DNA from: an uncultured Flavobacteriaceae bacterium
GTDB lineage: Bacteria; Bacteroidota; Bacteroidia; Flavobacteriales; Flavobacteriaceae
Assembly (NCBI GenBank): GCA_913043275.1
Contig: CAJWLL010000002.1
Coordinates: 1-64,000, forward strand
Length of the DNA stretch: 64,000 bases
Reading direction: 5' to 3'
Part shown: positions 1-64,000 of the stretch, one piece after another
Layout: the number at the start of each line of letters is the position of its first letter
Position numbering within the stretch: position 1 is the stretch's first letter
The notes under the pieces: generated by a model
Told to the model about the DNA's origin: nothing
Databases searched by the model: none
Seen by the model: only the letters and a program-made list of their open reading frames with translations
Program-made: the position numbers and the translations under genes

Positions 1-1
1 A

Positions 2-1261
2 TGGAAAATTCACAAACGTGGAGCTCATTTTTCAAATCCGTGCTTTACTCAAATTCATCCTACTTGTATTCCTGTATCAGGAGAGCATCAGTCCAAGTTG
101 ACATTGATGTCAGAATCTTTAAGGAATGATGGTAGAATATGGGTTCCCAAAAAATTAGAAGACGTAAAAGCTATAAGAGCTGGAAAACTCAAACCAATAG
201 ATATTACGGAGGAGGATCGTGACTACTACCTCGAACGCCGCTACCCTGCCTTTGGAAACTTGGTGCCTCGTGATGTAGCTTCCCGAGCTGCAAAGGAGCG
301 TTGTGATGCTGGCTTTGGTGTCAACAAGACAGGAGAGGCGGTTTATTTGGATTTTGCCGCCGCCATCACCCGTTATGGAAAGGAACAGGTCCACGTTAAA
401 GGAGGAGACGAGAAGGATGCAATATTGGTCAAAAAATTAGGGCAAGAGGTGGTTCGTGCTAAATATGGAAACCTTTTCCAGATGTATGAAAAAATTGTAG
501 ATCAAGATCCCTACGAAACCCCAATGATGATTTATCCTGCAGTTCACTATACAATGGGTGGTGTTTGGGTGGATTACAATTTGATGACCTCCATCCCAGG
601 TTGTTACGCAATTGGTGAAGCTAATTTCTCTGACCATGGTGCTAACCGATTGGGGGCCTCTGCATTGATGCAAGGGTTGGCCGACGGTTATTTTGTTCTG
701 CCCTATACCATTGGAGATTATTTATCCGATGACATCAGAACTGGTCCAATATCAACTGACTCCCGCGAGTTTGAAGTAGCCGAAAAAGAAGTTAAAGAAC
801 GATTGGATGCTTTGGTTAATAATAATGGAAAAAACTCTGTGGATTATTACCATAAAAAATTGGGAAAAATCATGTGGGACAAATGTGGGATGTCCAGAAA
901 TGAAAAAGGGTTAAAAGAGGCCATTATTGAGATCAAAGCATTGAGAGAAGATTTTTATAAAAACATTAATATACCTGGAGGTGCTGAGGAGTTCAATGAA
1001 GAGTTGGCCAAAGCCGCAAGGGTAGCGGATTTTCTTGAGTTGGGGGAATTGTTTGCCAAAGACGCCTTGGAAAGAACAGAATCTTGCGGAGGTCATTTTA
1101 GAGAAGAATCTCAAACACCTGAGGGAGAAGCAATGCGGGATGACAAAAACTTCACCTTTGTTTCTGCATGGGAATATAAAGGAGAACCTTCTAAGGCCAA
1201 GCTCCACAAGGAAGCATTGAAGTACGAAGAAATTGAAGTAAAAACACGTTCCTATAAATAA
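2..1261 (+). CDS. sdhA: Succinate dehydrogenase/fumarate reductase flavoprotein subunit, 5' truncated by window edge
   Basis: The frame is open from base 2, so the first 419 codons seen are the C-terminal part of a protein that is normally about 660-670 residues in Bacteroidota; the start lies outside the window. The enzyme oxidises succinate to fumarate on covalently bound FAD at the cytoplasmic face of the membrane. Visible family motifs are the substrate-site segment HPTCIP near the left edge and the FAD-binding segment [16 protein letters not shown] (bases about 610-660), followed by the helical domain and the C-terminal FAD_binding domain with [11 protein letters not shown]. The next gene, the iron-sulfur subunit, starts 7 bases after the stop. 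An internal ATG at 98 is not the true start, because conserved family sequence continues upstream of it in frame. Confidence 0.97.
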
Positions 1262-1268
1262 GAACAGA

Positions 1269-2015
1269 ATGAATTTGACATTGAAAATATGGCGACAAGC
1301 CAACGCTAATGTAAAAGGAAAAATGGTTACTTATTCCATTTCAGATGTTTCACCGGACATGTCTTTTTTAGAGATGATGGACATGCACAACGAACAATTG
1401 ATTTACAAAGGAGAAGATCCAATAGCTTTTGACCACGACTGCCGAGAGGGGATTTGCGGAATGTGCTCCATGTTCATAAATGGAGAGGCCCACGGCCCGG
1501 ATCGATTGGTGACCACCTGTCAATTGCACATGCGTAAATTCAAAGATGGAGACACAATTACAATAGAACCTTTTAGGGCTAATGCCTTTCCAGTTATTAA
1601 AGATTTGGCGGTAGATAGATCTGCTTTTGACCGTATCCAACAAGCCGGTGGTTTTGTAAGCGTCAATACCTCAGGAAATACTCAAGATGCCAATGCTATA
1701 CCGATCAACAAACATGATGCTGATAAGGCCTTTGACGCGGCTACTTGTATTGGTTGTGGTGCCTGTGTAGCCAGTTGTAAAAATGCTTCGGCTATGCTGT
1801 TTGTGTCAGCCAAAGTTTCCCAGTATTCCCTTTTACCTCAAGGAAAGGTCGAAGCCACTGACAGAGTGATGAATATGGTCAATCAAATGGATGATGAAGG
1901 TTTTGGAAATTGCACTAATACTGGGGCGTGTGAGGTTGAATGCCCTAAAGGAATATCTTTAGAGAATATTGCCAGAATGAATAGGGAGTATCTTACTGCA
2001 TCATTAAAGGGCTAA
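1269..2015 (+). CDS. sdhB: Succinate dehydrogenase/fumarate reductase iron-sulfur subunit
   Basis: The 248-residue protein carries electrons from the flavin of SdhA to the membrane quinone site. All cluster ligands can be seen: the plant-type [2Fe-2S] set C58, C63, C66 and C84, and the two bacterial ferredoxin-type sets C160/C163/C166/C170 and C215/C221/C225. The third set has a CxxxxxC spacing (CTNTGAC) as in the type B enzymes of Bacteroidota and Epsilonproteobacteria, which bind menaquinone and a diheme cytochrome b (SdhC, expected upstream of the window). It is co-transcribed with sdhA (7-base gap) and followed after 11 bases by a CBM9-like protein. Confidence 0.97.
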
Positions 2016-2026
2016 AATCCAATAGA

Positions 2027-3130
2027 ATGTTATTCCAATTAAGGGTTTCAACAGTTTTTTTTTGGATAGTTATACTCTTGAATTTTTCTTGTGAAAATCA
2101 AGTAGTCAATATTGACATTTCTGGGGAGGTCATCAAACCCAAAACTTATATAATTCCTCACTCAGATCGACCAATTGAAATTGACGGTAAGGAGGAAGAT
2201 CCAAGCTGGAAAAAAGCACCATTTACGGAGGATTTTATAGATATCGAAGGTGAGAAAATACCCAATCAAAAGACCCGAATCAAAATGCTTTGGGATAATA
2301 AGTTTCTCTACATATATGCACTTCTTGAGGAAAAACATATTTGGGCTACCTTGAAGAATCGGGATACCATTATATTTTACAACAACGATTTTGAAGTGTT
2401 TATAAGTCCCTCTAATAGCAACCATAATTATGGAGAAATCGAAATTAACGCACTTAATACCGTTTGGGATCTTTTACTAGATCGACCCTACAATACCAAG
2501 GGAAATCCGATTTTTAACTGGAACATACAAGGCCTAAAAACTGCAGTGCATATTGAAGGAACGTTAAATAATCCTATGGACATAGATCAATACTGGTCTT
2601 TAGAAATGGCCATTCCCATGAGCGCTCTTAAAGAACTCAAACGCTCCCCAAAAGGAAAACCCAAAATTGGTGAACAGTGGCGCATTAATTTTTCGAGGGT
2701 GCAATGGGAACACGATTTGATCGATGACCGCTATTACCGAAAAAAGGAAAATGACAAATACCTACGGGAAAACAATTGGGTGTGGTCTCTACAGGGTGTG
2801 ATTAATATGCATTTGCCGGAACATTGGGGGTATATCGAATTTGCGGAATCATCTGAAATGGATCAACCCTGGATTTACAAAACCGATGCCGAAATAGAAC
2901 AAATCATTTATGCGCTATTTAGAAAAATAGCCTACGGAGATTACAAATACTTGAGAGATAATCCACCAGGAAAAATCACGCCCATTCAACTCATAGGATC
3001 AGAAGATCGAAAATTGAAAATCACCCTTTTGAATTCTTATACAGGTTTCGATATAGAGTTAGAGGATCAGGTCAATGGATCGGTCTATACAATTGATGAA
3101 AGGGGATATTTAAACCGTCCGGAGAATTAG
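2027..3130 (+). CDS. Carbohydrate-binding family 9-like (CBM9-like) exported protein
   Basis: This 367-residue protein begins with a hydrophobic export segment (about residues 7-21) ending in FSC, which may be a non-canonical lipobox with C22 lipidated. Residues about 40-270 look like the CBM9-like beta-sandwich domain (motifs IDGKEEDPSWKKA, MLWDNKFLYIYA, NDDFEVFISP-like, GEQWRINFSRVQW). Members of this group in Bacteroidota are annotated as carbohydrate-binding or sugar-associated but have no assigned reaction. It starts 11 bases after sdhB, so it probably shares the sdh transcript, and it converges on the next gene with a 4-base overlap. A role in glycan binding is inference from the fold only. 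Confidence 0.8.
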   Translation: MLFQLRVSTVFFWIVILLNFSCENQVVNIDISGEVIKPKTYIIPHSDRPIEIDGKEEDPSWKKAPFTEDFIDIEGEKIPNQKTRIKMLWDNKFLYIYALLEEKHIWATLKNRDTIIFYNNDFEVFISPSNSNHNYGEIEINALNTVWDLLLDRPYNTKGNPIFNWNIQGLKTAVHIEGTLNNPMDIDQYWSLEMAIPMSALKELKRSPKGKPKIGEQWRINFSRVQWEHDLIDDRYYRKKENDKYLRENNWVWSLQGVINMHLPEHWGYIEFAESSEMDQPWIYKTDAEIEQIIYALFRKIAYGDYKYLRDNPPGKITPIQLIGSEDRKLKITLLNSYTGFDIELEDQVNGSVYTIDERGYLNRPEN

Positions 3131-4104
3131 TAAACACTTGCCGAGGGAACATTGATGGCTTTTCCAGATTTATAATAGGTGTATGAAAAACCTTTGTGGA
3201 TACTATAGGCACCTTTTTCACCTTCAATGTTTATGGCGATAAAACCCACTTGGAAATCTGGTTTCCCCCCTTTTTTAGATAAGATTCTTCTGATGGTTTC
3301 CTCACAAGCTTTTTGGGGAGACCATCCGTTTCTCATCAGTTCTACTATTAAGAAGGAACCAACGGTTTTTATAACGGCTTCACCCAAACCGGTTGCGGTG
3401 GCTGCTCCTACCTCGTTATCAACAAACAGCCCCGATCCAATAATGGGAGAATCACCCACACGACCTTTCATTTTATAGGCCAATCCACTTGTGGTACAAC
3501 TGCCTGATAGCTTTCCTCGAGCATCCAAACAAAGCATTCCAATGGTATCGTGGTTTTCGACATTTATTTCGGGAGTAAATTCAGATTTTTGCAACCAAGC
3601 TTTCCATCGTTTTTCAGCTGCGGGTGTAAGCAATGGAGTTTTTGGAAATCCTTTATTGTAGGCAAATTCCTCGGCACCAACCCCGGCCAAATTCACATGG
3701 GGCGTATCTTCCATGACGTGTTGGGCCAATCGTGCGACATGGACAATGTTTTCGACCGCCATCACCGCGCCACAGTCCCCTTTGGCATCCATCACACAGG
3801 CATCTAAGGTCACTAAACCCGATCTGTCGGGAGATGCTCCAATACCCACCGTGGTATTGTCTTCGTTGGCCTCTTCAACAGCTACCCCTTTGACAACAGC
3901 CTCCAAAGCAGGAATTCCTTGATCCATCAATTGACCCGAGGTCTGGATGGCCTCTGGACAATTCCAAGTCCCAATTGAGAGAGGACTATTGGTAAGACGT
4001 TTTGGTTTTGCATTCCAATTTTGCGGACGGGCTTGCAGCAAACCGATGCCCAAAAAGCCGGAAACGCCCACACTCATTTTACTAAAAAAATTTCTTCTTT
4101 TCAT
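3127..4104 (-). CDS. N4-(beta-N-acetylglucosaminyl)-L-asparaginase (glycosylasparaginase), exported
   Basis: This 325-residue protein is an Ntn-hydrolase of the isoaspartyl peptidase / asparaginase 2 family that cleaves the GlcNAc-Asn bond of N-glycan stubs, or isoaspartyl/asparagine amides. The autocleavage site is seen as NHDTIGM, with T187 the expected N-terminal nucleophile after self-processing; the downstream GRVGDSPIIGSG and ATATGLGE segments form the substrate pocket in the Elizabethkingia enzyme. The start MKRRNFFSK resembles a twin-arginine signal (KRRNFF), which suggests export in a folded state. Its gene is divergent from the cytochrome/DUF1501 pair and its 3' end overlaps the CBM9-like gene tail to tail. 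Substrate choice within the family is not settled by sequence alone. Confidence 0.9.
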   Translation of the reverse strand: MKRRNFFSKMSVGVSGFLGIGLLQARPQNWNAKPKRLTNSPLSIGTWNCPEAIQTSGQLMDQGIPALEAVVKGVAVEEANEDNTTVGIGASPDRSGLVTLDACVMDAKGDCGAVMAVENIVHVARLAQHVMEDTPHVNLAGVGAEEFAYNKGFPKTPLLTPAAEKRWKAWLQKSEFTPEINVENHDTIGMLCLDARGKLSGSCTTSGLAYKMKGRVGDSPIIGSGLFVDNEVGAATATGLGEAVIKTVGSFLIVELMRNGWSPQKACEETIRRILSKKGGKPDFQVGFIAINIEGEKGAYSIHKGFSYTYYKSGKAINVPSASVY

Positions 4105-4134
4105 CTTAATATTATATATGGAAACAAAAACTAA

Positions 4135-4224
4135 TATAATGAATCAAATGGTGACAATGCTCAGGCAGCAGTGGCTAAACAAGGTCCAGATGTAATGGCA
4201 ACTAAATTGTGGTTCGCTCAATAA
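4135..4224 (+). pseudogene. Orphan 3' gene end (about 29 codons) without a start
   Basis: In the frame of base 4135 a short open stretch reads NESNGDNAQAAV, continues with PDVMATKLWFAQ and ends at a TAA. The frame is closed just upstream by a TAA (4132-4134) and has no usable start. The amino-acid composition looks like a normal protein end, and a hairpin terminator follows within 35 bases. I read it as the surviving tail of a gene whose body was lost or replaced. I do not recognise the family. It could also be chance. Confidence 0.35.
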
Positions 4225-4257
4225 TAAATTGTAATTGTTTTTTGTTAAAGTGGAAAA

Positions 4258-4283
4258 GCCTGTGAGTAATTACAGGTTTTTTT
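4258..4283 (+). terminator. Rho-independent terminator
   Basis: The stem GCCTGT/ACAGGT with an 8-base loop is followed by a run of seven T. It lies 34 bases after the stop of the orphan 3' gene end and before the cytochrome gene, where no intact plus-strand gene needs it. Confidence 0.6.
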
Positions 4284-4360
4284 CATGTCTCACAATCCAT
4301 AAAAGCAAATATTTACAATAATTTTTTTTTATCTAAATTTAGATTAGCAAATAACTTTAA

Positions 4361-7300
4361 ATGTACCAGTCGATTTCTAATAAAACAGGATGTTTATTAA
4401 TCGTAGTCTTGTTTGCCTGCGGTTGTATTACTAACATTCCTAGTGAAATGGTTCAAGAAATTTCAAAATTGCCAGACGAAATTGATTATAATTTTCATGT
4501 CAAGCCCATTTTGTCTGACAAATGTTTTGCTTGTCACGGGCCAGATTCAAATAAAAGAAAGGCCAATTTAAGGTTAGATTTCGACAAAAAACTCCTTGGA
4601 GATAATGACCCACAAGTCCTCACCATTGAAGATGTAAAATCCGAAATTCCGAATCGGTTATTATCTCAGGATCCAAAAAAACACATGCCACCTCCCGAAT
4701 CTCATTTAAGCCTCTCCGATCAGGAAATTGCGACAATTTTAAAGTGGATGGATCAAGGGTCAGCATACAAGCCCCACTGGTCATTCATTCCGCCCTCAAA
4801 AGGAAAACTGCCTGAAATTTTGGATGAAACTTGGGTGGAGAATGAAATTGATTTTTTTACAAAGATAAAATTGGATGAACACAACATCTCACCTTCCAAA
4901 AAAGCTACTAAAGAAACCCTGATTCGCCGATTGAGTTTTACCCTTACAGGACTTCCTCCCAGCCTGGATGAAATTGATACTTTTTTAGCTGATGAATCGC
5001 TTGAGGCCTATGAAAAAATGATCGATCAATTGCTTCTTTCCCCTCATTATGGAGAGCGAATGGCTGCCGAATGGATGGACGTTGCCCGATATGCAGATTC
5101 AGATGGGTACTTGGATGACAAACACAGAAACTTTAGCCCTTGGAGGGATTGGATAATCAATGCTTTTAATCAGAATTTGAGCTATGAAAACTTTGTAACT
5201 CATCAATTGGCCGGAGACTTAATTCCCAATGCGGATCAATCCAGTAAAATTGCCACAGCATTTAACCGCCTTCACAAAAAAAATTCAGAAGCAGGGATCA
5301 TCTTTGAGGAATACCGAACTGAGTACGTTGCTGATCGGGCGGTTACTTTTGGCAAGGCATTTCTTGGAATGACCATGGAGTGTGCCCGATGCCATGATCA
5401 CAAATACGACCCCATTAGTCAAAAGAATTTTTACGAAATCTCTAGCTTTTTCAACAGCACCAATGAAATAGGACATGCCGGATATGGGCCAGGACAGGTT
5501 GCAGGCCCCTCTCTACTTCTGACCAATGACGAGCAAGAAACCCTCATTGATTATATAAAAAATGATCTCAGTTCTAAAAAAGAAAAAATTTCCCAAAACC
5601 TCACTCAAAAAGAACAAGCTTTTGAAAATTGGTTTACCAATAAAAAAGAAGCCACCCAATCTATTGTAAAAAACCTTAATAAAGGCTTGGTGGCCCATTA
5701 CCCTTTTGATGAATTTATCCCCAGAGCCAAATCAAAAGTATTTTATAGTCCAAGTCGTATTCGCGGGCAAAAAGCTGCAACCCTATCGGAACCGATTATC
5801 AATAAGGATAAGGATGAAGAGGGCTTTTTTATGGATGAATACACAAATATGAAACTCCCTGAAAAGGTAGGTTGGTTTGACCAAACCGACCCCTTTACAC
5901 TTTCCTTTTCTATATATGCTGATCACAAAGATCAAGAAGCCATTGTTTTTGGTCATTGTGAGCAAATCAGATTGGGTCTCAAGGGGTATTCTTTCTTTAT
6001 CAATGACAATAAGCTCAAGTTCATTATGGCCAGATCGTGGCCACAAAATGCCATTGAGATAGAAACCCTTAGGCCTATCGCCTCAAAAAAATGGAGTCAA
6101 GTAACCATTGCCTATGACGGCAAAGGAGCTGTCGGGGGAATCCATATATACCTCGATGGAAAAAAGATTGCCGTTAAAAGAAAAGGAGACGAATTGTATA
6201 AATCCATTTTGTTCGAGCCCGATATTCATACCTATGGATTTGAAGGGTTTAAGATGGGTTCCAGTCACAAGCTCAAGACTTTTGAAAATGGTGGGTTTGA
6301 TGAATTAAAAATTTATGATAGGGAATTAACAGCCCTTGAGATAGCCTATCAGAATGACTCAAGTGTTTTTGAACAGCTCTCAGCAGCTGATTCATCGACA
6401 GAAAAGCGGTTGTTTAAGGATTACTTTTTCAAAAAAATAGAACCCACTGCTCGGGCGCTAAATTTGGAGTACCTCAACCTACGAAAAAAATTAACCAAGA
6501 CAATAGATCCCATTCCTGAATTGATGATTATGGGAGATAGCAAAAGCCCAAGACCAACCTATGTTCTCAACCGAGGGTCATACAATGATAGAGGGGAAGA
6601 AGTTTTCCCCAATACACCGGACGTAATTTTGGAATTTGATAAAGAACTACCCAAAAATCGACTGGGTTTATCCCAATGGCTATTTGATTCCAACAATCCA
6701 CTAACTGCAAGGGTTTTTGTGAACAGGATTTGGCAAATGCACTTTGGCAAAGGACTGGCACCCTCTACTGATGATCTTGGAAATCAGGGGAGACTTCCTA
6801 CGCACCCTCAATTGTTGGATTGGTTGTCTAATTACTTTATGGAGAACAATTGGGACATCAAAAAACTCCACAAGAAAATTTTAAGTTCTGCCACCTTTCA
6901 GCAGCAATCGATAATAAGAGAAGATCTGGCAAATATCGATCCCGAAAACTTTCTTTTGGCAAAAGGGCCTTCTTATAGAATGTCGGCCGAGATGGTACGT
7001 GATAATGCACTCAAGGTCAGTGGACTTCTCGTGCCCAAAATAGGAGGGAAAAGTGTCTATCCCTACCAACCCGATGATCTGTGGAATTTGAGTGATAAAA
7101 AATGGAGATACCGATACCAGCACGATAGAGGAGAGGGTTTGTACAGGCGCAGTCTGTATACTTTTTGGAAACGATCGGCTCCCCCTCCTTCCATGATTAT
7201 TTTTGATACGCCCAACAGAGATCTATGTTCTGTAAAAAGAACATTGACCAGTACCCCCCTTCAGGCATTGTTACTGCTAAATGATCCACAATATGTTGAG

Positions 7301-7600
7301 GCCGCTCGGTTGATGGCCGAAAACTCTATTTTATCCAAAGACGAAAACATGGATAAAAAATTAAGTGCTATTTTCAGAAAAATTACCGGAAGAGCAATAA
7401 ATTACCGGGAATTAGAAACCCTTCAAAGGTTTTATATGGAGGAAAAAGAAAAATTTTCAAAAAACCCTAAAAAAGCAGTGGCCTATCTTAAGACAGGGGA
7501 GAAACCAATCAATCGAAAGACCGGAGTAATCAATACTGCTGCTCTAGCCACTGTTATCAGTGGACTAATGAATACGGCGGAGGCCATAACCATAAATTAA
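4361..7600 (+). CDS. Planctomycete-type cytochrome c lipoprotein (PSCyt1-DUF1549-LamG-DUF1553)
   Basis: This 1079-residue protein starts with a lipoprotein-like signal (hydrophobic 11-20, C20 or C22). Domains in order: PSCyt1 at about 45-115 with heme motif C55-x-x-C58-H59 (CFACH); DUF1549/PSCyt2 at about 155-365 with a second CxxCH at C341/C344/H345 (CARCH); a LamG/concanavalin-like lectin domain at about 440-665 (GLVAHYPFDE start, GGFDELKIYDREL end); and DUF1553/PSD1 at about 730-1070. The architecture is typical of Planctomycetes, Verrucomicrobia and some Bacteroidota, where it pairs with a DUF1501 protein. It does so here, 7 bases downstream. The biochemical role is not established; binding of a glycan by the LamG domain and redox chemistry by the hemes are inferences. 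Confidence 0.92.
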   Translation: MYQSISNKTGCLLIVVLFACGCITNIPSEMVQEISKLPDEIDYNFHVKPILSDKCFACHGPDSNKRKANLRLDFDKKLLGDNDPQVLTIEDVKSEIPNRLLSQDPKKHMPPPESHLSLSDQEIATILKWMDQGSAYKPHWSFIPPSKGKLPEILDETWVENEIDFFTKIKLDEHNISPSKKATKETLIRRLSFTLTGLPPSLDEIDTFLADESLEAYEKMIDQLLLSPHYGERMAAEWMDVARYADSDGYLDDKHRNFSPWRDWIINAFNQNLSYENFVTHQLAGDLIPNADQSSKIATAFNRLHKKNSEAGIIFEEYRTEYVADRAVTFGKAFLGMTMECARCHDHKYDPISQKNFYEISSFFNSTNEIGHAGYGPGQVAGPSLLLTNDEQETLIDYIKNDLSSKKEKISQNLTQKEQAFENWFTNKKEATQSIVKNLNKGLVAHYPFDEFIPRAKSKVFYSPSRIRGQKAATLSEPIINKDKDEEGFFMDEYTNMKLPEKVGWFDQTDPFTLSFSIYADHKDQEAIVFGHCEQIRLGLKGYSFFINDNKLKFIMARSWPQNAIEIETLRPIASKKWSQVTIAYDGKGAVGGIHIYLDGKKIAVKRKGDELYKSILFEPDIHTYGFEGFKMGSSHKLKTFENGGFDELKIYDRELTALEIAYQNDSSVFEQLSAADSSTEKRLFKDYFFKKIEPTARALNLEYLNLRKKLTKTIDPIPELMIMGDSKSPRPTYVLNRGSYNDRGEEVFPNTPDVILEFDKELPKNRLGLSQWLFDSNNPLTARVFVNRIWQMHFGKGLAPSTDDLGNQGRLPTHPQLLDWLSNYFMENNWDIKKLHKKILSSATFQQQSIIREDLANIDPENFLLAKGPSYRMSAEMVRDNALKVSGLLVPKIGGKSVYPYQPDDLWNLSDKKWRYRYQHDRGEGLYRRSLYTFWKRSAPPPSMIIFDTPNRDLCSVKRTLTSTPLQALLLLNDPQYVEAARLMAENSILSKDENMDKKLSAIFRKITGRAINYRELETLQRFYMEEKEKFSKNPKKAVAYLKTGEKPINRKTGVINTAALATVISGLMNTAEAITIN

Positions 7601-7607
7601 TTTTCTA

Positions 7608-9071
7608 TTGATGGAAGATTTTTTAAAACATAAAAAATACGGGACATCGAGAAGGGATTTCTTGAAAAAGTCGTCATTGGGATTTGGATCTATTGCTTTG
7701 TCCTCCCTTTTATCTCCCACTTTTAGTTCAGCCCAAAACACCATCCCTCAGATAGATCCCATGTCGGGGAGAATCCCTCATTTTCTTCCAAAGGCAAAGC
7801 GGATTATTTATCTTTTTCAAAGTGGAGGTCCCTCCCAGATCGAGACTTATGATTACAAACCGGCACTTTCAAAATGGCACGGTCAGGAAATTCCGGCCTC
7901 ACTAAAACAAACCCAAAGAAACTCTGGGATGGTAGAAGGTCAGTCCTCCTACCCACTTGTAAAATCCATCTATGATTTCAAACAACACGGACACTCGGGA
8001 GCCTGGGTGAGTGAACTTTTCCCCTATACCGCAAGTATAGTAGATGAACTCTGTATCATCAAATCCATGTATACCGATGCCATTAATCACGAACCTGCGG
8101 TGATGTTTGTTCAAACGGGCTCTCAGCTTACAGGCAGACCTTCAATTGGGTCGTGGTTGAGCTATGGTCTTGGAAGTGACAATAAAGATTTACCCGATTT
8201 TATTGTGTTGGTTTCCAAGTCTCATTCGGGGGCGCAACCACTTAATTCTGCGTCTTGGAGCAATGGGTTTCTACCTTCACATCACCAAGGCGTTCAATTG
8301 AGATCGGGAAAAGAGCCTGTTCTATATCTCAATAATCCACATGGGGTGGATCACGGAGACCGAAAAAGGGCTATTGATTACATCAATGAATTGAACGATT
8401 TGCAATACGAGAGCTATCAAGACCCTAAGATTTTATCTCAAATCAAACAGTATGAAATGGCCTATCGAATGCAACAATCTGTGCCAGATGCCCTCAATGT
8501 GAAAGAAGAACCACAACACATCTATGATTTATACGGTGAGGATGCCAAAATACCAGGAACCTATGCCGCCAATTGTTTGCAAGCCAGAAGATTGGCCGAA
8601 AGAGATGTCAAATTCATTCAATTGTATCATACAGGATGGGATCAACACGGAAACCTCCCCTCACAAATCAAAAAACAAGCACAAGCTACAGATCAAGCCA
8701 CCGCAGGATTGATCAAAGATTTGAAGCAAAGAGGATTGTTGGAGGATACCTTGGTGATCTGGGGTGGTGAGTTTGGAAGAACCAGTTTTTCTCAGGGAAG
8801 ACTTACTGCCGAAAACTACGGTAGAGATCATCATCCGGGTTGTTTTACCATGTGGATGGCCGGGGCAGGAGTGAAAAAGGGTTTTGTGTATGGAAAAACA
8901 GACGATTTCAGTTACAATGTCGTCGAAAATCCTGTGCATGTTCATGATTTTCAGGCCACCCTACTGCACCTTATGGGCATCAACCATGAAATATTAACTT
9001 TTAAACATCAGGGAAGACGTTACAGATTAACAGACGTTCATGGTCATGTAGTGAATGATATACTGCTTTAG
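7608..9071 (+). CDS. DUF1501 domain protein with Tat signal
   Basis: This 487-residue protein has a twin-arginine signal SRRDFLKK (residues 14-21) followed by a hydrophobic stretch and an AQ cleavage area near 42. The rest matches DUF1501, a family with an alkaline-phosphatase/sulfatase-like fold: QSGGPSQIETYDYKP near the N-terminus, and GGEFGRTSF and GRDHHPGCFTMW in the C-terminal third. The His and Asp residues of those motifs are candidate metal ligands. Start: ATG 7608, 7 bases behind the cytochrome gene. The conserved pairing with PSCyt/DUF1553 proteins suggests that both act on the same extracytoplasmic substrate. The activity is unknown. Confidence 0.93.
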   Translation: MMEDFLKHKKYGTSRRDFLKKSSLGFGSIALSSLLSPTFSSAQNTIPQIDPMSGRIPHFLPKAKRIIYLFQSGGPSQIETYDYKPALSKWHGQEIPASLKQTQRNSGMVEGQSSYPLVKSIYDFKQHGHSGAWVSELFPYTASIVDELCIIKSMYTDAINHEPAVMFVQTGSQLTGRPSIGSWLSYGLGSDNKDLPDFIVLVSKSHSGAQPLNSASWSNGFLPSHHQGVQLRSGKEPVLYLNNPHGVDHGDRKRAIDYINELNDLQYESYQDPKILSQIKQYEMAYRMQQSVPDALNVKEEPQHIYDLYGEDAKIPGTYAANCLQARRLAERDVKFIQLYHTGWDQHGNLPSQIKKQAQATDQATAGLIKDLKQRGLLEDTLVIWGGEFGRTSFSQGRLTAENYGRDHHPGCFTMWMAGAGVKKGFVYGKTDDFSYNVVENPVHVHDFQATLLHLMGINHEILTFKHQGRRYRLTDVHGHVVNDILL

Positions 9072-9224
9072 ATTGGATGAACTGTTCGGGGAAAGAAATC
9101 GAAAACCAAAATGAATTTCAATGCTGTAATCGCTTTGTTTTGATTTCTGAAGTTTTTAAGTCAATTATATCGATTTTTTTCCGAAACCCATCAAAAAAAA
9201 GAACGGGTCAAACTTAATCAATAT

Positions 9225-9253
9225 AAAAAAACCCTCTGAAAAACTAGAGGGTT
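9225..9253 (-). terminator. Terminator of tRNA-Gln
   Basis: Read on the minus strand, AACCCTCT pairs with AGAGGGTT around an 8-base loop and is followed by a T-run. It lies 11 bases past the encoded CCA of the tRNA. The stretch 9072-9224 between the DUF1501 stop and this site holds no gene that I can see. Confidence 0.8.
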
Positions 9254-9263
9254 GAATCATTTT

Positions 9264-9339
9264 TGGTTGGCCTACTAGGGCTCGAACCTAGACTCTTCTG
9301 AACCAAAATCAGACGTGTTACCAGTTACACCATAGGCCA
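9264..9339 (-). tRNA. tRNA-Gln (anticodon TTG)
   Basis: The minus strand folds as a cloverleaf: acceptor TGGCCTA/TAGGCCA, anticodon stem TCTGA/TCAGA enclosing the loop TTTTGGT with anticodon TTG, T-arm with GGTTCGAGCC, discriminator A and an encoded CCA (9264-9266). It is a single-gene unit with its own promoter and terminator. Confidence 0.97.
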
Positions 9340-9353
9340 TCAGAAATATTTTG

Positions 9354-9384
9354 CAAATTTATATTAAAGTTTTTTGTTGCCAAA
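9354..9384 (-). promoter_or_regulatory. Bacteroidota-type promoter of tRNA-Gln
   Basis: On the minus strand a -33 element TTTG (9381-9384) is separated by exactly 19 bases from a -7 element TAAATTTG (9354-9361), matching the Bacteroidota consensus TTTG-N19-TAnnTTTG. The tRNA begins 14 bases downstream of the -7 box. Confidence 0.8.
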
Positions 9385-9474
9385 CAATTCGTTTTAAAAT
9401 CTCCTAAACTAAATTAAGTTCCAAAAGACTTATTTTTTTATTTAATTCATAAATTCGTGAAACAAAAATTGTAC

Positions 9475-12400
9475 ATGTCCATTAGCACTTTTCAATTCTG
9501 GAATCGAAGTTTTGGTTGGGGCGTATTCACTGTTGCCCTTTTAACCTTTAGTCTTACTGTTGAACCTACTGCTAGTTTTTGGGATGCTGGAGAGTATATT
9601 GCAACTGCTGCCAAACTACAAGTAGGCCACCCTCCTGGAGCTCCTCTTTTTCAAATGATGGGCGCTTTTTTTGCACTTTTTTCCACTTCTCTAGATAATA
9701 TTGCCCTAATGGTCAATTACATGTCTGTTTTTTCAAGTGCTTTCGCTGTGCTGTTTCTTTTTTGGACTCTGACCTTGTTGATGAAAAAATTACCGGTTTT
9801 TCAATCTCTTAACAATAATTCTAAACGATTGGCCTTTTTTGGAAGTGCGGCAGTAGGCGCTTTAGCCTTTTGTTTTTCTGACAGCTTTTGGTTCAATGCA
9901 GTTGAGGCTGAGGTATATGCTATGGCTACATTTATCCTCTCATTACTTTTTTGGTTGGGCCTTCGATGGGAACAAGACATGAATACTCCCCGAGGTGATC
10001 GGTGGTTATTGTTGATTTCTTTTATAATCGGCTTGTCCTTCGGTGTTCATTTTATGGGACTATTGACAATTCCTGCTATTGGGATGATTTACTACTTTAA
10101 GAATACCCCTACAGTAACTATCAAAAGTTTTGTTTTAGCCAATGTGATATCTGTAGCAATTCTACTTTTCATTTTTAAACTCCTATTGCCGACCACCCTA
10201 GCATTTTTTGGAAATTCAGAAGTTTTCTTTGTAAATAAAATTGGATTGCCCTTTAACAGTGGGACGCTGATTGCGGCCTTGTGCTTTGTCTTGTTCTTTA
10301 ATTACAGCTTGCGATATACCCAACGCAAAAAATGGATTAATTTGAATACAGGTATTTTGTGCGTACTTTTTGTATTGGTGGGTTTTTCCTCCTGGCTTAT
10401 GATCCCCATTAGGTCAAACGCCAATACGGTCATCAATGAAAATTCCCCTTCAGATGCTCGTACACTTTTAGCTTATTACAACCTGGAGCAATATCCCGAA
10501 ACACATCTTTTCTTTGGACCTCTTTTTTCTGACATCTATGCAGGGCAGGATGAAACGGAGCCTTATATAGACGATAAACCTAAATACGAAAGAGATTATA
10601 AAGCAGGAAAATACATTATAGTCAATCATTGGGAAAGAGCCAAAATCAATTCCAGCAGCAAGCATCGTGGTTTCTTACCACGACTATGGAGTTCAGAACA
10701 CTCTGGGAATTACATGAATTTCACTGGGCCATTAGAGTTTTCCATTGTACCAGAGTATCAGAACAATGAGATGTTGAATATTAGGGTAGATGAATTTAGA
10801 GAGGACATCCGAGATGGACTTGTAACTGGAGATGACTATCACAAGTTTTTTAGGTCTCTTTCTCCATACTTGGAAATTGAAAAACCAAGTTTTTGGAGTT
10901 CCCTACAATTTTTATTTCAATATCAAATAGGCTATATGTATTGGCGATATTTTATGTGGAATTTTACAGGAAGGCAAAACGATATTGCAGGCACATATAA
11001 TGTTTTGAATGGTAATTGGATCAGTGGAATTCCTTTGATTGACAATTTACGACTGGGTAATCAATCCCAAATTTCGGATGACGCGAGAAACAATAAATCC
11101 AGAAATACCTATTTCTTTCTTCCCTTTTTGTTGGGAGTGATCGGATTGATTTTTTTGTATAAACAAGATCCCAAGCGTTTTTGGGTGTTGTTGCTTTTCT
11201 TTTTGTTTACTGGCCTGGCCCTTAAGATTTATTTGAATGAGCGTCCTTTCGAGCCTCGTGAAAGGGATTATGCTTTGGTTGGCTCCTTTTATGTCTTCGC
11301 ATTATGGATTGGGATGGGTACTTTTTATTTATCGCACAAGGCCAAAACTTTTATAAAATCAAAGTATGTTGCTCCCCTTGGAGTGGCCATTTGTTTTATG
11401 TTGGTTCCTTTGTTAATGGCCTTTCAAAACTGGGATGATCATGACCGTTCCAATCGTTATACTGCTCAGTCTATGGCCAAGTCATACTTAGAGTCAATTC
11501 AAAAGGATGTGGGTGCAATTATTTTTACCATTGGAGACAATGATACTTTTGCCTTGTGGTATGCGCAAGAAATCGAGGGTTATCGCACTGATGTAAAAAC
11601 AATTAACACTTCCCTATTGGCAACAGACTGGTACATTGATCAGATGAAAAGAAAAACCTATAATAGTAATCCCATTCCCTCACAGATGACACATCCTCAC
11701 TATGCATACGGTATTCGAGATTATATAAAGCACGAGTCGCTTTTGGACTCTGTTCGATGGGACATAAAAGATTTTATGAATTGGGTAGCAAGTGATCACC
11801 CCAGAACAAAATACAAAAGCCTATTGGAACAAGCTGGAGATGATTCCCGGCGGTTGCCCAAAGGAACTCAGGAAATGGTATTTTATCCCACCAATAAAAT
11901 CAGGGTGAATGTAAACAAAGAAAACGTATTGAGTAGTGGCTTGGTAAAACCAGAAGACGAGGCCCTTATTGTTCCTTATATAGACATTGATTTGCCCGAG
12001 GGTGGAATGACCAAAAATCAAATCATGATGTTGGATATTTTGGCTAATAACGATTGGAAAAGGCCCATATATTTTACTGGAGGTAGCTATGCCGATTCTG
12101 AATACATATGGATGAAGGAGTACTTACAATTGGAGGGATTAGTTTACAAACTGGTTCCTATTAGAACTCCACTTAATACTGAAAACCCCTATTTAATGGG
12201 TCGCATAGATGCTGATTTGATGTATGAAATAGTTATGAATTGGAGCTGGGGAAATTCTGAAAGCCCAGATATTTATCACGATACAGAAACCCGAAAAAAC
12301 AGTATTTCCTTTAGAAGCAATATGGCTCGTCTGGCCGAAAAATTAATAGAGGAAGATAAAAACGAAAAGGCGAAAAACATCCTCGACTTGGCAATGGAAA

Positions 12401-13023
12401 AGATGCCCTTGGATTATTTTGGGTATTACAGTCTCTTGGTACCTTTTGTAGACACCTATTATCGTTTAGGAGCTCTGCAGTCTGCTCAGAGTCTCGCTAA
12501 AAAGGTTGCATTTAAATACAGTGATGAGTTGGAGTATTTTAGTTCTCTAAACCCAAGTGATCAATTCATGATGGGAGAGGAGATCATCACTCAGATTGAG
12601 CGATACAGAACGCTGATGGAGGCCATCTTGATTCACGAAGATAGAGAGCTTTTGAAAACAGAATTAGATAACTTCAGCTCCTCCATTCAGCCTTTTATGA
12701 AACTCTACGGAGATTATGATTATTATACCTCGCTTACCGATTTTGTGGAAGGATACTATCTGTCAGGTCAAAAAGAAAAGGCTGAAGAATTGGTAGATTC
12801 CATTGTTGTTCAATACGAAAAGCGTTTTGGGATGATTGCCAAATTTTCCAAAAGCAATCAAAAAATATTCTTTGATCGCATTAAGGGGGAAGTACTTGAC
12901 TTTCAAGAGTTGATTTATCGTATTGAACTTTTGGGAGGAGCCAATTTTGCAAAGGGCTTGCAAAATCGATTCGATCAATCAATGGAACAATTTGAATTAG
13001 ATGTGGACACCTTGGAAAACTAA
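9475..13023 (+). CDS. DUF2723 / glycosyltransferase family 117 membrane protein
   Basis: The protein has about 1182 residues. The N-terminal half has many transmembrane helices and the DUF2723 signature (VEPTASFWDAGEYIA and GHPPGAPLFQ), with the acidic residue expected in the catalytic loop of GT-C type protein O-glycosyltransferases. Further membrane segments run to about residue 660; the C-terminal half is soluble and ends in helical, possibly TPR-like, repeats (about 900-1180). In Bacteroidota these proteins are proposed to glycosylate exported proteins from lipid-linked sugars. I chose ATG 9475 because it places the conserved FW..N segment at the usual distance from the N-terminus; a GTG at 9457 would add six residues. 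It is convergent with the thioredoxin-like gene (4-base overlap). Confidence 0.9.
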   Translation: MSISTFQFWNRSFGWGVFTVALLTFSLTVEPTASFWDAGEYIATAAKLQVGHPPGAPLFQMMGAFFALFSTSLDNIALMVNYMSVFSSAFAVLFLFWTLTLLMKKLPVFQSLNNNSKRLAFFGSAAVGALAFCFSDSFWFNAVEAEVYAMATFILSLLFWLGLRWEQDMNTPRGDRWLLLISFIIGLSFGVHFMGLLTIPAIGMIYYFKNTPTVTIKSFVLANVISVAILLFIFKLLLPTTLAFFGNSEVFFVNKIGLPFNSGTLIAALCFVLFFNYSLRYTQRKKWINLNTGILCVLFVLVGFSSWLMIPIRSNANTVINENSPSDARTLLAYYNLEQYPETHLFFGPLFSDIYAGQDETEPYIDDKPKYERDYKAGKYIIVNHWERAKINSSSKHRGFLPRLWSSEHSGNYMNFTGPLEFSIVPEYQNNEMLNIRVDEFREDIRDGLVTGDDYHKFFRSLSPYLEIEKPSFWSSLQFLFQYQIGYMYWRYFMWNFTGRQNDIAGTYNVLNGNWISGIPLIDNLRLGNQSQISDDARNNKSRNTYFFLPFLLGVIGLIFLYKQDPKRFWVLLLFFLFTGLALKIYLNERPFEPRERDYALVGSFYVFALWIGMGTFYLSHKAKTFIKSKYVAPLGVAICFMLVPLLMAFQNWDDHDRSNRYTAQSMAKSYLESIQKDVGAIIFTIGDNDTFALWYAQEIEGYRTDVKTINTSLLATDWYIDQMKRKTYNSNPIPSQMTHPHYAYGIRDYIKHESLLDSVRWDIKDFMNWVASDHPRTKYKSLLEQAGDDSRRLPKGTQEMVFYPTNKIRVNVNKENVLSSGLVKPEDEALIVPYIDIDLPEGGMTKNQIMMLDILANNDWKRPIYFTGGSYADSEYIWMKEYLQLEGLVYKLVPIRTPLNTENPYLMGRIDADLMYEIVMNWSWGNSESPDIYHDTETRKNSISFRSNMARLAEKLIEEDKNEKAKNILDLAMEKMPLDYFGYYSLLVPFVDTYYRLGALQSAQSLAKKVAFKYSDELEYFSSLNPSDQFMMGEEIITQIERYRTLMEAILIHEDRELLKTELDNFSSSIQPFMKLYGDYDYYTSLTDFVEGYYLSGQKEKAEELVDSIVVQYEKRFGMIAKFSKSNQKIFFDRIKGEVLDFQELIYRIELLGGANFAKGLQNRFDQSMEQFELDVDTLEN

Positions 13024-13319
13024 TCCAAGTGATCTTGCATCAGGCTAATCAAGGTATTCGCATCCTGTTCACCACTTTGTCTCCAAACCATTTCTCCTAG
13101 TTTGTAGATCATTAGGGTTGGGAGTACCTTTACTCTTAGTGCATCTGAGAGTTTAATGTTTTTTTCTGCATCAATTTTTATCACCTTGCCTTTGTCGCCC
13201 ATTGCAGCAGCAACATCTTTTAGTATGGGATGCATAGAGTTAGAAACCTTATCCTCTGCATTGTAGAAAACCAAAAGCAGCGGCAATTTGTCATCAATGA
13301 GTTCACCAAATTTTGACAT
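13020..13319 (-). CDS. Thioredoxin-fold protein lacking the CxxC motif
   Basis: The 99-residue protein has the thioredoxin outline: LPLLLVFYNAED at the first strand, KVIKIDAEKN, the cis-proline segment VKVLPTLMIY and the terminal helix. The redox motif WCGPC is replaced by NAEDKVSNSM, and there is no cysteine anywhere in the protein. It therefore cannot act as a dithiol oxidoreductase and may serve as a binding module or chaperone. It lies between a GT117 gene and a metallophosphoesterase and does not overlap the latter. Confidence 0.85.
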   Translation of the reverse strand: MSKFGELIDDKLPLLLVFYNAEDKVSNSMHPILKDVAAAMGDKGKVIKIDAEKNIKLSDALRVKVLPTLMIYKLGEMVWRQSGEQDANTLISLMQDHLD

Positions 13320-13370
13320 TTCTCAATAATTTCAAGGGGTTCACCTACGCAAATGTAGTTTTTTTTGTGA

Positions 13371-14597
13371 TTAAATCAATAAATTCGTCTTTTTCAGCGT
13401 AATTACAGTGATCTCGGGCCAGATCCCTACTCTACCAGGATATGCCAAATAGCCAAAGCCTCTGTTTACATTTAGCTTTTGCTCTTTCTCTTCGTAGATA
13501 CCAGCCCATTGCTTGTATTTCCATTGTATAGGACTCCATTTGATCCAGCCAGGAATTTCTATTCCGAATTGGAAACCGTGGGTATGACCACTCAGTGTAA
13601 GGTGAAAGGCATATGAATGGGGGAGAACTTCTGCTTCCCAATGGGAGGGATCATGGGAGAGGAGTATCTTAAAATCATTGGGTTGGGTTTGGGTAATAGA
13701 TTTCTCAAGGTCTCCAGCCTTTTTGAACCTTCCTGCCCCCCAGTTCTCTACGCCTATCAAAGCGATTTTTTCACCATTTTTTTCAATGTATCGGCTTTCA
13801 TTCAGTAGAAGATCAAAACCCATATCCTTTTGGATTTGGTACATCTCTTCCATATTTTTTAGTTTGGCGGCCTCACTTTCCCAATTATTATAATCCCCAT
13901 AATCGTGATTGCCGAGAACGGAGAATTTCCCATAAGGCGCTTGTATTTCGGAAATCTTTTCAATCCAAGGTTGTGCCTCTGAGGATTTATTGTTGACCAT
14001 GTCTCCAGTAAAAAGAAGGAGATCCGATTTTTGTTCATTGATAAGATCCATACCATAGGCTACTTTTTGATAATTGTCAAAACTGCCGCAATGTAAGTCT
14101 GAAATTTGAGTGATTTGGAAGCCGTCAAAACTGTCCGGTAAGGAGTCGTATTCCAAGGTGTAGCGAAGCACCCTGTAATTGTATCTTCCATGATACATAC
14201 CATAGAGTAGGGAGGCAAAAGGAATCGCACCTAGGGCCATCGCCGCTTGAGAGATAAATTTTCTTCGTCCAGAGAAATGGAATTTTTGTTCGGACGAAAA
14301 GTAATGATAAACGCTCATGACGATTCTGCTCAAATCTTCAAAAAATAGCACACAAATCATTACCAATTGACACGTGATTAGGGCGGCAAAAAAACCTATG
14401 GTATAGGCAATGAATGGTGTCCAGCCCACCGAGCGGTCATAGGTATATAATTCCCAAAGAAAGATGCCTAAAATGGACAAGATAGTCAAACCATAAAAAA
14501 TCCACCATCCTTTATTTTGGGTGGAGGTTTTCAGTGCTTGAAAAGCATACCATTGCAGAAAAATTAAAAAAATAATGAAAGGGATCCAGCGCATCAA
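13371..14597 (-). CDS. Membrane-anchored metallophosphoesterase
   Basis: The 408-residue protein has three hydrophobic segments at the N-terminus (about 4-20, 33-52, 62-86), then a Tat-like SGRRKFISQ stretch with a fourth hydrophobic segment (about 112-135), then a calcineurin-type phosphoesterase domain. Dinuclear metal-site motifs are seen in order: SDLHCG (D167, H169), TGDM (D199), GNHDYG (N230, H231), LLSHDPSHW and SGHTHGFQFG. This is the YkuE/YaeI-like group, which acts on membrane-linked phosphoesters such as UDP-diacylglucosamine; the substrate here is not known. It is followed on the same strand by the thioredoxin-like gene after 51 bases. Confidence 0.93.
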   Translation of the reverse strand: MMRWIPFIIFLIFLQWYAFQALKTSTQNKGWWIFYGLTILSILGIFLWELYTYDRSVGWTPFIAYTIGFFAALITCQLVMICVLFFEDLSRIVMSVYHYFSSEQKFHFSGRRKFISQAAMALGAIPFASLLYGMYHGRYNYRVLRYTLEYDSLPDSFDGFQITQISDLHCGSFDNYQKVAYGMDLINEQKSDLLLFTGDMVNNKSSEAQPWIEKISEIQAPYGKFSVLGNHDYGDYNNWESEAAKLKNMEEMYQIQKDMGFDLLLNESRYIEKNGEKIALIGVENWGAGRFKKAGDLEKSITQTQPNDFKILLSHDPSHWEAEVLPHSYAFHLTLSGHTHGFQFGIEIPGWIKWSPIQWKYKQWAGIYEEKEQKLNVNRGFGYLAYPGRVGIWPEITVITLKKTNLLI

Positions 14598-14646
14598 TTA
14601 ATTTTACTCAAAGGTATAAACTGAAAATGAATAATAATGTGGAAAA

Positions 14647-15969
14647 CTATTTAAACCCTATTTTTTCTGCGAGTAGCATCGCTTTTCCATCGGTGAGACT
14701 GGCCACAAAGCAACTGGCGTTGAGAAGGGTTTGATAGAGGTTTTGAGCGGGCAACTCTTCATGTTCCGGAATCAATTGCAGTAGAAGCTGATCATAGCTG
14801 TTGTCCTTTTTAAAAAAGGCATTGGAAGCTGCCGAAACAAAAGCATCCAATAGAGCGGTAATGACTTTGTAACCCACGATTTCTTTTTGAATGACCTCTT
14901 GGGAGCAATAAATTTTCTCTACACTCAAGTTGATGATGTCTGTAATTTGTGCTTTGTATTGACTTTTTTCCAACAAGGCACTACCGAAACTTCCATTGAG
15001 AATATCGGTTTCATTTTCGGTAAAAACTCTGACGGCGTCCTTGATTAGGCTATTGATGGCCAAGGCTCTTAAATACCCCAACCTCTGGGTACGGTGTTTT
15101 AATTTAGAATATTTGAGGGTGTCCATATCCTCTTTGACCAAATTGATCAGGTATTCCAAGGCGTATTCTTCATCGATCCAACCCAGATGAATGCCATCTT
15201 CAAAGTCGATGATGGTATAGCAGATATCGTCGGCGGCTTCCACCAAATAAGCCAGTGGATGCCGGTGTACTGTCTTGGAATCGGCCAAGCCCAAATCCTG
15301 CGAAAGTGTATCGAAGAATGTATTTTGAGCCTGAAAAAAACCAAATTTTTTGTGTGCAACATGGGGTGTAGGTCGATGGGGAAGGCTGGCTTTGGGGTAT
15401 TTGATAAACGCACCCAAAGTGGCATAACTGAGCCGTAAACCACCAGGGGTTCCCACTTTGCTTTCTGTCAAGATTTTGAATCCATTGGCATTCCCTTCGA
15501 ATGCACATAAATCTTGGTATTCTTTGTCGTTCAACTTTGATTTATACTTGGCGCCATTACCATTGAGAAAATAGTGTCCGATGGCTTTTTCGCCACTGTG
15601 ACCGAAAGGAGGATTCCCGATATCATGAGAGAGTGCTGCGGCAGCTACAATGGCACCAAAATCGTTGATTTTATATCCCAAATCTTTAGATAAGTGCAGG
15701 TGTTTTTCTAAGATGTTTTTACCCGCCATTCTTCCCAAACTTCTTCCCACTACAGAAACTTCCAAGCTGTGGGTGAGTCGGGTGTGAACAAAGTCTGTTT
15801 TGGAAAAAGGAATGACCTGTGTTTTGTCTTGTAGACTTCTAAAAGCACTGGAAAAAACAATCCGGTCATAATCCACTTCAAAACCCAAACGGGTATCGTC
15901 TTGAGCCACCCTTGGCCGCTCTTTTACATCTCCAAACCTCTTGAGCTTCAATAGATTATCCCAGTTCAT
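14647..15969 (-). CDS. dgt: Deoxyguanosinetriphosphate triphosphohydrolase
   Basis: The 440-residue HD-domain enzyme hydrolyses dGTP (or other dNTPs) to the nucleoside and triphosphate. Metal ligands are visible in RLTHSLEV (H67) and SHDIGNPPFGHSGE (H115, D116), and a further Asp in VEAADDICY. The N-terminal substrate segment SAFRSLQDKTQV is conserved. It is convergent with nothing and starts 146 bases from the start of a divergent lipoprotein gene. Its function links loosely with the ribonucleotide reductase genes 8 kb away. Confidence 0.95.
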   Translation of the reverse strand: MNWDNLLKLKRFGDVKERPRVAQDDTRLGFEVDYDRIVFSSAFRSLQDKTQVIPFSKTDFVHTRLTHSLEVSVVGRSLGRMAGKNILEKHLHLSKDLGYKINDFGAIVAAAALSHDIGNPPFGHSGEKAIGHYFLNGNGAKYKSKLNDKEYQDLCAFEGNANGFKILTESKVGTPGGLRLSYATLGAFIKYPKASLPHRPTPHVAHKKFGFFQAQNTFFDTLSQDLGLADSKTVHRHPLAYLVEAADDICYTIIDFEDGIHLGWIDEEYALEYLINLVKEDMDTLKYSKLKHRTQRLGYLRALAINSLIKDAVRVFTENETDILNGSFGSALLEKSQYKAQITDIINLSVEKIYCSQEVIQKEIVGYKVITALLDAFVSAASNAFFKKDNSYDQLLLQLIPEHEELPAQNLYQTLLNASCFVASLTDGKAMLLAEKIGFK

Positions 15970-16080
15970 ACTTTATAAACGTTACTGAATTGTTAACACC
16001 AAAAATTTTAAATAACATTAAATTAAATTATTGGCATTTTGTTTTAACATTAACCTAAAATTAATTAATTCAATGCCCAA

Positions 16081-16088
16081 TACATTTG
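16081..16088 (+). promoter_or_regulatory. -7 promoter box of beta-helix lipoprotein gene
   Basis: TACATTTG matches TAnnTTTG and lies 26 bases before ATG 16115, the correct distance for a short leader. It excludes the upstream in-frame ATGs at 16031 and 16073 as starts. No TTTG was found at the -33 position. Confidence 0.5.
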
Positions 16089-16114
16089 TAGCAAATCTAA
16101 ATCATAAGAACAAA

Positions 16115-17416
16115 ATGACAAATTTTAAATCCATTAGTTTAGTTGCTTTTTTAGCAATTCTTTTCTCGTGCTCCAAGGAGGATCCTGTAGTGGAATATGT
16201 AACCGTAACCGAAAAAGTAACTGAAACAGAAACCGTTGAAGTAGATCCCTATGCAGATTCTACATTGGAAGGTAATATAACTTCTGATAAAACTTTAGAC
16301 GCCTCCAAGATTTGGCTTTTGAAAGGTAGAGTTTCTGTAGAAAGTGGAGCTATATTAACCATACCTGCCGGAACAATCATCAAAGCCGCCTCCGGTACCG
16401 GAGCTGATGCTTCTACTTTGATTATTGCCAGAGGAGCTACCATCATTGCCGATGGAACAGCTGACGCTCCTATTATTATGACTTCCGTTTCTGATAATAT
16501 TGAAGTTGGGGGAACCTATCCTTCCAGTGGTCCGGCTTTGAATGTTGATACCAGAGGTCTTTGGGGCGGTATACTCATATTGGGTAATGCTCCTTGTTCT
16601 TTTTCTGGTGATGTAACGGAGCTTCAAATTGAAGGGATTCCTACTTCAGACACCAACGGTCTTTATGGTGGTTCTGATGCTGCCGATAATTCAGGTTCAG
16701 TTCAATACCTTTCTATCCGACATGGTGGAGCCGAGATTGGAGAAGGAAATGAAATCAACGGACTTACCCTAGGCGGGGTTGGATCCGGAACAAAAATTAA
16801 TCATATCGAAGTAGTTGGAAACGTAGATGATGGAATTGAATTTTTTGGAGGAACAGTAAATGCCTCCAACCTTCTCGTATGGGGACAGGGAGATGATGCC
16901 ATAGATATTGATCAAGCTTATGCCGGGACCATTGATGGTGCACTGGTTATTTTGACTGCTGCCTCCGATCATGGCTTCGAAATCGATGGCCCTGAGGGTT
17001 CTGCTTCGGGTCGCTTTACCCTTAAAAACGCAACGGTCATTGGAGCTACCGATGATTGTGATGCTGAGGGTGTTGACGGAGAAATGGCTGACTTTAGAAA
17101 AGGAGCTACCGGAGATGTTTTAAATATTCTGTTTAGAGATTTTGCCGGGGGGAAAGATGTAGAGTTGGATGCTTCTGCCGATGCCGCTACCTATACCGCA
17201 GGAACCCTGACTTTTGTCAATATTGATATCATGCACCCGGTCAGTGATGGTGCAGTCTGTTCCAATGTTGAAACACTCGACAAAATTTTTGACGATAAAT
17301 CGAATGAAAGTACTTTCGAAGCTGATGCTTCTTCTTTCGCTGAAATCGTCACAGAACAAAAAGACGGAAATGGAGTAGATACATCTATTTTTTCGTGGAC
17401 ATTTTATGCGAGATAG
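16115..17416 (+). CDS. Surface lipoprotein with right-handed beta-helix-like repeats
   Basis: From ATG 16115 the protein has 433 residues, with a lipoprotein signal ending LFSC. Then comes a low-complexity spacer rich in VTE and acidic residues (about 22-45), and a Gly/Asp/Ala-rich body with repeated strands (GAILTIPAGTII, GATIIADGTADAPI, GLWGGILILGNA, SVQYLSIRHGG, INHIEVVGNVDDGIEFFGG). That body is typical of a parallel beta-helix. Families of this kind are secreted proteins of Bacteroidota encoded next to TonB receptors, with no known biochemical role. Here it is followed by a terminator hairpin and then a TonB-dependent receptor and a phosphate transporter, suggesting a surface component of an uptake system. 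Confidence 0.8.
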   Translation: MTNFKSISLVAFLAILFSCSKEDPVVEYVTVTEKVTETETVEVDPYADSTLEGNITSDKTLDASKIWLLKGRVSVESGAILTIPAGTIIKAASGTGADASTLIIARGATIIADGTADAPIIMTSVSDNIEVGGTYPSSGPALNVDTRGLWGGILILGNAPCSFSGDVTELQIEGIPTSDTNGLYGGSDAADNSGSVQYLSIRHGGAEIGEGNEINGLTLGGVGSGTKINHIEVVGNVDDGIEFFGGTVNASNLLVWGQGDDAIDIDQAYAGTIDGALVILTAASDHGFEIDGPEGSASGRFTLKNATVIGATDDCDAEGVDGEMADFRKGATGDVLNILFRDFAGGKDVELDASADAATYTAGTLTFVNIDIMHPVSDGAVCSNVETLDKIFDDKSNESTFEADASSFAEIVTEQKDGNGVDTSIFSWTFYAR

Positions 17417-17446
17417 ATAGTACTAACTGTAAATAATTTTTTTATA

Positions 17447-17484
17447 ACAAGTGTTGGGGGTCGATCCCGAACACTTGTTTTTTT
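17447..17484 (+). terminator. Strong hairpin terminator or attenuator between lipoprotein and TonB receptor genes
   Basis: The nine-base stem ACAAGTGTT/AACACTTGT, extended by GGG/CCC in the loop, is followed by a run of T. Only 28 bases separate it from the receptor start, with no promoter box visible there, so the receptor probably relies on read-through. Confidence 0.85.
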
Positions 17485-17511
17485 GATATTTTAAACAATT
17501 AAATTTTCTGA

Positions 17512-20349
17512 ATGAACATCAAATTTTTTATAACCTCAATACTTTCATTTTTTACATCATTTTTTGTGTTGGGTCAAATTGGAATTACTGGGACAGTGAT
17601 CGACGGAGATTTCAACGAACCCCTTCCTTTTGCCAACATTCTCCTTAAAGAAACCGGAGAAGGAGTTACTTCAGATTTTGACGGGAAATATTCTTTTGAG
17701 CTTGAGCAGGGGATCTACACCCTTCAGTTCTCCTTTGTAGGATATGAAACCAAAATCATTACTGAAATCCAAGTGAAGGGTAATGAATACACGATCACTG
17801 ATGTGGTTTTAAACTCAGCTGCACAAGGTTTAGAGGAAGTAGTTTTAACGGTAGAGGCCAGTCGAAATTCTGAAGCCTCCGTTCTGGAAATTCAGAAAAA
17901 ATCTGCCAGTTTGTTGGATGGGATTTCCGCCCAAGCGTTCAAAAAAATTGGAGCCAGTGATATTGCCGGTGCCGTAAAAAGTGTGCCTGGTGTATCGGTT
18001 CAAGGGGGGAAATATGTCTATGTACGTGGATTGGGAGATCGTTATTCAAAATCCATCTTGAACGGAGTAGACATTCCTGGTTTAGACCCTGACCGAAATA
18101 CGATTCAAATGGATTTGTTTCCAACCAATATGCTTTCCAATGTCTTGGTCATCAAATCTGCAAGAGCAGATCTGCCCGCCGATTTTACAGGGGGAGTCAT
18201 AGACATCATCACCAAAGATCTTCCAAGTAAAGAAGAGTTTTCAGTTTCTTTGAGTATGGGCTACAATCCCGATATGCATTTTAATGACAACTACCTTTCC
18301 TACGCAGGGGGGAGTACAGATTTTTTAGGTTTTGATGATGGCTCCAGAAAAAATAAAATTGCCAATAGTTTTTTGGGCAACGCATTTGACCCAAGGTTAA
18401 ACCAATCGAATTCAACCCTTAATATCATCAATCGTGTCAGTAATCAATTTGATCCTCAAATGGCACCAAAAATTTCCAATAGCGGGATGAATTTTGGTTT
18501 TGGGATTTCTTATGGTAATCAATTTAATTTTGAAAACGGTCACGCCTTGGGTGTATTGGGTTCTGTCTCCTACAAAAATGAACAAACCGTTTATGAAAAC
18601 ACCCAAGACAACATTTATAATTTTAGCCCTGACAAAAGCGTATTTACTTTTGAAGAAAACCGGATTCAATCCGGAACCATCGGTGGGCACAATATCATTG
18701 CCAGTGGTCTTTTTGGCTTGACCTATAAAACCACTTCTTCAAAATACAAATTCAATGGATTGCATATTCAAAATGGGGAAAGTACATCAGGTAGTTTTAG
18801 GCAACTGACACGATTTTCCGATTTTATCGACTTTAACAAGTTCAACCTCGAATACAATGAAAGAAGCATCTCCAATGGTATGTTTTCCGGCCTACACAAT
18901 TTTGATGAATCCAATTTAAAATTGGAGTGGACACTTTCCGGAACCCTTGCCAAGGTGCATGATAAAGATGTAAGAAACACAACTTTTCAGGATGAGGAGG
19001 GAATTTTTAGTTTCCAAGAAAATACAGAACCCAAAAGAATTTGGAGAACACTAGACGAAAACAACTTGGTTGCCAAAGTTGACTTTACCAAAAGATTTGA
19101 ATTCCTTGGCTCAGATGCTGTTTTAAAGCTTGGCGTATATGGTTCGTTAAAAGAACGAGACTTTTCTATTGCTCAGTACTCTGTGAGTTCAAATTATACT
19201 TCCAAAAGCGATTGGGACAACTATGTGGGAGATCCCAACCAGCTTTTTAATCCCAACAATCTCATAGGGCCTACCAACGACAAGGGAACCTATATCAATC
19301 CACAGACAACGATTCGGCAGGATGCCAATATTTTCAATGCCAAGCAACAAAATATTGCCGCCTATGTTTCAAATGAATTTAATTTTTCTGAAAAATTGAA
19401 ATCCATAATTGGGTTGCGTTTCGAAAATTATCAGGTATTCTACACCGGTGAAAACAGTCAGTTAGGTCAAGTTTATAACAACGAGACCATCATCAGCAAG
19501 AACAACCTATTCCCTTCAATAAATTTTATTTACAGTTTAAAAGAAAACCAAAACCTGAGGTTAGCCTACTCGCTTACCACGGCTCGACCCAGTTTTAAGG
19601 AGGCCTCAATTGCAGAGATATACGACCCATTATCCAATTTGTTTTTTATTGGAAACATCAACATTCGACCTACCTATATCGACAACTTTGACATCCGCTA
19701 TGAGGCTTATGGCGAAAATGCACAATTGTTTGCCCTCAGTGCTTTCTATAAAAATCTTAGCGATCCCATAGAGATCGGTTTTGTGGCGGCTTCTACCTCA
19801 AACTATAAGCCATTAAATCTGGAAACGGCCAAAGTTTTTGGATTGGAACTGGAGTTAAGAAAAAACCTGAGTACTTGGCTTTCTGGTTTTGACCATTGGA
19901 ACCTGAACCTCAATGGGTCTTATATTATCTCCGACGAGAAGTACAGTGAGGATGAATTAAAATTGAGAAAACTTGGTTTGAGAGAGGGGCAAACACTGGG
20001 AACTTCAAGACCATTGCAAGGTCAATCCCCTTATCTGATCAATGCCGGAGTTGAGTACAAGAATCAAGATAAAGGATTCCAAGGGGGACTGTTTTACAAC
20101 GTTCAAGGAAAAACATTACAAGTTGTTGGGGATGGTTTTTATCCAGATGTATATACCATGCCATTTAATAGTCTTAACTTTAACATGATTAAACAACTAA
20201 AAAAGAATAGAACACTGACCTTGAAAGTAACCAACCTTTTAAACGATAATCGAGAGAGCAAGTTTATTGGCTTTGATGAAGAACATGAGTATTTCAGTTT
20301 TCGTCATTTGGGAAGAACATTTACTTTTAGTTATGCTGTTAGATTTTAA
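17512..20349 (+). CDS. TonB-dependent receptor with N-terminal carboxypeptidase-regulatory-like domain
   Basis: The 945-residue outer-membrane receptor has a signal peptide (1-21, ending VLGQ), a CarboxypepD_reg-like domain at about 24-105 (GITGTVIDGDFNEPLPFANILLK), a plug domain at about 125-235 (VKSVPGVSVQGGKYVYVRGLGDRYS) and a 22-strand barrel to the end, closing with a C-terminal Phe. There is no SusD-like partner. It lies between the beta-helix lipoprotein and a PiT phosphate transporter (14 bases downstream). The context suggests import of phosphate or of a phosphorylated or metal-phosphate compound, but the receptor sequence itself does not show the ligand. Confidence 0.93.
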   Translation: MNIKFFITSILSFFTSFFVLGQIGITGTVIDGDFNEPLPFANILLKETGEGVTSDFDGKYSFELEQGIYTLQFSFVGYETKIITEIQVKGNEYTITDVVLNSAAQGLEEVVLTVEASRNSEASVLEIQKKSASLLDGISAQAFKKIGASDIAGAVKSVPGVSVQGGKYVYVRGLGDRYSKSILNGVDIPGLDPDRNTIQMDLFPTNMLSNVLVIKSARADLPADFTGGVIDIITKDLPSKEEFSVSLSMGYNPDMHFNDNYLSYAGGSTDFLGFDDGSRKNKIANSFLGNAFDPRLNQSNSTLNIINRVSNQFDPQMAPKISNSGMNFGFGISYGNQFNFENGHALGVLGSVSYKNEQTVYENTQDNIYNFSPDKSVFTFEENRIQSGTIGGHNIIASGLFGLTYKTTSSKYKFNGLHIQNGESTSGSFRQLTRFSDFIDFNKFNLEYNERSISNGMFSGLHNFDESNLKLEWTLSGTLAKVHDKDVRNTTFQDEEGIFSFQENTEPKRIWRTLDENNLVAKVDFTKRFEFLGSDAVLKLGVYGSLKERDFSIAQYSVSSNYTSKSDWDNYVGDPNQLFNPNNLIGPTNDKGTYINPQTTIRQDANIFNAKQQNIAAYVSNEFNFSEKLKSIIGLRFENYQVFYTGENSQLGQVYNNETIISKNNLFPSINFIYSLKENQNLRLAYSLTTARPSFKEASIAEIYDPLSNLFFIGNINIRPTYIDNFDIRYEAYGENAQLFALSAFYKNLSDPIEIGFVAASTSNYKPLNLETAKVFGLELELRKNLSTWLSGFDHWNLNLNGSYIISDEKYSEDELKLRKLGLREGQTLGTSRPLQGQSPYLINAGVEYKNQDKGFQGGLFYNVQGKTLQVVGDGFYPDVYTMPFNSLNFNMIKQLKKNRTLTLKVTNLLNDNRESKFIGFDEEHEYFSFRHLGRTFTFSYAVRF

Positions 20350-20363
20350 TACATAAATATTTT

Positions 20364-22631
20364 TTGGAAAACATTTATTTATACATTGTTGTTTTATTAA
20401 GTCTGTTAGCAATCGGTGACTTAATAGTTGGAGTAAGTAACGACGCAGTAAATTTTCTTAATTCTGCCATTGGTTCAAAAGCCATTTCCTTTAGAAACAT
20501 AATGATCTTTGCGAGTTTGGGAATTGCTTTGGGAGCCTTATTTTCAAGTGGTATGATGGAAGTGGCTCGTAAGGGAATTTTCAATCCCGGGGCCTTTAAT
20601 TTTGAGGAAATCATCTATATTTTTATGGCGGTGATGATGACCGATATACTGTTGTTGGATTTCTTCAACACCCTGGGAATGCCAACTTCTACAACAGTAT
20701 CAATCGTCTTTGAATTGTTGGGTGCCGCTGTGGTCATGTCGCTGATCAAAATATTTTCGGATTCCGGCAATCTTATGGAGTTGTCCACCTACATCAATAC
20801 AGAGAAGGCCACTCAAATCATTTTGGGGATTTTACTGTCTGTTTTTATTGCTTTTACTATTGGGGCTATTGTACAATGGATATCCAGGGCCTTACTCACA
20901 CACAATTTTCTTAAAAAAGCCAAGTTAATCAACGCCCTTTTTGGGGGAATTTCGCTTGCGGCCATCAGTAATTTTATTTTAATCAAAGGCATTAAGGGGA
21001 CTCCCTATGCCGGTATTGAATATGACTTTCTCAATGGTTTGACGATCAATGCCTTTCTGGAATCCAATGCGTTTTTGGTCAATCTTTCCAGTCTTTTGTT
21101 TTGGTATTTGTTCTCCTACCTTTTGATGAGAGGATTTAAAGTTGACATCTACAAAGTAATTATTGGTGTTGGAACTTTTGCCTTGGCACTGGCTTTTGCG
21201 GGTAACGACTTGGTCAACTTTATTGGTGTTCCTGTAGCGGCTTTTCAGTCCTACGAAGCTTGGGTCAGTTCTGGGATTGCTGCCAAAGAGTTCAGTATGA
21301 GCGTGCTCTCCAATAAAGTCCCCACCCCAACCATTTTTCTGTTAGGCTCGGGATTGATTATGGTACTTACTTTATGGTTTTCTTCAAAGGCCAAGAAAGT
21401 AGTCAAAACCTCCCTTGATCTGTCCGACCAAAACGATATCAAAGAACGTTTTCGCCCCAACTTTTTATCCCGACTATTAGTTCGGTTTTTTGTAGGGTTA
21501 AATCAATATTTTTCCAACCTATTTCCAGCTGTTATTTCCAATAAAATTAGTGGATCGTTTGAGATGACGGTTGACAGGTCAGCCTTGAAAGATTCTGATG
21601 CACCCTCTTTTGATACTCTAAGGGCTTCTATCAACCTTACAGTAGCAGCCATTTTAATTTCCATTGCCACCTCTCTTAAGTTGCCATTATCCACCACTTA
21701 TGTAACCTTTATGGTGACCATGGGAACTTCATTAGCAGACCGTGCATGGGGAACAGACAGTGCTGTCTATCGGGTTGCAGGAGTGATTAATGTTATTGGA
21801 GGTTGGTTTTTTACGGCTCTGAGCGCCTTCTTGGTTTGTGGAGGGATTGTTTATCTCATTCACTGGGGCGGTTTTACTGCTATACTTCTGATTTTGGGTA
21901 TCATACTCCTTTTGATTTCCAGAAACTTTATCAACCACAGAAGAGAAACTAAAGAAAGACAGCAAGGGAAACTCCTCAGTCCTCAAAGCGATACCTACAA
22001 AGGCATTATTGAGGAGAGTGTGATGAATATTTCTAATGTAATTGGTAATACCTATGAGATATACGCCTCTACCATTCGAGGTTTATCCAACAATGACCTG
22101 AGAACACTTTCTAATGCCAAAAAAAATGCAGATGAACTGTTTGTTGAGGTTAATGATATGAAAAATGGTATTTATTATTTCCTCAAACGTATTAAGAAAA
22201 CCAGTGTACCTGCCAGCCGTTTCTATATTTCCTTGTTGGGTATTATGTCAGACCTTATCGAAGACCTGATATACATTTCCAACGAAAGCCATAAGCATAT
22301 TAACAACAATCACAGTCCTCTTAAGGCCCAGCAGATAAATGACCTGAATGAGATTTTTGAGTCCCTATCCTCGGTTTTCAAAGAGGGTATTGAAGCTTTT
22401 AATGTGCAGTTTAGTGATAAGGAATTCAATGACGTTTTGATCCAAAAGAAACAAAACTTTGATTTGTTGAACCAAAAAATCGATGATCAAATTCTTAGGA
22501 TTGAAGCAGAAACAAGTCCAAAAAATACAGCACTATATTTTAATATTTTGATCAGAACGAAAGATCTTATCCTTCACAAGTTCGATCTGGTAGAAGAATT
22601 CTACAGAGTAAGTAAAAAAATAAAATCTTGA
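20364..22631 (+). CDS. PiT-family inorganic phosphate transporter with C-terminal PhoU-like domain
   Basis: The 755-residue protein has two PiT repeats, each with the substrate signature: GVSNDAVNFLNSAIGSKA near residue 25 and FAGNDLVNFIGVPVAA near residue 275. About twelve transmembrane segments run to residue 520, followed by a helical C-terminal domain (about 530-755) resembling PhoU-like regulators (DUF47). The family couples phosphate (or metal-phosphate) uptake to H+ or Na+. The start is TTG 20364; the conserved N-terminus MENIYLY begins there and the first internal ATG is past the first helix. It follows the TonB receptor after 14 bases, so it is probably in one transcript with it. Confidence 0.93.
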   Translation: MENIYLYIVVLLSLLAIGDLIVGVSNDAVNFLNSAIGSKAISFRNIMIFASLGIALGALFSSGMMEVARKGIFNPGAFNFEEIIYIFMAVMMTDILLLDFFNTLGMPTSTTVSIVFELLGAAVVMSLIKIFSDSGNLMELSTYINTEKATQIILGILLSVFIAFTIGAIVQWISRALLTHNFLKKAKLINALFGGISLAAISNFILIKGIKGTPYAGIEYDFLNGLTINAFLESNAFLVNLSSLLFWYLFSYLLMRGFKVDIYKVIIGVGTFALALAFAGNDLVNFIGVPVAAFQSYEAWVSSGIAAKEFSMSVLSNKVPTPTIFLLGSGLIMVLTLWFSSKAKKVVKTSLDLSDQNDIKERFRPNFLSRLLVRFFVGLNQYFSNLFPAVISNKISGSFEMTVDRSALKDSDAPSFDTLRASINLTVAAILISIATSLKLPLSTTYVTFMVTMGTSLADRAWGTDSAVYRVAGVINVIGGWFFTALSAFLVCGGIVYLIHWGGFTAILLILGIILLLISRNFINHRRETKERQQGKLLSPQSDTYKGIIEESVMNISNVIGNTYEIYASTIRGLSNNDLRTLSNAKKNADELFVEVNDMKNGIYYFLKRIKKTSVPASRFYISLLGIMSDLIEDLIYISNESHKHINNNHSPLKAQQINDLNEIFESLSSVFKEGIEAFNVQFSDKEFNDVLIQKKQNFDLLNQKIDDQILRIEAETSPKNTALYFNILIRTKDLILHKFDLVEEFYRVSKKIKS

Positions 22632-22652
22632 AAGCTTAAGGGCTAAGCGTGA

Positions 22653-23009
22653 TTAATTGTTTTTGGCGATCATTTTTTTATCGCTGTTATTCCACTCCAG
22701 GACATTGATGATTTTATTTTCCTCGTAGATCACTTCAATCAAATCGTTTTCATTCCAAAAAAACCATTGACCGGTTTTCAGACCGGATTGGTAAGTTCCC
22801 ATAGCAGATTTTTTTCCGGAGGGATGATAGCTGGTCCAATTCCCGTGACGCTTATTGTCTATAAAATATCCGGTTTGTGCGACCTCTCCATTATCATGAT
22901 AAAACATCACTTTAGTAAGTTCGCCTTCTTTTTCAAATTTGGGTTTAATGCTGTTTTGTGCGTTCAATGTAAACGAAAACAAAACTAAAAGGACGGCTAT
23001 ATATTTCAT
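22653..23009 (-). CDS. Exported YwqK/MORN-like repeat protein
   Basis: The 118-residue protein from ATG 23009 has a signal peptide (MKYIAVLLVLF to LNAQ). The rest consists of short beta-hairpin repeats of YwqK/MORN type: FYHDNGEVAQTGYF, NKRHGNWTSYHPSGKK, GLKTGQWFFWNENDLIE. Proteins of this kind are common in Flavobacteriia and are often labelled toxin-antitoxin YwqK family antitoxin, without evidence for that role. An upstream in-frame ATG at 23066 would put non-signal sequence in front of the signal peptide, so I reject it. A -7-like box (TATTTTTG, minus strand 23054-23061) fits the chosen start. Confidence 0.82.
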   Translation of the reverse strand: MKYIAVLLVLFSFTLNAQNSIKPKFEKEGELTKVMFYHDNGEVAQTGYFIDNKRHGNWTSYHPSGKKSAMGTYQSGLKTGQWFFWNENDLIEVIYEENKIINVLEWNNSDKKMIAKNN

Positions 23010-23180
23010 AGTTTGATATTCTAAATTCACTGCTAAGTTACACAAATGTTCACCAAAAATAAACATTAAATTAACATTAAATTTACAATAAAAACATAAC
23101 TAACTTATAATCAGTCAAATATATCACATAAAAAAACGATTATATAATAAAAATAAGGGTTTTTAAGGAGTGAAAATGAA

Positions 23181-25661
23181 TTATGAGCCACACATTAGAC
23201 AATCATCATCTTTACTTTTCTTGGATTTTTCCAGCATCTGTTTTAACTCGGCTGGAGTTAGGGGTTCTACTGCGGTGGCAGGGTTGTTTTGATCTTTCCC
23301 GCCAGCAGTAGCTTCTGCTGAGCTGGCGGTAACTAAAGCCTCTGATTTATTGGAGGATTGATCTGCCTTATTTGCCTTTGATTTTACCCCCTTGGCATTG
23401 TCCAGCGTGAATTTGATTGCATCAACAGCAGATTTTGTCCTCAAATAATACATTCCTGTTTTGAGACCTGATTTCCAGGCATAAAAGTGCATGGAGGTCA
23501 ATTTCGCCATAGTTGCCCCTTCCATAAACAAATTCAGGGATTGTGACTGATCAATAAAATAACCTCTGTGTCGGGACATATCGATGATGTCTTTCATACT
23601 CATTTCCCAAACGGTTCTGTACAATTCTTTTATATCTTCCGGTATCCCCTGTATCTGTTGGATGGATCCATTGGCTTGCATCAACTCTTGTTTCATGTCT
23701 TCGTTCCACAAACCAAGATTGACCAGGTCTTCCAAAAGGTGCTTGTTGACTACAATAAACTCTCCAGATAAAACCCTTCGAGTATAAATATTTGAAGTGT
23801 AAGGTTCAAAACATTCATTGTTTCCGAGAATTTGAGAGGTCGATGCTGTGGGCATGGGCGCTACCAAAAGAGAGTTTCTTACTCCGTGTTTTTTGACATT
23901 TTTACGCAAATTTTTCCAATCCCATCTTCCGCTAAGTTCCTCGTCTTTGATTCCCCAAAGGTTGTATTGGAACTCTCCTTTTGACATGGGAGACCCTTTA
24001 TAAGTTTTATAAGGACCTTCTTTTTTAGCTTCTTCTACTGAAGCCGTAACCGCTGCAAAGTAAAGGGTTTCAAAAATCTCTTGATTGAGAGTTTTGGCCT
24101 CTTCACTGGTGAAAGGTAGCCTCAATTTGATGAAGGTATCTGCCAAACCTTGAATTCCCAAACCAATTGGACGATGTCTCATATTGGAGTTTTCCGCCTC
24201 CTTGACCGGGTAGTAGTTTCGGTCAATGACCCTGTTTAGGTTTTTGGTGACTCTCTTGGTTACATTGAATAACTCATTGTGATTGAACTTTCCACCCTCA
24301 ACGAACATGGGTAACGCAATGGAGGCAAGGTTGCAAACCGCTATTTCATCCTTTGAGGTGTATTCCAAAATCTCGGTACAGAGGTTGGAAGAACGAATAG
24401 TTCCTAAATTTTTCTGATTGGATTTTCGGTTCGCCGCATCCTTATAGAGCATGTAGGGTGTACCCGTTTCTATTTGAGATTCCAGAATTTTATCCCAAAG
24501 TTCCCTTGCTTGTATGGTTCTTCTCCCTTTACCATCCTTTTCGTATTTGAGGTAAAGCTTTTCAAACTCTTCCCCATGGCAGTCATAGAGACCCGGACAC
24601 TCGTTGGGACACATCAGCGTCCAGGAGGTATTTTCCTCTACCCGTTTCATGAACAAATCAGATATCCACATGGCATAAAACAAGTCCCTTGCCCGCATTT
24701 CTTCTTTTCCGTGATTCTTTTTGAGTTCAAGGAAATCAAAAATATCAGCATGCCAAGGCTCTACATAGATGGCGAAAGATCCTTTTCTTTTCCCCCCCCC
24801 TTGATCTACATAGCGCGCAGTATCATTGAAAACTCTGAGCATAGGAACAATGCCATTCGAGGTACCGTTAGTTCCAGCGATATAGGAACCTGTGGCCCGT
24901 ATGTTGTGAATAGAAAGACCGATACCTCCCGCAGATTGAGAGATTTTGGCGGTCTGTTTGAGGGTGTCATATATCCCATCAATGCTGTCATCTTTCATGG
25001 TCAGTAGAAAGCAAGAGGACATTTGGGGTTTGGGTGTGCCAGAGTTGAAAAGGGTTGGGGTGGCATGAGTGAAGTAGCGTTTGGACATCAATTCATAAGT
25101 CTCAAAAGCACTTTCTAAATCGTTGAGGTGAATACCAATGGATACCCGCATCAACATATGTTGTGGACGTTCTACAATTTTACCATTGAGTTTTAGTAAA
25201 TATGAACGTTCTAAAGTCTTAAAACCAAAAAAGTCATATCCAAAATCTCTATTATATATGATATTAGAATCAATTTGGTCAGCGTTCTTTTCAATAATTT
25301 CATGAACTTCATCGGAAAGGAGAGGAGCCTTTTTCCCTGTCCTTGGATTTACATACTCGTAAAGATCTTTCATTGTGGCTGAGAAAGACTTTTTGGTATT
25401 CTTGTGAAGGTTAGAGACGGAAATTCTTGCCGCCAATTGTGCGTAGTCAGGATGGGTAGTGGTCATGGTGGCTGCAATCTCAGCCGCAAGGTTATCCAAC
25501 TCTGAGGTGGTAACACCATCGTAGAGTCCTTCAATAACTCGCATGGCAACCCTAACTGGATCAACCAATGGATTTAACCCATAGTTGAGTTTTCTTATAC
25601 GTGCCGTAATCTTATCAAACATTATCGGCTCTTTACGCCCATCTCTTTTAACTACATACAT
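23181..25661 (-). CDS. nrdA: Class Ia ribonucleoside-diphosphate reductase, alpha subunit
   Basis: The 826-residue catalytic subunit reduces NDPs to dNDPs. An ATP-cone allosteric domain occupies about 1-95 ([15 protein letters not shown]). The active site shows C217 (MSSCFL), the NLCTEI motif with the radical Cys, and CNLASIAL; the C-terminal redox pair is C821-x-x-C824 in DDDCLMCGS. Between the barrel and the tail lies a low-complexity linker (about 765-800) that contains a DNA palindrome at 23299-23329. nrdB is 90 bases upstream on the same strand, so the order is nrdB-nrdA. Confidence 0.97.
23299..23329. repeat. GC-rich palindrome inside the nrdA linker
   Basis: CCGCCAGC (23299-23306) is repeated inverted as GCTGGCGG (23322-23329), with a partly self-complementary loop containing AGCAG/CTGCT. 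It encodes the SAEATAGG part of the variable NrdA linker, where an inserted mobile palindrome would be tolerated. It is far more GC-rich than the surrounding gene. Confidence 0.6.
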
Positions 25662-25751
25662 AGATATCTATTTTAAATTGACTAAAATAATGACCCAATC
25701 CGTTTCTATTAATTGGGGTAATTGATTGGGTTGGGTCTACTGATTTTCAGA

Positions 25752-26729
25752 CTAGAAATCTGCATCAGTAGTAAACTGTGTTTCTTCTTTTTCGTTGTTA
25801 AGCACACCTGCTTTCTGATATTCAGAAACACGTTTTTCAAAAAAGTTGGTTTTACCTTGAAGCGAGATCATATCCATAAAGTCGAATGGATTGGTGACAT
25901 TATGCTTCTTTTCACAACCCAACTCAACGAGTAACCGATCGGTTACAAACTCCAAATACTGTGTCATCAACTTGGCATTCATGCCAATTAAGCTTACAGG
26001 TAAAGATTCCGTGACGAATTCGCGTTCTATTCTTAACGAATCCATGATTATTTCCTCAATTCTTTCCTTGGGGACTTTGTTTATTAGGTGCTTGTTGTGA
26101 AGGTGGACTGCAAAGTCACAGTGAACACCTTCGTCTCTGGATATTAACTCATTAGAAAAAGTAAGACCAGGCATCAACCCTCTTTTCTTGAGCCAGAAAA
26201 TTGAGCAAAAGGCACCGGAGAAGAAAATACCTTCAACAGCTGCAAAAGCAATAAGTCTTTCGGCAAAAGAGTCAGAATCGATCCAACGTAAAGCCCAATC
26301 AGCTTTCTTTTTAATCGCTGGAAAAATTTCAATGGCTTTGAATAATTTATTTTTCTCTGTCTCATCCTTAACATAAGTGTCGATCAAAAGGGAATAAGTT
26401 TCAGAATGAATGTTCTCCATCATTATTTGAAAACCATAGAAGAATTTCGCCTCAGAATATTGAACTTCGTTAACAAAATTTTCTGCCAAATTTTCATTTA
26501 CGATTCCATCTGAAGCAGCAAAAAAGGCCAAGATGTGTTTGATGAAATATTTTTCATCGTCATTTAACTTGGTGTTCCAATCGTTTAAATCTTGGTGTAA
26601 ATCGATTTCTTCAGCTGTCCAAAAACTTGCCTCCATCTTCTTGTACCATTCCCAGATATCGTGGTGTTGAATGGGGAATATTACAAATCTATTTTCGTTT
26701 TCTTGGAGGATTGGTTCTAAAGCTGCCAT
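25752..26729 (-). CDS. nrdB: Class Ia ribonucleoside-diphosphate reductase, beta subunit
   Basis: The 325-residue ferritin-like subunit carries the diiron-tyrosyl radical. Visible ligands and radical site are E105 and H108 in ENIHSETY, followed by Y112 in [12 protein letters not shown]. This resembles the eukaryotic R2 sequence (SLLIDTY) rather than E. coli NrdB. Further ligands lie in the helix [12 protein letters not shown] and in [14 protein letters not shown]. The start MAALEPIL is the first possible ATG. It is first in the nrdBA operon; the 219 bases upstream hold one DnaA-box-like site but no clear promoter box. Confidence 0.96.
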
Positions 26730-26948
26730 TTTATCTCTTTTTGTAATTAGTTATCGTATTTTGGTCACAACAAAGATTCTAAAATGTTATCAAAAATGAA
26801 AGACATACTTTTCCACAAACAGGTCGAGTTTTTAACAAATTTTCTTTTTTTAAGAAGCTGAGAGCAAGAAAAATCAACTTAATTTAAATAATTGATAATC
26901 AATAATATATAAAATAAAAAATCGCTTAACCCCTGTAAAGACTGACCC

Positions 26949-27518
26949 TTACGAATTAATTTCTTGGGCAGCTATTTCCAATTCTGAATACCACTTTTTT
27001 CCGAACTTTTTGATAAGGGCATCTTTCACAAATTTATATATCGGAATTTTTAAACTGTCTCCCAATTGACAGGCAGTATCACAAATATGCCATCTGTGGT
27101 AGTTTAACGCACTGAACTCAGAATACTCTTTTACACGAACCGGATAAAGCTCACACGAAATGGGTTTTTTCCAATCTATTGATTTTGCGCGGTAGGCATT
27201 TTCTATACCACACTGAGTGGTTCCATTGGCTCCAAAAACCACATAAGCGCATTCTTTGTTGTCTACTAAAGGGGTTTCTAATATGTCTTTTTCTAAGCGG
27301 ATAAATTTACCCTGCTTTTCAATGGCCGCTTTGCCTTTTTCATTCAGGAAAGGGGCAATTGCGTTATAGTTTTTTTCTAGAAATTCAGCCTCCTCTTTCT
27401 CAAGTGGTGCACCAGCTTCTCCTTCAACACAGCAAGCCCCCTTACAGGCATTAAGATTACAAACAAAATCATTGGTAATGATTTCTTCCGACACCAGTGA
27501 ATTGTCAATTTGAAACAT
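26949..27518 (-). CDS. DUF3109 cysteine-rich protein
   Basis: The 189-residue protein has the N-terminal cluster C20, C25, C29, C30 (CNLNACKGACC), further cysteines in KECAYVVFG, TTQCGIENAY and SCELYPVR, and the HICDTACQLG end. This is the pattern of DUF3109, related to the YkgJ/Fli-type zinc- or Fe-S-binding families. The conserved cysteines suggest metal binding; no reaction is known. It is divergent from marC, with back-to-back promoter boxes between them. Confidence 0.9.
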   Translation of the reverse strand: MFQIDNSLVSEEIITNDFVCNLNACKGACCVEGEAGAPLEKEEAEFLEKNYNAIAPFLNEKGKAAIEKQGKFIRLEKDILETPLVDNKECAYVVFGANGTTQCGIENAYRAKSIDWKKPISCELYPVRVKEYSEFSALNYHRWHICDTACQLGDSLKIPIYKFVKDALIKKFGKKWYSELEIAAQEINS

Positions 27519-27552
27519 AACACTTAAAAACTTATGCTCTATTAATATTTAT

Positions 27553-27560
27553 CAAATTTA
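27553..27560 (-). promoter_or_regulatory. -7 promoter box for DUF3109 gene
   Basis: The minus strand reads TAAATTTG, a full match to TAnnTTTG, 34 bases before the start at 27518. A TTTG lies upstream at a spacing of 23 rather than 19-21. Confidence 0.5.
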
Positions 27561-27594
27561 GTATAATATCAAAAATAATTTAGCAAAAGGGCAT

Positions 27595-27602
27595 TACCTT
27601 TG
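27595..27602 (+). promoter_or_regulatory. -7 promoter box for marC
   Basis: TACCTTTG matches TAnnTTTG and ends 14 bases before ATG 27617. No -33 element was seen. Confidence 0.5.
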
Positions 27603-27616
27603 AACAAATTATTGAG

Positions 27617-28186
27617 ATGGACTTAAAAGAAATTTTAACGGCCAGCATGGTCCTTTTTGCAGTCATTGATATAGTAGGAAGTATCCCTATCGTGATTAAT
27701 TTAAGAGAAAAAGCTGGTCATATTCAGTCCGAGAAAGCTTCATTGACAGCTGCTTTAATCATGATTGCTTTTCTTTTTTTAGGAGAAAAAATTTTGGACC
27801 TTATTGGAATAGATGTTAACTCTTTCTCTGTGGCAGGCTCGTTTGTGATCTTCTTTTTGGCCTTGGAAATGATTTTGGGAATCACTTTGTTTAAAGAGGA
27901 AGCTCCCGAGGTCTCCTCTATTGTGCCTTTGGCTTTTCCTATTATTGCAGGAGCTGGAACCATGACAAGTTTGTTGTCATTACGTGCAGAATATGATTTG
28001 GTCAACATCATCGTTGCCATACTTATCAATAGCTTGATCGTCTACATCATCCTCAAATCATCCTTAAGATTGGAGAAAATTCTGGGTAAACAAGGCATTA
28101 ATATAATTCGTAAAGTTTTTGGAATAGTTTTGATGGCCATAGCAGTAAAACTTTTTGCAACTAACGTAGGTAAAATAGTAGTTTAA
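27617..28186 (+). CDS. MarC-family inner membrane protein
   Basis: The 189-residue protein has about six transmembrane helices and the MarC/UPF0056 features: FAVIDIVGSIPIVINLR at the start, PLAFPIIAGAGTMTSLL in the middle. Despite its name the family has no proven role in multidrug resistance. It has its own -7 promoter box and is followed after 41 bases by a small membrane protein. Confidence 0.92.
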   Translation: MDLKEILTASMVLFAVIDIVGSIPIVINLREKAGHIQSEKASLTAALIMIAFLFLGEKILDLIGIDVNSFSVAGSFVIFFLALEMILGITLFKEEAPEVSSIVPLAFPIIAGAGTMTSLLSLRAEYDLVNIIVAILINSLIVYIILKSSLRLEKILGKQGINIIRKVFGIVLMAIAVKLFATNVGKIVV

Positions 28187-28227
28187 GTCTTCTGGGTTTT
28201 TCTACTAGCTTTATAATTTTATATATT

Positions 28228-28425
28228 ATGAAAATATTCATGAGAATTTTGATAGTTTTATCTATTGGGATGGTCATTTTTAATGCGACAAAAGTCAATT
28301 GGGAGGATCCCCTATCTGATAAAAGTTCCATAGCAGTAATTGGGATCATGGCAGCTCTTTGTGCTTTTTTACTTTTAATGCTACTGATGATATCCAAAAA
28401 AATTTCAAAAAAAATTAACCTTTAA
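28228..28425 (+). CDS. Small two-helix membrane protein
   Basis: The 65-residue protein consists of a hydrophobic segment (about 5-20), a polar loop (NWEDPLSDKSS) and a second hydrophobic segment (about 35-57) ending in a basic tail SKKISKK. I do not recognise a family. Its composition, its clean ATG start and its position between marC and the convergent S41 protease gene (4-base overlap of stops) argue for a real gene. Confidence 0.65.
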   Translation: MKIFMRILIVLSIGMVIFNATKVNWEDPLSDKSSIAVIGIMAALCAFLLLMLLMISKKISKKINL

Positions 28426-30005
28426 TTTATTTGAGATAAACTGTCTAGGGTATTGATGGCAATTTCCAAGAACAAATCATCCTGATTTTTCATCTGGTTA
28501 AAAGTATTCACCCCAAAAAGTTGGAGCCCCAAATAAGCCTTAACTGCCTTAAAGGTCTCCTGCTCTTGAACTGTTATCTCAATTTTTTTGTCAGCACAGT
28601 ATTTAACTAATAAATCATGCCATGGTAGCAAGTCCTCAAATTCACCTTTGAGTAAGTATTCCATTTCCAGGCCATTGAATTTTTTCCTGTTATTATCGAC
28701 CTCTTCAAACACAAAATTATTCATCATATTGGAGTTTAAGATGAGTGAATTAAAATTTTCTTGTTCTGTTTTCTTATTGGAAATATAAAAATCGGGTGTA
28801 ATGCCTCCTCCTCCATAAACCGTTCTACCCTTAGGGGTTTTATAGGCTAAACTGTCATTGAAAGGATTTTTTTTCGCATTTGAAATTTCAGCACTGGGAT
28901 AGCGATTAATCAGACCTTTATAATAGGTTTCTCTATCTAAGTTGTAAGGTTTTTGAATTGATCTTCCGGTAGGGGTGAAATATTTGGCTATCGTTAGCCT
29001 TACTGCATCCCCTCCCCCCAGAGACATTTGTTTCTGAACTAACCCTTTACCAAAGGTCCTTCTTCCAATGATCCAACCCCTATCATTATCCTGTATTGCA
29101 CCAGCAACTATCTCACTGGCAGAGGCTGATTGTTCATTGACCAAAACAATTAGATCTCCTTCTTGAAAATCACCATTTCCATCAGAAATTGACTTTTCTT
29201 CTTCGCCCATTTTGCTTTTTGTGATCACAATGGTTTGGTCTTTTTGCAATAAAGAGTTAGAGATTTGAATGGCAGTATGTAAGTATCCCCCGGGATTGTC
29301 CCTCAGGTCCAAAATCAATTTTTCCATTCCCTTAGAAATCAAGTCGCTTAGTGCAAGATCAAACTCATCATAGGTGGTTTGAGAAAAGCGATTGATTTTC
29401 AGGTAACCTACTGTCTCGTCCATCAGATAATAAGAATCAACGCTGGGTAAGGGTACCTTTCCTCGCTTCATTTCCAGTTGGAAAACCTTGTCTTCTGATT
29501 TGCGGTACATGGTCAAATCAATGGAAGTTCCCGGCTTACCTTTTAAGCTATACATGATTTTTTCGCTGGAGTAGTTTTTTTGAAACAATGTGTCTTCATT
29601 TGCGATCAAAATCCTATCTCCTGCTAGCAGTCCAACCGCCTCACTAGGACCTCCTTCTAAGACTCTTATGATGGTTACACTGTCTTTGTACATAAAAAAA
29701 CTGACCCCAATGCCGGAGAAGTTGCCTTGCATATTTTCGGCGATGCTCTGTCTTTCACGTGCAGGGATGTACACCGAGTGAGGATCCAATCGATTGACAA
29801 TTTCTTCGATCACTTCTCCAACTAAACTGTCTGTATCGATTTCATCCACATAATCGTTTTCGATATATCGCATCAATCGCTCCAGTCTATTCATACTCCA
29901 TGAATTTTGCTGATCGGACATCAAAATTTCTTTTTCACTGCCCAGAAAGAAACCTATACATATCGAAAGGAATACTATTGCAAAAAGAACTAAATTTTTT
30001 TTCAT
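28422..30005 (-). CDS. S41-family C-terminal processing protease
   Basis: The 527-residue protein has an N-terminal membrane anchor or signal (about 4-22), a PDZ domain at about 95-165 (SGIGVSFF, GPSEAVGLLAGDRI) and a peptidase S41 domain at about 195-370. The catalytic pair is visible as S295 in SASASEIV and K320 in TFGKGLVQ, with the 25-residue separation of E. coli Prc. It probably trims exported proteins in the periplasm. It is the last gene of a minus-strand operon with dCMP deaminase, a HupE-like protein and a DnaJ-domain protein (gaps of 22, 15 and 9 bases). Confidence 0.95.
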   Translation of the reverse strand: MKKNLVLFAIVFLSICIGFFLGSEKEILMSDQQNSWSMNRLERLMRYIENDYVDEIDTDSLVGEVIEEIVNRLDPHSVYIPARERQSIAENMQGNFSGIGVSFFMYKDSVTIIRVLEGGPSEAVGLLAGDRILIANEDTLFQKNYSSEKIMYSLKGKPGTSIDLTMYRKSEDKVFQLEMKRGKVPLPSVDSYYLMDETVGYLKINRFSQTTYDEFDLALSDLISKGMEKLILDLRDNPGGYLHTAIQISNSLLQKDQTIVITKSKMGEEEKSISDGNGDFQEGDLIVLVNEQSASASEIVAGAIQDNDRGWIIGRRTFGKGLVQKQMSLGGGDAVRLTIAKYFTPTGRSIQKPYNLDRETYYKGLINRYPSAEISNAKKNPFNDSLAYKTPKGRTVYGGGGITPDFYISNKKTEQENFNSLILNSNMMNNFVFEEVDNNRKKFNGLEMEYLLKGEFEDLLPWHDLLVKYCADKKIEITVQEQETFKAVKAYLGLQLFGVNTFNQMKNQDDLFLEIAINTLDSLSQIN

Positions 30006-30027
30006 TGGCTAGTTTAGCTTATAAAGG

Positions 30028-30447
30028 TCAATCCAATTGTGTCAAAATTACACCTGCTTTTTCCAAAAAATCTAGACCAGATTGATCCTTGTAACCCAAG
30101 GAATAAACTACCCTTTTTATTCCAGCCTGATGAATGAGTTTGCTACACTCTTTGCAGGGGGAAAGTGTAATGTACAAGGTTGCACCCACACAAGATTGAG
30201 TGGAAGCGGCTACTTTTAAAATTGCATTGGCCTCGGCATGAAGCACATACCATTTGGTATAATGCTCTTCGTCCTCACAAGCATTTTCAAAACCGGAAGG
30301 CGTACCATTATATCCATCAGAAATGATCATTCGGTCTTTTACAATCAATGCCCCTACTTTTTTGCGTTTGCAATGAGATAGTTCTCCCCAAATTTGAGCC
30401 ATTCTCATATAGGCCTTATCGTATCTTTTTTGCTTTTCTGAAGACAT
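30028..30447 (-). CDS. dCMP deaminase (deoxycytidylate deaminase family)
   Basis: The 139-residue enzyme converts dCMP to dUMP for thymidylate synthesis. The zinc site is complete: H70 and catalytic E72 (HAEANAIL), C98 and C101 (SPCKEC). The GYNGTPSGF loop is typical of the dCMP deaminase/ComEB group. It is the third gene of the DnaJ-HupE-dcd-ctpA operon. Confidence 0.94.
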   Translation of the reverse strand: MSSEKQKRYDKAYMRMAQIWGELSHCKRKKVGALIVKDRMIISDGYNGTPSGFENACEDEEHYTKWYVLHAEANAILKVAASTQSCVGATLYITLSPCKECSKLIHQAGIKRVVYSLGYKDQSGLDFLEKAGVILTQLD

Positions 30448-30462
30448 GATTGCTAATATAAT

Positions 30463-31038
30463 TTAAAATGGCCAGTTATTTGAAGTCATCAAAACCGCTT
30501 GAGACAAGACCATGGCAGCAATGATCCATTGCCATTTTAGATGTTCGATTTTAAACAATCCGATTGCTACCCAATTTATCAAAAGCACAAATATAACGAT
30601 CAAAACCTGAGCAAACTCAACTCCCAAGGCAAATTCTAAAAGGCTTAGGATTGCCTCTTCTTTTGAAGCAATCATTTTAAAATACCGAGCAAAACCAAAA
30701 CCATGTATCAACCCAAAAAACAAAGTGATGAGGTTGATCCAAATCCCTTTCAGAAGGGTGTGTTGTTTAAGAATCAGTATCGAAAGGCAAGTGATACAGA
30801 TGGTGACGGGAATCAAAAACTCAACCCATGTCGTATCTATTTTTATCCATTCAAAATTAGAGATCACTAGGGATAAAGAATGTCCCAATGTAAAAAGACT
30901 TACCCACAACAAAAGTTTTTTCCAATTCTTAAATGCAAATGGAAGTGATAGGGCTACGAGAAAGTAAAAGTGATCCAATCCCCCTACGTCAAGGACGTGA
31001 TCAAAGCCCAGATAGAAATAAAACCAAAATGTTTCCAT
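30463..31038 (-). CDS. HupE/UreJ-family membrane protein
   Basis: The 191-residue protein has about six transmembrane helices and the family pattern GFDHVLDVGGLDHFYFL at the N-terminus and FGLIHGFGFARYF in the middle, with conserved His residues that may bind metal. HupE/UreJ proteins are proposed nickel or cobalt permeases, but there is no hydrogenase or urease nearby, so the substrate is open. The stop is 15 bases before the dCMP deaminase start. Confidence 0.88.
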   Translation of the reverse strand: METFWFYFYLGFDHVLDVGGLDHFYFLVALSLPFAFKNWKKLLLWVSLFTLGHSLSLVISNFEWIKIDTTWVEFLIPVTICITCLSILILKQHTLLKGIWINLITLFFGLIHGFGFARYFKMIASKEEAILSLLEFALGVEFAQVLIVIFVLLINWVAIGLFKIEHLKWQWIIAAMVLSQAVLMTSNNWPF

Positions 31039-31047
31039 AAAGCAATT

Positions 31048-31767
31048 TTAATTATTTTTTTGACGTATCAGTGTTTCGTAGGCTTTTTGTACTTCTCTGA
31101 ACTTTTCTTCTGCTCCTTTAATCATGGCAGGGTCTTGTCCACGGAGCTTATCGGGGTGGTATTTTTTGGCCATCTTTCGATAAGCCTTTTTAACTTCATT
31201 TAGGCTGGCATTGGAATCTACCTCAAGAATTTTATAGGCATTGTCAGTGTTTTTGACAAACATGGCTTTGATGCTCTCAAAATCGGGCAAGCGCAGTTGC
31301 ATTCCCGAAGCCACTTGTGAAAGCTTTTGCAATTCTACATCAGAAACATTGCCATCAGCATTGGCGATACCAAACAAAAAATGAAGAATCTGTAAACGGG
31401 TTTCATAGGCTGTTTGCCGAACAAAAACTTGGGTTAGTTGGTCGAGGTGCTGGGTTTCTTTTTTGATTTGGGTATTGAAGGTTTTAAAAATTGAATCGGC
31501 ACGCTCTTTTCCGTATTGGCCAATAAAGAAATTCCTTACAAAATTCAGTTCCTTTTGTTCAATTTTACCATCGGCTTTGATGATCAATGCCGAAAGTGCT
31601 AATAAATTCAATTGAAATGCTTCGGGCTTGATGGTATAAGAAGAGGTTCTGATTTGTATAGAGTTCTTGGATAAAAATTCAAAAAAACCTCCAACCATAA
31701 ATCCTAAAATGGCTCCAGGAAACCTTAAAAAAGAATAACCGATCACTGCGGACACCCATTTAATCAT
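31048..31767 (-). CDS. DjlA-like membrane protein with TerB and C-terminal DnaJ domains
   Basis: The 239-residue protein has a hydrophobic N-terminal segment (about 4-28), a TerB-like helical domain (about 45-165, two repeats: [15 protein letters not shown] and [14 protein letters not shown] with acidic residues) and a J domain at about 175-239 with HPD in KKYHPDKL. The order matches DjlA co-chaperones, which stimulate DnaK at the inner membrane. It is the first gene of a four-gene minus-strand operon. Confidence 0.93.
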
Positions 31768-31868
31768 AAGCTAGTTTTTATGAGAATGTAAAGATACAAA
31801 TGTCAATAAAAGATTGTTTACCCTCTTTATTAAATAAAGAGTTTTTTATCTTTACAAAAAAATTAATT

Positions 31869-32282
31869 ATGTATCCAGCTGAAATAGTTATGCCCATGAA
31901 AGAAGAACTAACAACCATTGGTTTTGAAGAGTTGTTGTCTTCTGATGCCGTAGAATCTGCCTTGTCTAAATCGGGAACAGCGATGGTTGTGGTAAACTCT
32001 GTTTGCGGATGTGCCGCTGCAAATGCACGTCCTGCTGTAAGAATTTCATTAAATAACGAAAAGACTCCAGATCATTTGTATACTGTATTTGCAGGAGTAG
32101 ATAGAGATGCAACTGATGCGGCAAGAGCCAAGATGATTCCTTATCCACCTTCTTCTCCCAGTTTGGCATTGTTTAAAGATGGAGAACTGGTGCATATGAT
32201 AGAAAGACATCACATTGAGGGACGAACTGCTCAATTAATTGCTGAAAATTTGACAGAGGCTTTTAATGAATTTTGTGATTAA
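31869..32282 (+). CDS. BrxA/BrxB-family bacilliredoxin
   Basis: The 137-residue protein (DUF1094) has the redox motif C46-G-C48 in SVCGCAAANARPA, the CGC centre used by BrxA/BrxB to remove bacillithiol from mixed disulfides. The start is ATG 31869 (MYPAEIVMPM), which matches the family N-terminus; an in-frame ATG at 31800 would add an unrelated 23-residue extension. A promoter-like TATCTTTA lies 17 bases upstream. The presence suggests that a bacillithiol-type low-molecular-weight thiol exists in this organism. Confidence 0.94.
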   Translation: MYPAEIVMPMKEELTTIGFEELLSSDAVESALSKSGTAMVVVNSVCGCAAANARPAVRISLNNEKTPDHLYTVFAGVDRDATDAARAKMIPYPPSSPSLALFKDGELVHMIERHHIEGRTAQLIAENLTEAFNEFCD

Positions 32283-32334
32283 GCTATCGTAACCCTGAGT
32301 TAGAGCATTTGATCGCCTTTTTGAAACTAAGAGT

Positions 32335-33105
32335 TTAAAATTTAGCTTTTCTTTTCTCGAAAAAAGCTGCAATGCCTTCATCAAAATCTGCTGTTCCAAA
32401 ACAATTGGAAAATTGAAAGTTTTCTTCTTGAAACCCCTTTGAGATCCGTTCTGCAGAATTAACTGATTTAATGGCGTTTTTTATTGAATTGGGTGCATTT
32501 TTCATAATTCTTTCTGCCAAGTTGATGGATGCTTCAAGTAGTTTTTCTGAGGGTACTACCTTATTGATCAATCCCATTTGTAGGGCTTTTTCAGCACCAA
32601 TCATATCTCCAGTCAAAATCATTTCCATGGCATTCCCTTTTCCAATTAAATCGGGTAATCGTTGCGTCCCACCATAACCCGGGATAATCCCCAGTGATAC
32701 TTCTGGTAACCCCATTTTGGCATGTTGGGCTGCAATTCTCAGGTGACAAGCCATTGCAAGTTCTAGTCCTCCTCCCAATGCGTAACCATTAATGGCAGCA
32801 ATTACAGGTTTTTCCAATTGAGGGATAAAATCAAATAAAGCTTTATTTCCGTGACGGATCAATTCTGCAGCCTCTTGGGGTCCAAAAGATGAAAATTCTG
32901 AGATGTCTGCACCCGCTACAAAAGCTTTATCACCACTTCCCGTTAGTATGACAACCTTTAACGAAGAATCTTTTTGAAAATCGACCAACCTGTCATGCAA
33001 CTCGTCAATCAAATCTCGGTTGAGGGCGTTCAGCTTTTTTTCACGATTAATTTTAATCCATCCGATGCCATCCTGAATTTCAACCCATGTCAGTTTACCT
33101 TCCAT
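32335..33105 (-). CDS. Enoyl-CoA hydratase/isomerase family protein
   Basis: The 256-residue crotonase-fold enzyme shows the oxyanion-hole segments FVAGADISEF and NGYALGGGLELAMAC, and both catalytic glutamates E115 and E135 (LPEVSLGIIPG). It would hydrate trans-2-enoyl-CoA in beta-oxidation or a similar pathway. It starts 3 bases after the histidine kinase stop and may be the last gene of the long hemH operon. Confidence 0.95.
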   Translation of the reverse strand: MEGKLTWVEIQDGIGWIKINREKKLNALNRDLIDELHDRLVDFQKDSSLKVVILTGSGDKAFVAGADISEFSSFGPQEAAELIRHGNKALFDFIPQLEKPVIAAINGYALGGGLELAMACHLRIAAQHAKMGLPEVSLGIIPGYGGTQRLPDLIGKGNAMEMILTGDMIGAEKALQMGLINKVVPSEKLLEASINLAERIMKNAPNSIKNAIKSVNSAERISKGFQEENFQFSNCFGTADFDEGIAAFFEKRKAKF

Positions 33106-33108
33106 TAT

Positions 33109-34563
33109 TTATAATTTAAGTGAAACTACAAAGGTGGTCCCTTTTTCACTGGTCGTGTATTCTATTTTTCCCTTATGAGAATTAATGATGTTTTTAACAA
33201 TGCCCAATCCCAAGCCCATACCTTTGGACTTAGTAGTAAATTTGGGCTCAAATACTTTAGATTGTATGGATTTGGGGATTCCAATCCCATTATCAGCGAA
33301 AGAAATTTTGACATTTTTTTGTACTTTTTTGATGGAGACTTTTATTTTGGTTTGTTGTCCTTTTTTAACCGCTTGTAAGGCATTTTGGATAATATTTGTC
33401 GTCACTCTGATCCATTGTGTCCTATCCAAACGAAGTCTAATTTCATCGTCAGAGGTATTAAATTCGATGATATCATCTTCAAAAATCTCCAAAGACCTCC
33501 TGGTAATTTCTACCAAATCAGACTTTACCAATTTGGGTTTGGGTAAGGTGGCAAAATCAGAGAAAGCATTGGCAACATCACTCATGGTATCGATTTGCTC
33601 AAGGAGCATTTGAGAAAATTCATCAATTTTTTTGTCATTGTCCAGGTCATTGTCTGAGAAACGTCTCTGAAAACTCTGAACAGAAAGCCTCATGGGTGTT
33701 AATGGATTTTTGATTTCATGGGCAACCTGTTTAGCCATTTCTTGCCATGCCTGTTCTCTCTGAGTCCTTGCCAGTAGGGTGGCACTTTTTTCCAACTCAT
33801 CAATCATTTTATTGTAGGAATTGATCAAACTGGCAATGTCTCGAGGTGCATTTTTAAGCTGAATTTTTTCATTATCCTTTAAAAGCCCCGTTTGGTCAAT
33901 TTTTTCACGGAAAGCCTCCAGTGAACGGGAAATGTATTTGGAGATAAAATAGGCCATGATGATAGCTATTACTAGCATTAACAAATAGATTTGATACAAG
34001 CTTTGTAGAAAGGTATTCAATTCGTTTTCCGAAAAAGAAACATCTTCAAAATACGGAAAGAATAACACTCCGTAGGGATCTCCAAAGCTATCTCTTAGTA
34101 GGCTGTAGGAAGATTGGAATTTACCAATCTCATCGTTGTTTTTTTCCAGTATTCTGCCGTCTGATTTTGCTAGAATTAATGTCAGAAAATCTACCTTCAA
34201 AGCGTAGTTATTAGCAATGATTTTTAAAGGAAGGAAAGAAGTGAAAAGGGGTCGGCCTTCTAAATTGAAAACAGAGAAATTAACATTGTGAATTTCTTTT
34301 ACTGCATTAAAATCCTCTTTATATTGTGACCATACGCTGTCGTTTTTTTTCAGTAAGTCATTTTTTTCGACTATATAATCAATTTGTTTTCTCAGCTGAC
34401 TTTCCTTTCTATTCAATCGAAAAATATTGTAATCAATCGATTCATTTTGATATTGTAAAAAGGTAGCAGCCAAAATCAAAAGACAAGCCAAAAATACCAA
34501 TAATATCATTGAAATAAAGATTTGGGACCGCAGTGAAATACTTTTTAACAAGCTAATTATCAT
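33109..34563 (-). CDS. Membrane sensor histidine kinase, NtrY-like
   Basis: The 484-residue protein has transmembrane segments at about 14-34 and 188-208 enclosing an extracytoplasmic sensor domain of about 150 residues, a HAMP-like linker (about 209-265), a HisKA domain with phospho-acceptor H282 (AHEIKNPLTPMRL) and an HATPase domain with N box QNALQAV, G1 DNGIGIP and G2 GMGLGLGIV. No response regulator gene is adjacent. It overlaps the HemJ-like gene by 11 bases, which points to translational coupling with a heme-synthesis operon. Confidence 0.95.
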   Translation of the reverse strand: MIISLLKSISLRSQIFISMILLVFLACLLILAATFLQYQNESIDYNIFRLNRKESQLRKQIDYIVEKNDLLKKNDSVWSQYKEDFNAVKEIHNVNFSVFNLEGRPLFTSFLPLKIIANNYALKVDFLTLILAKSDGRILEKNNDEIGKFQSSYSLLRDSFGDPYGVLFFPYFEDVSFSENELNTFLQSLYQIYLLMLVIAIIMAYFISKYISRSLEAFREKIDQTGLLKDNEKIQLKNAPRDIASLINSYNKMIDELEKSATLLARTQREQAWQEMAKQVAHEIKNPLTPMRLSVQSFQRRFSDNDLDNDKKIDEFSQMLLEQIDTMSDVANAFSDFATLPKPKLVKSDLVEITRRSLEIFEDDIIEFNTSDDEIRLRLDRTQWIRVTTNIIQNALQAVKKGQQTKIKVSIKKVQKNVKISFADNGIGIPKSIQSKVFEPKFTTKSKGMGLGLGIVKNIINSHKGKIEYTTSEKGTTFVVSLKL

Positions 34564-35107
34564 CTTCAGTGGATTTCTCTCTTAACCTCTTGAATAGTTT
34601 TATGGCGAACATCAAAAAAACAAACAGACCAGATATTCCTAATACCATAAAAATCCAGTGAATTGCACTTTTGACGATTGCTAGGAATACAATGGCAAAC
34701 AAAAACAAGGTTGCTCCTTCATTCCATATTCGCATAAAGTTGGAAGAATAACGGATCTCTCCCCGCTGCAATTCCAAGAACATCTGATGCGTTTTCAAGT
34801 GGTATGCAAAGAGCAGCAATATGAAGCCAATTTTAATCAACATCCATGATTGGTAAAGCCACTCGGGCATCAAAACCAGCAACCAAATGGCAAAGATGGT
34901 CGCTAGAATTGCCGATGGCCAAGTAATAATGTACCATAATCTGCGAGACATGGTTTTGAGTTGTTTCTCCAAGATTTCTTTCGCAGGAGAGCTTTTTTTG
35001 GAAGCCTCAATATGATAGATAAACAAGCGTGGTTCGTAAAACAATCCGGCAAACCAAGTGACCACAAAAATTAAGTGTAATGATTTAATATAACTGTAAT
35101 AATCCAT
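34553..35107 (-). CDS. hemJ: HemJ-like protoporphyrinogen oxidase (CopD-family membrane protein)
   Basis: The 184-residue protein has four to five transmembrane helices. The first carries the HemJ pattern: H11 (SLHLIFVV), WFAGLFYEPRLFIYH; later segments contain LWYIITWPS, LIKIGFILLLFAYHLKTH and FMRIWNEG. HemJ oxidises protoporphyrinogen IX to protoporphyrin IX in organisms without HemG or HemY. It is often annotated only as CopD family. Context supports HemJ: hemH is two genes upstream, hemA-C-D-E-F-B lie divergent, and no HemG or HemY is seen in the window. It follows the MATE gene after about 100 bases and overlaps the histidine kinase by 11. Confidence 0.8.
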   Translation of the reverse strand: MDYYSYIKSLHLIFVVTWFAGLFYEPRLFIYHIEASKKSSPAKEILEKQLKTMSRRLWYIITWPSAILATIFAIWLLVLMPEWLYQSWMLIKIGFILLLFAYHLKTHQMFLELQRGEIRYSSNFMRIWNEGATLFLFAIVFLAIVKSAIHWIFMVLGISGLFVFLMFAIKLFKRLREKSTEDDN

Positions 35108-35208
35108 CCTCTTAAGGGTCTGTTTGCGTTATTGTTATTGAACAAATAACTGAAATACAAATTACAAAAACTAAAACAAATAAACTTCTTTATTTTGACG
35201 GGTAAAAT

Positions 35209-36549
35209 TCAGGAATTCAAATATTTTTTGAGTTCATAAACCATAAAACCACCTGAAACGATAGCTGCAAGGAATTCTGCAATGGGAAAAGCCAGCCAAA
35301 CTCCATTGATCCCTAAAAAGTTTGGGAAAATATAAAGTAAGGGAATAAAGAAAAACCCTTGACGGGTCAAAGTAAGCAGAAGTGCAGGGAATGCTTTGCC
35401 GATGGCTTGGTAGTAGGCCGCACCAATCAATTGAACGCCAACAATTGGTGTGGCGGCAAAGACCCAACGAATAGCCGCAGGTGCTTTATCCAAAACTAAG
35501 GGTTCGTCCGTAAAAATTCCTCCGATAGAATTTGAAAAAAAATTAATCATTAGAAAAACTAAAGTCGCAAAACTAGTCGCGTAAAGTAATGCCGTACGGA
35601 TGACTTTCTCCACCCTTTTTTTATTCTTTGCACCGTAATTGAAACCCGCAATGGGAATAAAACCCTGGGTAATACCCAATACAGGGAAAAGCGAAAACAT
35701 TAAGAGTCGACTTATAATAGCATAGACCGCAACTGCCGATTCTCCACCCAAGTCAAAAAGTAAGTTGTTGACCAACAAAACCGAAAGACTTACTACACCT
35801 TGTCGCGCTAAGGTAACAGATCCCAAAGCACCGATTTCTTTGCAGATTCCAATATCCAATTTAAAATCACTAATGTTGATGTGTAACTCTGAATGATTTG
35901 AAGTGAAAAAGTAAAGAATGTAGAGGGCACATACACAGTAGGATAGGGTCGTAGCCCAAGCAGCACCATGCATCCCAAAATCAAAAACATAAATCAATAC
36001 ATAGTCCAAGATCAAATTCGAAATCGAAGGTAACATCATTGCGTACATTGCGTTTTTGGGTTGGCCTACCGCTCGAATGACATTGTTGCCCATCATACAA
36101 TAACCCAAAACGGGAACTCCATAGAGCACTATTGTATAGTAGATTTTGGCTGGTTCGTAAAGCACCCCTTTTCCTCCAAAAGCAGGGATGATGCTGTCGA
36201 CAAAAAGCAATCCAAAAATGACAAAACTGATTGTCAGTAAAAAGGTTAAAACTATTTGATTACCAAAGGTTTTAGTGGCTCTAGTAAAATTCTTTTTCCC
36301 TAAAGACCTTGAGATGATTGAGCTACCGCCCAAGCCGATAGCCATACCGAGTGCAGCAATAAAAAAAGATACCGGCAATACCACATTAATGGCGGCAATA
36401 GCATTTGCCCCAATCCATTGTCCCACAAAAATGGTATCGATCAAAACATTTAGAGACATGACTAGTATACCAATGGAGGCCGGTAAGGCTTGTTTGATCA
36501 ATAACTGAGGAATGGCTTGGTTACCAAAAGATACTGAACCACCTTTCAT
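35209..36549 (-). CDS. MATE-family efflux transporter
   Basis: The 446-residue protein has about twelve transmembrane helices and MATE features in each half (LPASIGILVMSLNVLIDTIFVG, AAINVVLPVS, FIPIAGFNYGA, VQLIGAAYYQAIGKA). It exports cations or drugs in exchange for H+ or Na+. The start ATG 36549 overlaps the hemH stop as ATGA; the in-frame ATG at 36579 inside hemH would add ten residues that do not belong to the family. The tight coupling to ferrochelatase raises the possibility that it handles a porphyrin-related compound; that is inference. Confidence 0.92.
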   Translation of the reverse strand: MKGGSVSFGNQAIPQLLIKQALPASIGILVMSLNVLIDTIFVGQWIGANAIAAINVVLPVSFFIAALGMAIGLGGSSIISRSLGKKNFTRATKTFGNQIVLTFLLTISFVIFGLLFVDSIIPAFGGKGVLYEPAKIYYTIVLYGVPVLGYCMMGNNVIRAVGQPKNAMYAMMLPSISNLILDYVLIYVFDFGMHGAAWATTLSYCVCALYILYFFTSNHSELHINISDFKLDIGICKEIGALGSVTLARQGVVSLSVLLVNNLLFDLGGESAVAVYAIISRLLMFSLFPVLGITQGFIPIAGFNYGAKNKKRVEKVIRTALLYATSFATLVFLMINFFSNSIGGIFTDEPLVLDKAPAAIRWVFAATPIVGVQLIGAAYYQAIGKAFPALLLTLTRQGFFFIPLLYIFPNFLGINGVWLAFPIAEFLAAIVSGGFMVYELKKYLNS

Positions 36550-37586
36550 GCAGAAGTAGCCGTTTCCACTTTTGCCCATTCTTCAATCCAGCGACTCATT
36601 ACATTTACCCAATCTGATCTGTTGTTGATACAGGGAATCAAATGGAGTTCCTCTCCTCCTTTATCTTCAAAATCTTCTGCAGCTTCGATTCCTATTTCCT
36701 CAAGTGTTTCTAAACAATCAGAAACAAAAGCAGGTGTTACAATGGCCATATTTTTGATTCCTTTTTTTGCAAACCGGGCAACTGTTTGGTCTGTATAGGG
36801 CTGCAACCAGGGATCAATCCCAAGTCGGGATTGGAAACAGGTAGAGTAAGTCCCTTCGCTTAACTCGAGGAACTCCGCCACTTGTCGGGTTGTTTCGTAA
36901 CACTGATGACGGTAGCAGAATTGGTGAGCTCTAGATGAAGTTTGACAGCAGCTTTTGTCTATTTTACAATGGGACTTGGTAATGTCAGATTTTCGGATGT
37001 GACGCTCTGGGACCCCGTGATATGAAAACAACAAATGTTCCCATTTCTTATCTTTTAAATCTTCTTGAATGCTTTGAGAAAGGACCCTAACATAATCCGG
37101 GTGGTTGTAGAAAGGAGGGAGTACTGTAAACTCTAATTTCGGATACTTTGTGTCTCTTATTTCTTCGGCTAATACCAAAATGGTCTCTGTGGTAGCCATC
37201 GCAAATTGAGGATAGAGAGGTATCAACATAATTTCATCTACGCCTTGATCGACCAGGGATTTGATGCCTTGTTCTATAGAAGGAGAACCATAGCGCATAG
37301 CCAGACTAATTGGAACAGAAACTTTTTTATTTACAGCCTCTTGCAATCTTTTGGACAGAACAATCAATGGTGACCCTTCTTCCCACCATATTTTTTTATA
37401 TGCCTTCGCAGACTTCTTTGGGCGGGTATTCAGAATGATTCCTTTGACTAAAAAAGTTCGCAATGGTTTAGGAAAGTCAATCACCCGCTCATCCATAAGA
37501 AATTCACCTAAATATTTCTTAACATCTTTTGGGTCGGGGCTGTCTGGAGAGCCCAAATTAATCAACAACGAACCTTTCATCTGCAA
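36546..37586 (-). CDS. hemH: Ferrochelatase with internal cysteine cluster
   Basis: The 346-residue enzyme inserts Fe2+ into protoporphyrin IX. Visible are the N-terminal LLINLGSPDSP, the catalytic His in FSYHGVPERH (H190) and SRLGIDPWLQPYT. Between these is an insert with five cysteines, C207, C213, C214, C224 and C229 (SHCKIDKSCC, FCYRHQCYE), the arrangement described for bacterial ferrochelatases that hold a [2Fe-2S] cluster with internal ligands. It starts 4 bases after the AraC gene stop (ATG 37586, or 37580 two codons later) and overlaps the MATE gene by 4 bases. Confidence 0.96.
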   Translation of the reverse strand: MQMKGSLLINLGSPDSPDPKDVKKYLGEFLMDERVIDFPKPLRTFLVKGIILNTRPKKSAKAYKKIWWEEGSPLIVLSKRLQEAVNKKVSVPISLAMRYGSPSIEQGIKSLVDQGVDEIMLIPLYPQFAMATTETILVLAEEIRDTKYPKLEFTVLPPFYNHPDYVRVLSQSIQEDLKDKKWEHLLFSYHGVPERHIRKSDITKSHCKIDKSCCQTSSRAHQFCYRHQCYETTRQVAEFLELSEGTYSTCFQSRLGIDPWLQPYTDQTVARFAKKGIKNMAIVTPAFVSDCLETLEEIGIEAAEDFEDKGGEELHLIPCINNRSDWVNVMSRWIEEWAKVETATSA

Positions 37587-37590
37587 TTTT

Positions 37591-38448
37591 TCACGAAGAT
37601 ACTGACATTAAATATTTTTTGGGAGTCGTCCCAAACTTCTTTTTGAAGGCCACAATAAAATGACTGGAAGTACTATAGCCTAGCTTAAGGCTGATCTCAT
37701 TTATATTGTATTGTTTGGAGTTGAGCATGCTCCGTGCTTCATTCATTTTATGATCCAACAAATAGCCGTAGACCGTATCCCCGTAGATTTGCTTAAAACC
37801 TTCTTTAAGCTTTTTAATGTTTAGCCCGATTTCAGCAGAGAGCTCTTGTAGGGTAGGAGGTTCTGTCATTTGACTTAAAATAATTTCCTTGGCCTTTCTT
37901 ATTTTTCTTACATTTTTTTCATCCACCAAAAATGGACATTGTTCCACATCAGCATCCTCATTTTTGTTAAAAAACAAACTTAACAATTCATAAACCTTGC
38001 CTTTAAAATAGAGAGTTTGAATGCTCTCGTGGATTTTGATTTCCATTATTTGACTTAAAACTACGCTCATAGCAGGACTAATAGGCCTTGTGTCATAATA
38101 TTTTTTGGTACTGTTTTCAGGGCTTAAAAAATGAATATGATTTGCGTCTTCAGAAAATAAACTGTGGAATTTTTTAATCGAAATCACCAAACTTACTAAG
38201 GCAGAATCGGGGGTCAAGTTCAAGTCAATGGGCAAGGCTTTTTGCGGATTATATAATAAAATCACATTTTTGGACATCAATGGAAGCTGATAACTCCCCC
38301 CATTAAACAAAAAGTTGCCCGATCCCTTTTGGCAAAAATGAAACTGAATAAATTCCTGACTGACTGCCTCTTCATAATTAAGTATTTTGCCATCTTCATT
38401 TTTATACCTTAAAATATAAAAACCGTTTTCAATTACCGTTCTATCCAT
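37591..38448 (-). CDS. AraC-family transcriptional regulator
   Basis: The 285-residue protein has an N-terminal sensing domain (about 1-160) and a C-terminal AraC DNA-binding domain (about 185-285) with two helix-turn-helix motifs: PTLQELSAEIGLNIKKLKEGF and INEISLKLGYSTSSHFIVAFKKKFG. It is the first gene of the hemH transcript and divergent from hemA, with 203 bases between the starts. It is the natural candidate regulator of both heme operons; the inducer is unknown. Confidence 0.92.
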   Translation of the reverse strand: MDRTVIENGFYILRYKNEDGKILNYEEAVSQEFIQFHFCQKGSGNFLFNGGSYQLPLMSKNVILLYNPQKALPIDLNLTPDSALVSLVISIKKFHSLFSEDANHIHFLSPENSTKKYYDTRPISPAMSVVLSQIMEIKIHESIQTLYFKGKVYELLSLFFNKNEDADVEQCPFLVDEKNVRKIRKAKEIILSQMTEPPTLQELSAEIGLNIKKLKEGFKQIYGDTVYGYLLDHKMNEARSMLNSKQYNINEISLKLGYSTSSHFIVAFKKKFGTTPKKYLMSVSS

Positions 38449-38620
38449 TGTTCCTCTATCGTTGTTTTCTAGAAATTTCTTATTTAGAATTATTCTAATT
38501 AATTTTAATAAAATCCTTTTAAAATTACTATTTTATTAGGTGTTTATAAAAAAATAAAGCAAAAAACCTTCTTGGTTGTTAATAGTTCCTATGGCGTTAT
38601 TTTTTAAACACCCCTCTTCC

Positions 38621-38628
38621 TACTTTTG
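38621..38628 (+). promoter_or_regulatory. -7 promoter box of the hemA operon
   Basis: TACTTTTG matches TAnnTTTG and ends 23 bases before the TTG start of hemA. The spacing suits a short leader and supports that start. The 203-base region between araC and hemA shows no other clear motif. Confidence 0.55.
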
Positions 38629-38651
38629 TAAAAGTATTTAGACCATAATTT

Positions 38652-39857
38652 TTGAAAAACACCATTAAGTATTGTGTAGTTGGCTTAAGTCATAAAAATG
38701 TCGATCTTGCTACCCGAGGGAACTTTAGTCTTAATAAAGAACAGTCTGAACGACTTTTGGCCCAGGCTAAGTCTGACGGTCTAAAGGAATTGATGGTAAT
38801 TTCTACATGTAATCGTACTGAGTTGATGGGGATTGTTCAGGACCCTAAAATACTTATTGATTATCTGTGTTGTTTCTCTGGTGGTGATGTATCTCTTTTT
38901 CTAAAAAAAGGATATGTGTTAATTGATAGAAGTGCTCTCGACCATGTTTTTCGTGTAGGCTGTGGTTTGGAAAGTCAAATTATCGGTGATTTTGAGATCA
39001 TCGGACAATTGAAAAGGAGTTTTTCAAATTCTAAAAAAAAGCAGATGGTCAATGGCTTTTCTGAAAGATTGGTCAATGCTGTCATTCAGTCCAGTAAACG
39101 GATCAAAACTGAAACAGAATTGTCCTCCGGGGCCACCTCCGTTTCTTTTGCCTCGGTGCATTATATTCTCGAATATGTAAAAGATGTTAGTCAAAAAAAC
39201 ATTCTATTGTTTGGGACTGGTAAAATCGGAAGAAATACTTGTGAAAACCTGATCAAGCATACCCGAAATGATCAGATTGTACTAGTCAATCGCTCGGAAG
39301 AAAGCGCACATCTGGTTGCTGGAAAATTCAATCTGGTCATAAAAAAAGTCAGTGAATTAAAAACTGAAATCGCAAAGTCGGATATTGTGATCGTGGCAAC
39401 AGGCTCCCAAGACATTACATTAGAAGCCTCTATGATGCCTAAAGACAAACCCCTGATGATTTTGGATTTGTCTGTTCCTTCAAACGTCGATCCGAAATTA
39501 AATGATTATGAAAACATTACCGTAATCAACTTAGATGAGTTGTCTCAGTTGACCAATGATGCCCTCAAAAAAAGAGAACAGTTTATTCCGCAGGCCAACG
39601 AGATTTTAAATCAAGTTAAAGCAGAATTTTTCCAGTGGGTTGACCACAGAAAATTTGCTCCCACGCTCAAAGCCCTTAAGCAGAAATTGCTTGATGGTCA
39701 ACAAAAAGAACGGGGCGAGGTTCAGGAATTTTCTCAAACTGTATATCGACTGACCGGAAAAGTAGCCAGTTATTTAAAAGAAAATCCTTCTAAAGCTGAT
39801 CAAACCATGGCATTACTTCAGCATGTTTATCAATTGGATTCAGATTTAGATGTTTGA
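38652..39857 (+). CDS. hemA: Glutamyl-tRNA reductase
   Basis: The 401-residue enzyme reduces Glu-tRNA to glutamate-1-semialdehyde, the first step of C5-pathway tetrapyrrole synthesis. The nucleophile C53 is in STCNRTEL; the GLESQIIGDFEIIGQ segment and the NADPH-binding motif FGTGKIGRNT are present. The start is TTG 38652 (MKNTIKYCVVGLSHKN); the first internal ATG would remove the active site. It overlaps hemC by 8 bases and heads the operon hemA-C-D-E-F-B. Confidence 0.96.
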   Translation: MKNTIKYCVVGLSHKNVDLATRGNFSLNKEQSERLLAQAKSDGLKELMVISTCNRTELMGIVQDPKILIDYLCCFSGGDVSLFLKKGYVLIDRSALDHVFRVGCGLESQIIGDFEIIGQLKRSFSNSKKKQMVNGFSERLVNAVIQSSKRIKTETELSSGATSVSFASVHYILEYVKDVSQKNILLFGTGKIGRNTCENLIKHTRNDQIVLVNRSEESAHLVAGKFNLVIKKVSELKTEIAKSDIVIVATGSQDITLEASMMPKDKPLMILDLSVPSNVDPKLNDYENITVINLDELSQLTNDALKKREQFIPQANEILNQVKAEFFQWVDHRKFAPTLKALKQKLLDGQQKERGEVQEFSQTVYRLTGKVASYLKENPSKADQTMALLQHVYQLDSDLDV

Positions 39858-40761
39858 AAAAACCCTTCGTATAGGGACCCGAGATAGTCAATTGGCCCTT
39901 TGGCAGGCCCATAAGGTTGGTGACCTGCTTCAAGCCAAGCACCTCAAAACCCAATTGGTACCCACCAAAAGTGCCGGTGACCTCAACCTGACCCAGCCCA
40001 TTTATGCCATGGGGATTCAAGGAGTCTTTACTAAAGCCTTAGACATTGCACTTTTGGAAAACCGTATCGATTTAGCCGTTCACAGTCTTAAAGACGTTCC
40101 TACCCAAATGCCGGACGGACTTCAGTTGGTTGCCGTTTTGGAAAGGGGCAGTGCTTTAGATGTTTTGGTTCAAACCCTCAAGACCGATTTTCAACAAGCT
40201 TCGACCATCGCCACCGGCAGCTTGAGACGCAAAGCACAATGGCTGCACCGATATCCCCACCATCACCTGATCAATCTGCGTGGCAACGTTCAAACCCGAA
40301 TGAATAAACTGTTTTCCAGTAATTGGGAAGGCGCCATTTTTGCCAAAGCAGGACTGGAACGGGCCGAACTCTTGGGGTCTCACTTTCAAGAGCTGGATTG
40401 GATGATCCCGGCTCCAGCCCAAGGGGCGATTGGCATCGTTTGTAGGGCTAAGGACAAAGCCATTGTGGAACAATTGCAAAAAATTAATCACCAGCCGAGT
40501 CGGATCTGTGTCGAAATTGAACGAGATTTTCTTCGCATACTGCAGGGGGGCTGTTCTGCACCCATTGGGGCCCATGCCATAGTTTATCAAGATAAAATCC
40601 TGTTCAAGGGTGGTGTTTTTTCCTTGGATGGACAAAATGCTGCCACCACTCTAAAAGAAGTGGAAATGACCAATGCTGGAAATTTGGCCAAGGAGGCCAC
40701 GGAGGAGGTATTGTCTAAAGGAGGTGATCAAATCATGAAGACTATTAAATTTAGTAAGTAA
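39850..40761 (+). CDS. hemC: Porphobilinogen deaminase (hydroxymethylbilane synthase)
   Basis: The 303-residue enzyme assembles four porphobilinogens into hydroxymethylbilane. The dipyrromethane attachment Cys is C235 (QGGCSAPIG) and the catalytic Asp is D82 (HSLKDVPT); TGSLRRKAQ and the N-terminal IGTRDSQLALWQA are conserved. It overlaps hemA by 8 bases; its stop TAA shares a base with the hemD start. Confidence 0.97.
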   Translation: MFEKTLRIGTRDSQLALWQAHKVGDLLQAKHLKTQLVPTKSAGDLNLTQPIYAMGIQGVFTKALDIALLENRIDLAVHSLKDVPTQMPDGLQLVAVLERGSALDVLVQTLKTDFQQASTIATGSLRRKAQWLHRYPHHHLINLRGNVQTRMNKLFSSNWEGAIFAKAGLERAELLGSHFQELDWMIPAPAQGAIGIVCRAKDKAIVEQLQKINHQPSRICVEIERDFLRILQGGCSAPIGAHAIVYQDKILFKGGVFSLDGQNAATTLKEVEMTNAGNLAKEATEEVLSKGGDQIMKTIKFSK

Positions 40762-41432
40762 TGAGATTGCTCTCCACGAGAATATTGTCCCAAGATTTTA
40801 GAGATCGTTTGCTAATGCATCAATTCAGTCTGGTCGAGCAATCTTTTATAAAAATCAGTTTTGTAGCCAATCCCAGAATCGATGGAGTTTTTGACAGTCT
40901 AATTTTTACCAGCCAAAATGGAGTGAATGCGGTTTTGTCTACTCCCAAGATTCTAAAGATGATTGAAGGAAAAACGGCCTATTGTGTAGGGAAAAAGACC
41001 GCAGCCCTTTTGATCAAAAATGGACAAAAAGTGGCCAAAATCGCTCAAAATTCGTTAGAATTGGCCCATTTTTTAGCGAAAAACTATCAAAATGAATCAT
41101 TTTCGTATTTTTGCGGAAAGCTCAGAACACCCGATTTAGAGGAAATTTTACCCGCACATGGGATGAGTATTCAACCCATTGAAGTTTATGCTACCCACTT
41201 GCAAGATCACAGCCTTAAAGGTCATTTTGACGGTATCCTTTTTTTCAGTCCCAGCGGGGTACGAGCATATGCCCAAAGCAATGGGTTTGAAAACTCACAT
41301 AGTTTTTGTCTGGGAAACTCTACTGCCAAGGAAGTTGCGCTGCATACTTCCCATTACACTATAGCCAATGAACCTAGTGAATCCCAACTTTTATTGTCAC
41401 TAAAAAACCACATTACCCTCCATGAAGAATGA
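40761..41432 (+). CDS. hemD: Uroporphyrinogen-III synthase
   Basis: The 223-residue protein belongs to a poorly conserved family; the call rests on the two-domain pattern ([47 protein letters not shown]) and on its place between hemC and hemE. It cyclises hydroxymethylbilane with inversion of ring D. It overlaps hemC by 1 base and hemE by 11. Confidence 0.9.
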
Positions 41433-42444
41433 ATTGCTAATAAAAGCCTTAAAAGGTGAAACCCTAGAAAGACCTCCGGTATGGATGATGCGTCAGGCTG
41501 GTCGCTATCTGCCTGATTTTATGAAGCTAAAAGAGAAATATGATTTCTTTACCCGGTGTCAGACGCCTGAATTAGCCACAGAAATCACTCTTATGCCTAT
41601 CGATCAAGTTGGCGTAGATGCGGCCATCATCTTTAGTGATATTTTGGTGGTGCTGCAAGCCATGAATATCGAAGTTGAGATGCGAGACGGAATCGGCCCC
41701 TATATTCCCCAACCCATAAACAATAAAGCAGCCTTGGATCAGGTGACCCTCCCTGATGTAGAGGAACATTTGGGCTATGTTTTTGAGGCGGTACGAATGA
41801 CCAAAAGTGCACTCAACGACCGTGTGCCATTGATCGGGTTTGCGGGTGCGCCCTGGACCTTGCTTTGCTATGCAGTACAGGGTCAGGGATCGAAAAATTT
41901 TGACCGTGCCAAGGCCTTTTGTTTCCAAGAGCCCGAAATGGCCAAGGAACTTTTACAAAGAATCACCACCACCACCATTGCCTATTTGAGAGAAAAGATA
42001 AAAGCCGGTGCCGATGTAATCCAACTATTCGACTCTTGGGGCGGAATCCTATCTCCTGTCGACTATCAAGAGTTTTCTTGGCCCTATCTACAGCAAATAG
42101 TCGATGCCTTGTGTGGTTCGGTTCCGGTCATCGTATTCGGAAAAGGATGCTGGTTTGCCCTTCAGGAAATGAGTAAATCTGGTGCCTCTGCTTTGGGAAT
42201 TGACTGGACTTGTTCAGCCCGAAATGCCCGCTACCTCTCTGGTGGACAGATTACACTGCAAGGGAATTTTGACCCCTCCCGTTTGATGTCTCCCATCCCC
42301 GAGATCAAAACTCAAGTCAAGCAAATGATCAATGCATTTGGCAAAGACCATTATATCGTCAATTTGGGTCATGGTATTTTACCCAATATTCCTTTGGACC
42401 ATGCCAAAGCTTTTGTCGACGCCGTAAAAGAATATCAATCCTAA
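41422..42444 (+). CDS. hemE: Uroporphyrinogen decarboxylase
   Basis: The 340-residue enzyme decarboxylates uroporphyrinogen III to coproporphyrinogen III. The signature [16 protein letters not shown], the catalytic Asp region IIFSDILVV, the [16 protein letters not shown] segment and [11 protein letters not shown] are all seen. It overlaps hemD by 11 bases and precedes hemF by 19. Confidence 0.97.
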
Positions 42445-42463
42445 CCCCCAAAATATTACTACC

Positions 42464-43366
42464 ATGAGAACAAAGTTCAATCGTTACATCGAAAAACTAC
42501 AGGATAGAATCACTCAAAAACTCGCTGAAGTAGACGGGAAAGCCCGATTTAAAGAAGACTTTTGGGAGCGTTCGGGCGGAGGCGGAGGCCGTACTCGAGT
42601 CCTAGAAAATGGCGCGGCTTTTGAAAAAGGAGGCGTCAACATCTCTGCCGTTAACGGTGAATTACCGGAAAGTATGAAAAATTATTTTAAGGTTAAAGCT
42701 GGAAATTTTTTTGCTTGTGGGCTGAGCATAGTCATTCATCCCAAGAACCCCTTTGTACCCACAGTACATGCCAACTGGAGGTATTTTGAACTATATAACA
42801 GCAAGGGCGAATTGCAAGACCAATGGTTTGGTGGAGGACAAGATCTTACCCCCTACTACCTTTTTGAAGAAGATGCGCGGCACTTTCACCAGGTATGCAA
42901 AAAGGCCTGTGATGCTCACGATAAAGACTTTTACCCTCAATACAAAAAGCGCTGTGATGAATATTTTTGGAATGCCCATCGCGGAGAAGCCCGTGGGGTT
43001 GGAGGATTGTTTTTTGATTATTTAAGACCGGATGACAAACACTCGGCCGAAAACTGGTATGACTTTGTCACCGGGACAGGGGACAGTTTTTTGGAGGCCT
43101 ATGTTCCCATTGTCGAAAAAAGAAATAACATCAACTATTCAGATGCCCAACGTCAATGGCAGGAAGTCCGAAGGGGGCGTTATGTCGAGTTTAATTTGAT
43201 CCACGACAAAGGCACCCTTTTTGGATTGAAAACCAACGGAAGGATTGAGAGCATTTTGATGAGTCTCCCTCCTCATGTTCAGTGGCAATACAACCACAAG
43301 CCCGATCCCAACAGCAAAGAGGAAGAACTGGTCAGCGTACTTGAAAACCCCAGAGCTTGGGTGTAA
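42464..43366 (+). CDS. hemF: Oxygen-dependent coproporphyrinogen III oxidase
   Basis: The 300-residue enzyme converts coproporphyrinogen III to protoporphyrinogen IX with O2. Visible are HANWRYFE, WFGGGQDLTPYY, EARGVGGLFFDY and the C-terminal RYVEFNLIHDKGTLFGL. Use of HemF shows that this step works under oxic conditions; no hemN was seen in the window. Confidence 0.97.
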   Translation: MRTKFNRYIEKLQDRITQKLAEVDGKARFKEDFWERSGGGGGRTRVLENGAAFEKGGVNISAVNGELPESMKNYFKVKAGNFFACGLSIVIHPKNPFVPTVHANWRYFELYNSKGELQDQWFGGGQDLTPYYLFEEDARHFHQVCKKACDAHDKDFYPQYKKRCDEYFWNAHRGEARGVGGLFFDYLRPDDKHSAENWYDFVTGTGDSFLEAYVPIVEKRNNINYSDAQRQWQEVRRGRYVEFNLIHDKGTLFGLKTNGRIESILMSLPPHVQWQYNHKPDPNSKEEELVSVLENPRAWV

Positions 43367-43393
43367 CTTATTAATAACCAACATCTTTACCCT

Positions 43394-44368
43394 ATGTATC
43401 CCAATCAAAGAAACAGAAGACTAAGACAAAGCCCCGCCCTACGACAGTTGGTCAGTGAAAATCAATTGAGCCGCAACGATTTGGTGCTACCCTTGTTTGT
43501 TGTAGAGGGAACAAAAGTAAAAGATCCCATTGCATCCATGCCCGGTTGCTATCGTTTGAGTTTGGACATGCTCCAAGAGGAGGTGAAATCGGCTGCGGAT
43601 ATGGGGATTAAAGCGGTACTCTTGTTTGTCAAAGTTGATGATGCACTCAAAGACAATAAAGGAACCGAGGCAGTGAATCCCGAGGGATTGATGCAAAGGG
43701 CGGTAAGAACCATAAAAGCAACCACCCCCGAGATGGTGGTCATGACAGATGTGGCCTTGGATCCTTATTCCTCCTATGGGCACGATGGTATCTTGGAAGA
43801 GGGAAAGATCCTAAATGATCCCACCATCGAGGTCTTGTCGCAAATGGCCTTGAGTCATGCGCTAGCAGGGGCCGATTTTGTTGCGCCCAGTGACATGATG
43901 GACGGACGGGTATTATGCATAAGAACCGTTTTGGAGGAGGCCGGTTTGGTAGATACCGGCATCATGAGTTACAGTGCCAAATATGCCTCTTCATTCTACG
44001 GTCCCTTTCGAGAGGCCCTTGACTCGGCGCCAGGGTTTGGTGACAAACGTAACTATCAGATGGATCCGGGTAATCGTTTGGAGGCCCTTACAGAAACCTT
44101 AAGAGACATTCAAGAAGGTGCCGATATCGTGATGGTGAAACCCGGATTGGCTTATCTCGATATAATCAGAGATATCCGTGAAAATGTAGAAGTGCCCATT
44201 GCCGCCTACCAAGTCAGTGGGGAATACGCCATGCTCAAAGCCGCAGCAGAAAAAGGTTGGTTGGATCACGATGCTGTCATGATGGAACAACTATTGGCTT
44301 TTAAAAGGGCCGGAGCCAATCTTATTGCTACTTATCACGCCAAAGAAGCTGCTCAATTAATCACCTAA
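43394..44368 (+). CDS. hemB: 5-aminolevulinate dehydratase (porphobilinogen synthase), Zn-independent type
   Basis: The 324-residue enzyme condenses two 5-aminolevulinates into porphobilinogen. The Schiff-base lysines are K196 (YSAKYASS) and K249 (VMVKPGL). At the metal site the three Zn-ligand cysteines of the Zn type are replaced by A121, D123 and D131 (TDVALDPYSSYGHDG), so it belongs to the Mg/K-dependent type. It is the last gene of the hem operon, 27 bases after hemF. About 220 AT-rich bases follow before the next gene. Confidence 0.97.
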   Translation: MYPNQRNRRLRQSPALRQLVSENQLSRNDLVLPLFVVEGTKVKDPIASMPGCYRLSLDMLQEEVKSAADMGIKAVLLFVKVDDALKDNKGTEAVNPEGLMQRAVRTIKATTPEMVVMTDVALDPYSSYGHDGILEEGKILNDPTIEVLSQMALSHALAGADFVAPSDMMDGRVLCIRTVLEEAGLVDTGIMSYSAKYASSFYGPFREALDSAPGFGDKRNYQMDPGNRLEALTETLRDIQEGADIVMVKPGLAYLDIIRDIRENVEVPIAAYQVSGEYAMLKAAAEKGWLDHDAVMMEQLLAFKRAGANLIATYHAKEAAQLIT

Positions 44369-44567
44369 TTTTTCTTGTTTTTTAAACAAAAAATCAAAAA
44401 AAGACCTTTTTGTTTAATCCTATGCGTCTTTTGTTTTAGAATACTTTTAACCCTTTGGAAAAGCTTACTAGAAAATAGAGAAGGATATCTACATATGTCT
44501 TTTTGAAAATCAATAGGCTCCAAAAATCAACTTTTCGAATTAGAATAATTTCCTAAACAATTTACTG

Positions 44568-44575
44568 TAAATTTG
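44568..44575 (+). promoter_or_regulatory. -7 promoter box of the serine hydrolase gene
   Basis: TAAATTTG is a full match to TAnnTTTG and ends 16 bases before ATG 44592. No TTTG at -33 was found. Confidence 0.5.
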
Positions 44576-44591
44576 TACTTAAAAAAAAAAG

Positions 44592-45770
44592 ATGAAAAGA
44601 TTTTTGATAAGCTTAGGGTTTTTAATGGCTGTCACTTTTTCTTTGCTATATGTTTTCAAATACGATTACCTATTGACAGGTGTCACTACCATATATTTGA
44701 CTGGCCACACCACGGCCTATTTGACAGATTATAAAAAATTTCCTAATGACAGTGTTTTGGCACCTGCCAAAGCTCAATCATGGCCATTACATAAGCAATA
44801 CAATCAATATACTACAAGCAAAAATCTGGAGGACTTCCACGTGGATCGAAAAACAGTGGCTTATTTGGTGATCAAAAACGACAGTATTCTTTATGAAAAA
44901 TATTACGATGGTTTTGGAGTAGACTCCAAAAGTAATTCCTTTTCTGTGGCTAAAAGCATAGTTTCTGCCTTGATGGGGATTGCCATCCAAGATGGAGCAA
45001 TAATGAGTTTGGATCAGAAAGTTGTGGATTTCATCCCTGACCTCAAAGGCCCTTATGCTGATCAGGTAACAGTTGGAGATCTTTCTAGCATGGCTTCGGG
45101 TCAAAAATGGATAGAAGAGTACTACAACCCTTTTTCGGTTACTTCTGCTTCCTATTTTGTTAAAGATCTGGATGCACTCATATTGGCCCAGCCCATCAAT
45201 GAAAAACCTGGGGAAGCGTTCATTTATAAAAGTGGTACCACCCAACTTTTGGGCATGGTTATCAAAAAAGCAACAGGTAAAACCCTAAGCGCCTATTTGA
45301 CTGAAAAATTATGGCAACCTATGGGAGCCGACAAAACAGCACTCTGGCAATTGGATAGTGCCGAAAAAGGAATGGAAAAAGCTTTTTGTTGTTTGGCTAC
45401 TAATGCAAGAGATTTTGCTCGATTTGGAAAACTCTACAAAAATCACGGCCGATGGAACGGCACTCAACTGTTGGATTCCTCTTTTGTAGCCCTTTCTGTT
45501 AAACCTAGATTTGACCAAAGTCCTGAATACGGCTATGGATGGTGGCTGGATGTTTTTCAAGGTAAAAAAGTTTTTATGATGCGTGGTCATTTGGGGCAGT
45601 ACATCATGGTGGTACCCGAACAAGATTTGATCGTGGTGCGTTTGGGCCACCTCGATGGCAAGGAAATACTAAGCCATGGGAAAAGTTCCGAAGTGGAACC
45701 TTTTACCAAAGACATTTATGTTTACCTTGAAGCTGGATTGGATATGATTAAAAATGTTTCAAAAAATTGA
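44592..45770 (+). CDS. Serine hydrolase, beta-lactamase/class C type
   Basis: The 392-residue protein has an N-terminal membrane anchor or signal (about 4-22) and a beta-lactamase-like domain. The nucleophile motif S118-V-A-K121 (FSVAKSIV) is present, with a YKSG segment at the place of the second motif. The family includes esterases, D-aminopeptidases and D,D-peptidases; substrate cannot be told from sequence. Its 3' end overlaps a 75-residue gene by 17 bases. Confidence 0.92.
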   Translation: MKRFLISLGFLMAVTFSLLYVFKYDYLLTGVTTIYLTGHTTAYLTDYKKFPNDSVLAPAKAQSWPLHKQYNQYTTSKNLEDFHVDRKTVAYLVIKNDSILYEKYYDGFGVDSKSNSFSVAKSIVSALMGIAIQDGAIMSLDQKVVDFIPDLKGPYADQVTVGDLSSMASGQKWIEEYYNPFSVTSASYFVKDLDALILAQPINEKPGEAFIYKSGTTQLLGMVIKKATGKTLSAYLTEKLWQPMGADKTALWQLDSAEKGMEKAFCCLATNARDFARFGKLYKNHGRWNGTQLLDSSFVALSVKPRFDQSPEYGYGWWLDVFQGKKVFMMRGHLGQYIMVVPEQDLIVVRLGHLDGKEILSHGKSSEVEPFTKDIYVYLEAGLDMIKNVSKN

Positions 45771-45981
45771 CCTCAACAAATTGTTATTTTCGGAAATAGA
45801 AGCCGTTCAAAAGAAGAGTACTTTTAATGAAATTTCCAAAACGGAAAAAGAACTTTTCCCTTACAAAATCAAACACCAACATTCCGAAGATCAAAACCCT
45901 AGTTCCTTTGACAAAAAGGCAGGAAAATCGCCCGAGTTTGGAAAAATCGTTTTGAAAGCAACAGAAATAATCCTCTTATGA
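45754..45981 (+). CDS. Small hypothetical protein coupled to serine hydrolase and ABC ATPase genes
   Basis: The 75-residue protein is polar and lysine-rich, with no membrane segment and no family I recognise. It overlaps the serine hydrolase gene by 17 bases at its start and the ABC gene by 4 (ATGA) at its end. Such a double overlap supports a translated gene in one transcript. The charged composition suggests a cytoplasmic protein or binding partner. Confidence 0.7.
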   Translation: MFQKIDLNKLLFSEIEAVQKKSTFNEISKTEKELFPYKIKHQHSEDQNPSSFDKKAGKSPEFGKIVLKATEIILL

Positions 45982-47663
45982 GTAATAAAAAACCATTGCT
46001 TCAGGTAGAGGGTCTTTCCATTTCGTTCAAAGAAAAACTTCTTATTAACGGACTTTCCTTTACTGTAAACTCCAATGAGATTGTTGCCATTGTGGGTGAG
46101 TCTGGCAGTGGAAAATCATTGACCGCTCTGTCCATTGCAGGCTTGTTGTTCCAAACCCCATTATCCATCAGTAGTCAAAAAATGGAGTTGAGTGAGCAGG
46201 AACTTTCCCATTTGTCCCAAAAAGATTGGCAGAACGTCAGAGGAAGAGAGTTAGGTATGGTCTTTCAGGAGCCTCAGTCCAGTCTCAATCCCAGTTTGCG
46301 CTGTGGGATTCAGGTCATGGAACGATTACAACAAAATAAGATAGGGATACCTAAAGACCAACGCAACAATGTATTGCAGGCTTTTGAGCAGGTACAATTG
46401 CCCGAGCCAAAACGTATTTTTAAGGCCTATCCTCATGAACTCAGTGGTGGACAAAAACAAAGGGTTATGATCGCCATGGCTTTGATCGGCAATCCTAAAT
46501 TATTGATTGCCGATGAACCCACTACCGCACTAGATGTGACTGTGCAAAAGGAAATCTTGACCCTTATTAAAGACCGACAAAATGCCCACAAAATGAGTGT
46601 TTTGTTCATCTCCCACGACCTGAGTTTGGTAGCCCATTTTGCCGATAGGGTATTGGTAATGCACCAGGGAAGGATTGTTGAAAGTGGAACCGTAACTAAA
46701 ATCTTTAAAAATCCTCAAGATAAATACACTCAAGGACTGTTGTATGCCCGACCAAATCCGGACAAGCGACTAAAACGATTGCCCACGGTGGCAGATTTTT
46801 CTAAAAAACAAAAAAGCTTTATCTCCATTTCTAAGAGGGAAAGGGTCAAAAAACACCAGGCACTCTATACTCAAAAACCTTTGCTGGAGGTTAAAGGATT
46901 GGTAAAAGAATTTCCGCTGACCCGAAACTGGTTTAAAAAAAACCAAAGACTTAAAGCGGTAGACGAGGTAAGTTTTAAGCTCTATCCAGGAGAGACCCTT
47001 GGCCTAGTAGGGGAGTCGGGTTGTGGGAAATCCACTATTACTCGTGCTTTGGTAGATCTCGATCCCCCAACAGCAGGAGAAATCCGATATAAAGGACGCT
47101 CGATAGTAGGACTCAATTCCAAGGAATTAAGGGATCTGCGCAAGCAAATCCAATTGGTATTTCAAGACCCATTTGCAGCCCTGCACCCTCTCAAACATAT
47201 CGGAGATGCTATTAAAGAGCCAATTTATGTTCACAGTTTGATCAGAGGAAAAGAGGCCCAAAAACAAAGGGTAATACAGCTCTTGGAACAGGTAGGACTT
47301 GAGTCAGAACATTACCACCGTTATCCGCATCAGTTGTCTGGTGGAGAGCGACAAAGGGTAGTCATTGCCCGGGCCCTGGCTACAGAGCCCCAATTACTTT
47401 TGCTGGATGAATCCGTTGCTGCTTTGGACATCTCCGTTCAGGCACAGGTACTTAATTTACTGAATGACCTTAAAGAAAAATTACAATTATCCTACCTTTT
47501 TATCTCCCACGATCTGAATGTGGTAAAATACATGGCCGATAGGGTTTTGGTGATGCAAAAAGGGATTTTGGTGGAAGAGGGAGAAGCCGATGATTTGTAT
47601 TTTCATCCCAAAAAGCCCTATACAAGAAAGCTTATTGCGGCAATGCCTGTCCACATGATTTAA
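45978..47663 (+). CDS. Fused tandem ABC transporter ATPase, oligopeptide/dipeptide type
   Basis: The 561-residue protein is two ABC ATPase domains in tandem, as in DppD-DppF fusions. Domain 1 (about 5-260): Walker A GESGSGKS, signature LSGGQKQR, Walker B LLIADEP. Domain 2 (about 300-560): Walker A GESGCGKS, signature LSGGERQR, Walker B LLLLDES. In the second Walker B the usual Pro after Glu is Ser. The oligopeptide-transporter C-terminal segment follows domain 1. No permease or binding-protein gene lies next to it, so the ATPase must work with proteins encoded elsewhere. Confidence 0.95.
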   Translation: MSNKKPLLQVEGLSISFKEKLLINGLSFTVNSNEIVAIVGESGSGKSLTALSIAGLLFQTPLSISSQKMELSEQELSHLSQKDWQNVRGRELGMVFQEPQSSLNPSLRCGIQVMERLQQNKIGIPKDQRNNVLQAFEQVQLPEPKRIFKAYPHELSGGQKQRVMIAMALIGNPKLLIADEPTTALDVTVQKEILTLIKDRQNAHKMSVLFISHDLSLVAHFADRVLVMHQGRIVESGTVTKIFKNPQDKYTQGLLYARPNPDKRLKRLPTVADFSKKQKSFISISKRERVKKHQALYTQKPLLEVKGLVKEFPLTRNWFKKNQRLKAVDEVSFKLYPGETLGLVGESGCGKSTITRALVDLDPPTAGEIRYKGRSIVGLNSKELRDLRKQIQLVFQDPFAALHPLKHIGDAIKEPIYVHSLIRGKEAQKQRVIQLLEQVGLESEHYHRYPHQLSGGERQRVVIARALATEPQLLLLDESVAALDISVQAQVLNLLNDLKEKLQLSYLFISHDLNVVKYMADRVLVMQKGILVEEGEADDLYFHPKKPYTRKLIAAMPVHMI

Positions 47664-47750
47664 TAAATTTGACCTTGAACATAAAATGCTGATTTATAAT
47701 TTTTTAAATAAATTGTAAAAGAGTTCTTCAATTTTATTTAATTTAACTAA

Positions 47751-49139
47751 ATGGTCAGAATATTCTTATTTATTTTAACAATGAGCCTTATACTATCATG
47801 CTCAAAATCAGACTCAGAGGGCTCTTTATCATCTGAAACAAATAATTCAAATTCCCCTGAAACATTCGGTGAATGGTCACCTTCATTTACTGATCAGACG
47901 AATAATTTTGTTCAATCTAGAACCGGGTCCAATGGAACTAATGAAACAAGAGAGATTAATGTAAACTCAAATGAACAAGTGGATATTTCTAAAGAAAAGG
48001 ATTTGGATATAAATAAAGATGGAGATAATTACGATATTATAACTGAGACAACATCTACTTATACTGCTAGTGAAGGGTTAGGATCTTTTTCATCTTCTGG
48101 AATAATTACAGTCAAGAGTGATATTGATATTGAAATTAAAAATGAAGGTTTAGTAGATATTGATATATCCGAAATAAGCTCTGGTCAGATTAAATTAGTT
48201 GCAAATCCTTCTAGCGGATTTAGATTTCTAGGATGGGATGGTCCATCTGTTTCAGTGCCTAAGTCTTCAAATCCTCTTGTATTGTTAGTTGATTATGATA
48301 AACAGATCAAAGCAAACTTTCTTAACATCATAGATCCAGATTTTACAGATATAGGTTTTCACGCTGACTCAATATACAGTAAAATAGACCCAAATAGTTT
48401 ATTAAGTTATGTTGATGCTTTTATTTTAGACGCTGAGAGATATGGACTTGATTTAACTTACGTGAGAGATCATTGTTATAATATTGTAATTGAGGAGTTT
48501 GTTAATATAGTAGCTAGTGGAGCGACAATGGTTGGTTGCGTTGATACCCAAGTGAGAGTTATGTTAAATAAAGCTGATTGGGAACAAAATATTCAACCTT
48601 TTTTGGACCATTCCAAAGGTTTTTACAAAGATCCCTACATGTTTGGATTTCACTTAATTTGGCACGAGTTAGGTCACGACATTCTTAATCTTCAGCATAC
48701 ATGTAATGAGACGCCTAATTTCCTTAACCACCCTAGCAAATGTGCTAATGGAAACAAAATACTTCAATATACATCTGACATGTTATGGTTTACTGATGAC
48801 ACCAATCCTGAAAAAAGCCAAGAAAATAAGGGTTTTCATAGGGCAGTTTCAAATTATTATAACCTAATTAATCAAAATCCAAATACTGTAAAATATACCT
48901 CCACTACCCATGGAGATATTCCGTGTCCTGTTCCATCATCAGCAACATGGACTAGAGAAATTGGTGATTGGAGATATACTCAACAGGTTGGAGAAGACAG
49001 TTATGCTCAAGATTGGTGTTATTCTAAAGAAAGAACTGGCAGCTCTAATTCAGAGTTTATTGGTGGCTCTAGAAGAAAAAAAACAGTGCAGCAGTTTAAT
49101 AATTATAACCTCATTGAGTGCAATGTTGCAAAATGGTAG
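47751..49139 (+). CDS. Putative zinc metalloprotease lipoprotein with InlB-like repeat domain
   Basis: The 462-residue protein has a lipoprotein signal (SLILSC, C17), a long Ser/Thr/Asn/Asp-rich spacer (about 18-135), a bacterial repeat domain at about 140-195 (VANPSSGFRFLGWDG, then IKANFLNI) and a C-terminal part with the metal motif H305-E-L-G-H309 (IWHELGHDIL). A third His, H316, follows seven residues later, one residue beyond the metzincin spacing. Substrate and family are not clear. The gene is visibly more AT-rich than its neighbours and starts 87 bases after the ABC gene, with no strong promoter box; it may be a recent acquisition. Confidence 0.75.
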   Translation: MVRIFLFILTMSLILSCSKSDSEGSLSSETNNSNSPETFGEWSPSFTDQTNNFVQSRTGSNGTNETREINVNSNEQVDISKEKDLDINKDGDNYDIITETTSTYTASEGLGSFSSSGIITVKSDIDIEIKNEGLVDIDISEISSGQIKLVANPSSGFRFLGWDGPSVSVPKSSNPLVLLVDYDKQIKANFLNIIDPDFTDIGFHADSIYSKIDPNSLLSYVDAFILDAERYGLDLTYVRDHCYNIVIEEFVNIVASGATMVGCVDTQVRVMLNKADWEQNIQPFLDHSKGFYKDPYMFGFHLIWHELGHDILNLQHTCNETPNFLNHPSKCANGNKILQYTSDMLWFTDDTNPEKSQENKGFHRAVSNYYNLINQNPNTVKYTSTTHGDIPCPVPSSATWTREIGDWRYTQQVGEDSYAQDWCYSKERTGSSNSEFIGGSRRKKTVQQFNNYNLIECNVAKW

Positions 49140-49237
49140 ATTAATTCTATAATTAATAAACCTTTATTTAGACAAGGTACTTGATTACTAGAATTTATTA
49201 ATGTTTTAACCTTAAGCTAAGTGCATAGAATTTGTTT

Positions 49238-50275
49238 TTAAGGGGCTGGGTTGGGGATGTCTTCATGAATTACATTAATAGCTTTTATAATTTCCTTGGA
49301 GAGTTTGACCTTGCAGCTAGCGATATTTTCCTTTAGCTGCTCCATGTTAGTAGCTCCAATAATGTTGGAGGTAACAAAGCTACGATCGTTGACAAATGCC
49401 AGTGACAAATCGGTTAGTGAAAGGCCCACTTCTTTGGCAAGTTTGGCATAGCGTTCGGTAGCTTCGAAGGATTTTTTTCCGCTGTATCTTGCCAAATTTT
49501 CAAACAAAGCCAAGCGGCTGTTAGGAGGGATTTGACCATTGCGGTATTTTCCCGAAAGCACTCCAAAGCCTAATGGGGAATAGGCCAAAAGTCCGATGTT
49601 CTCTCTGTGGCAAATCTCTGAGCTTCCAATTTCAAAAAGTCGATTGAGTAAGGAATAGGGATTTTGTACAGTAATCATTTTGGTAGGAGGGTACTTGGAG
49701 GCTTGTAAAAAACGCATGATTCCCCAAGGATTTTCATTGGATAGCCCCACCTGTCTTATCTTTCCTGCTTTAATATTTTGATCAAGCGCATCGAGGACGG
49801 CTTCAAAATTCTCTACCCAAAGATCGTTGGGGTCGTATCGAAAACTCCTCACTCCAAAAGTATTGGTTTTTCTTTCCGGCCAGTGCAACTGATAGAGGTC
49901 AATATAGTCAGTTTGTAATCTTTTTAGGCTATTCTCGATAGCCTGGTCTATATGTATTTTTTTAAAGCTTAGGTTTTTCCGTATGTGTTTGGTGTAATCT
50001 CCAGGCCCAGCGATTTTTGTGGCCAAGATAATCTTGTTTCGATTGGCAGTTTTTTTGAACCATGTGCCTATGATCCGTTCGGTTTCTCCTTGGGTTTCTG
50101 CAGTGGCAGGAACGGGATAGAGTTCAGCTACATCAAAAAAATTAACCCCTTGTTCCAGTGCGTAATCCATTTGCTGGTGACCTTCGGCCTCCGTATTTTG
50201 CATCCCCCAAGTCATGGTGCCCAAGCAAATTTTACTGACCTTGATATCAGTATTGGGCAAAAGATTGTAATCCAT
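49238..50275 (-). CDS. Aldo/keto reductase, Tas-like
   Basis: The 345-residue TIM-barrel enzyme has the AKR signature: GTMTWGMQNTEAE, FFDVAELYP with catalytic D49 and Y54, ATKIAGPG with the catalytic Lys, LQLHWP-like DLYQLHWP and the C-terminal NADPH site IIGATNMEQL. Closest resemblance is to E. coli Tas. Substrate is unknown. It begins 3 bases after the OmpA gene stop and ends a minus-strand run glyS-xth-ompA-akr. Confidence 0.94.
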   Translation of the reverse strand: MDYNLLPNTDIKVSKICLGTMTWGMQNTEAEGHQQMDYALEQGVNFFDVAELYPVPATAETQGETERIIGTWFKKTANRNKIILATKIAGPGDYTKHIRKNLSFKKIHIDQAIENSLKRLQTDYIDLYQLHWPERKTNTFGVRSFRYDPNDLWVENFEAVLDALDQNIKAGKIRQVGLSNENPWGIMRFLQASKYPPTKMITVQNPYSLLNRLFEIGSSEICHRENIGLLAYSPLGFGVLSGKYRNGQIPPNSRLALFENLARYSGKKSFEATERYAKLAKEVGLSLTDLSLAFVNDRSFVTSNIIGATNMEQLKENIASCKVKLSKEIIKAINVIHEDIPNPAP

Positions 50276-50278
50276 AAT

Positions 50279-51175
50279 TTAGTCTATGGTATTGATGATT
50301 TGTTTTATTTCGTCTAATTGAGGACTGAGTACTACCTCTATTCTGCGATTGGATGCACGACCCAATCGAGTAGAATTTGGAGCAATAGGTAAGTATTCTC
50401 CTCTTCCGGCGGCGGTGAGATTTTGGGGGAGGATATCAGGATTTTCAAGCAATTGTTTAACGATGGCGGTGGCACGTTTAGTGGAGAGGTCCCAGTTACC
50501 CTTCAGTGGTCCTTTTCCGCTATAGGGGACATTGTCAGTATGTCCTTCGATCAGTACAGAAATATCCGGATTGTCGGCCAAAACACTTCCCAAACCGGCG
50601 ATGGCCCTTTCCCCATCTGATTCAACTGTCCAACTGCCAGAACGGAACAAGAGTTTGTTTTCCATTGATACATAGACCTTTCCGTCTCGGGCTTCAACGG
50701 TGAGTCCTTTGCCTTCAAAATTCAGCAGGGCGTCTGATAATTTTTCTTTTAGGCTGCGCATAGCTTCTTCTTGTCTTGCGATTAGGCCTTCTAGTTCATC
50801 CACTCTTGCCATACGATCGGTCAATTCATTTTCCCGTAATGCAATTTTATCCAACAGGCTTTCGTTTTCAGCGATACTTTCTTTGAGAGCTGTTTCACTA
50901 TTTAGTTTAAGTAAATCCAGAGAAGATTCTAGTTTTTCTATTTTCTGCTGTTTTTGGTTGAGGCTGTTCTCTGTTTCTTCCAAAGTGTTTTCTAGAGTGA
51001 CAAATTTTTCTGTCAAATCCTTAATTTCAGTGTTTAGAGTTTCGATGCTTTTAGTTTGACGATTGAAATTGTCTTTGAGTTGAGCGTAGCGGGATTCCAA
51101 ATCATTGAATACACGAATGGAAACACAGGAACTCAGGTTTAAGGCAATGATAATAAAGGCGGTAATTTTTTTCAT
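50279..51175 (-). CDS. OmpA-family lipoprotein with coiled coil
   Basis: From ATG 51175 the protein has 298 residues: a lipoprotein signal (LNLSSC), a long heptad-rich coiled coil (about 25-145) and an OmpA peptidoglycan-binding domain (about 175-290) with IEGHTDNVPY and NRRIEVVL. It would tether the outer membrane to the cell wall. A TTG at 51184 in frame would extend it by three residues; ATG is preferred. It lies 9 bases after the xth stop. Confidence 0.93.
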   Translation of the reverse strand: MKKITAFIIIALNLSSCVSIRVFNDLESRYAQLKDNFNRQTKSIETLNTEIKDLTEKFVTLENTLEETENSLNQKQQKIEKLESSLDLLKLNSETALKESIAENESLLDKIALRENELTDRMARVDELEGLIARQEEAMRSLKEKLSDALLNFEGKGLTVEARDGKVYVSMENKLLFRSGSWTVESDGERAIAGLGSVLADNPDISVLIEGHTDNVPYSGKGPLKGNWDLSTKRATAIVKQLLENPDILPQNLTAAGRGEYLPIAPNSTRLGRASNRRIEVVLSPQLDEIKQIINTID

Positions 51176-51184
51176 AAGATTCAA

Positions 51185-51946
51185 TTAAAATTCTAGTTCT
51201 ACCCCGACTGGGCAATGGTCAGAATGCTTGGCGTCAGGAAGTAGATAGGCACGTCTGATGTTGTCTTTTAGGTTTTCACTCACCAAGTTGTAATCGATGC
51301 GCCAGCCCTTGTTGTTATTTCGGGCGTTGGCCCGATAGCTCCACCAACTATATTGATGGGGTTCCGGATTTAGGTAGCGAAAGGAATCTAAAAATCCACT
51401 ATCTATAAATGCATTGATCCATTCACGCTCTTCGGGCAGAAAGCCAGAAACATTCTTATTGCGAACGGGGTCGTGGATGTCGATAGCACGATGGCAAATG
51501 TTATAATCGCCACAGATCACCAATCGAGGGTATTCTTTTTTGAGGGTGTCGATATAGTTTTGAAAATCGTCCATGAATTTTAATTTATATTCCAATCGGT
51601 CGATGTTGGTTCCGGAGGGGAGATAAAGACTGATGACCGATACATTTTCGAAATCGGCCCTGATGACCCTACCCTCAAAATCCATATGATCGATTCCTGT
51701 GCCTTCTTGAACGTGTAGGGGATTGTTTTTGGTCAAAATGGCAACACCACTGTATCCTTTTTTCTGGGCAGAGTGCCAGTGGTGTTGGTAGCCTAAGTCT
51801 TCAAATTTAGTCGTATCGATTTGTTCGGCCATAGCTTTGATTTCCTGAAGACACAGTACATCAGGAGCAGTTGCTTGAAGCCAGTCAGCAAAACCTTTGT
51901 TGAGTGCAGCACGAATACCATTTACATTATAGGAGAGGATTTTCAA
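51185..51946 (-). CDS. xth: Exodeoxyribonuclease III
   Basis: The 253-residue enzyme is an AP endonuclease / 3'-5' exonuclease of the exonuclease-endonuclease-phosphatase fold. Conserved residues are in LSYNVNGIRAA, CLQEIKA (metal Glu), YLPSGTN, GDYNICH (Asp, Asn) and SDHCPVGVEL (catalytic Asp-His). It repairs abasic sites in DNA. It lies between glyS (73 bases upstream) and ompA. Confidence 0.96.
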   Translation of the reverse strand: MKILSYNVNGIRAALNKGFADWLQATAPDVLCLQEIKAMAEQIDTTKFEDLGYQHHWHSAQKKGYSGVAILTKNNPLHVQEGTGIDHMDFEGRVIRADFENVSVISLYLPSGTNIDRLEYKLKFMDDFQNYIDTLKKEYPRLVICGDYNICHRAIDIHDPVRNKNVSGFLPEEREWINAFIDSGFLDSFRYLNPEPHQYSWWSYRANARNNNKGWRIDYNLVSENLKDNIRRAYLLPDAKHSDHCPVGVELEF

Positions 51947-52019
51947 TATTTGTTTTTTACAAAAGTAAAAAAACCAGTGTGGTATGAAAACTCAAAACAG
52001 AGCTTGAGTCCAAAAGATT

Positions 52020-53558
52020 TTAAAGCTTTTTCAACAATTTGCTCATGGAGAGCTTGTCTTTCAATAGTCCAGCAAGTGCATCTATATGAATTCGTTCCTG
52101 GGCCATTGTGTCCCGATCTCTGATAGTTACACTTTGGTCTTCTATGGTTTGATGATCTATGGTAATACAATAAGGAGTGCCCAGTGCATCTTGCCTGCGA
52201 TAGCGTCTGCCCACAGCATCTTTTTCATCATAGGTGACGGTAAAATCCCACTTGATACCATCAACTATTTTTCGTGCAATTTCTGGAAGTCCGTCTTTTT
52301 TGACCAGGGGAAAGACTGCAAGTTGGGTAGGAGCCAAGACAGGAGGAAGTTTTAGAACTGTTCTGGTAGAACCGTCTTCAAGGGTTTCTTCCTGCAGGGC
52401 TTTGGAAAAGACTGCCAAAAACATCCTATCCAAACCGATTGAAGTTTCGACTACATAGGGTACGTAGTTTTCATTTTTTTCGGGATCGAAATACTGCAGT
52501 TTTTTTCCGGCAAATTTTTCGTGGTTCCCCAAATCAAAATCGGTTCGAGAATGAATACCCTCCAGCTCTTTGAATCCAAAGGGAAACTGGAATTCTATAT
52601 CGGTGGCAGCATCAGCATAGTGGGCCAGTTTGTCATGGTCATGGAAACGATAGTTTTCGTTTCCAAGCCCAAGTTCCTGATGCCATTTGAGTCTTTTTTC
52701 CTTCCAGTACTCGTACCATTCTTTTTGTGTTCCTGGAGGAATGAAAAATTGCATTTCCATTTGCTCGAACTCGCGCATTCGAAAGATAAATTGACGGGCT
52801 ACGATTTCATTTCTAAAGGCTTTCCCTGTCTGTGCAATCCCGAAGGGGAGTTTCATTCTTCCTGATTTTTGGACATTAAGGAAGTTGACAAAAATTCCTT
52901 GAGCTGTTTCGGGTCGCAAATAGAGATCCATGGCAGTATCGGCTGACGCACCCAGTTTGGTGCCAAACATGAGGTTGAATTGCTTTACGTCGGTCCAGTT
53001 ACGGGAACCCGATTCTGGACAGGCGATTTCCAGTTCTTCGATTAGTGCTTTCAAATCGGCTAAATCCTCCTTTTCTAGGGATAATCCCATGCGTTTTTGA
53101 ATGCTTTCTACTTTAGTTCGGTATTCCAATATCCTGGGGTTGGTAGAGTAAAACTGATCTTTGTCAAAAGAATCTCCAAAACGCTTAGCGGCTTTTTTAA
53201 TTTCTTTGTTGATTTTGTTTTCAATCTTAGCGACATAATCCTCAATTAAGACGTCAGCACGGTATCTTTTTTTAGAGTCTTTATTATCGATTAGTGGATC
53301 GTTAAAAGCATCAATGTGACCTGAGGATTTCCAAGTTGTAGGGTGCATGAAAATGGCAGCATCAATCCCTACGATATTTTCATTGAGTTGAACCATGGCT
53401 TTCCACCAGTAATCACGGATATTTTTCTTAAGAGTTACCCCGTTTTGCCCATAATCGTAAACAGCACTCAAGCCATCGTAAATTTCACTGGATTGAAAAA
53501 TAAAACCATATTCTTTGGCATGGGATATTACTTTTTTAAAGGTCTCAGATTGTTGCAT
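52020..53558 (-). CDS. glyS: Glycyl-tRNA synthetase, homodimeric type
   Basis: From ATG 53558 (MQQSETFKKVI) the enzyme has 512 residues; the upstream in-frame ATG at 53603 adds 15 non-family residues. It is the alpha2 type of class II synthetase found in Bacteroidota and eukaryotes: motif 1 region IFVNFLN, motif 2 AFRNEIVARQFIFRMREFEQ, motif 3 GLDRMFLAVFS and the C-terminal anticodon-binding domain from about 410. A possible -7 box (TATTTTTG, minus strand, 53566-53573) is very close to the start. Confidence 0.97.
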   Translation of the reverse strand: MQQSETFKKVISHAKEYGFIFQSSEIYDGLSAVYDYGQNGVTLKKNIRDYWWKAMVQLNENIVGIDAAIFMHPTTWKSSGHIDAFNDPLIDNKDSKKRYRADVLIEDYVAKIENKINKEIKKAAKRFGDSFDKDQFYSTNPRILEYRTKVESIQKRMGLSLEKEDLADLKALIEELEIACPESGSRNWTDVKQFNLMFGTKLGASADTAMDLYLRPETAQGIFVNFLNVQKSGRMKLPFGIAQTGKAFRNEIVARQFIFRMREFEQMEMQFFIPPGTQKEWYEYWKEKRLKWHQELGLGNENYRFHDHDKLAHYADAATDIEFQFPFGFKELEGIHSRTDFDLGNHEKFAGKKLQYFDPEKNENYVPYVVETSIGLDRMFLAVFSKALQEETLEDGSTRTVLKLPPVLAPTQLAVFPLVKKDGLPEIARKIVDGIKWDFTVTYDEKDAVGRRYRRQDALGTPYCITIDHQTIEDQSVTIRDRDTMAQERIHIDALAGLLKDKLSMSKLLKKL

Positions 53559-53758
53559 AGTGTAGCAAAAATAAGCCTTTTTCGTATTTATAGACGCTTT
53601 CAATCAATTTCGATTAAAAAATTAGTAAAGCTAACGCTTGGAGTTTTTGTTGTATAAATTCAATTTTGAGGCCAAGAGGAGGCTGCCTTAGTATTGAATC
53701 GCTTGCAAGTAGGTTGTCTTGAGAATATTGCGTTATTTTGTGTGCACAACTGATGGGC

Positions 53759-55456
53759 ATGAATAAATTTGGAAAGTACTTTTTATTCTTTTTGATTTTG
53801 GCTTCCTTCATCCAATGTGCCAGAAAATCTATTCCAACAGGAGGCTTAAAGGATACCTTGCCCCCGATTATGATTAACTCTTCCCCCAAGATGAATACGG
53901 TTTTTTTTGACAAGGAAAAAATCACGATTACTTTCGACGAGTTTATAAATCTTAAAGACCTTTCCAAGCAGTTGATTATCTCCCCTCCTTTGCAACCAGA
54001 TCAATACAAAATCAAACCTCAGGGGACAGTTGCAAAAAAAATTCAGATTGAATTATTGGACTCACTGAAAGAGGGAACGACATATACCTTTAATTTTGGG
54101 GAAAGCATTGTCGACAACAATGAGGGCAATCCTTTGCCTTTTTTTCGCTACGCTTTGTCAACGGGCCCCATTATTGACTCCCTAGAAATTTCGGGAAAAA
54201 TCACCGATGCTTATGAACGAATTACTAAGCCATATACCTCAATTCAATTGTACCCTGTTGACAGTACCTTTTCTGACTCTACCATTTTCTTGAAAAAGCC
54301 TTTTTATGCGACGAGCACCTTGGACTCTGTGATTTATAATTTTAAAAACTTGCGCCCTGACACCTATGAAATTATTGCGATAAAGGATGTGGGCGGAAAT
54401 TATTTATTCGATCAAAATGTTGATAAAATTGGGTTCTTGGAAAAGCAAATTACCCTTCCAGGGGATAGTATTGTCAACTTTAGGATTTTTAATGAAATTC
54501 CCAATCTATTCTGGACGAGGCCCTTTTTTATCAACACTAATCAAATAGGTTTTGGATATTATGGCGAAGCTGATATTAGTGCGATAGAGGTGGAAAGTAA
54601 AGTGCCCTATAATTTTAGATATCTGATTAATAAAAATAGAGAAAAGGATACTTTGCATTTTTGGTTTAGGGGAGACAAAATAGATTCATTGAAGTTTGCT
54701 ATAAAAGAAAAAGACACCACCCGTATTTTCAACGTAAAGTTCAGAAAAGAATTGAGAGATTCCTTAGAAATCTCTCCCTTTACCAAACCAACTATGGGCT
54801 TGTTGGACAGTTTTAAGATTCAATCGAATTTGCCTTTGGTCAAAATCAATTTGGATTTGATTAAGATTAAAGGATTGGATTCGCTAGCCGTTCCTTTTAA
54901 GGCATCTTTGGACAAAAATTACGATAGGCTCTCTCTTTTTTATGATTGGTTGCCCAATGATAATTACAAAATTGAATTGATGCCCAATGCTTTGATAGAC
55001 TTTTGGGGGAGCACCCATGACACCCTAAAATTTGACTTCAAAACTAATCCCATTTCGGATTATGGTAATATTTTCCTACAAATACTCAGAGAAGATGAAG
55101 ATCCTTTTATATTGGAATTGATCACCCTTAAGGGAGAAAGCTTAAGGCGATTTGATCTGTCCAATGAATTGGATTATTATGAATTCAACCACCTACTACC
55201 TGGAAATTATTTATTTCGATATATCAAAGACAAAAACGGAAACAAAAAGTGGGATACAGGAAATTACCTAAAAAAAATTCAACCCGAGATGGTTTATTAT
55301 TCTCCAGACACGATTGAGTTAAGGGCCAACTGGGACATTAATCAGCAATTGAAAATTCCTTCAGAGGTTCAAAGTTTTTCAAGTGTTGATTTTTTGGATA
55401 TTAATATTGAAGATAAGACCCTTCAAGCTAAGGATTCTTTGGAAAAATTAAATTAA
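53759..55456 (+). CDS. Ig-like domain lipoprotein
   Basis: From ATG 53759 the protein has 565 residues: a lipoprotein signal ending SFIQC (with RKSIPTGGLKD behind it), an N-terminal bacterial Ig-like (Big_5) domain at about 35-140 (PPIMINSSPKMN, ITITFDEFI, GTTYTFNFGESI) and a long beta-rich remainder. This is a widespread Bacteroidota surface-lipoprotein family of unknown function. An upstream ATG at 53738 would shift the signal peptide by seven residues. The gene has glyS divergent upstream and is followed by a 27-residue peptide gene. Confidence 0.85.
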   Translation: MNKFGKYFLFFLILASFIQCARKSIPTGGLKDTLPPIMINSSPKMNTVFFDKEKITITFDEFINLKDLSKQLIISPPLQPDQYKIKPQGTVAKKIQIELLDSLKEGTTYTFNFGESIVDNNEGNPLPFFRYALSTGPIIDSLEISGKITDAYERITKPYTSIQLYPVDSTFSDSTIFLKKPFYATSTLDSVIYNFKNLRPDTYEIIAIKDVGGNYLFDQNVDKIGFLEKQITLPGDSIVNFRIFNEIPNLFWTRPFFINTNQIGFGYYGEADISAIEVESKVPYNFRYLINKNREKDTLHFWFRGDKIDSLKFAIKEKDTTRIFNVKFRKELRDSLEISPFTKPTMGLLDSFKIQSNLPLVKINLDLIKIKGLDSLAVPFKASLDKNYDRLSLFYDWLPNDNYKIELMPNALIDFWGSTHDTLKFDFKTNPISDYGNIFLQILREDEDPFILELITLKGESLRRFDLSNELDYYEFNHLLPGNYLFRYIKDKNGNKKWDTGNYLKKIQPEMVYYSPDTIELRANWDINQQLKIPSEVQSFSSVDFLDINIEDKTLQAKDSLEKLN

Positions 55457-55479
55457 TAGTATCTTTAAAAATAAAAACA

Positions 55480-55563
55480 ATGGGTGGAGGTAATATTGTA
55501 CTCGCTTCTCTTTTTATTTGTGTTGTTCTCGGTGTTTTGGCCATGATAAAATCCAGACTCTAA
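55480..55563 (+). CDS. 27-residue single-span membrane peptide
   Basis: ATG 55480 opens a frame coding GGGN, then a hydrophobic stretch (IVLASLFICVVLGVLAM), then IKSRL and a TAA. The layout, a short polar N-terminus, one transmembrane helix and a basic C-terminus, is that of known small membrane proteins. It begins 23 bases after the Ig-like lipoprotein stop and ends 5 bases before the convergent cytochrome gene. Only composition and position support it; it may be chance. Confidence 0.5.
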   Translation: MGGGNIVLASLFICVVLGVLAMIKSRL

Positions 55564-55568
55564 GTGGG

Positions 55569-56675
55569 TTACATTTCGAGTGAGTGGATGTATTCTTCCA
55601 TTAGTGCTAAACCCTCTTTATGAATACTTTTTCGCCCAACCTCGGGCATCATTATTCCAGGGTCAGTACTTTTGTAGCGGTAGATCATGATAGAGTTTTC
55701 GGGTTCACCGGGGACAATACTGAATTTCAAATTTCCCGATCCTTTTCCTGCAGCAATTGGTGGTTTGTAAACCCCTCTTCTACGTTTGTTTTTTTCATGG
55801 TAAGTGAGATTAAGCCCTGAATTTTTGGCCGGTCCAAGATCATTATGACAATGGGCACAGTTGATGTGGAGGTAGGCTTTTGCCCTGTCATCAAGAGTTC
55901 CTGAATCCTCTTGGTTCCAGATAGCAAAGCGTGGACGTTTCTCTTTTTTGGGGAGTCCCTTAAGAACTTCTTTTTGAACAAAGTATTCCAGTTGGTCATG
56001 AACCATTCCCTCATAGATGTTATTTCGGTTGAGCTGACCCGCTATTGGACCAATAGGGGAAATTTCTTTACCCAACATATGACAGCTTTTACAAAGGGTT
56101 TGATTAGGGATTGCATAGATTAGGTTTTGACTTTTTCCGTTGTGATCTATCCAACTTACGGGAGTTTTACCTCCGATGATATTTACAAATGCATCGGTTT
56201 GTTCTTCGTTCCAGACATAGGAAAGGGTTTTCCATGACTGGTTTTGCTCTTTGATCAACAAACGGGTTTCTATTATTTTTTTTTCTCCCTCCGGATTTCT
56301 GAAGTCAGAAGGATAGTAAAAGTTTTTGATGATGATGCTTCCGACATCAAACTCCATTACTCCCTCAGGGCGGTAGAACATTTTCTTGCCCTTGGGAAAA
56401 TAGATGAATCTTTTTTTGTGGGAGTAGTCCGAAAAAAGGGCATTGTTGAGTTTGTATTCATAAACATTTTCAGCAGGCTTAAGGTCAGCAATTTTACCCT
56501 CAAAAAAGGGATATTCAGAAAGCTTGGCTATTTCATTGAATTGGTCTTTAGTGATAGCTATTTTGGGAACTACTTTTCTGGCTATGGGCGCGGTTCCTTT
56601 TTCCACATTGTTTTTGCAAGAAACCAAAAAGCTCAGTGAGATCCCTAATAAATAAAAATACTTCAGGGGTGACAT
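55569..56675 (-). CDS. Diheme c-type cytochrome, SO2930 / HNE_0200 family
   Basis: From ATG 56675 the protein has 368 residues: a lipoprotein signal (LSFLVSC, C20) and two heme c motifs, C195-x-x-C198-H199 (CKSCH) and C273-x-x-C276-H277 (CAHCH). The sequence around them (GKTPVSWID, LYAIPNQ-like, GPAKNSGLNL, PGEPENSIMIYR) fits the family known to occur next to beta-helix proteins. Start choice: an in-frame ATG at 56747 would lie inside the upstream gene and give no signal peptide at the N-terminus; ATG 56675 follows directly on the beta-helix stop. Role unknown, presumably extracytoplasmic electron transfer or an oxidoreductase. Confidence 0.9.
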   Translation of the reverse strand: MSPLKYFYLLGISLSFLVSCKNNVEKGTAPIARKVVPKIAITKDQFNEIAKLSEYPFFEGKIADLKPAENVYEYKLNNALFSDYSHKKRFIYFPKGKKMFYRPEGVMEFDVGSIIIKNFYYPSDFRNPEGEKKIIETRLLIKEQNQSWKTLSYVWNEEQTDAFVNIIGGKTPVSWIDHNGKSQNLIYAIPNQTLCKSCHMLGKEISPIGPIAGQLNRNNIYEGMVHDQLEYFVQKEVLKGLPKKEKRPRFAIWNQEDSGTLDDRAKAYLHINCAHCHNDLGPAKNSGLNLTYHEKNKRRRGVYKPPIAAGKGSGNLKFSIVPGEPENSIMIYRYKSTDPGIMMPEVGRKSIHKEGLALMEEYIHSLEM

Positions 56676-56676
56676 T

Positions 56677-57984
56677 TTAGATGGATTTTTCAAATTCAAC
56701 TTCACATTCATAATTTCCAACGTCATTAGAGAATTCATTAAAATCATTAGCTGCGTCTAGGGCGGCAAAGTTAATTTTTCCGTTGTTTTTGATGCAAACT
56801 TTGTATTCAGGATTTATTTGTTGACCCTTGGTGTAGTAGTCTTTTGGTAAAATACCGTCATAGGCAATGTCAGGGATTTTCATCCAATTTTTATACACCC
56901 ACAATTTACCAAAATCATTGTCCAAAGCTGGGAACCAATGTTTGTTTTTGAATTGGTTGTTGTAAATAAATATTTTCCCCGGATAAGCACTGTACTTGGT
57001 GTCGCTCTCATAATCATTTTCTACCTGTCTGACTCCATTGGGTAGTCCCTTCTTTTTCTTTTTCTTCTTTTTCTTTTTGGGAGGTACATATATTTCATAG
57101 CTGACAATAGAGCTGTTGATGGTTTTGTGATTTTCAATTTTATTTTCGAAAAGAGCTACCTTTTTGGTGGCCATTATGATTACACCTGAACCTCTAGGGA
57201 CAGAACTGACGATGGACCCCTTTACTCCAAAATTTCTCAAATTGTTGTCGTGAATGTAATTGTTGTGGGCCTTGACGTTTTCTCCGTAAACAGTCAGGTG
57301 GGGGAGATTGAAAATAAGCAGTCCTCCAGTATTTTGATAAACCTCATTGTTGAATATTTCAACTTGGCTACTGTTTTCGCTTTCGATTCCCGCGACATTG
57401 TAATAAGCTTTGTTGTTTTTTACCGTTACGTTTTGGGATTGTCCAACATAGATGCCAGCATCCGAAGCTCCTATGGCTTCACAGCCCTCAATCAATAGAT
57501 TTTTACATAAAACAGGATACAAGGCATAGGCTCCATTTTGTGTCGATACTTTTCCAGTCCATGCCGAGCGAATGTTTCGGATGGTCACATTTTCTGAATC
57601 TGTAATTTTTAGATTATCCCCGGCAGCATCTTCGATGGACATGTTTTCAATGGTTAGGTTCTTACAGTTGGAAATCCTGATTCCCTCTGCACCTTGTTTT
57701 TGCCCTTTAAAAGAAAGTACTGTTTTTTCGATGCCCTTGCCGCGAAGGATAATATTTTTCTTACCATCCAAAATCAAAGATTGAGAAAATAGATAGTGAC
57801 CTTCAGGTAGATCAATCACACTGCTATCCTGGGCGGTAATGAATGCCCTTAGTATGGGGATTTCCATGTCCAAATAATCTCTATCAGGATTGTAGGAGGG
57901 CATTGTAGGGGATTTCAATAGTAAAAAGGCAATAAGTGCCAAAACACTCATTATGGTCAATACAGCTTTTAATCTCAAAATCAT
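56677..57984 (-). CDS. Parallel beta-helix repeat protein paired with diheme cytochrome
   Basis: The 435-residue protein has an N-terminal hydrophobic anchor or signal (about 8-24) and a parallel beta-helix body: successive strands KNIILRGKGIEKTVLSF, CKNLTIENMSI, SENVTIRNIR, CKNLLIEGCEAIG, SQNVTVKNNKAYYN, SSQVEIFNNEVYQN. At about residue 302-312 there is a run of ten lysines (PPK10GLP), unusual for this fold. The gene ends one base before the cytochrome start, so the two are surely co-transcribed. The pair recurs in Proteobacteria and Bacteroidota without an assigned function; a sugar- or polyuronate-type substrate is suggested only by the fold. Confidence 0.88.
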   Translation of the reverse strand: MILRLKAVLTIMSVLALIAFLLLKSPTMPSYNPDRDYLDMEIPILRAFITAQDSSVIDLPEGHYLFSQSLILDGKKNIILRGKGIEKTVLSFKGQKQGAEGIRISNCKNLTIENMSIEDAAGDNLKITDSENVTIRNIRSAWTGKVSTQNGAYALYPVLCKNLLIEGCEAIGASDAGIYVGQSQNVTVKNNKAYYNVAGIESENSSQVEIFNNEVYQNTGGLLIFNLPHLTVYGENVKAHNNYIHDNNLRNFGVKGSIVSSVPRGSGVIIMATKKVALFENKIENHKTINSSIVSYEIYVPPKKKKKKKKKKGLPNGVRQVENDYESDTKYSAYPGKIFIYNNQFKNKHWFPALDNDFGKLWVYKNWMKIPDIAYDGILPKDYYTKGQQINPEYKVCIKNNGKINFAALDAANDFNEFSNDVGNYECEVEFEKSI

Positions 57985-58050
57985 GTTTATTAAGGCTTCC
58001 TGTCAAAATTAACCAATAAAATTTTAAAACGGTAGAATGATTAAAAATGT

Positions 58051-58058
58051 TATATTTG
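58051..58058 (+). promoter_or_regulatory. -7 promoter box of the rimP-nusA-infB operon
   Basis: TATATTTG matches TAnnTTTG and lies 56 bases before the rimP start, leaving a leader that holds a short open frame at 58068. Confidence 0.5.
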
Positions 58059-58067
58059 CAGGGCATT

Positions 58068-58118
58068 ATGAAAAAACAATTTGAGGCGACCATTGAGTCC
58101 CTCTTTTTTTTGAAATGA
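58068..58118 (+). CDS. Possible 16-residue leader peptide overlapping rimP start
   Basis: ATG 58068 opens MKKQFEATIESLFFLK, and its TGA stop overlaps the rimP ATG as ATGA. It starts about ten bases after the promoter box. Translation of this frame would couple to rimP. No direct evidence of expression. Confidence 0.35.
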   Translation: MKKQFEATIESLFFLK

Positions 58119-58582
58119 ATTTTAATCAAAAAGTTAAAGATTTGTTGTTGTTAGCCCTAGAGCAGCACCCCGATATTTTTTTAGTGGATCTTAAAATATC
58201 TACTGATAAATTGATTAAGGTTATTTTGGATGGTGATGAAGAAGTCAATGTTAAAGACTGCATCAATATTAGTAGAGCCATTGAGGACTCTTTAGATAGA
58301 GATGAGGAGGATTTTAGCCTGGAAGTAGCCTCTTCGGGAGTGGGTAGTCCTTTGAAGTTTCCAAGACAATACCAAAAAAATCTAGGCAGAAAAATGGAAA
58401 TCATTTCTAAAGAGGGATTGAAATTTGAGGGGGAATTGACCCATGTAAAAGATGATTCCATTGAATTGCAATGGAAACAAAGGGAACCCAAACCTATAGG
58501 AAAAGGAAAAATAACGGTAACTAAAAATAAAACCCTAATGTTTGACGAAATTAGTCAAACTAGGGTGATGATCAAATTTTAA
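58115..58582 (+). CDS. rimP: Ribosome maturation factor RimP
   Basis: The 155-residue protein assists 30S subunit maturation. Two domains are recognisable: N-terminal alpha/beta (ILDGDEEVNVKDCINISRAIE) and C-terminal SH3-like (about 85-155), with SLEVASSGVGSPLKFPRQY between them. It is the first gene of the conserved rimP-nusA-infB order and precedes nusA by 9 bases. Confidence 0.95.
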   Translation: MNFNQKVKDLLLLALEQHPDIFLVDLKISTDKLIKVILDGDEEVNVKDCINISRAIEDSLDRDEEDFSLEVASSGVGSPLKFPRQYQKNLGRKMEIISKEGLKFEGELTHVKDDSIELQWKQREPKPIGKGKITVTKNKTLMFDEISQTRVMIKF

Positions 58583-58591
58583 TATTCAGAA

Positions 58592-59824
58592 ATGGAAAAT
58601 TTAGCATTAATAGAATCTTTTTCAGAATTCAAAGATGAAAAGTTAATAGATAGAGTCACACTGATGGCAATTTTAGAGGAGGTTTTTAGAAATACCCTCA
58701 AAAGGAAATTTGGTTCAGATGAAAATTTCGATATCATTATTAATCCCGACAAGGGTGATCTGGAAATATGGAGAAACAGGATAGTTGTTAAGGATGGTGA
58801 AGTGGAGGATGCAAATCAGGAAATTGAATTGTCAGAGGCTCAAAAAATAGAGCCTGATTTTGAAGTCGGAGAGGATGTTTCTGAAGAGGTGAAACTAGTT
58901 GATTTGGGTCGAAGATCCGTTCAAACACTTAGACAAAACCTGGTTTCTAAAATATTTGAACACGACAGTACGAATACATTTAATCAATTTAAAGATCGCA
59001 CCGGTGAACTTTTTACCGCTGAGGTTCACCATATTAGAAATCGTGAGGTAATTTTATTAGATGACCACGGGAATGAACTTATTCTTCCAAAGGACCGTCA
59101 AATTCCCAATGATTTTTTTCGTAAAGGGGACAATGTAAGAGGTGTTATAGATATAGTGGAACTACGAGGAAACAAACCTAGAATAATCCTTTCTCGAACG
59201 TCACCAGTGTTTTTAGAGAAGTTATTTGAACAAGAAATTCCTGAAGTTTTTGATGGTCTTATCACTATCAAGAAAGCTGTGAGAATTCCCGGAGAAAAAG
59301 CCAAAGTGGCTGTAGATTCCTATGATGATCGAATTGATCCTGTTGGAGCATGTGTTGGAATGAAAGGCTCACGTATTCACAGTATTGTTAGAGAGCTTGG
59401 GAATGAAAATATTGATGTGATTAATTACACCAATAATCTGCAACTATTCGTTACCAGAGCGTTGAGTCCCGCCAAAATTAATTCCTTGAAGATTGACGAA
59501 GACACCAAAAGAGTTCAGGTTTTTCTCAATCCTGATCAGGTTTCAAAGGCCATTGGAAGAGGAGGTCACAATATACGTTTGGCAGGAAAGTTAACAGGAT
59601 ACGAAATTGATGTATATCGTGAGGGGGTAGAAGAAGATGTTGAATTGACAGAATTTACAGACGAAATTGACGCTTGGGTCATTGAAGAATTCAAGAAAGT
59701 GGGACTCGATACAGCCAAAAGCATTTTGGAACTCGATCCAAAAGATCTGATTAAGCGAACCGACCTTGAAGAAGAGACTGTTAGTGAGGTAATTAGAATT
59801 TTAAAAGAAGAATTTGAAAAATAA
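58592..59824 (+). CDS. nusA: Transcription termination/antitermination factor NusA
   Basis: The 410-residue protein binds RNA polymerase and nascent RNA. Order: NusA N-terminal domain (about 1-125), S1 domain (about 130-200, EVHHIRNREVILLDDHGNEL), KH1 (VGMKGSRIHSIVREL) and KH2 (IGRGGHNIRLAGKLTG), and a short C-terminal helical part without the full acidic repeats of E. coli. It precedes infB by 39 bases. Confidence 0.96.
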   Translation: MENLALIESFSEFKDEKLIDRVTLMAILEEVFRNTLKRKFGSDENFDIIINPDKGDLEIWRNRIVVKDGEVEDANQEIELSEAQKIEPDFEVGEDVSEEVKLVDLGRRSVQTLRQNLVSKIFEHDSTNTFNQFKDRTGELFTAEVHHIRNREVILLDDHGNELILPKDRQIPNDFFRKGDNVRGVIDIVELRGNKPRIILSRTSPVFLEKLFEQEIPEVFDGLITIKKAVRIPGEKAKVAVDSYDDRIDPVGACVGMKGSRIHSIVRELGNENIDVINYTNNLQLFVTRALSPAKINSLKIDEDTKRVQVFLNPDQVSKAIGRGGHNIRLAGKLTGYEIDVYREGVEEDVELTEFTDEIDAWVIEEFKKVGLDTAKSILELDPKDLIKRTDLEEETVSEVIRILKEEFEK

Positions 59825-59863
59825 ACGGAGGGATTTTTCCTACTTTTGATAAGGATTAGAAAT

Positions 59864-62545
59864 ATGGCAGAGATTTCAACTATAAGATTAAATGTGGCAT
59901 TAAGAGAATTAAACATTTCTCTGGATCGTGCTGTCGAATTTTTGGGACAGAAAAATATTAAAATTGAAAGCCGACCGACTTCTAAGATTTCTAAGGACGT
60001 TTATCAAATTCTTTTGGATGAATTTGAGAAAGATAAATCTAAAAAAGACGCTTCTCATGAAATTAGCGAGGAGAAGAAGAAGGAAAAGGAATCCCTGAGA
60101 ATTATTCAAGAAAAGAAAGAAAAAGAGCGATTTGAACAACAGCAGAAACGACAAGAGGTCATCAAGGCCAAGGCATCAATCATCAAGCCTATTACCATAG
60201 GAGTAATTGATCTTGATAACCCACCGAAGACTAAAAAAGCTATTGACAAAGAGGTCAAGAAGCCTAAACTTGAGGAAGCTGCTCAGCAAAAAAATGGACT
60301 TGGTCTGGCAACTCAAGAAAAAAATGAAAAAGCGATAAAATCCGAAAGCGAAGTCAAAGCAGAACCGGATAAAAAAGAAGATACATCACCAACAAAGGCT
60401 GTTGATTCTATTGACATTAAAACACAATACAAAACGCTCACTGGGCCTAAGAAAACTGGTCAAACTATCGATTTGGATGAGTTTAAAAAGAAAGAAAAAG
60501 GAGTAGAAGAGGCACGAAAACGTAAAAGAAAAAGAATCAGTAAAGAGCCTTCACCAAAACCTTCCTCTAGTAAATCAAACAATCAAAACAGTAGGTTGTC
60601 CCAAAGAAAGGAATCCAATTCAAATCCTCAAAAGGCAGAGCCTACTGATGAAGAAGTTCAAAAACAAATTCGTGAAACCTTAGAGAAATTACAAGGGAAA
60701 TCTAATAAATCTAAAGGGGCAAAGTATAGAAGAGATAAAAGAGATCAGCACCGCCAGAAATCCGAGACCGAACAGGCTGAACAAGAGGCAAGTAGTAAAA
60801 TTTTGAAGGTCACAGAATTTATTACTGTAGGAGAAATAGCTACTTTAATGGAAATTAGCTCCACGGAAATAATATCTGCTTGTATGACATTAGGGATCAT
60901 GGTGACCATGAACCAACGACTAGATGCAGAAACCTTGAGTATTGTTGCCGAGGAGTTTGGGTATCAAGTGGAATTTGTCAAAACCGAGCTGGAAGAGAGC
61001 ATCGAAGAAGAGGAGGACCAGGAAAGTGATCTGCAGTCCCGTGCGCCCATAGTAACCGTAATGGGTCACGTTGATCATGGTAAAACCTCCTTATTGGATT
61101 ACATCCGAGAGGAAAATGTTATTGCTGGGGAGTCGGGTGGGATCACCCAACATATTGGGGCTTATTCGGTAATGCTCAAGGACAATCAAAAAATAACATT
61201 TCTGGATACGCCGGGTCACGAAGCATTTACGGCCATGCGTGCCAGAGGTGCTCAGGTTACAGATATTGCTATCATTGTAATAGCTGCAGATGATGACATA
61301 ATGCCCCAAACAGAAGAAGCCATCAGTCATGCTCAAGCAGCTGGGGTTCCTTTGATTTTTGCCATCAATAAAGTGGACAAGCCCAATTCCAATCCTGATA
61401 AAATAAAGGAAGCCTTGGCAGGGATTAATTTGATGGTAGAGGATTGGGGTGGTAAAATTCAATCTCAAGATATCTCTGCTCTCAAAGGGACAGGGGTCAA
61501 TGAATTGCTCGAAAAGGTCTTGCTGGAAGCAGAACTTTTAGAGCTTAAAGCTAACCCTGCTAGAAAGCCTAAAGGTACTGTAGTAGAAGCCTTTTTGGAC
61601 AAAGGACGAGGTTACGTTTCCACAATCTTGGTTCAAACTGGAACTCTGAAAATCGGAGATTATATTTTGGCAGGTAAGCATAGCGGAAAGATCAAAGCCA
61701 TGTTTGATGAGCGTGGAAATAGTTTGGAATCTGCTCTCCCTTCAACTCCAGTTTCTATTTTAGGATTGGATGGAGCTCCTCAGGCAGGAGACAATTTCCA
61801 TGTCCTAGAGGACGAAAAGGAAGCCAAGCAAATTGCAGCTAAAAGAACACAGCTTTTGAGAGAGCAAAATGTTAGGACGCAGAGGCATATTACCTTGGAT
61901 GAAATTGGAAGAAGGATTGCACTTGGAGAATTCAAAGAGTTGAACATGATCCTCAAAGGCGATGTTGACGGTTCTGTTGAAGCCCTTACAGATTCTTTAC
62001 AAAAGTTATCCACTGATGAAATACAAGTGAACATTATCCACAAAGGCGTAGGAGCCATAACAGAATCTGATGTTTTGCTTGCCTCTGCGTCTGATGCAAT
62101 AGTGATAGGGTTTAATGTAAGGCCAATGAGTAATGCAAGAACCATAGCAGATAAGGAAGAAATTGATATTCGTTCCTATTCTATAATCTACGATGCCATT
62201 AACGAGGTCAAAGATGCCATGGAGGGAATGTTATCTCCCGAGATGAAGGAAGAGATTACGGGGACTGCCGAAATCAGAGAAACATATAAAATCTCTAGGG
62301 TTGGGACCATCGCTGGCTGTATGGTTAACAGTGGAAAAATTTATCGTAATTCTGGAATTCGTTTAATTCGCGAAGGAGTGGTTGTTTTCTCTGGAAACCT
62401 TGCTTCTCTCAAACGATTCAAGGACGATGTCAAAGAGGTTGCTAAAGGCTACGATTGTGGTATTCAAATAAAAAACTTTAACGATATCAAACAATTAGAT
62501 GTATTGGAATGTTTCCAAGAGGTTGCTGTCAAAAAGAAGCTTTAA
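59864..62545 (+). CDS. infB: Translation initiation factor IF-2
   Basis: From ATG 59864 ([10 protein letters not shown]) the protein has 893 residues; an ATG at 59846 adds six non-family residues. It guides initiator tRNA to the 30S subunit. A short N-terminal helical domain (about 1-50) is followed by a long charged Lys/Glu-rich region (about 55-310), the IF2 N domain near 320-370, the G domain ([24 protein letters not shown]) at about 390-560 and the C-terminal domains. It converges on the SPOR gene with a 4-base overlap. Confidence 0.97.
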
Positions 62546-62928
62546 TCTTTGGTTTCTAGTAGAAAGGCAGCGGGATATGCCTTCTTAATCTTCTTTAATT
62601 TATTCAGCCCTAAATAATAGTCTTTAAATCGGCCTACTTGAACTTTGTAATTCGGGGTTTCGAAACTAAGGTTCACCTCCCAATTCGGAAAACTTTTTTT
62701 AAAATTTTCGAACAATTCCTGAGCACGTTTGTTATCTCCATAAAATAACTGTATGGTATAAAACTTTGAGGAGTAATTCTCGCTATCTATATCAATTTTA
62801 GTTTCCATCAGCTTAGTAATAGTTGAATCTTGTTCAATCTTTACTGTAGCCTTTTGAGCGTTCAGCTTTGGCGCAGATACCGCGACGAAAATAGAGATAC
62901 ATATCAAGTAAATAGAAGGTTTTTTCAT
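62542..62928 (-). CDS. Exported SPOR-domain protein
   Basis: The 128-residue protein from ATG 62928 has a signal peptide ([15 protein letters not shown] to LNAQ) and a C-terminal SPOR domain (about 55-128; [40 protein letters not shown]). SPOR domains bind denuded glycan strands of peptidoglycan, often at the septum. An ATG at 62943 would add five residues. It is convergent with infB and divergent from actA. Confidence 0.9.
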
Positions 62929-63065
62929 ATTACAAAAAAACAAAAATAACTAAAAACAGCTTTAAAAATAAAGGATTAAATTAAACAACTATTTAGAATT
63001 TGTATAAATTACAAAAATGTTAAATAGGAGGTTTTAAGTTAACGAGTCTATGACTTAAATTTGCT

Positions 63066-64000
63066 ATGGATTTTAGAAAAGACACATTGCTATCCCTGCC
63101 ATTTAAACTTATTGAAGTTTTTTTTAGAAACCTATCTTCATCTAGGCTTACTGTCTTGTTGACTTCAGCATTTACTCTTTTTTCAATCTTTTTTTTATTT
63201 GCACAAGAGGCAGATGTTCAAGCAGGTAAAAAGCTTTTCAATGCTAATTGTGCATCTTGTCACAAATTGAATAAAAAAGCAGTTGGCCCTGCCCTCAAGG
63301 GGGTTTCTGCCAAGTATGATCGGGAGTGGCTTTACAGTTGGATAAAGAACAGCTCAGCTATGATCAAAGATGGTGACCCTCAAGCCATAGCTGTTTGGGA
63401 GGAATATAATAAGGTAGCAATGAATGCCTTCCCCATGTTGTCAAATGCTGACATTGATAATATTTTAGCCTATTCGGATTATACACCTCCTGCGCCAGTG
63501 GCTGTAGCTTCAAACCAACAGCCGGCCTCCTCTTCAGGAACGAGTAATGATCTGATCTTAGTAGCATTGACACTGGTGTTTATCATTTTGGTGGTAATGC
63601 TTTTTTTGGTACAAAAAACATTAAAAAGAATAGCTTTTGCCAGTGGTGTAGACATTTCACCAACTGTTAAAGAAAAGAGACCGCCCCTATGGCAAGTAGT
63701 TGCCAAAAATCATTTTCTTATTTTCCTCCTGGTTGTTGGATTTCTGTTGAGCAGTGCCTACTTTGTATACGGTTTTCTGATGCAAGTTGGAATTGATCAA
63801 GGCTATATGCCAGTTCAACCAATCCATTATTCACACAAAATACATGCAGGGGCCAATCAAATTGAATGTAAATATTGCCATTCCTCTGCTCGAGTTTCTA
63901 AACATTCGGGAATACCCTCTTTGAACGTTTGTATGAATTGTCACAAAAACATTGCCGAATACAACGGTGAGGAAGATATAGAAAACGGTTATACCAAAGA
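63066..64000 (+). CDS. actA: Alternative complex III cytochrome subunit ActA, 3' truncated by window edge
   Basis: The frame from ATG 63066 is open to the window end (311 codons seen). It begins with a hydrophobic export segment (about 28-46, ending FAQ), then a monoheme cytochrome c domain with C62/C65/H66 (CASCH), a transmembrane helix at about 163-183, another at about 216-236, then the pentaheme-type domain with HYSHKIHAG and heme motifs C268/C271/H272 (CKYCH) and C289/C292/H293 (CMNCH). This is the ActA layout of flavobacterial alternative complex III, which oxidises menaquinol and passes electrons to cytochrome c or an oxidase. actB and the other subunits are expected downstream. A TAAATTTG box lies so close to the ATG (ends 63063) that start or box may be misassigned. 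Confidence 0.93.
   Translation, partial: MDFRKDTLLSLPFKLIEVFFRNLSSSRLTVLLTSAFTLFSIFFLFAQEADVQAGKKLFNANCASCHKLNKKAVGPALKGVSAKYDREWLYSWIKNSSAMIKDGDPQAIAVWEEYNKVAMNAFPMLSNADIDNILAYSDYTPPAPVAVASNQQPASSSGTSNDLILVALTLVFIILVVMLFLVQKTLKRIAFASGVDISPTVKEKRPPLWQVVAKNHFLIFLLVVGFLLSSAYFVYGFLMQVGIDQGYMPVQPIHYSHKIHAGANQIECKYCHSSARVSKHSGIPSLNVCMNCHKNIAEYNGEEDIENGYTK

Follow-up and report, generated by a model that had tools for sequence, protein, structure and literature searches.

The DNA analysed here, referred to as the window, is a stretch of 64,000 nucleotides from an uncultured Flavobacteriaceae bacterium, in which two neighbouring minus-strand genes code for a beta-helix protein (P0002) and a diheme cytochrome (P0001); their features are listed in Table 1. 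The stop codon of the helix gene (56679–56677) and the ATG of the cytochrome gene (56675–56673) place the two genes one base apart, as an earlier sequence-only reading had stated, and each product scores above its NCBIfam cut-off. A mechanical list of open reading frames (orfs) gives an earlier cytochrome start, 56747, which falls within the helix gene; the start at 56675 was preferred because it results in a lipoprotein-type signal, SLSFLVSC, recognized by eye, and by this signal P0001 is probably a lipoprotein. The lipid anchor proposed in that reading is thus plausible for the window protein, although it is not general, as 32 of 80 related cytochromes match a crude lipobox pattern; the same pattern is present in 23 of 68 related helices.

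Table 1. Positions in the window of the helix and cytochrome genes and of the features discussed.
Feature	Position	Strand	Remarks
Beta-helix gene P0002	57984–56677	minus	435 aa; TIGR03805, 320 bits
W142	57559–57561	minus	typical of TIGR03806-paired helices, missing in six helices of other architectures
Y153-x-x-Y156, start of motif Y[GA]xYPV	57517–57528	minus	presumed active face of helix
Ten-lysine run, residues 303–312	57049–57078	minus	helix loop; from sequence
Diheme cytochrome gene P0001	56675–55569	minus	368 aa from ATG at 56675; TIGR03806, 351 bits
P460/c'-beta-like beta-rich domain, cytochrome residues 46–218	56022–56540	minus	heme 1 at CKSCH, residues 195–199
K117	56325–56327	minus	aligned to P460 heme-cross-link lysine in profile alignment; 80/81 cytochromes
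E136-T137-R138, invariant polar triplet	56262–56270	minus	strand bearing distal carboxylate in P460; 81/81
C-terminal cytochrome c domain	55569–55892	minus	heme 2 at CAHCH, residues 273–277; from sequence

Both proteins match their family profiles over positions 3–314 of 314. P0002 scores 320.2 bits against TIGR03805 ('parallel beta-helix domain-containing protein'; curated cut-off 141.5), and P0001 scores 350.9 bits against TIGR03806 ('SO2930 family diheme c-type cytochrome'; curated cut-off 313.3). The earlier proposal of an undescribed system is not supported, as both proteins are members of named NCBIfam families, and the TIGRFAM comment reportedly already records the pairing, its occasional fusion and its unknown function. 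The window proteins do not differ from these families in membership, and NCBI provides names without a function; what the present analysis adds is a P460-like heme domain and a link to MauG, both of which the earlier reader missed. A literature search on TIGR03805, TIGR03806, SO2930 and HNE_0200, with subscription papers and preprints outside its scope, listed no study of what the pair does. PMC4837345 places SO_2930 and SO_2931 among the cytochromes assigned to the outer membrane or outside.

Every sampled genome with a cytochrome above the cut-off also has the helix, both in the window's phylum (19 of 19) and in that of Kordiimonas (20 of 20). The pair is present in 19/296 genomes of the first sample and 20/249 of the second, with the centre genome included in each count; the pairing greatly exceeds what chance would give, with Fisher p values of 5e-28 and 7e-26, relatedness being ignored and centre genomes counted. 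Loci titled Planctomycetes also carry the pair. The link between helix and cytochrome is close to obligate, and in four genomes the two are fused in a single chain, helix first, one type of fusion being 881 aa long. Together, the co-occurrence and the natural fusions support the proposal that the two genes are functionally paired and that the pairing recurs across distant phyla, and the contrary pattern, genes found mostly apart, is not what the co-occurrence analysis returned.

The arrangement of the genes was compared at 80 named loci, the best 80 of at least 587 candidates. The helix is upstream on the same strand in 68, and in all of the remaining 12 it is elsewhere in the genome (the genome-wide search left out L117); five of these 12 (L081, L087, L110, L120 and L123) have no helix in the stretch because the contig ends there, within about 0.5 kb upstream of the cytochrome. 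A gap filter is passed by 66 loci, L086 (110-base overlap) being adjacent as well and L068 having one gene between; overlap lengths are approximate, as orf starts were called crudely. Locus and genome counts are not fully independent because the sets overlap; the helix of L096, for example, is at the place of that of G131. Clustering of the 957 orfs around the 80 loci yielded no constant third gene and no constant sugar-metabolism neighbour, and the largest other cluster, present at 10 of the 80 loci, is putatively a sulfatase, judged from sequence. Visual inspection also picked out, near a few loci each, genes that look DUF1080-like, Gfo/Idh-like and sugar-isomerase-like.

P0002 begins with a hydrophobic anchor or signal followed by a right-handed parallel beta-helix, a fold that is confidently predicted (PF13229, 71.7 bits; AF2 model, pLDDT 88.4). 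The best PDB row for the model is the A-module of AlgE6 (Z 32.0 over 293 residues, rmsd 2.6), in a search where beta-helix folds generally score high, with 447 chains at Z ≥ 8. As in the mannuronan C5-epimerases AlgE4 and AlgE6, Tyr and Asp are conserved on helices of the window type. PMC7385640 gives Tyr149, Asp152, His154 and Asp178 as the AlgE catalytic residues; unlike in AlgE, the Tyr-x-x-Asp-x-His arrangement appears not to be conserved, being present in one of the 19 helices of alignment A1, whose column equivalence to AlgE is inferred. The motif Y[GA]xYPV is present instead in all 19. Y153 and Y156 are kept in 80/80 pair-type and 4/4 fused helices, and Y153 and Y179 in 90 of 90 aligned helices, a set to which the 18 additional regions fetched contributed 11 helices, the rest being lost to longer frames of the crude orf caller. 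W142 is found in 79 of 80 paired helices and in all four fused ones, and in none of six from other architectures. A direct sequence route to AlgE was also tried and rejected, as 5lw3 is matched by the A1 profile at no better than E 1.1 and in a different stretch; PDB searches with a MauG-type helix and with a fused protein gave no AlgE alignment.

P0001 has two CXXCH motifs, CKSCH and CAHCH, and exactly two are also present in each of 80 related cytochromes checked. From its sequence and its AF2 model (pLDDT 85.3), the N-terminal half, with heme 1, appears to resemble cytochrome P460 and cytochrome c'-beta. The ten top VIA structural rows for this domain represent five different proteins, each of them a P460 or a c'-beta, with Z values of 7.9–5.5 and the next row at 4.7, in a type of search where a best Z of 7–8 is frequent for models without a clear match; Foldseek against P460 gives an E-value of 0.086. 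With the heme motifs taken out on both sides of the comparison, hhalign against 13 P460 homologs outscores every one of 100 column shuffles under either of two settings, one of them narrowly (26.6 vs a shuffle maximum of 25.7), and a C-terminal control has its score reached by 7–8 of 100 shuffles. With the heme motif retained the hhalign probabilities range from 18 to 82% (P 1e-6 to 0.0013), and without it P is as poor as 0.053 in one setting. The Pfam model for P460 (PF16694) matches 8 of 19 family members weakly at E-values up to 5 (best 0.0034), below its gathering score, and, within that limit, does not match the window cytochrome; searching in the other direction, the family profile reaches P460 proteins only at 0.031 or worse. 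A P460 profile run over the cytochromes gives small whole-sequence E-values (best 1.2e-6) but poor single-domain ones (at best 0.0001 among the matches listed), and the result was not used because two CXXCH sites can produce this pattern. Overall, we regard the support for P460 as modest.

In one profile alignment a proline column, a glycine, K117, W148 and the CXXCH fall on P460 counterparts. The domain shares with PF16694 its beta-rich character, C-terminal CXXCH, P-x-G...K motif and Trp column, with Asp for the Pro in the window cytochrome. K117 occupies the position of the heme-cross-link lysine, given as Lys78 for M. capsulatus P460 in PMC11928373 and PMC6427953. A further 21 sequences, which were paralogous, of GSDH type or from helix fusions, all carry the E136-T137-R138 triplet as well; among them the 'gsdh' label includes L163, a protein of 479 aa with no GSDH domain by eye. 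It is R138 that falls in the P460 distal carboxylate column (Glu96/Asp102), where a carboxylate is thus missing; the invariant E136 is two residues before it on the same strand. R89 was considered as the counterpart of Arg50 of McP460, as the R89–K117 spacing equals that of Arg50–Lys78 (28 residues), yet the equivalence is not claimed because these two arginines are not matched to each other in the profile alignment. TIGR03806 proteins differ from P460 and c'-beta in being sub-threshold in Pfam, in the Arg at the carboxylate column, and in having a fused cytochrome c domain and a partner beta-helix. The characterised P460 enzymes use hydroxylamine as substrate (PMC11928373), not sugars.

In the C-terminal domain M343, probably the Met ligand of heme 2, and K304 are both present in 81 of 81 cytochromes. 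K304 is also kept in four of five sequences from helix-fused loci and is missing in 16 of 16 other relatives (three with a gap there). The domain just reaches the PSCyt1 model (22.1 bits, cut-off 22), a weak match that is the sole basis for the parallel previously drawn with a PSCyt/LamG pair in the window.

Helix and cytochrome parts are exchangeable. In five genomes a TIGR03805-type helix above the cut-off is coupled with a MauG-type diheme enzyme, fused to it in G254 and adjoining it in G134, G438, G546 and G300; two MauG-type proteins (L160 and L165) were scanned with NCBIfam, and their nearest families, both at scores under the cut-off, are TTQ_mauG and MbnH. Related cytochromes below the TIGR03806 cut-off are fused to GSDH sugar-dehydrogenase domains in L161, L164 and L220. 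The target of MauG is methylamine dehydrogenase and that of MbnH is MbnP, and the window pair resembles these systems in joining a diheme enzyme with a partner protein; beside related helices, MauG types replace TIGR03806. It differs in that TIGR03806 has no real match to CCP_MauG (PF03150), for which the window cytochrome gives none at E up to 5 and 3 of 19 family members match weakly (best 0.26).

The reading we favour, at somewhat less than even chances, is that the pair forms one envelope-anchored heme oxidoreductase: the helix would hold a carbohydrate-like substrate in place, and the P460-like heme would either oxidise this substrate or accept electrons from it. The near-obligate co-occurrence, the single-chain fusions, the P460-like signals of the heme-1 domain and the couplings with GSDH and MauG types speak for it. 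The beta-helix would be the substrate-holding subunit, its long groove—that of a fold akin to alginate epimerases and lyases—binding an anionic sugar or sugar polymer. In the P460-like domain heme 1 would lie in an open and polar site, K117 being close to the porphyrin or bonded to it, and oxidation of the substrate, or of an intermediate that arose on the helix, might take place there. From family knowledge the His/Met heme-2 domain could then pass electrons to cytochrome c in the periplasm and on to the respiratory chain. The oxidative step on a sugar suggested in the sequence-only reading is supported in part, by the nearest fold, a mannuronan C5-epimerase, and by the GSDH-fused relatives. 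Against the oxidoreductase weigh the apparent lack, to our knowledge, of redox chemistry in any beta-helix enzyme, the rarity of the AlgE-type motif, the modest P460 support, the action of characterised P460 enzymes on hydroxylamine and the lack of a constant sugar-metabolism neighbour. A broader idea is that of a beta-helix enzyme class driven by heme oxidation, the same beta-helix having been coupled at least twice to a catalytic heme, in unrelated diheme proteins of P460–cytochrome c and MauG types, either for oxidation of a carbohydrate in its groove or for installing a protein-derived Tyr/Trp cofactor there; this is rather doubtful.

The exchange with MauG types in these five genomes, and the nearness of L160 and L165 to TTQ_mauG and MbnH, also suggest that the diheme enzyme might be a cofactor maker, oxidising W142, Y153, Y156 or Y179 of the helix to a quinone- or kynurenine-like catalytic site. 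The invariance of Y153 and Y179 and the way W142 tracks the P460-type partner are consistent with this, but W142 is missing in the six other helices, so that only Tyr could be a target shared by all, such a step would be superfluous for the GSDH-fused cytochromes, and P460 proteins are not known to modify partner proteins; we consider it unlikely.

Less probable still is nitrogen-oxide chemistry, in which a P460-like heme would oxidise hydroxylamine or bind NO and the helix would be a scaffold, like NosD in the NosDFY complex. The P460-like pocket with its lysine points this way, as does the likeness of the helix to NosD, a broadly related beta-helix protein (PF05048, 32.6 bits) of nitrous oxide reductase maturation, with structures that match the helix model at Z 27.9; these NosD matches are weak, and unlike NosD the window helix scores 27.2 bits against a TIGR04247 cut-off of 300. 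NosZ is enriched in pair genomes (13/19 vs 86/277 others; Fisher p 0.0017), but relatedness and respiratory lifestyle confound this association, which is significant yet not universal, six of the 19 pair genomes, including the window's own draft genome (88% complete), giving no NosZ match. The Arg at the canonical carboxylate column and the lack of a constant third neighbour of any kind at the 80 loci also argue against it.

An equally low probability attaches to the cytochrome being an electron acceptor only, with heme 1 non-catalytic and the helix either doing the chemistry as GSDH does or serving passively as the scaffold on which the cytochrome is assembled or anchored. Related cytochromes join GSDH, an unrelated catalytic domain, and K304 behaves like an interface residue. 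Against this, K117 and the triplet are kept, 20 of 21 additional relatives included, beyond the apparent need of a relay, and no redox cofactor is known for the helix.

If the broader idea of a heme-driven beta-helix enzyme class is true, it would provide, as far as we know, the first redox function for a polysaccharide-enzyme beta-helix fold and the first P460-type heme acting outside nitrogen chemistry; were heme 1 a cross-linked P460 centre, that cofactor would extend well past nitrifiers and methanotrophs. For a widespread pair that has names but, in the literature searched, no function, the P460-like site, the invariant pocket residues and the two domain swaps together define a candidate reaction centre that is testable.

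The ten-lysine run of P0002 is in a part of the model (residues 304–324) with pLDDT below 50; the close relatives L062–L064 have 7–8 lysines at this site and L065 has none.

The helix gene and the cytochrome gene are separated by a single base, as the sequence-only reading had it, and their products are a beta-helix protein and a diheme cytochrome, respectively. A rimP, nusA, infB block (assigned by eye, with nusA confirmed) lies upstream in divergent orientation on the plus strand, and a gene for a Big_5/DUF2141 protein converges from downstream; judged by gene orientation, the pair is a stand-alone two-gene unit. The label 'undescribed' given to the system is not supported: both proteins belong to named NCBIfam families, and the TIGRFAM text is said to mention their pairing and occasional fusion. 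Literature searches on the pair found no functional paper. As far as these searches reach, the new elements are the P460-like heme domain and the invariant pocket within it, the natural exchange of partners involving MauG and GSDH, and the residues that track partner type.

Coordinates of the pair and of associated features
Feature	Position	Strand	Match
Beta-helix protein, 435 aa	57984-56677	minus	NCBIfam TIGR03805, 320 bits, over cut-off
Diheme cytochrome, 368 aa	56675-55569	minus	NCBIfam TIGR03806, 351 bits, over cut-off
Ten consecutive lysines, loop of helix protein	57049-57078	minus	
1079-aa ORF, two CXXCH motifs	4361-7600		
Reading frame at window end, three CXXCH motifs	63066-63998		
Apparent C-terminal remnant of second TIGR03806 cytochrome	own genome contig C10:44748-44963 (in L167)		66 bits
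MauG-type diheme gene, then helix gene	L218 3945-7419		
MauG-type diheme gene, then helix gene	L219 2661-6035		
MauG-type diheme gene, then helix gene	L221 1933-5332		
MauG-type diheme gene, then helix gene	L165 5769-8483		

The window derives from a draft genome (2.0 Mb, 88% complete), and the closest named relatives of its cytochrome, at 85% identity, are in L062 (a Bacteroidetes MAG) and L063 (an uncultured Flavobacteriaceae MAG), from which the phylum of the window is taken as Bacteroidota. The apparent cytochrome remnant on contig C10 sits immediately ahead of a vWA-like gene; in the close relatives L062, L063, L064 and L069 a full pair is followed by a vWA-like and an AAA-like gene (gene kinds by eye in all cases). 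The window pair may have been relocated or duplicated, with the older site on C10 retaining the remnant.

The sequence-only reading had called for a co-occurrence analysis, and two samples were searched at the curated cut-offs. Of 296 genomes sampled evenly across the phylum of the window, the source genome among them, the cytochrome is found in 19, every one of which has the helix (19/19); the helix is present in 21, with G033 and G134 lacking an over-cut-off cytochrome. The two genes adjoin in 15 of the 19 pair genomes, are about 10 kb apart in G013, and lie on separate contigs in G034, G131 and G190. The second sample, 249 genomes of the Kordiimonas phylum (Pseudomonadota) including that of Kordiimonas, has 20 with the cytochrome, and the helix is present and adjoining or fused in 20/20; of 24 genomes with a helix, G390 and G505 have it fused to a sub-cut-off cytochrome, and G438 and G546 are without a TIGR03806-type cytochrome. 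Fisher p-values, which ignore relatedness among genomes, are 5e-28 and 7e-26. Sub-cut-off relatives of the cytochrome are frequently without a helix (e.g. G226, G289, G084, G257, G012, G118, G277 and G057). The proposed recurrence in distant phyla also holds, with pairs, by record title, in Bacteroidota, Kordiimonas and Planctomycetes (Isosphaeraceae, Pirellulales, Mariniblastus).

Gene order was counted in the best 80 named loci of a larger collection. The helix is within the retrieved stretch in 68, upstream and on the same strand in each; in all of the remaining 12 it is elsewhere in the genome, five of these loci being interrupted by a contig end. Intergenic gaps range from -86 to 230 bases in the 66 loci passing the neighbour filter, with 13 at -4. 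Four genomes (G528, G390, G555 and G505) encode helix and cytochrome in single-chain proteins of 881-1019 aa with the helix N-terminal, and that of G528 exceeds the cut-offs of both models.

Each of 80 relatives of the cytochrome has exactly two CXXCH motifs, and the model (pLDDT 85.3) places the first (heme 1) in an N-terminal beta-rich domain and the second (heme 2) in a C-terminal cytochrome c domain. Cytochromes P460 and c'-beta, representing five different proteins, take up all of the top ten structural rows (Z 7.9 to 5.5, against 4.7 for the row below), with alignments that begin at residues 45-47 and extend to 213-245; since Z of 7-8 can arise without a true match and the Foldseek match to P460 is weak (E 0.086), the likeness was tested by sequence. 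Against 13 P460 homologs from a 148-genome sample, hhalign gives P of 1e-6 to 1e-4 in four settings and 0.0013 in a fifth with the heme motif included, 0.001 and 0.053 with it removed from the query, and 0.0008 twice with it trimmed from both sides. In both settings of this last form the score exceeds 100/100 column shuffles, by a small margin in one of them (26.6 vs 25.7); that of the C-terminal domain, used as a control, was reached by 8 and 7 of 100 shuffles. With an E limit of 5, the Pfam P460 model picks up 8/19 members of the family (best 0.0034) and does not match the window cytochrome.

Aligning the profiles over their full length places the P-x-G motif, K117, W148 and CXXCH on P460 counterparts, the Pro being present in 76/81 cytochromes and replaced by Asp in the window protein. 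K117 (80/81) falls at the position of the heme cross-link lysine, Lys78 of M. capsulatus P460 (PMC11928373 and PMC6427953), and E136, T137 and R138 are present in 81/81. Counting against the P460 reading, R138 rather than an acid occupies the canonical carboxylate column, E136 lying two residues before it. On these grounds we term the heme-1 domain P460-like and refrain from filing it as P460. P460 proteins of 310-333 aa in L144, L145 and L157 have an extra N-terminal CXXCH region ahead of the P460 domain.

The AlphaFold2 model of the helix (pLDDT 88.4) is a right-handed parallel beta-helix, with best PDB matches to the mannuronan C5-epimerase modules AlgE6/AlgE4 (Z 32 over ~293 residues; rmsd 2.6 for AlgE6), followed by other polysaccharide enzymes and phage proteins, with NosD at Z 27.9. 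This likeness informs the fold only, because high scores are usual among beta-helix chains in general. Where AlgE uses Tyr149, Asp152, His154 and Asp178 for catalysis (PMC7385640), the helix family has, by presumed column equivalence, a Y[GA]xYPV motif (19/19 helices). An alignment of 90 helices (80 paired, four fused and six of other architectures) shows Y153, P157, D175, Y179, E201, E203 and N204 conserved throughout. Pairing with TIGR03806 is tracked by K126 (80/80 paired, 3/4 fused, 0/6 other) and W142 (79/80, 4/4 and 0/6), and in part by Y156, V158 and Q182, all three of which are retained in the MauG-fused helix of L160 and the latter two in that of L051. The groove has the look of an active site, though apparently not that of AlgE; no CXXCH occurs in 68 pair-type helices. 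The poly-lysine loop has seven to eight lysines in the close relatives L062-L064 and none in L065; it is a clade-specific feature, possibly one that binds an anionic polymer.

Both kinds of protein also occur with other partners. In G254 (L160) a TIGR03805-type helix and a MauG-type diheme enzyme form one fused protein, and the helix gene directly follows a MauG-type gene in G134, G438, G546 and G300; Pfam places a C-terminal cytochrome c domain on the first three of these helices and returned no such match for that of G300. The G033 helix (L051) has no MauG-type neighbour, its two adjoining scanned ORFs being a tRNA synthetase and a radical-SAM protein. GSDH domains are fused to sub-cut-off TIGR03806-type cytochromes in L161 (G254), L164 (G226) and L220 (G558), with the same make-up seen by eye in L162, also of G254. 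Through these swaps the helix thus has two kinds of diheme partner, and the cytochrome two kinds of carbohydrate-enzyme-like partner domain. Among 21 further cytochrome sequences (11 paralogs, five of the GSDH-type group and five from helix-fused loci), K117, E136, T137 and R138 are all retained in 20, and one has Gln for K117; K304, in the heme-2 domain, is present in 4/5 from helix-fused loci and 0/16 others, three of which are gapped there. The order MauG-type diheme gene, then helix gene recurs as a second unit, with examples from two phyla. An upstream gene, a cytochrome c in L218, is common to L218, L219 and L221, and downstream of the unit L221 has a radical-SAM gene and one for a glycyl-radical enzyme.

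We tentatively propose that the pair is a two-part heme oxidoreductase, in which the helix would hold a carbohydrate-like substrate, the P460-like heme 1 would oxidise it or accept its electrons, and heme 2 would relay electrons from heme 1. A MauG-like modification of helix aromatics by the diheme partner seems unlikely. Nitrogen-oxide chemistry is more doubtful still: NosZ is commoner in pair genomes (13/19 vs 86/277), but this association is confounded by relatedness and lifestyle, and NosZ was not found in six pair genomes, the window's own incomplete genome among them. A passive role, with the cytochrome only accepting electrons or the helix serving as a scaffold, is similarly improbable.

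Two further reading frames with several CXXCH motifs lie in the window. The frame at its end is perhaps part of a respiratory alternative complex III, and the 1079-aa ORF is perhaps the PSCyt protein meant by the sequence-only reading.
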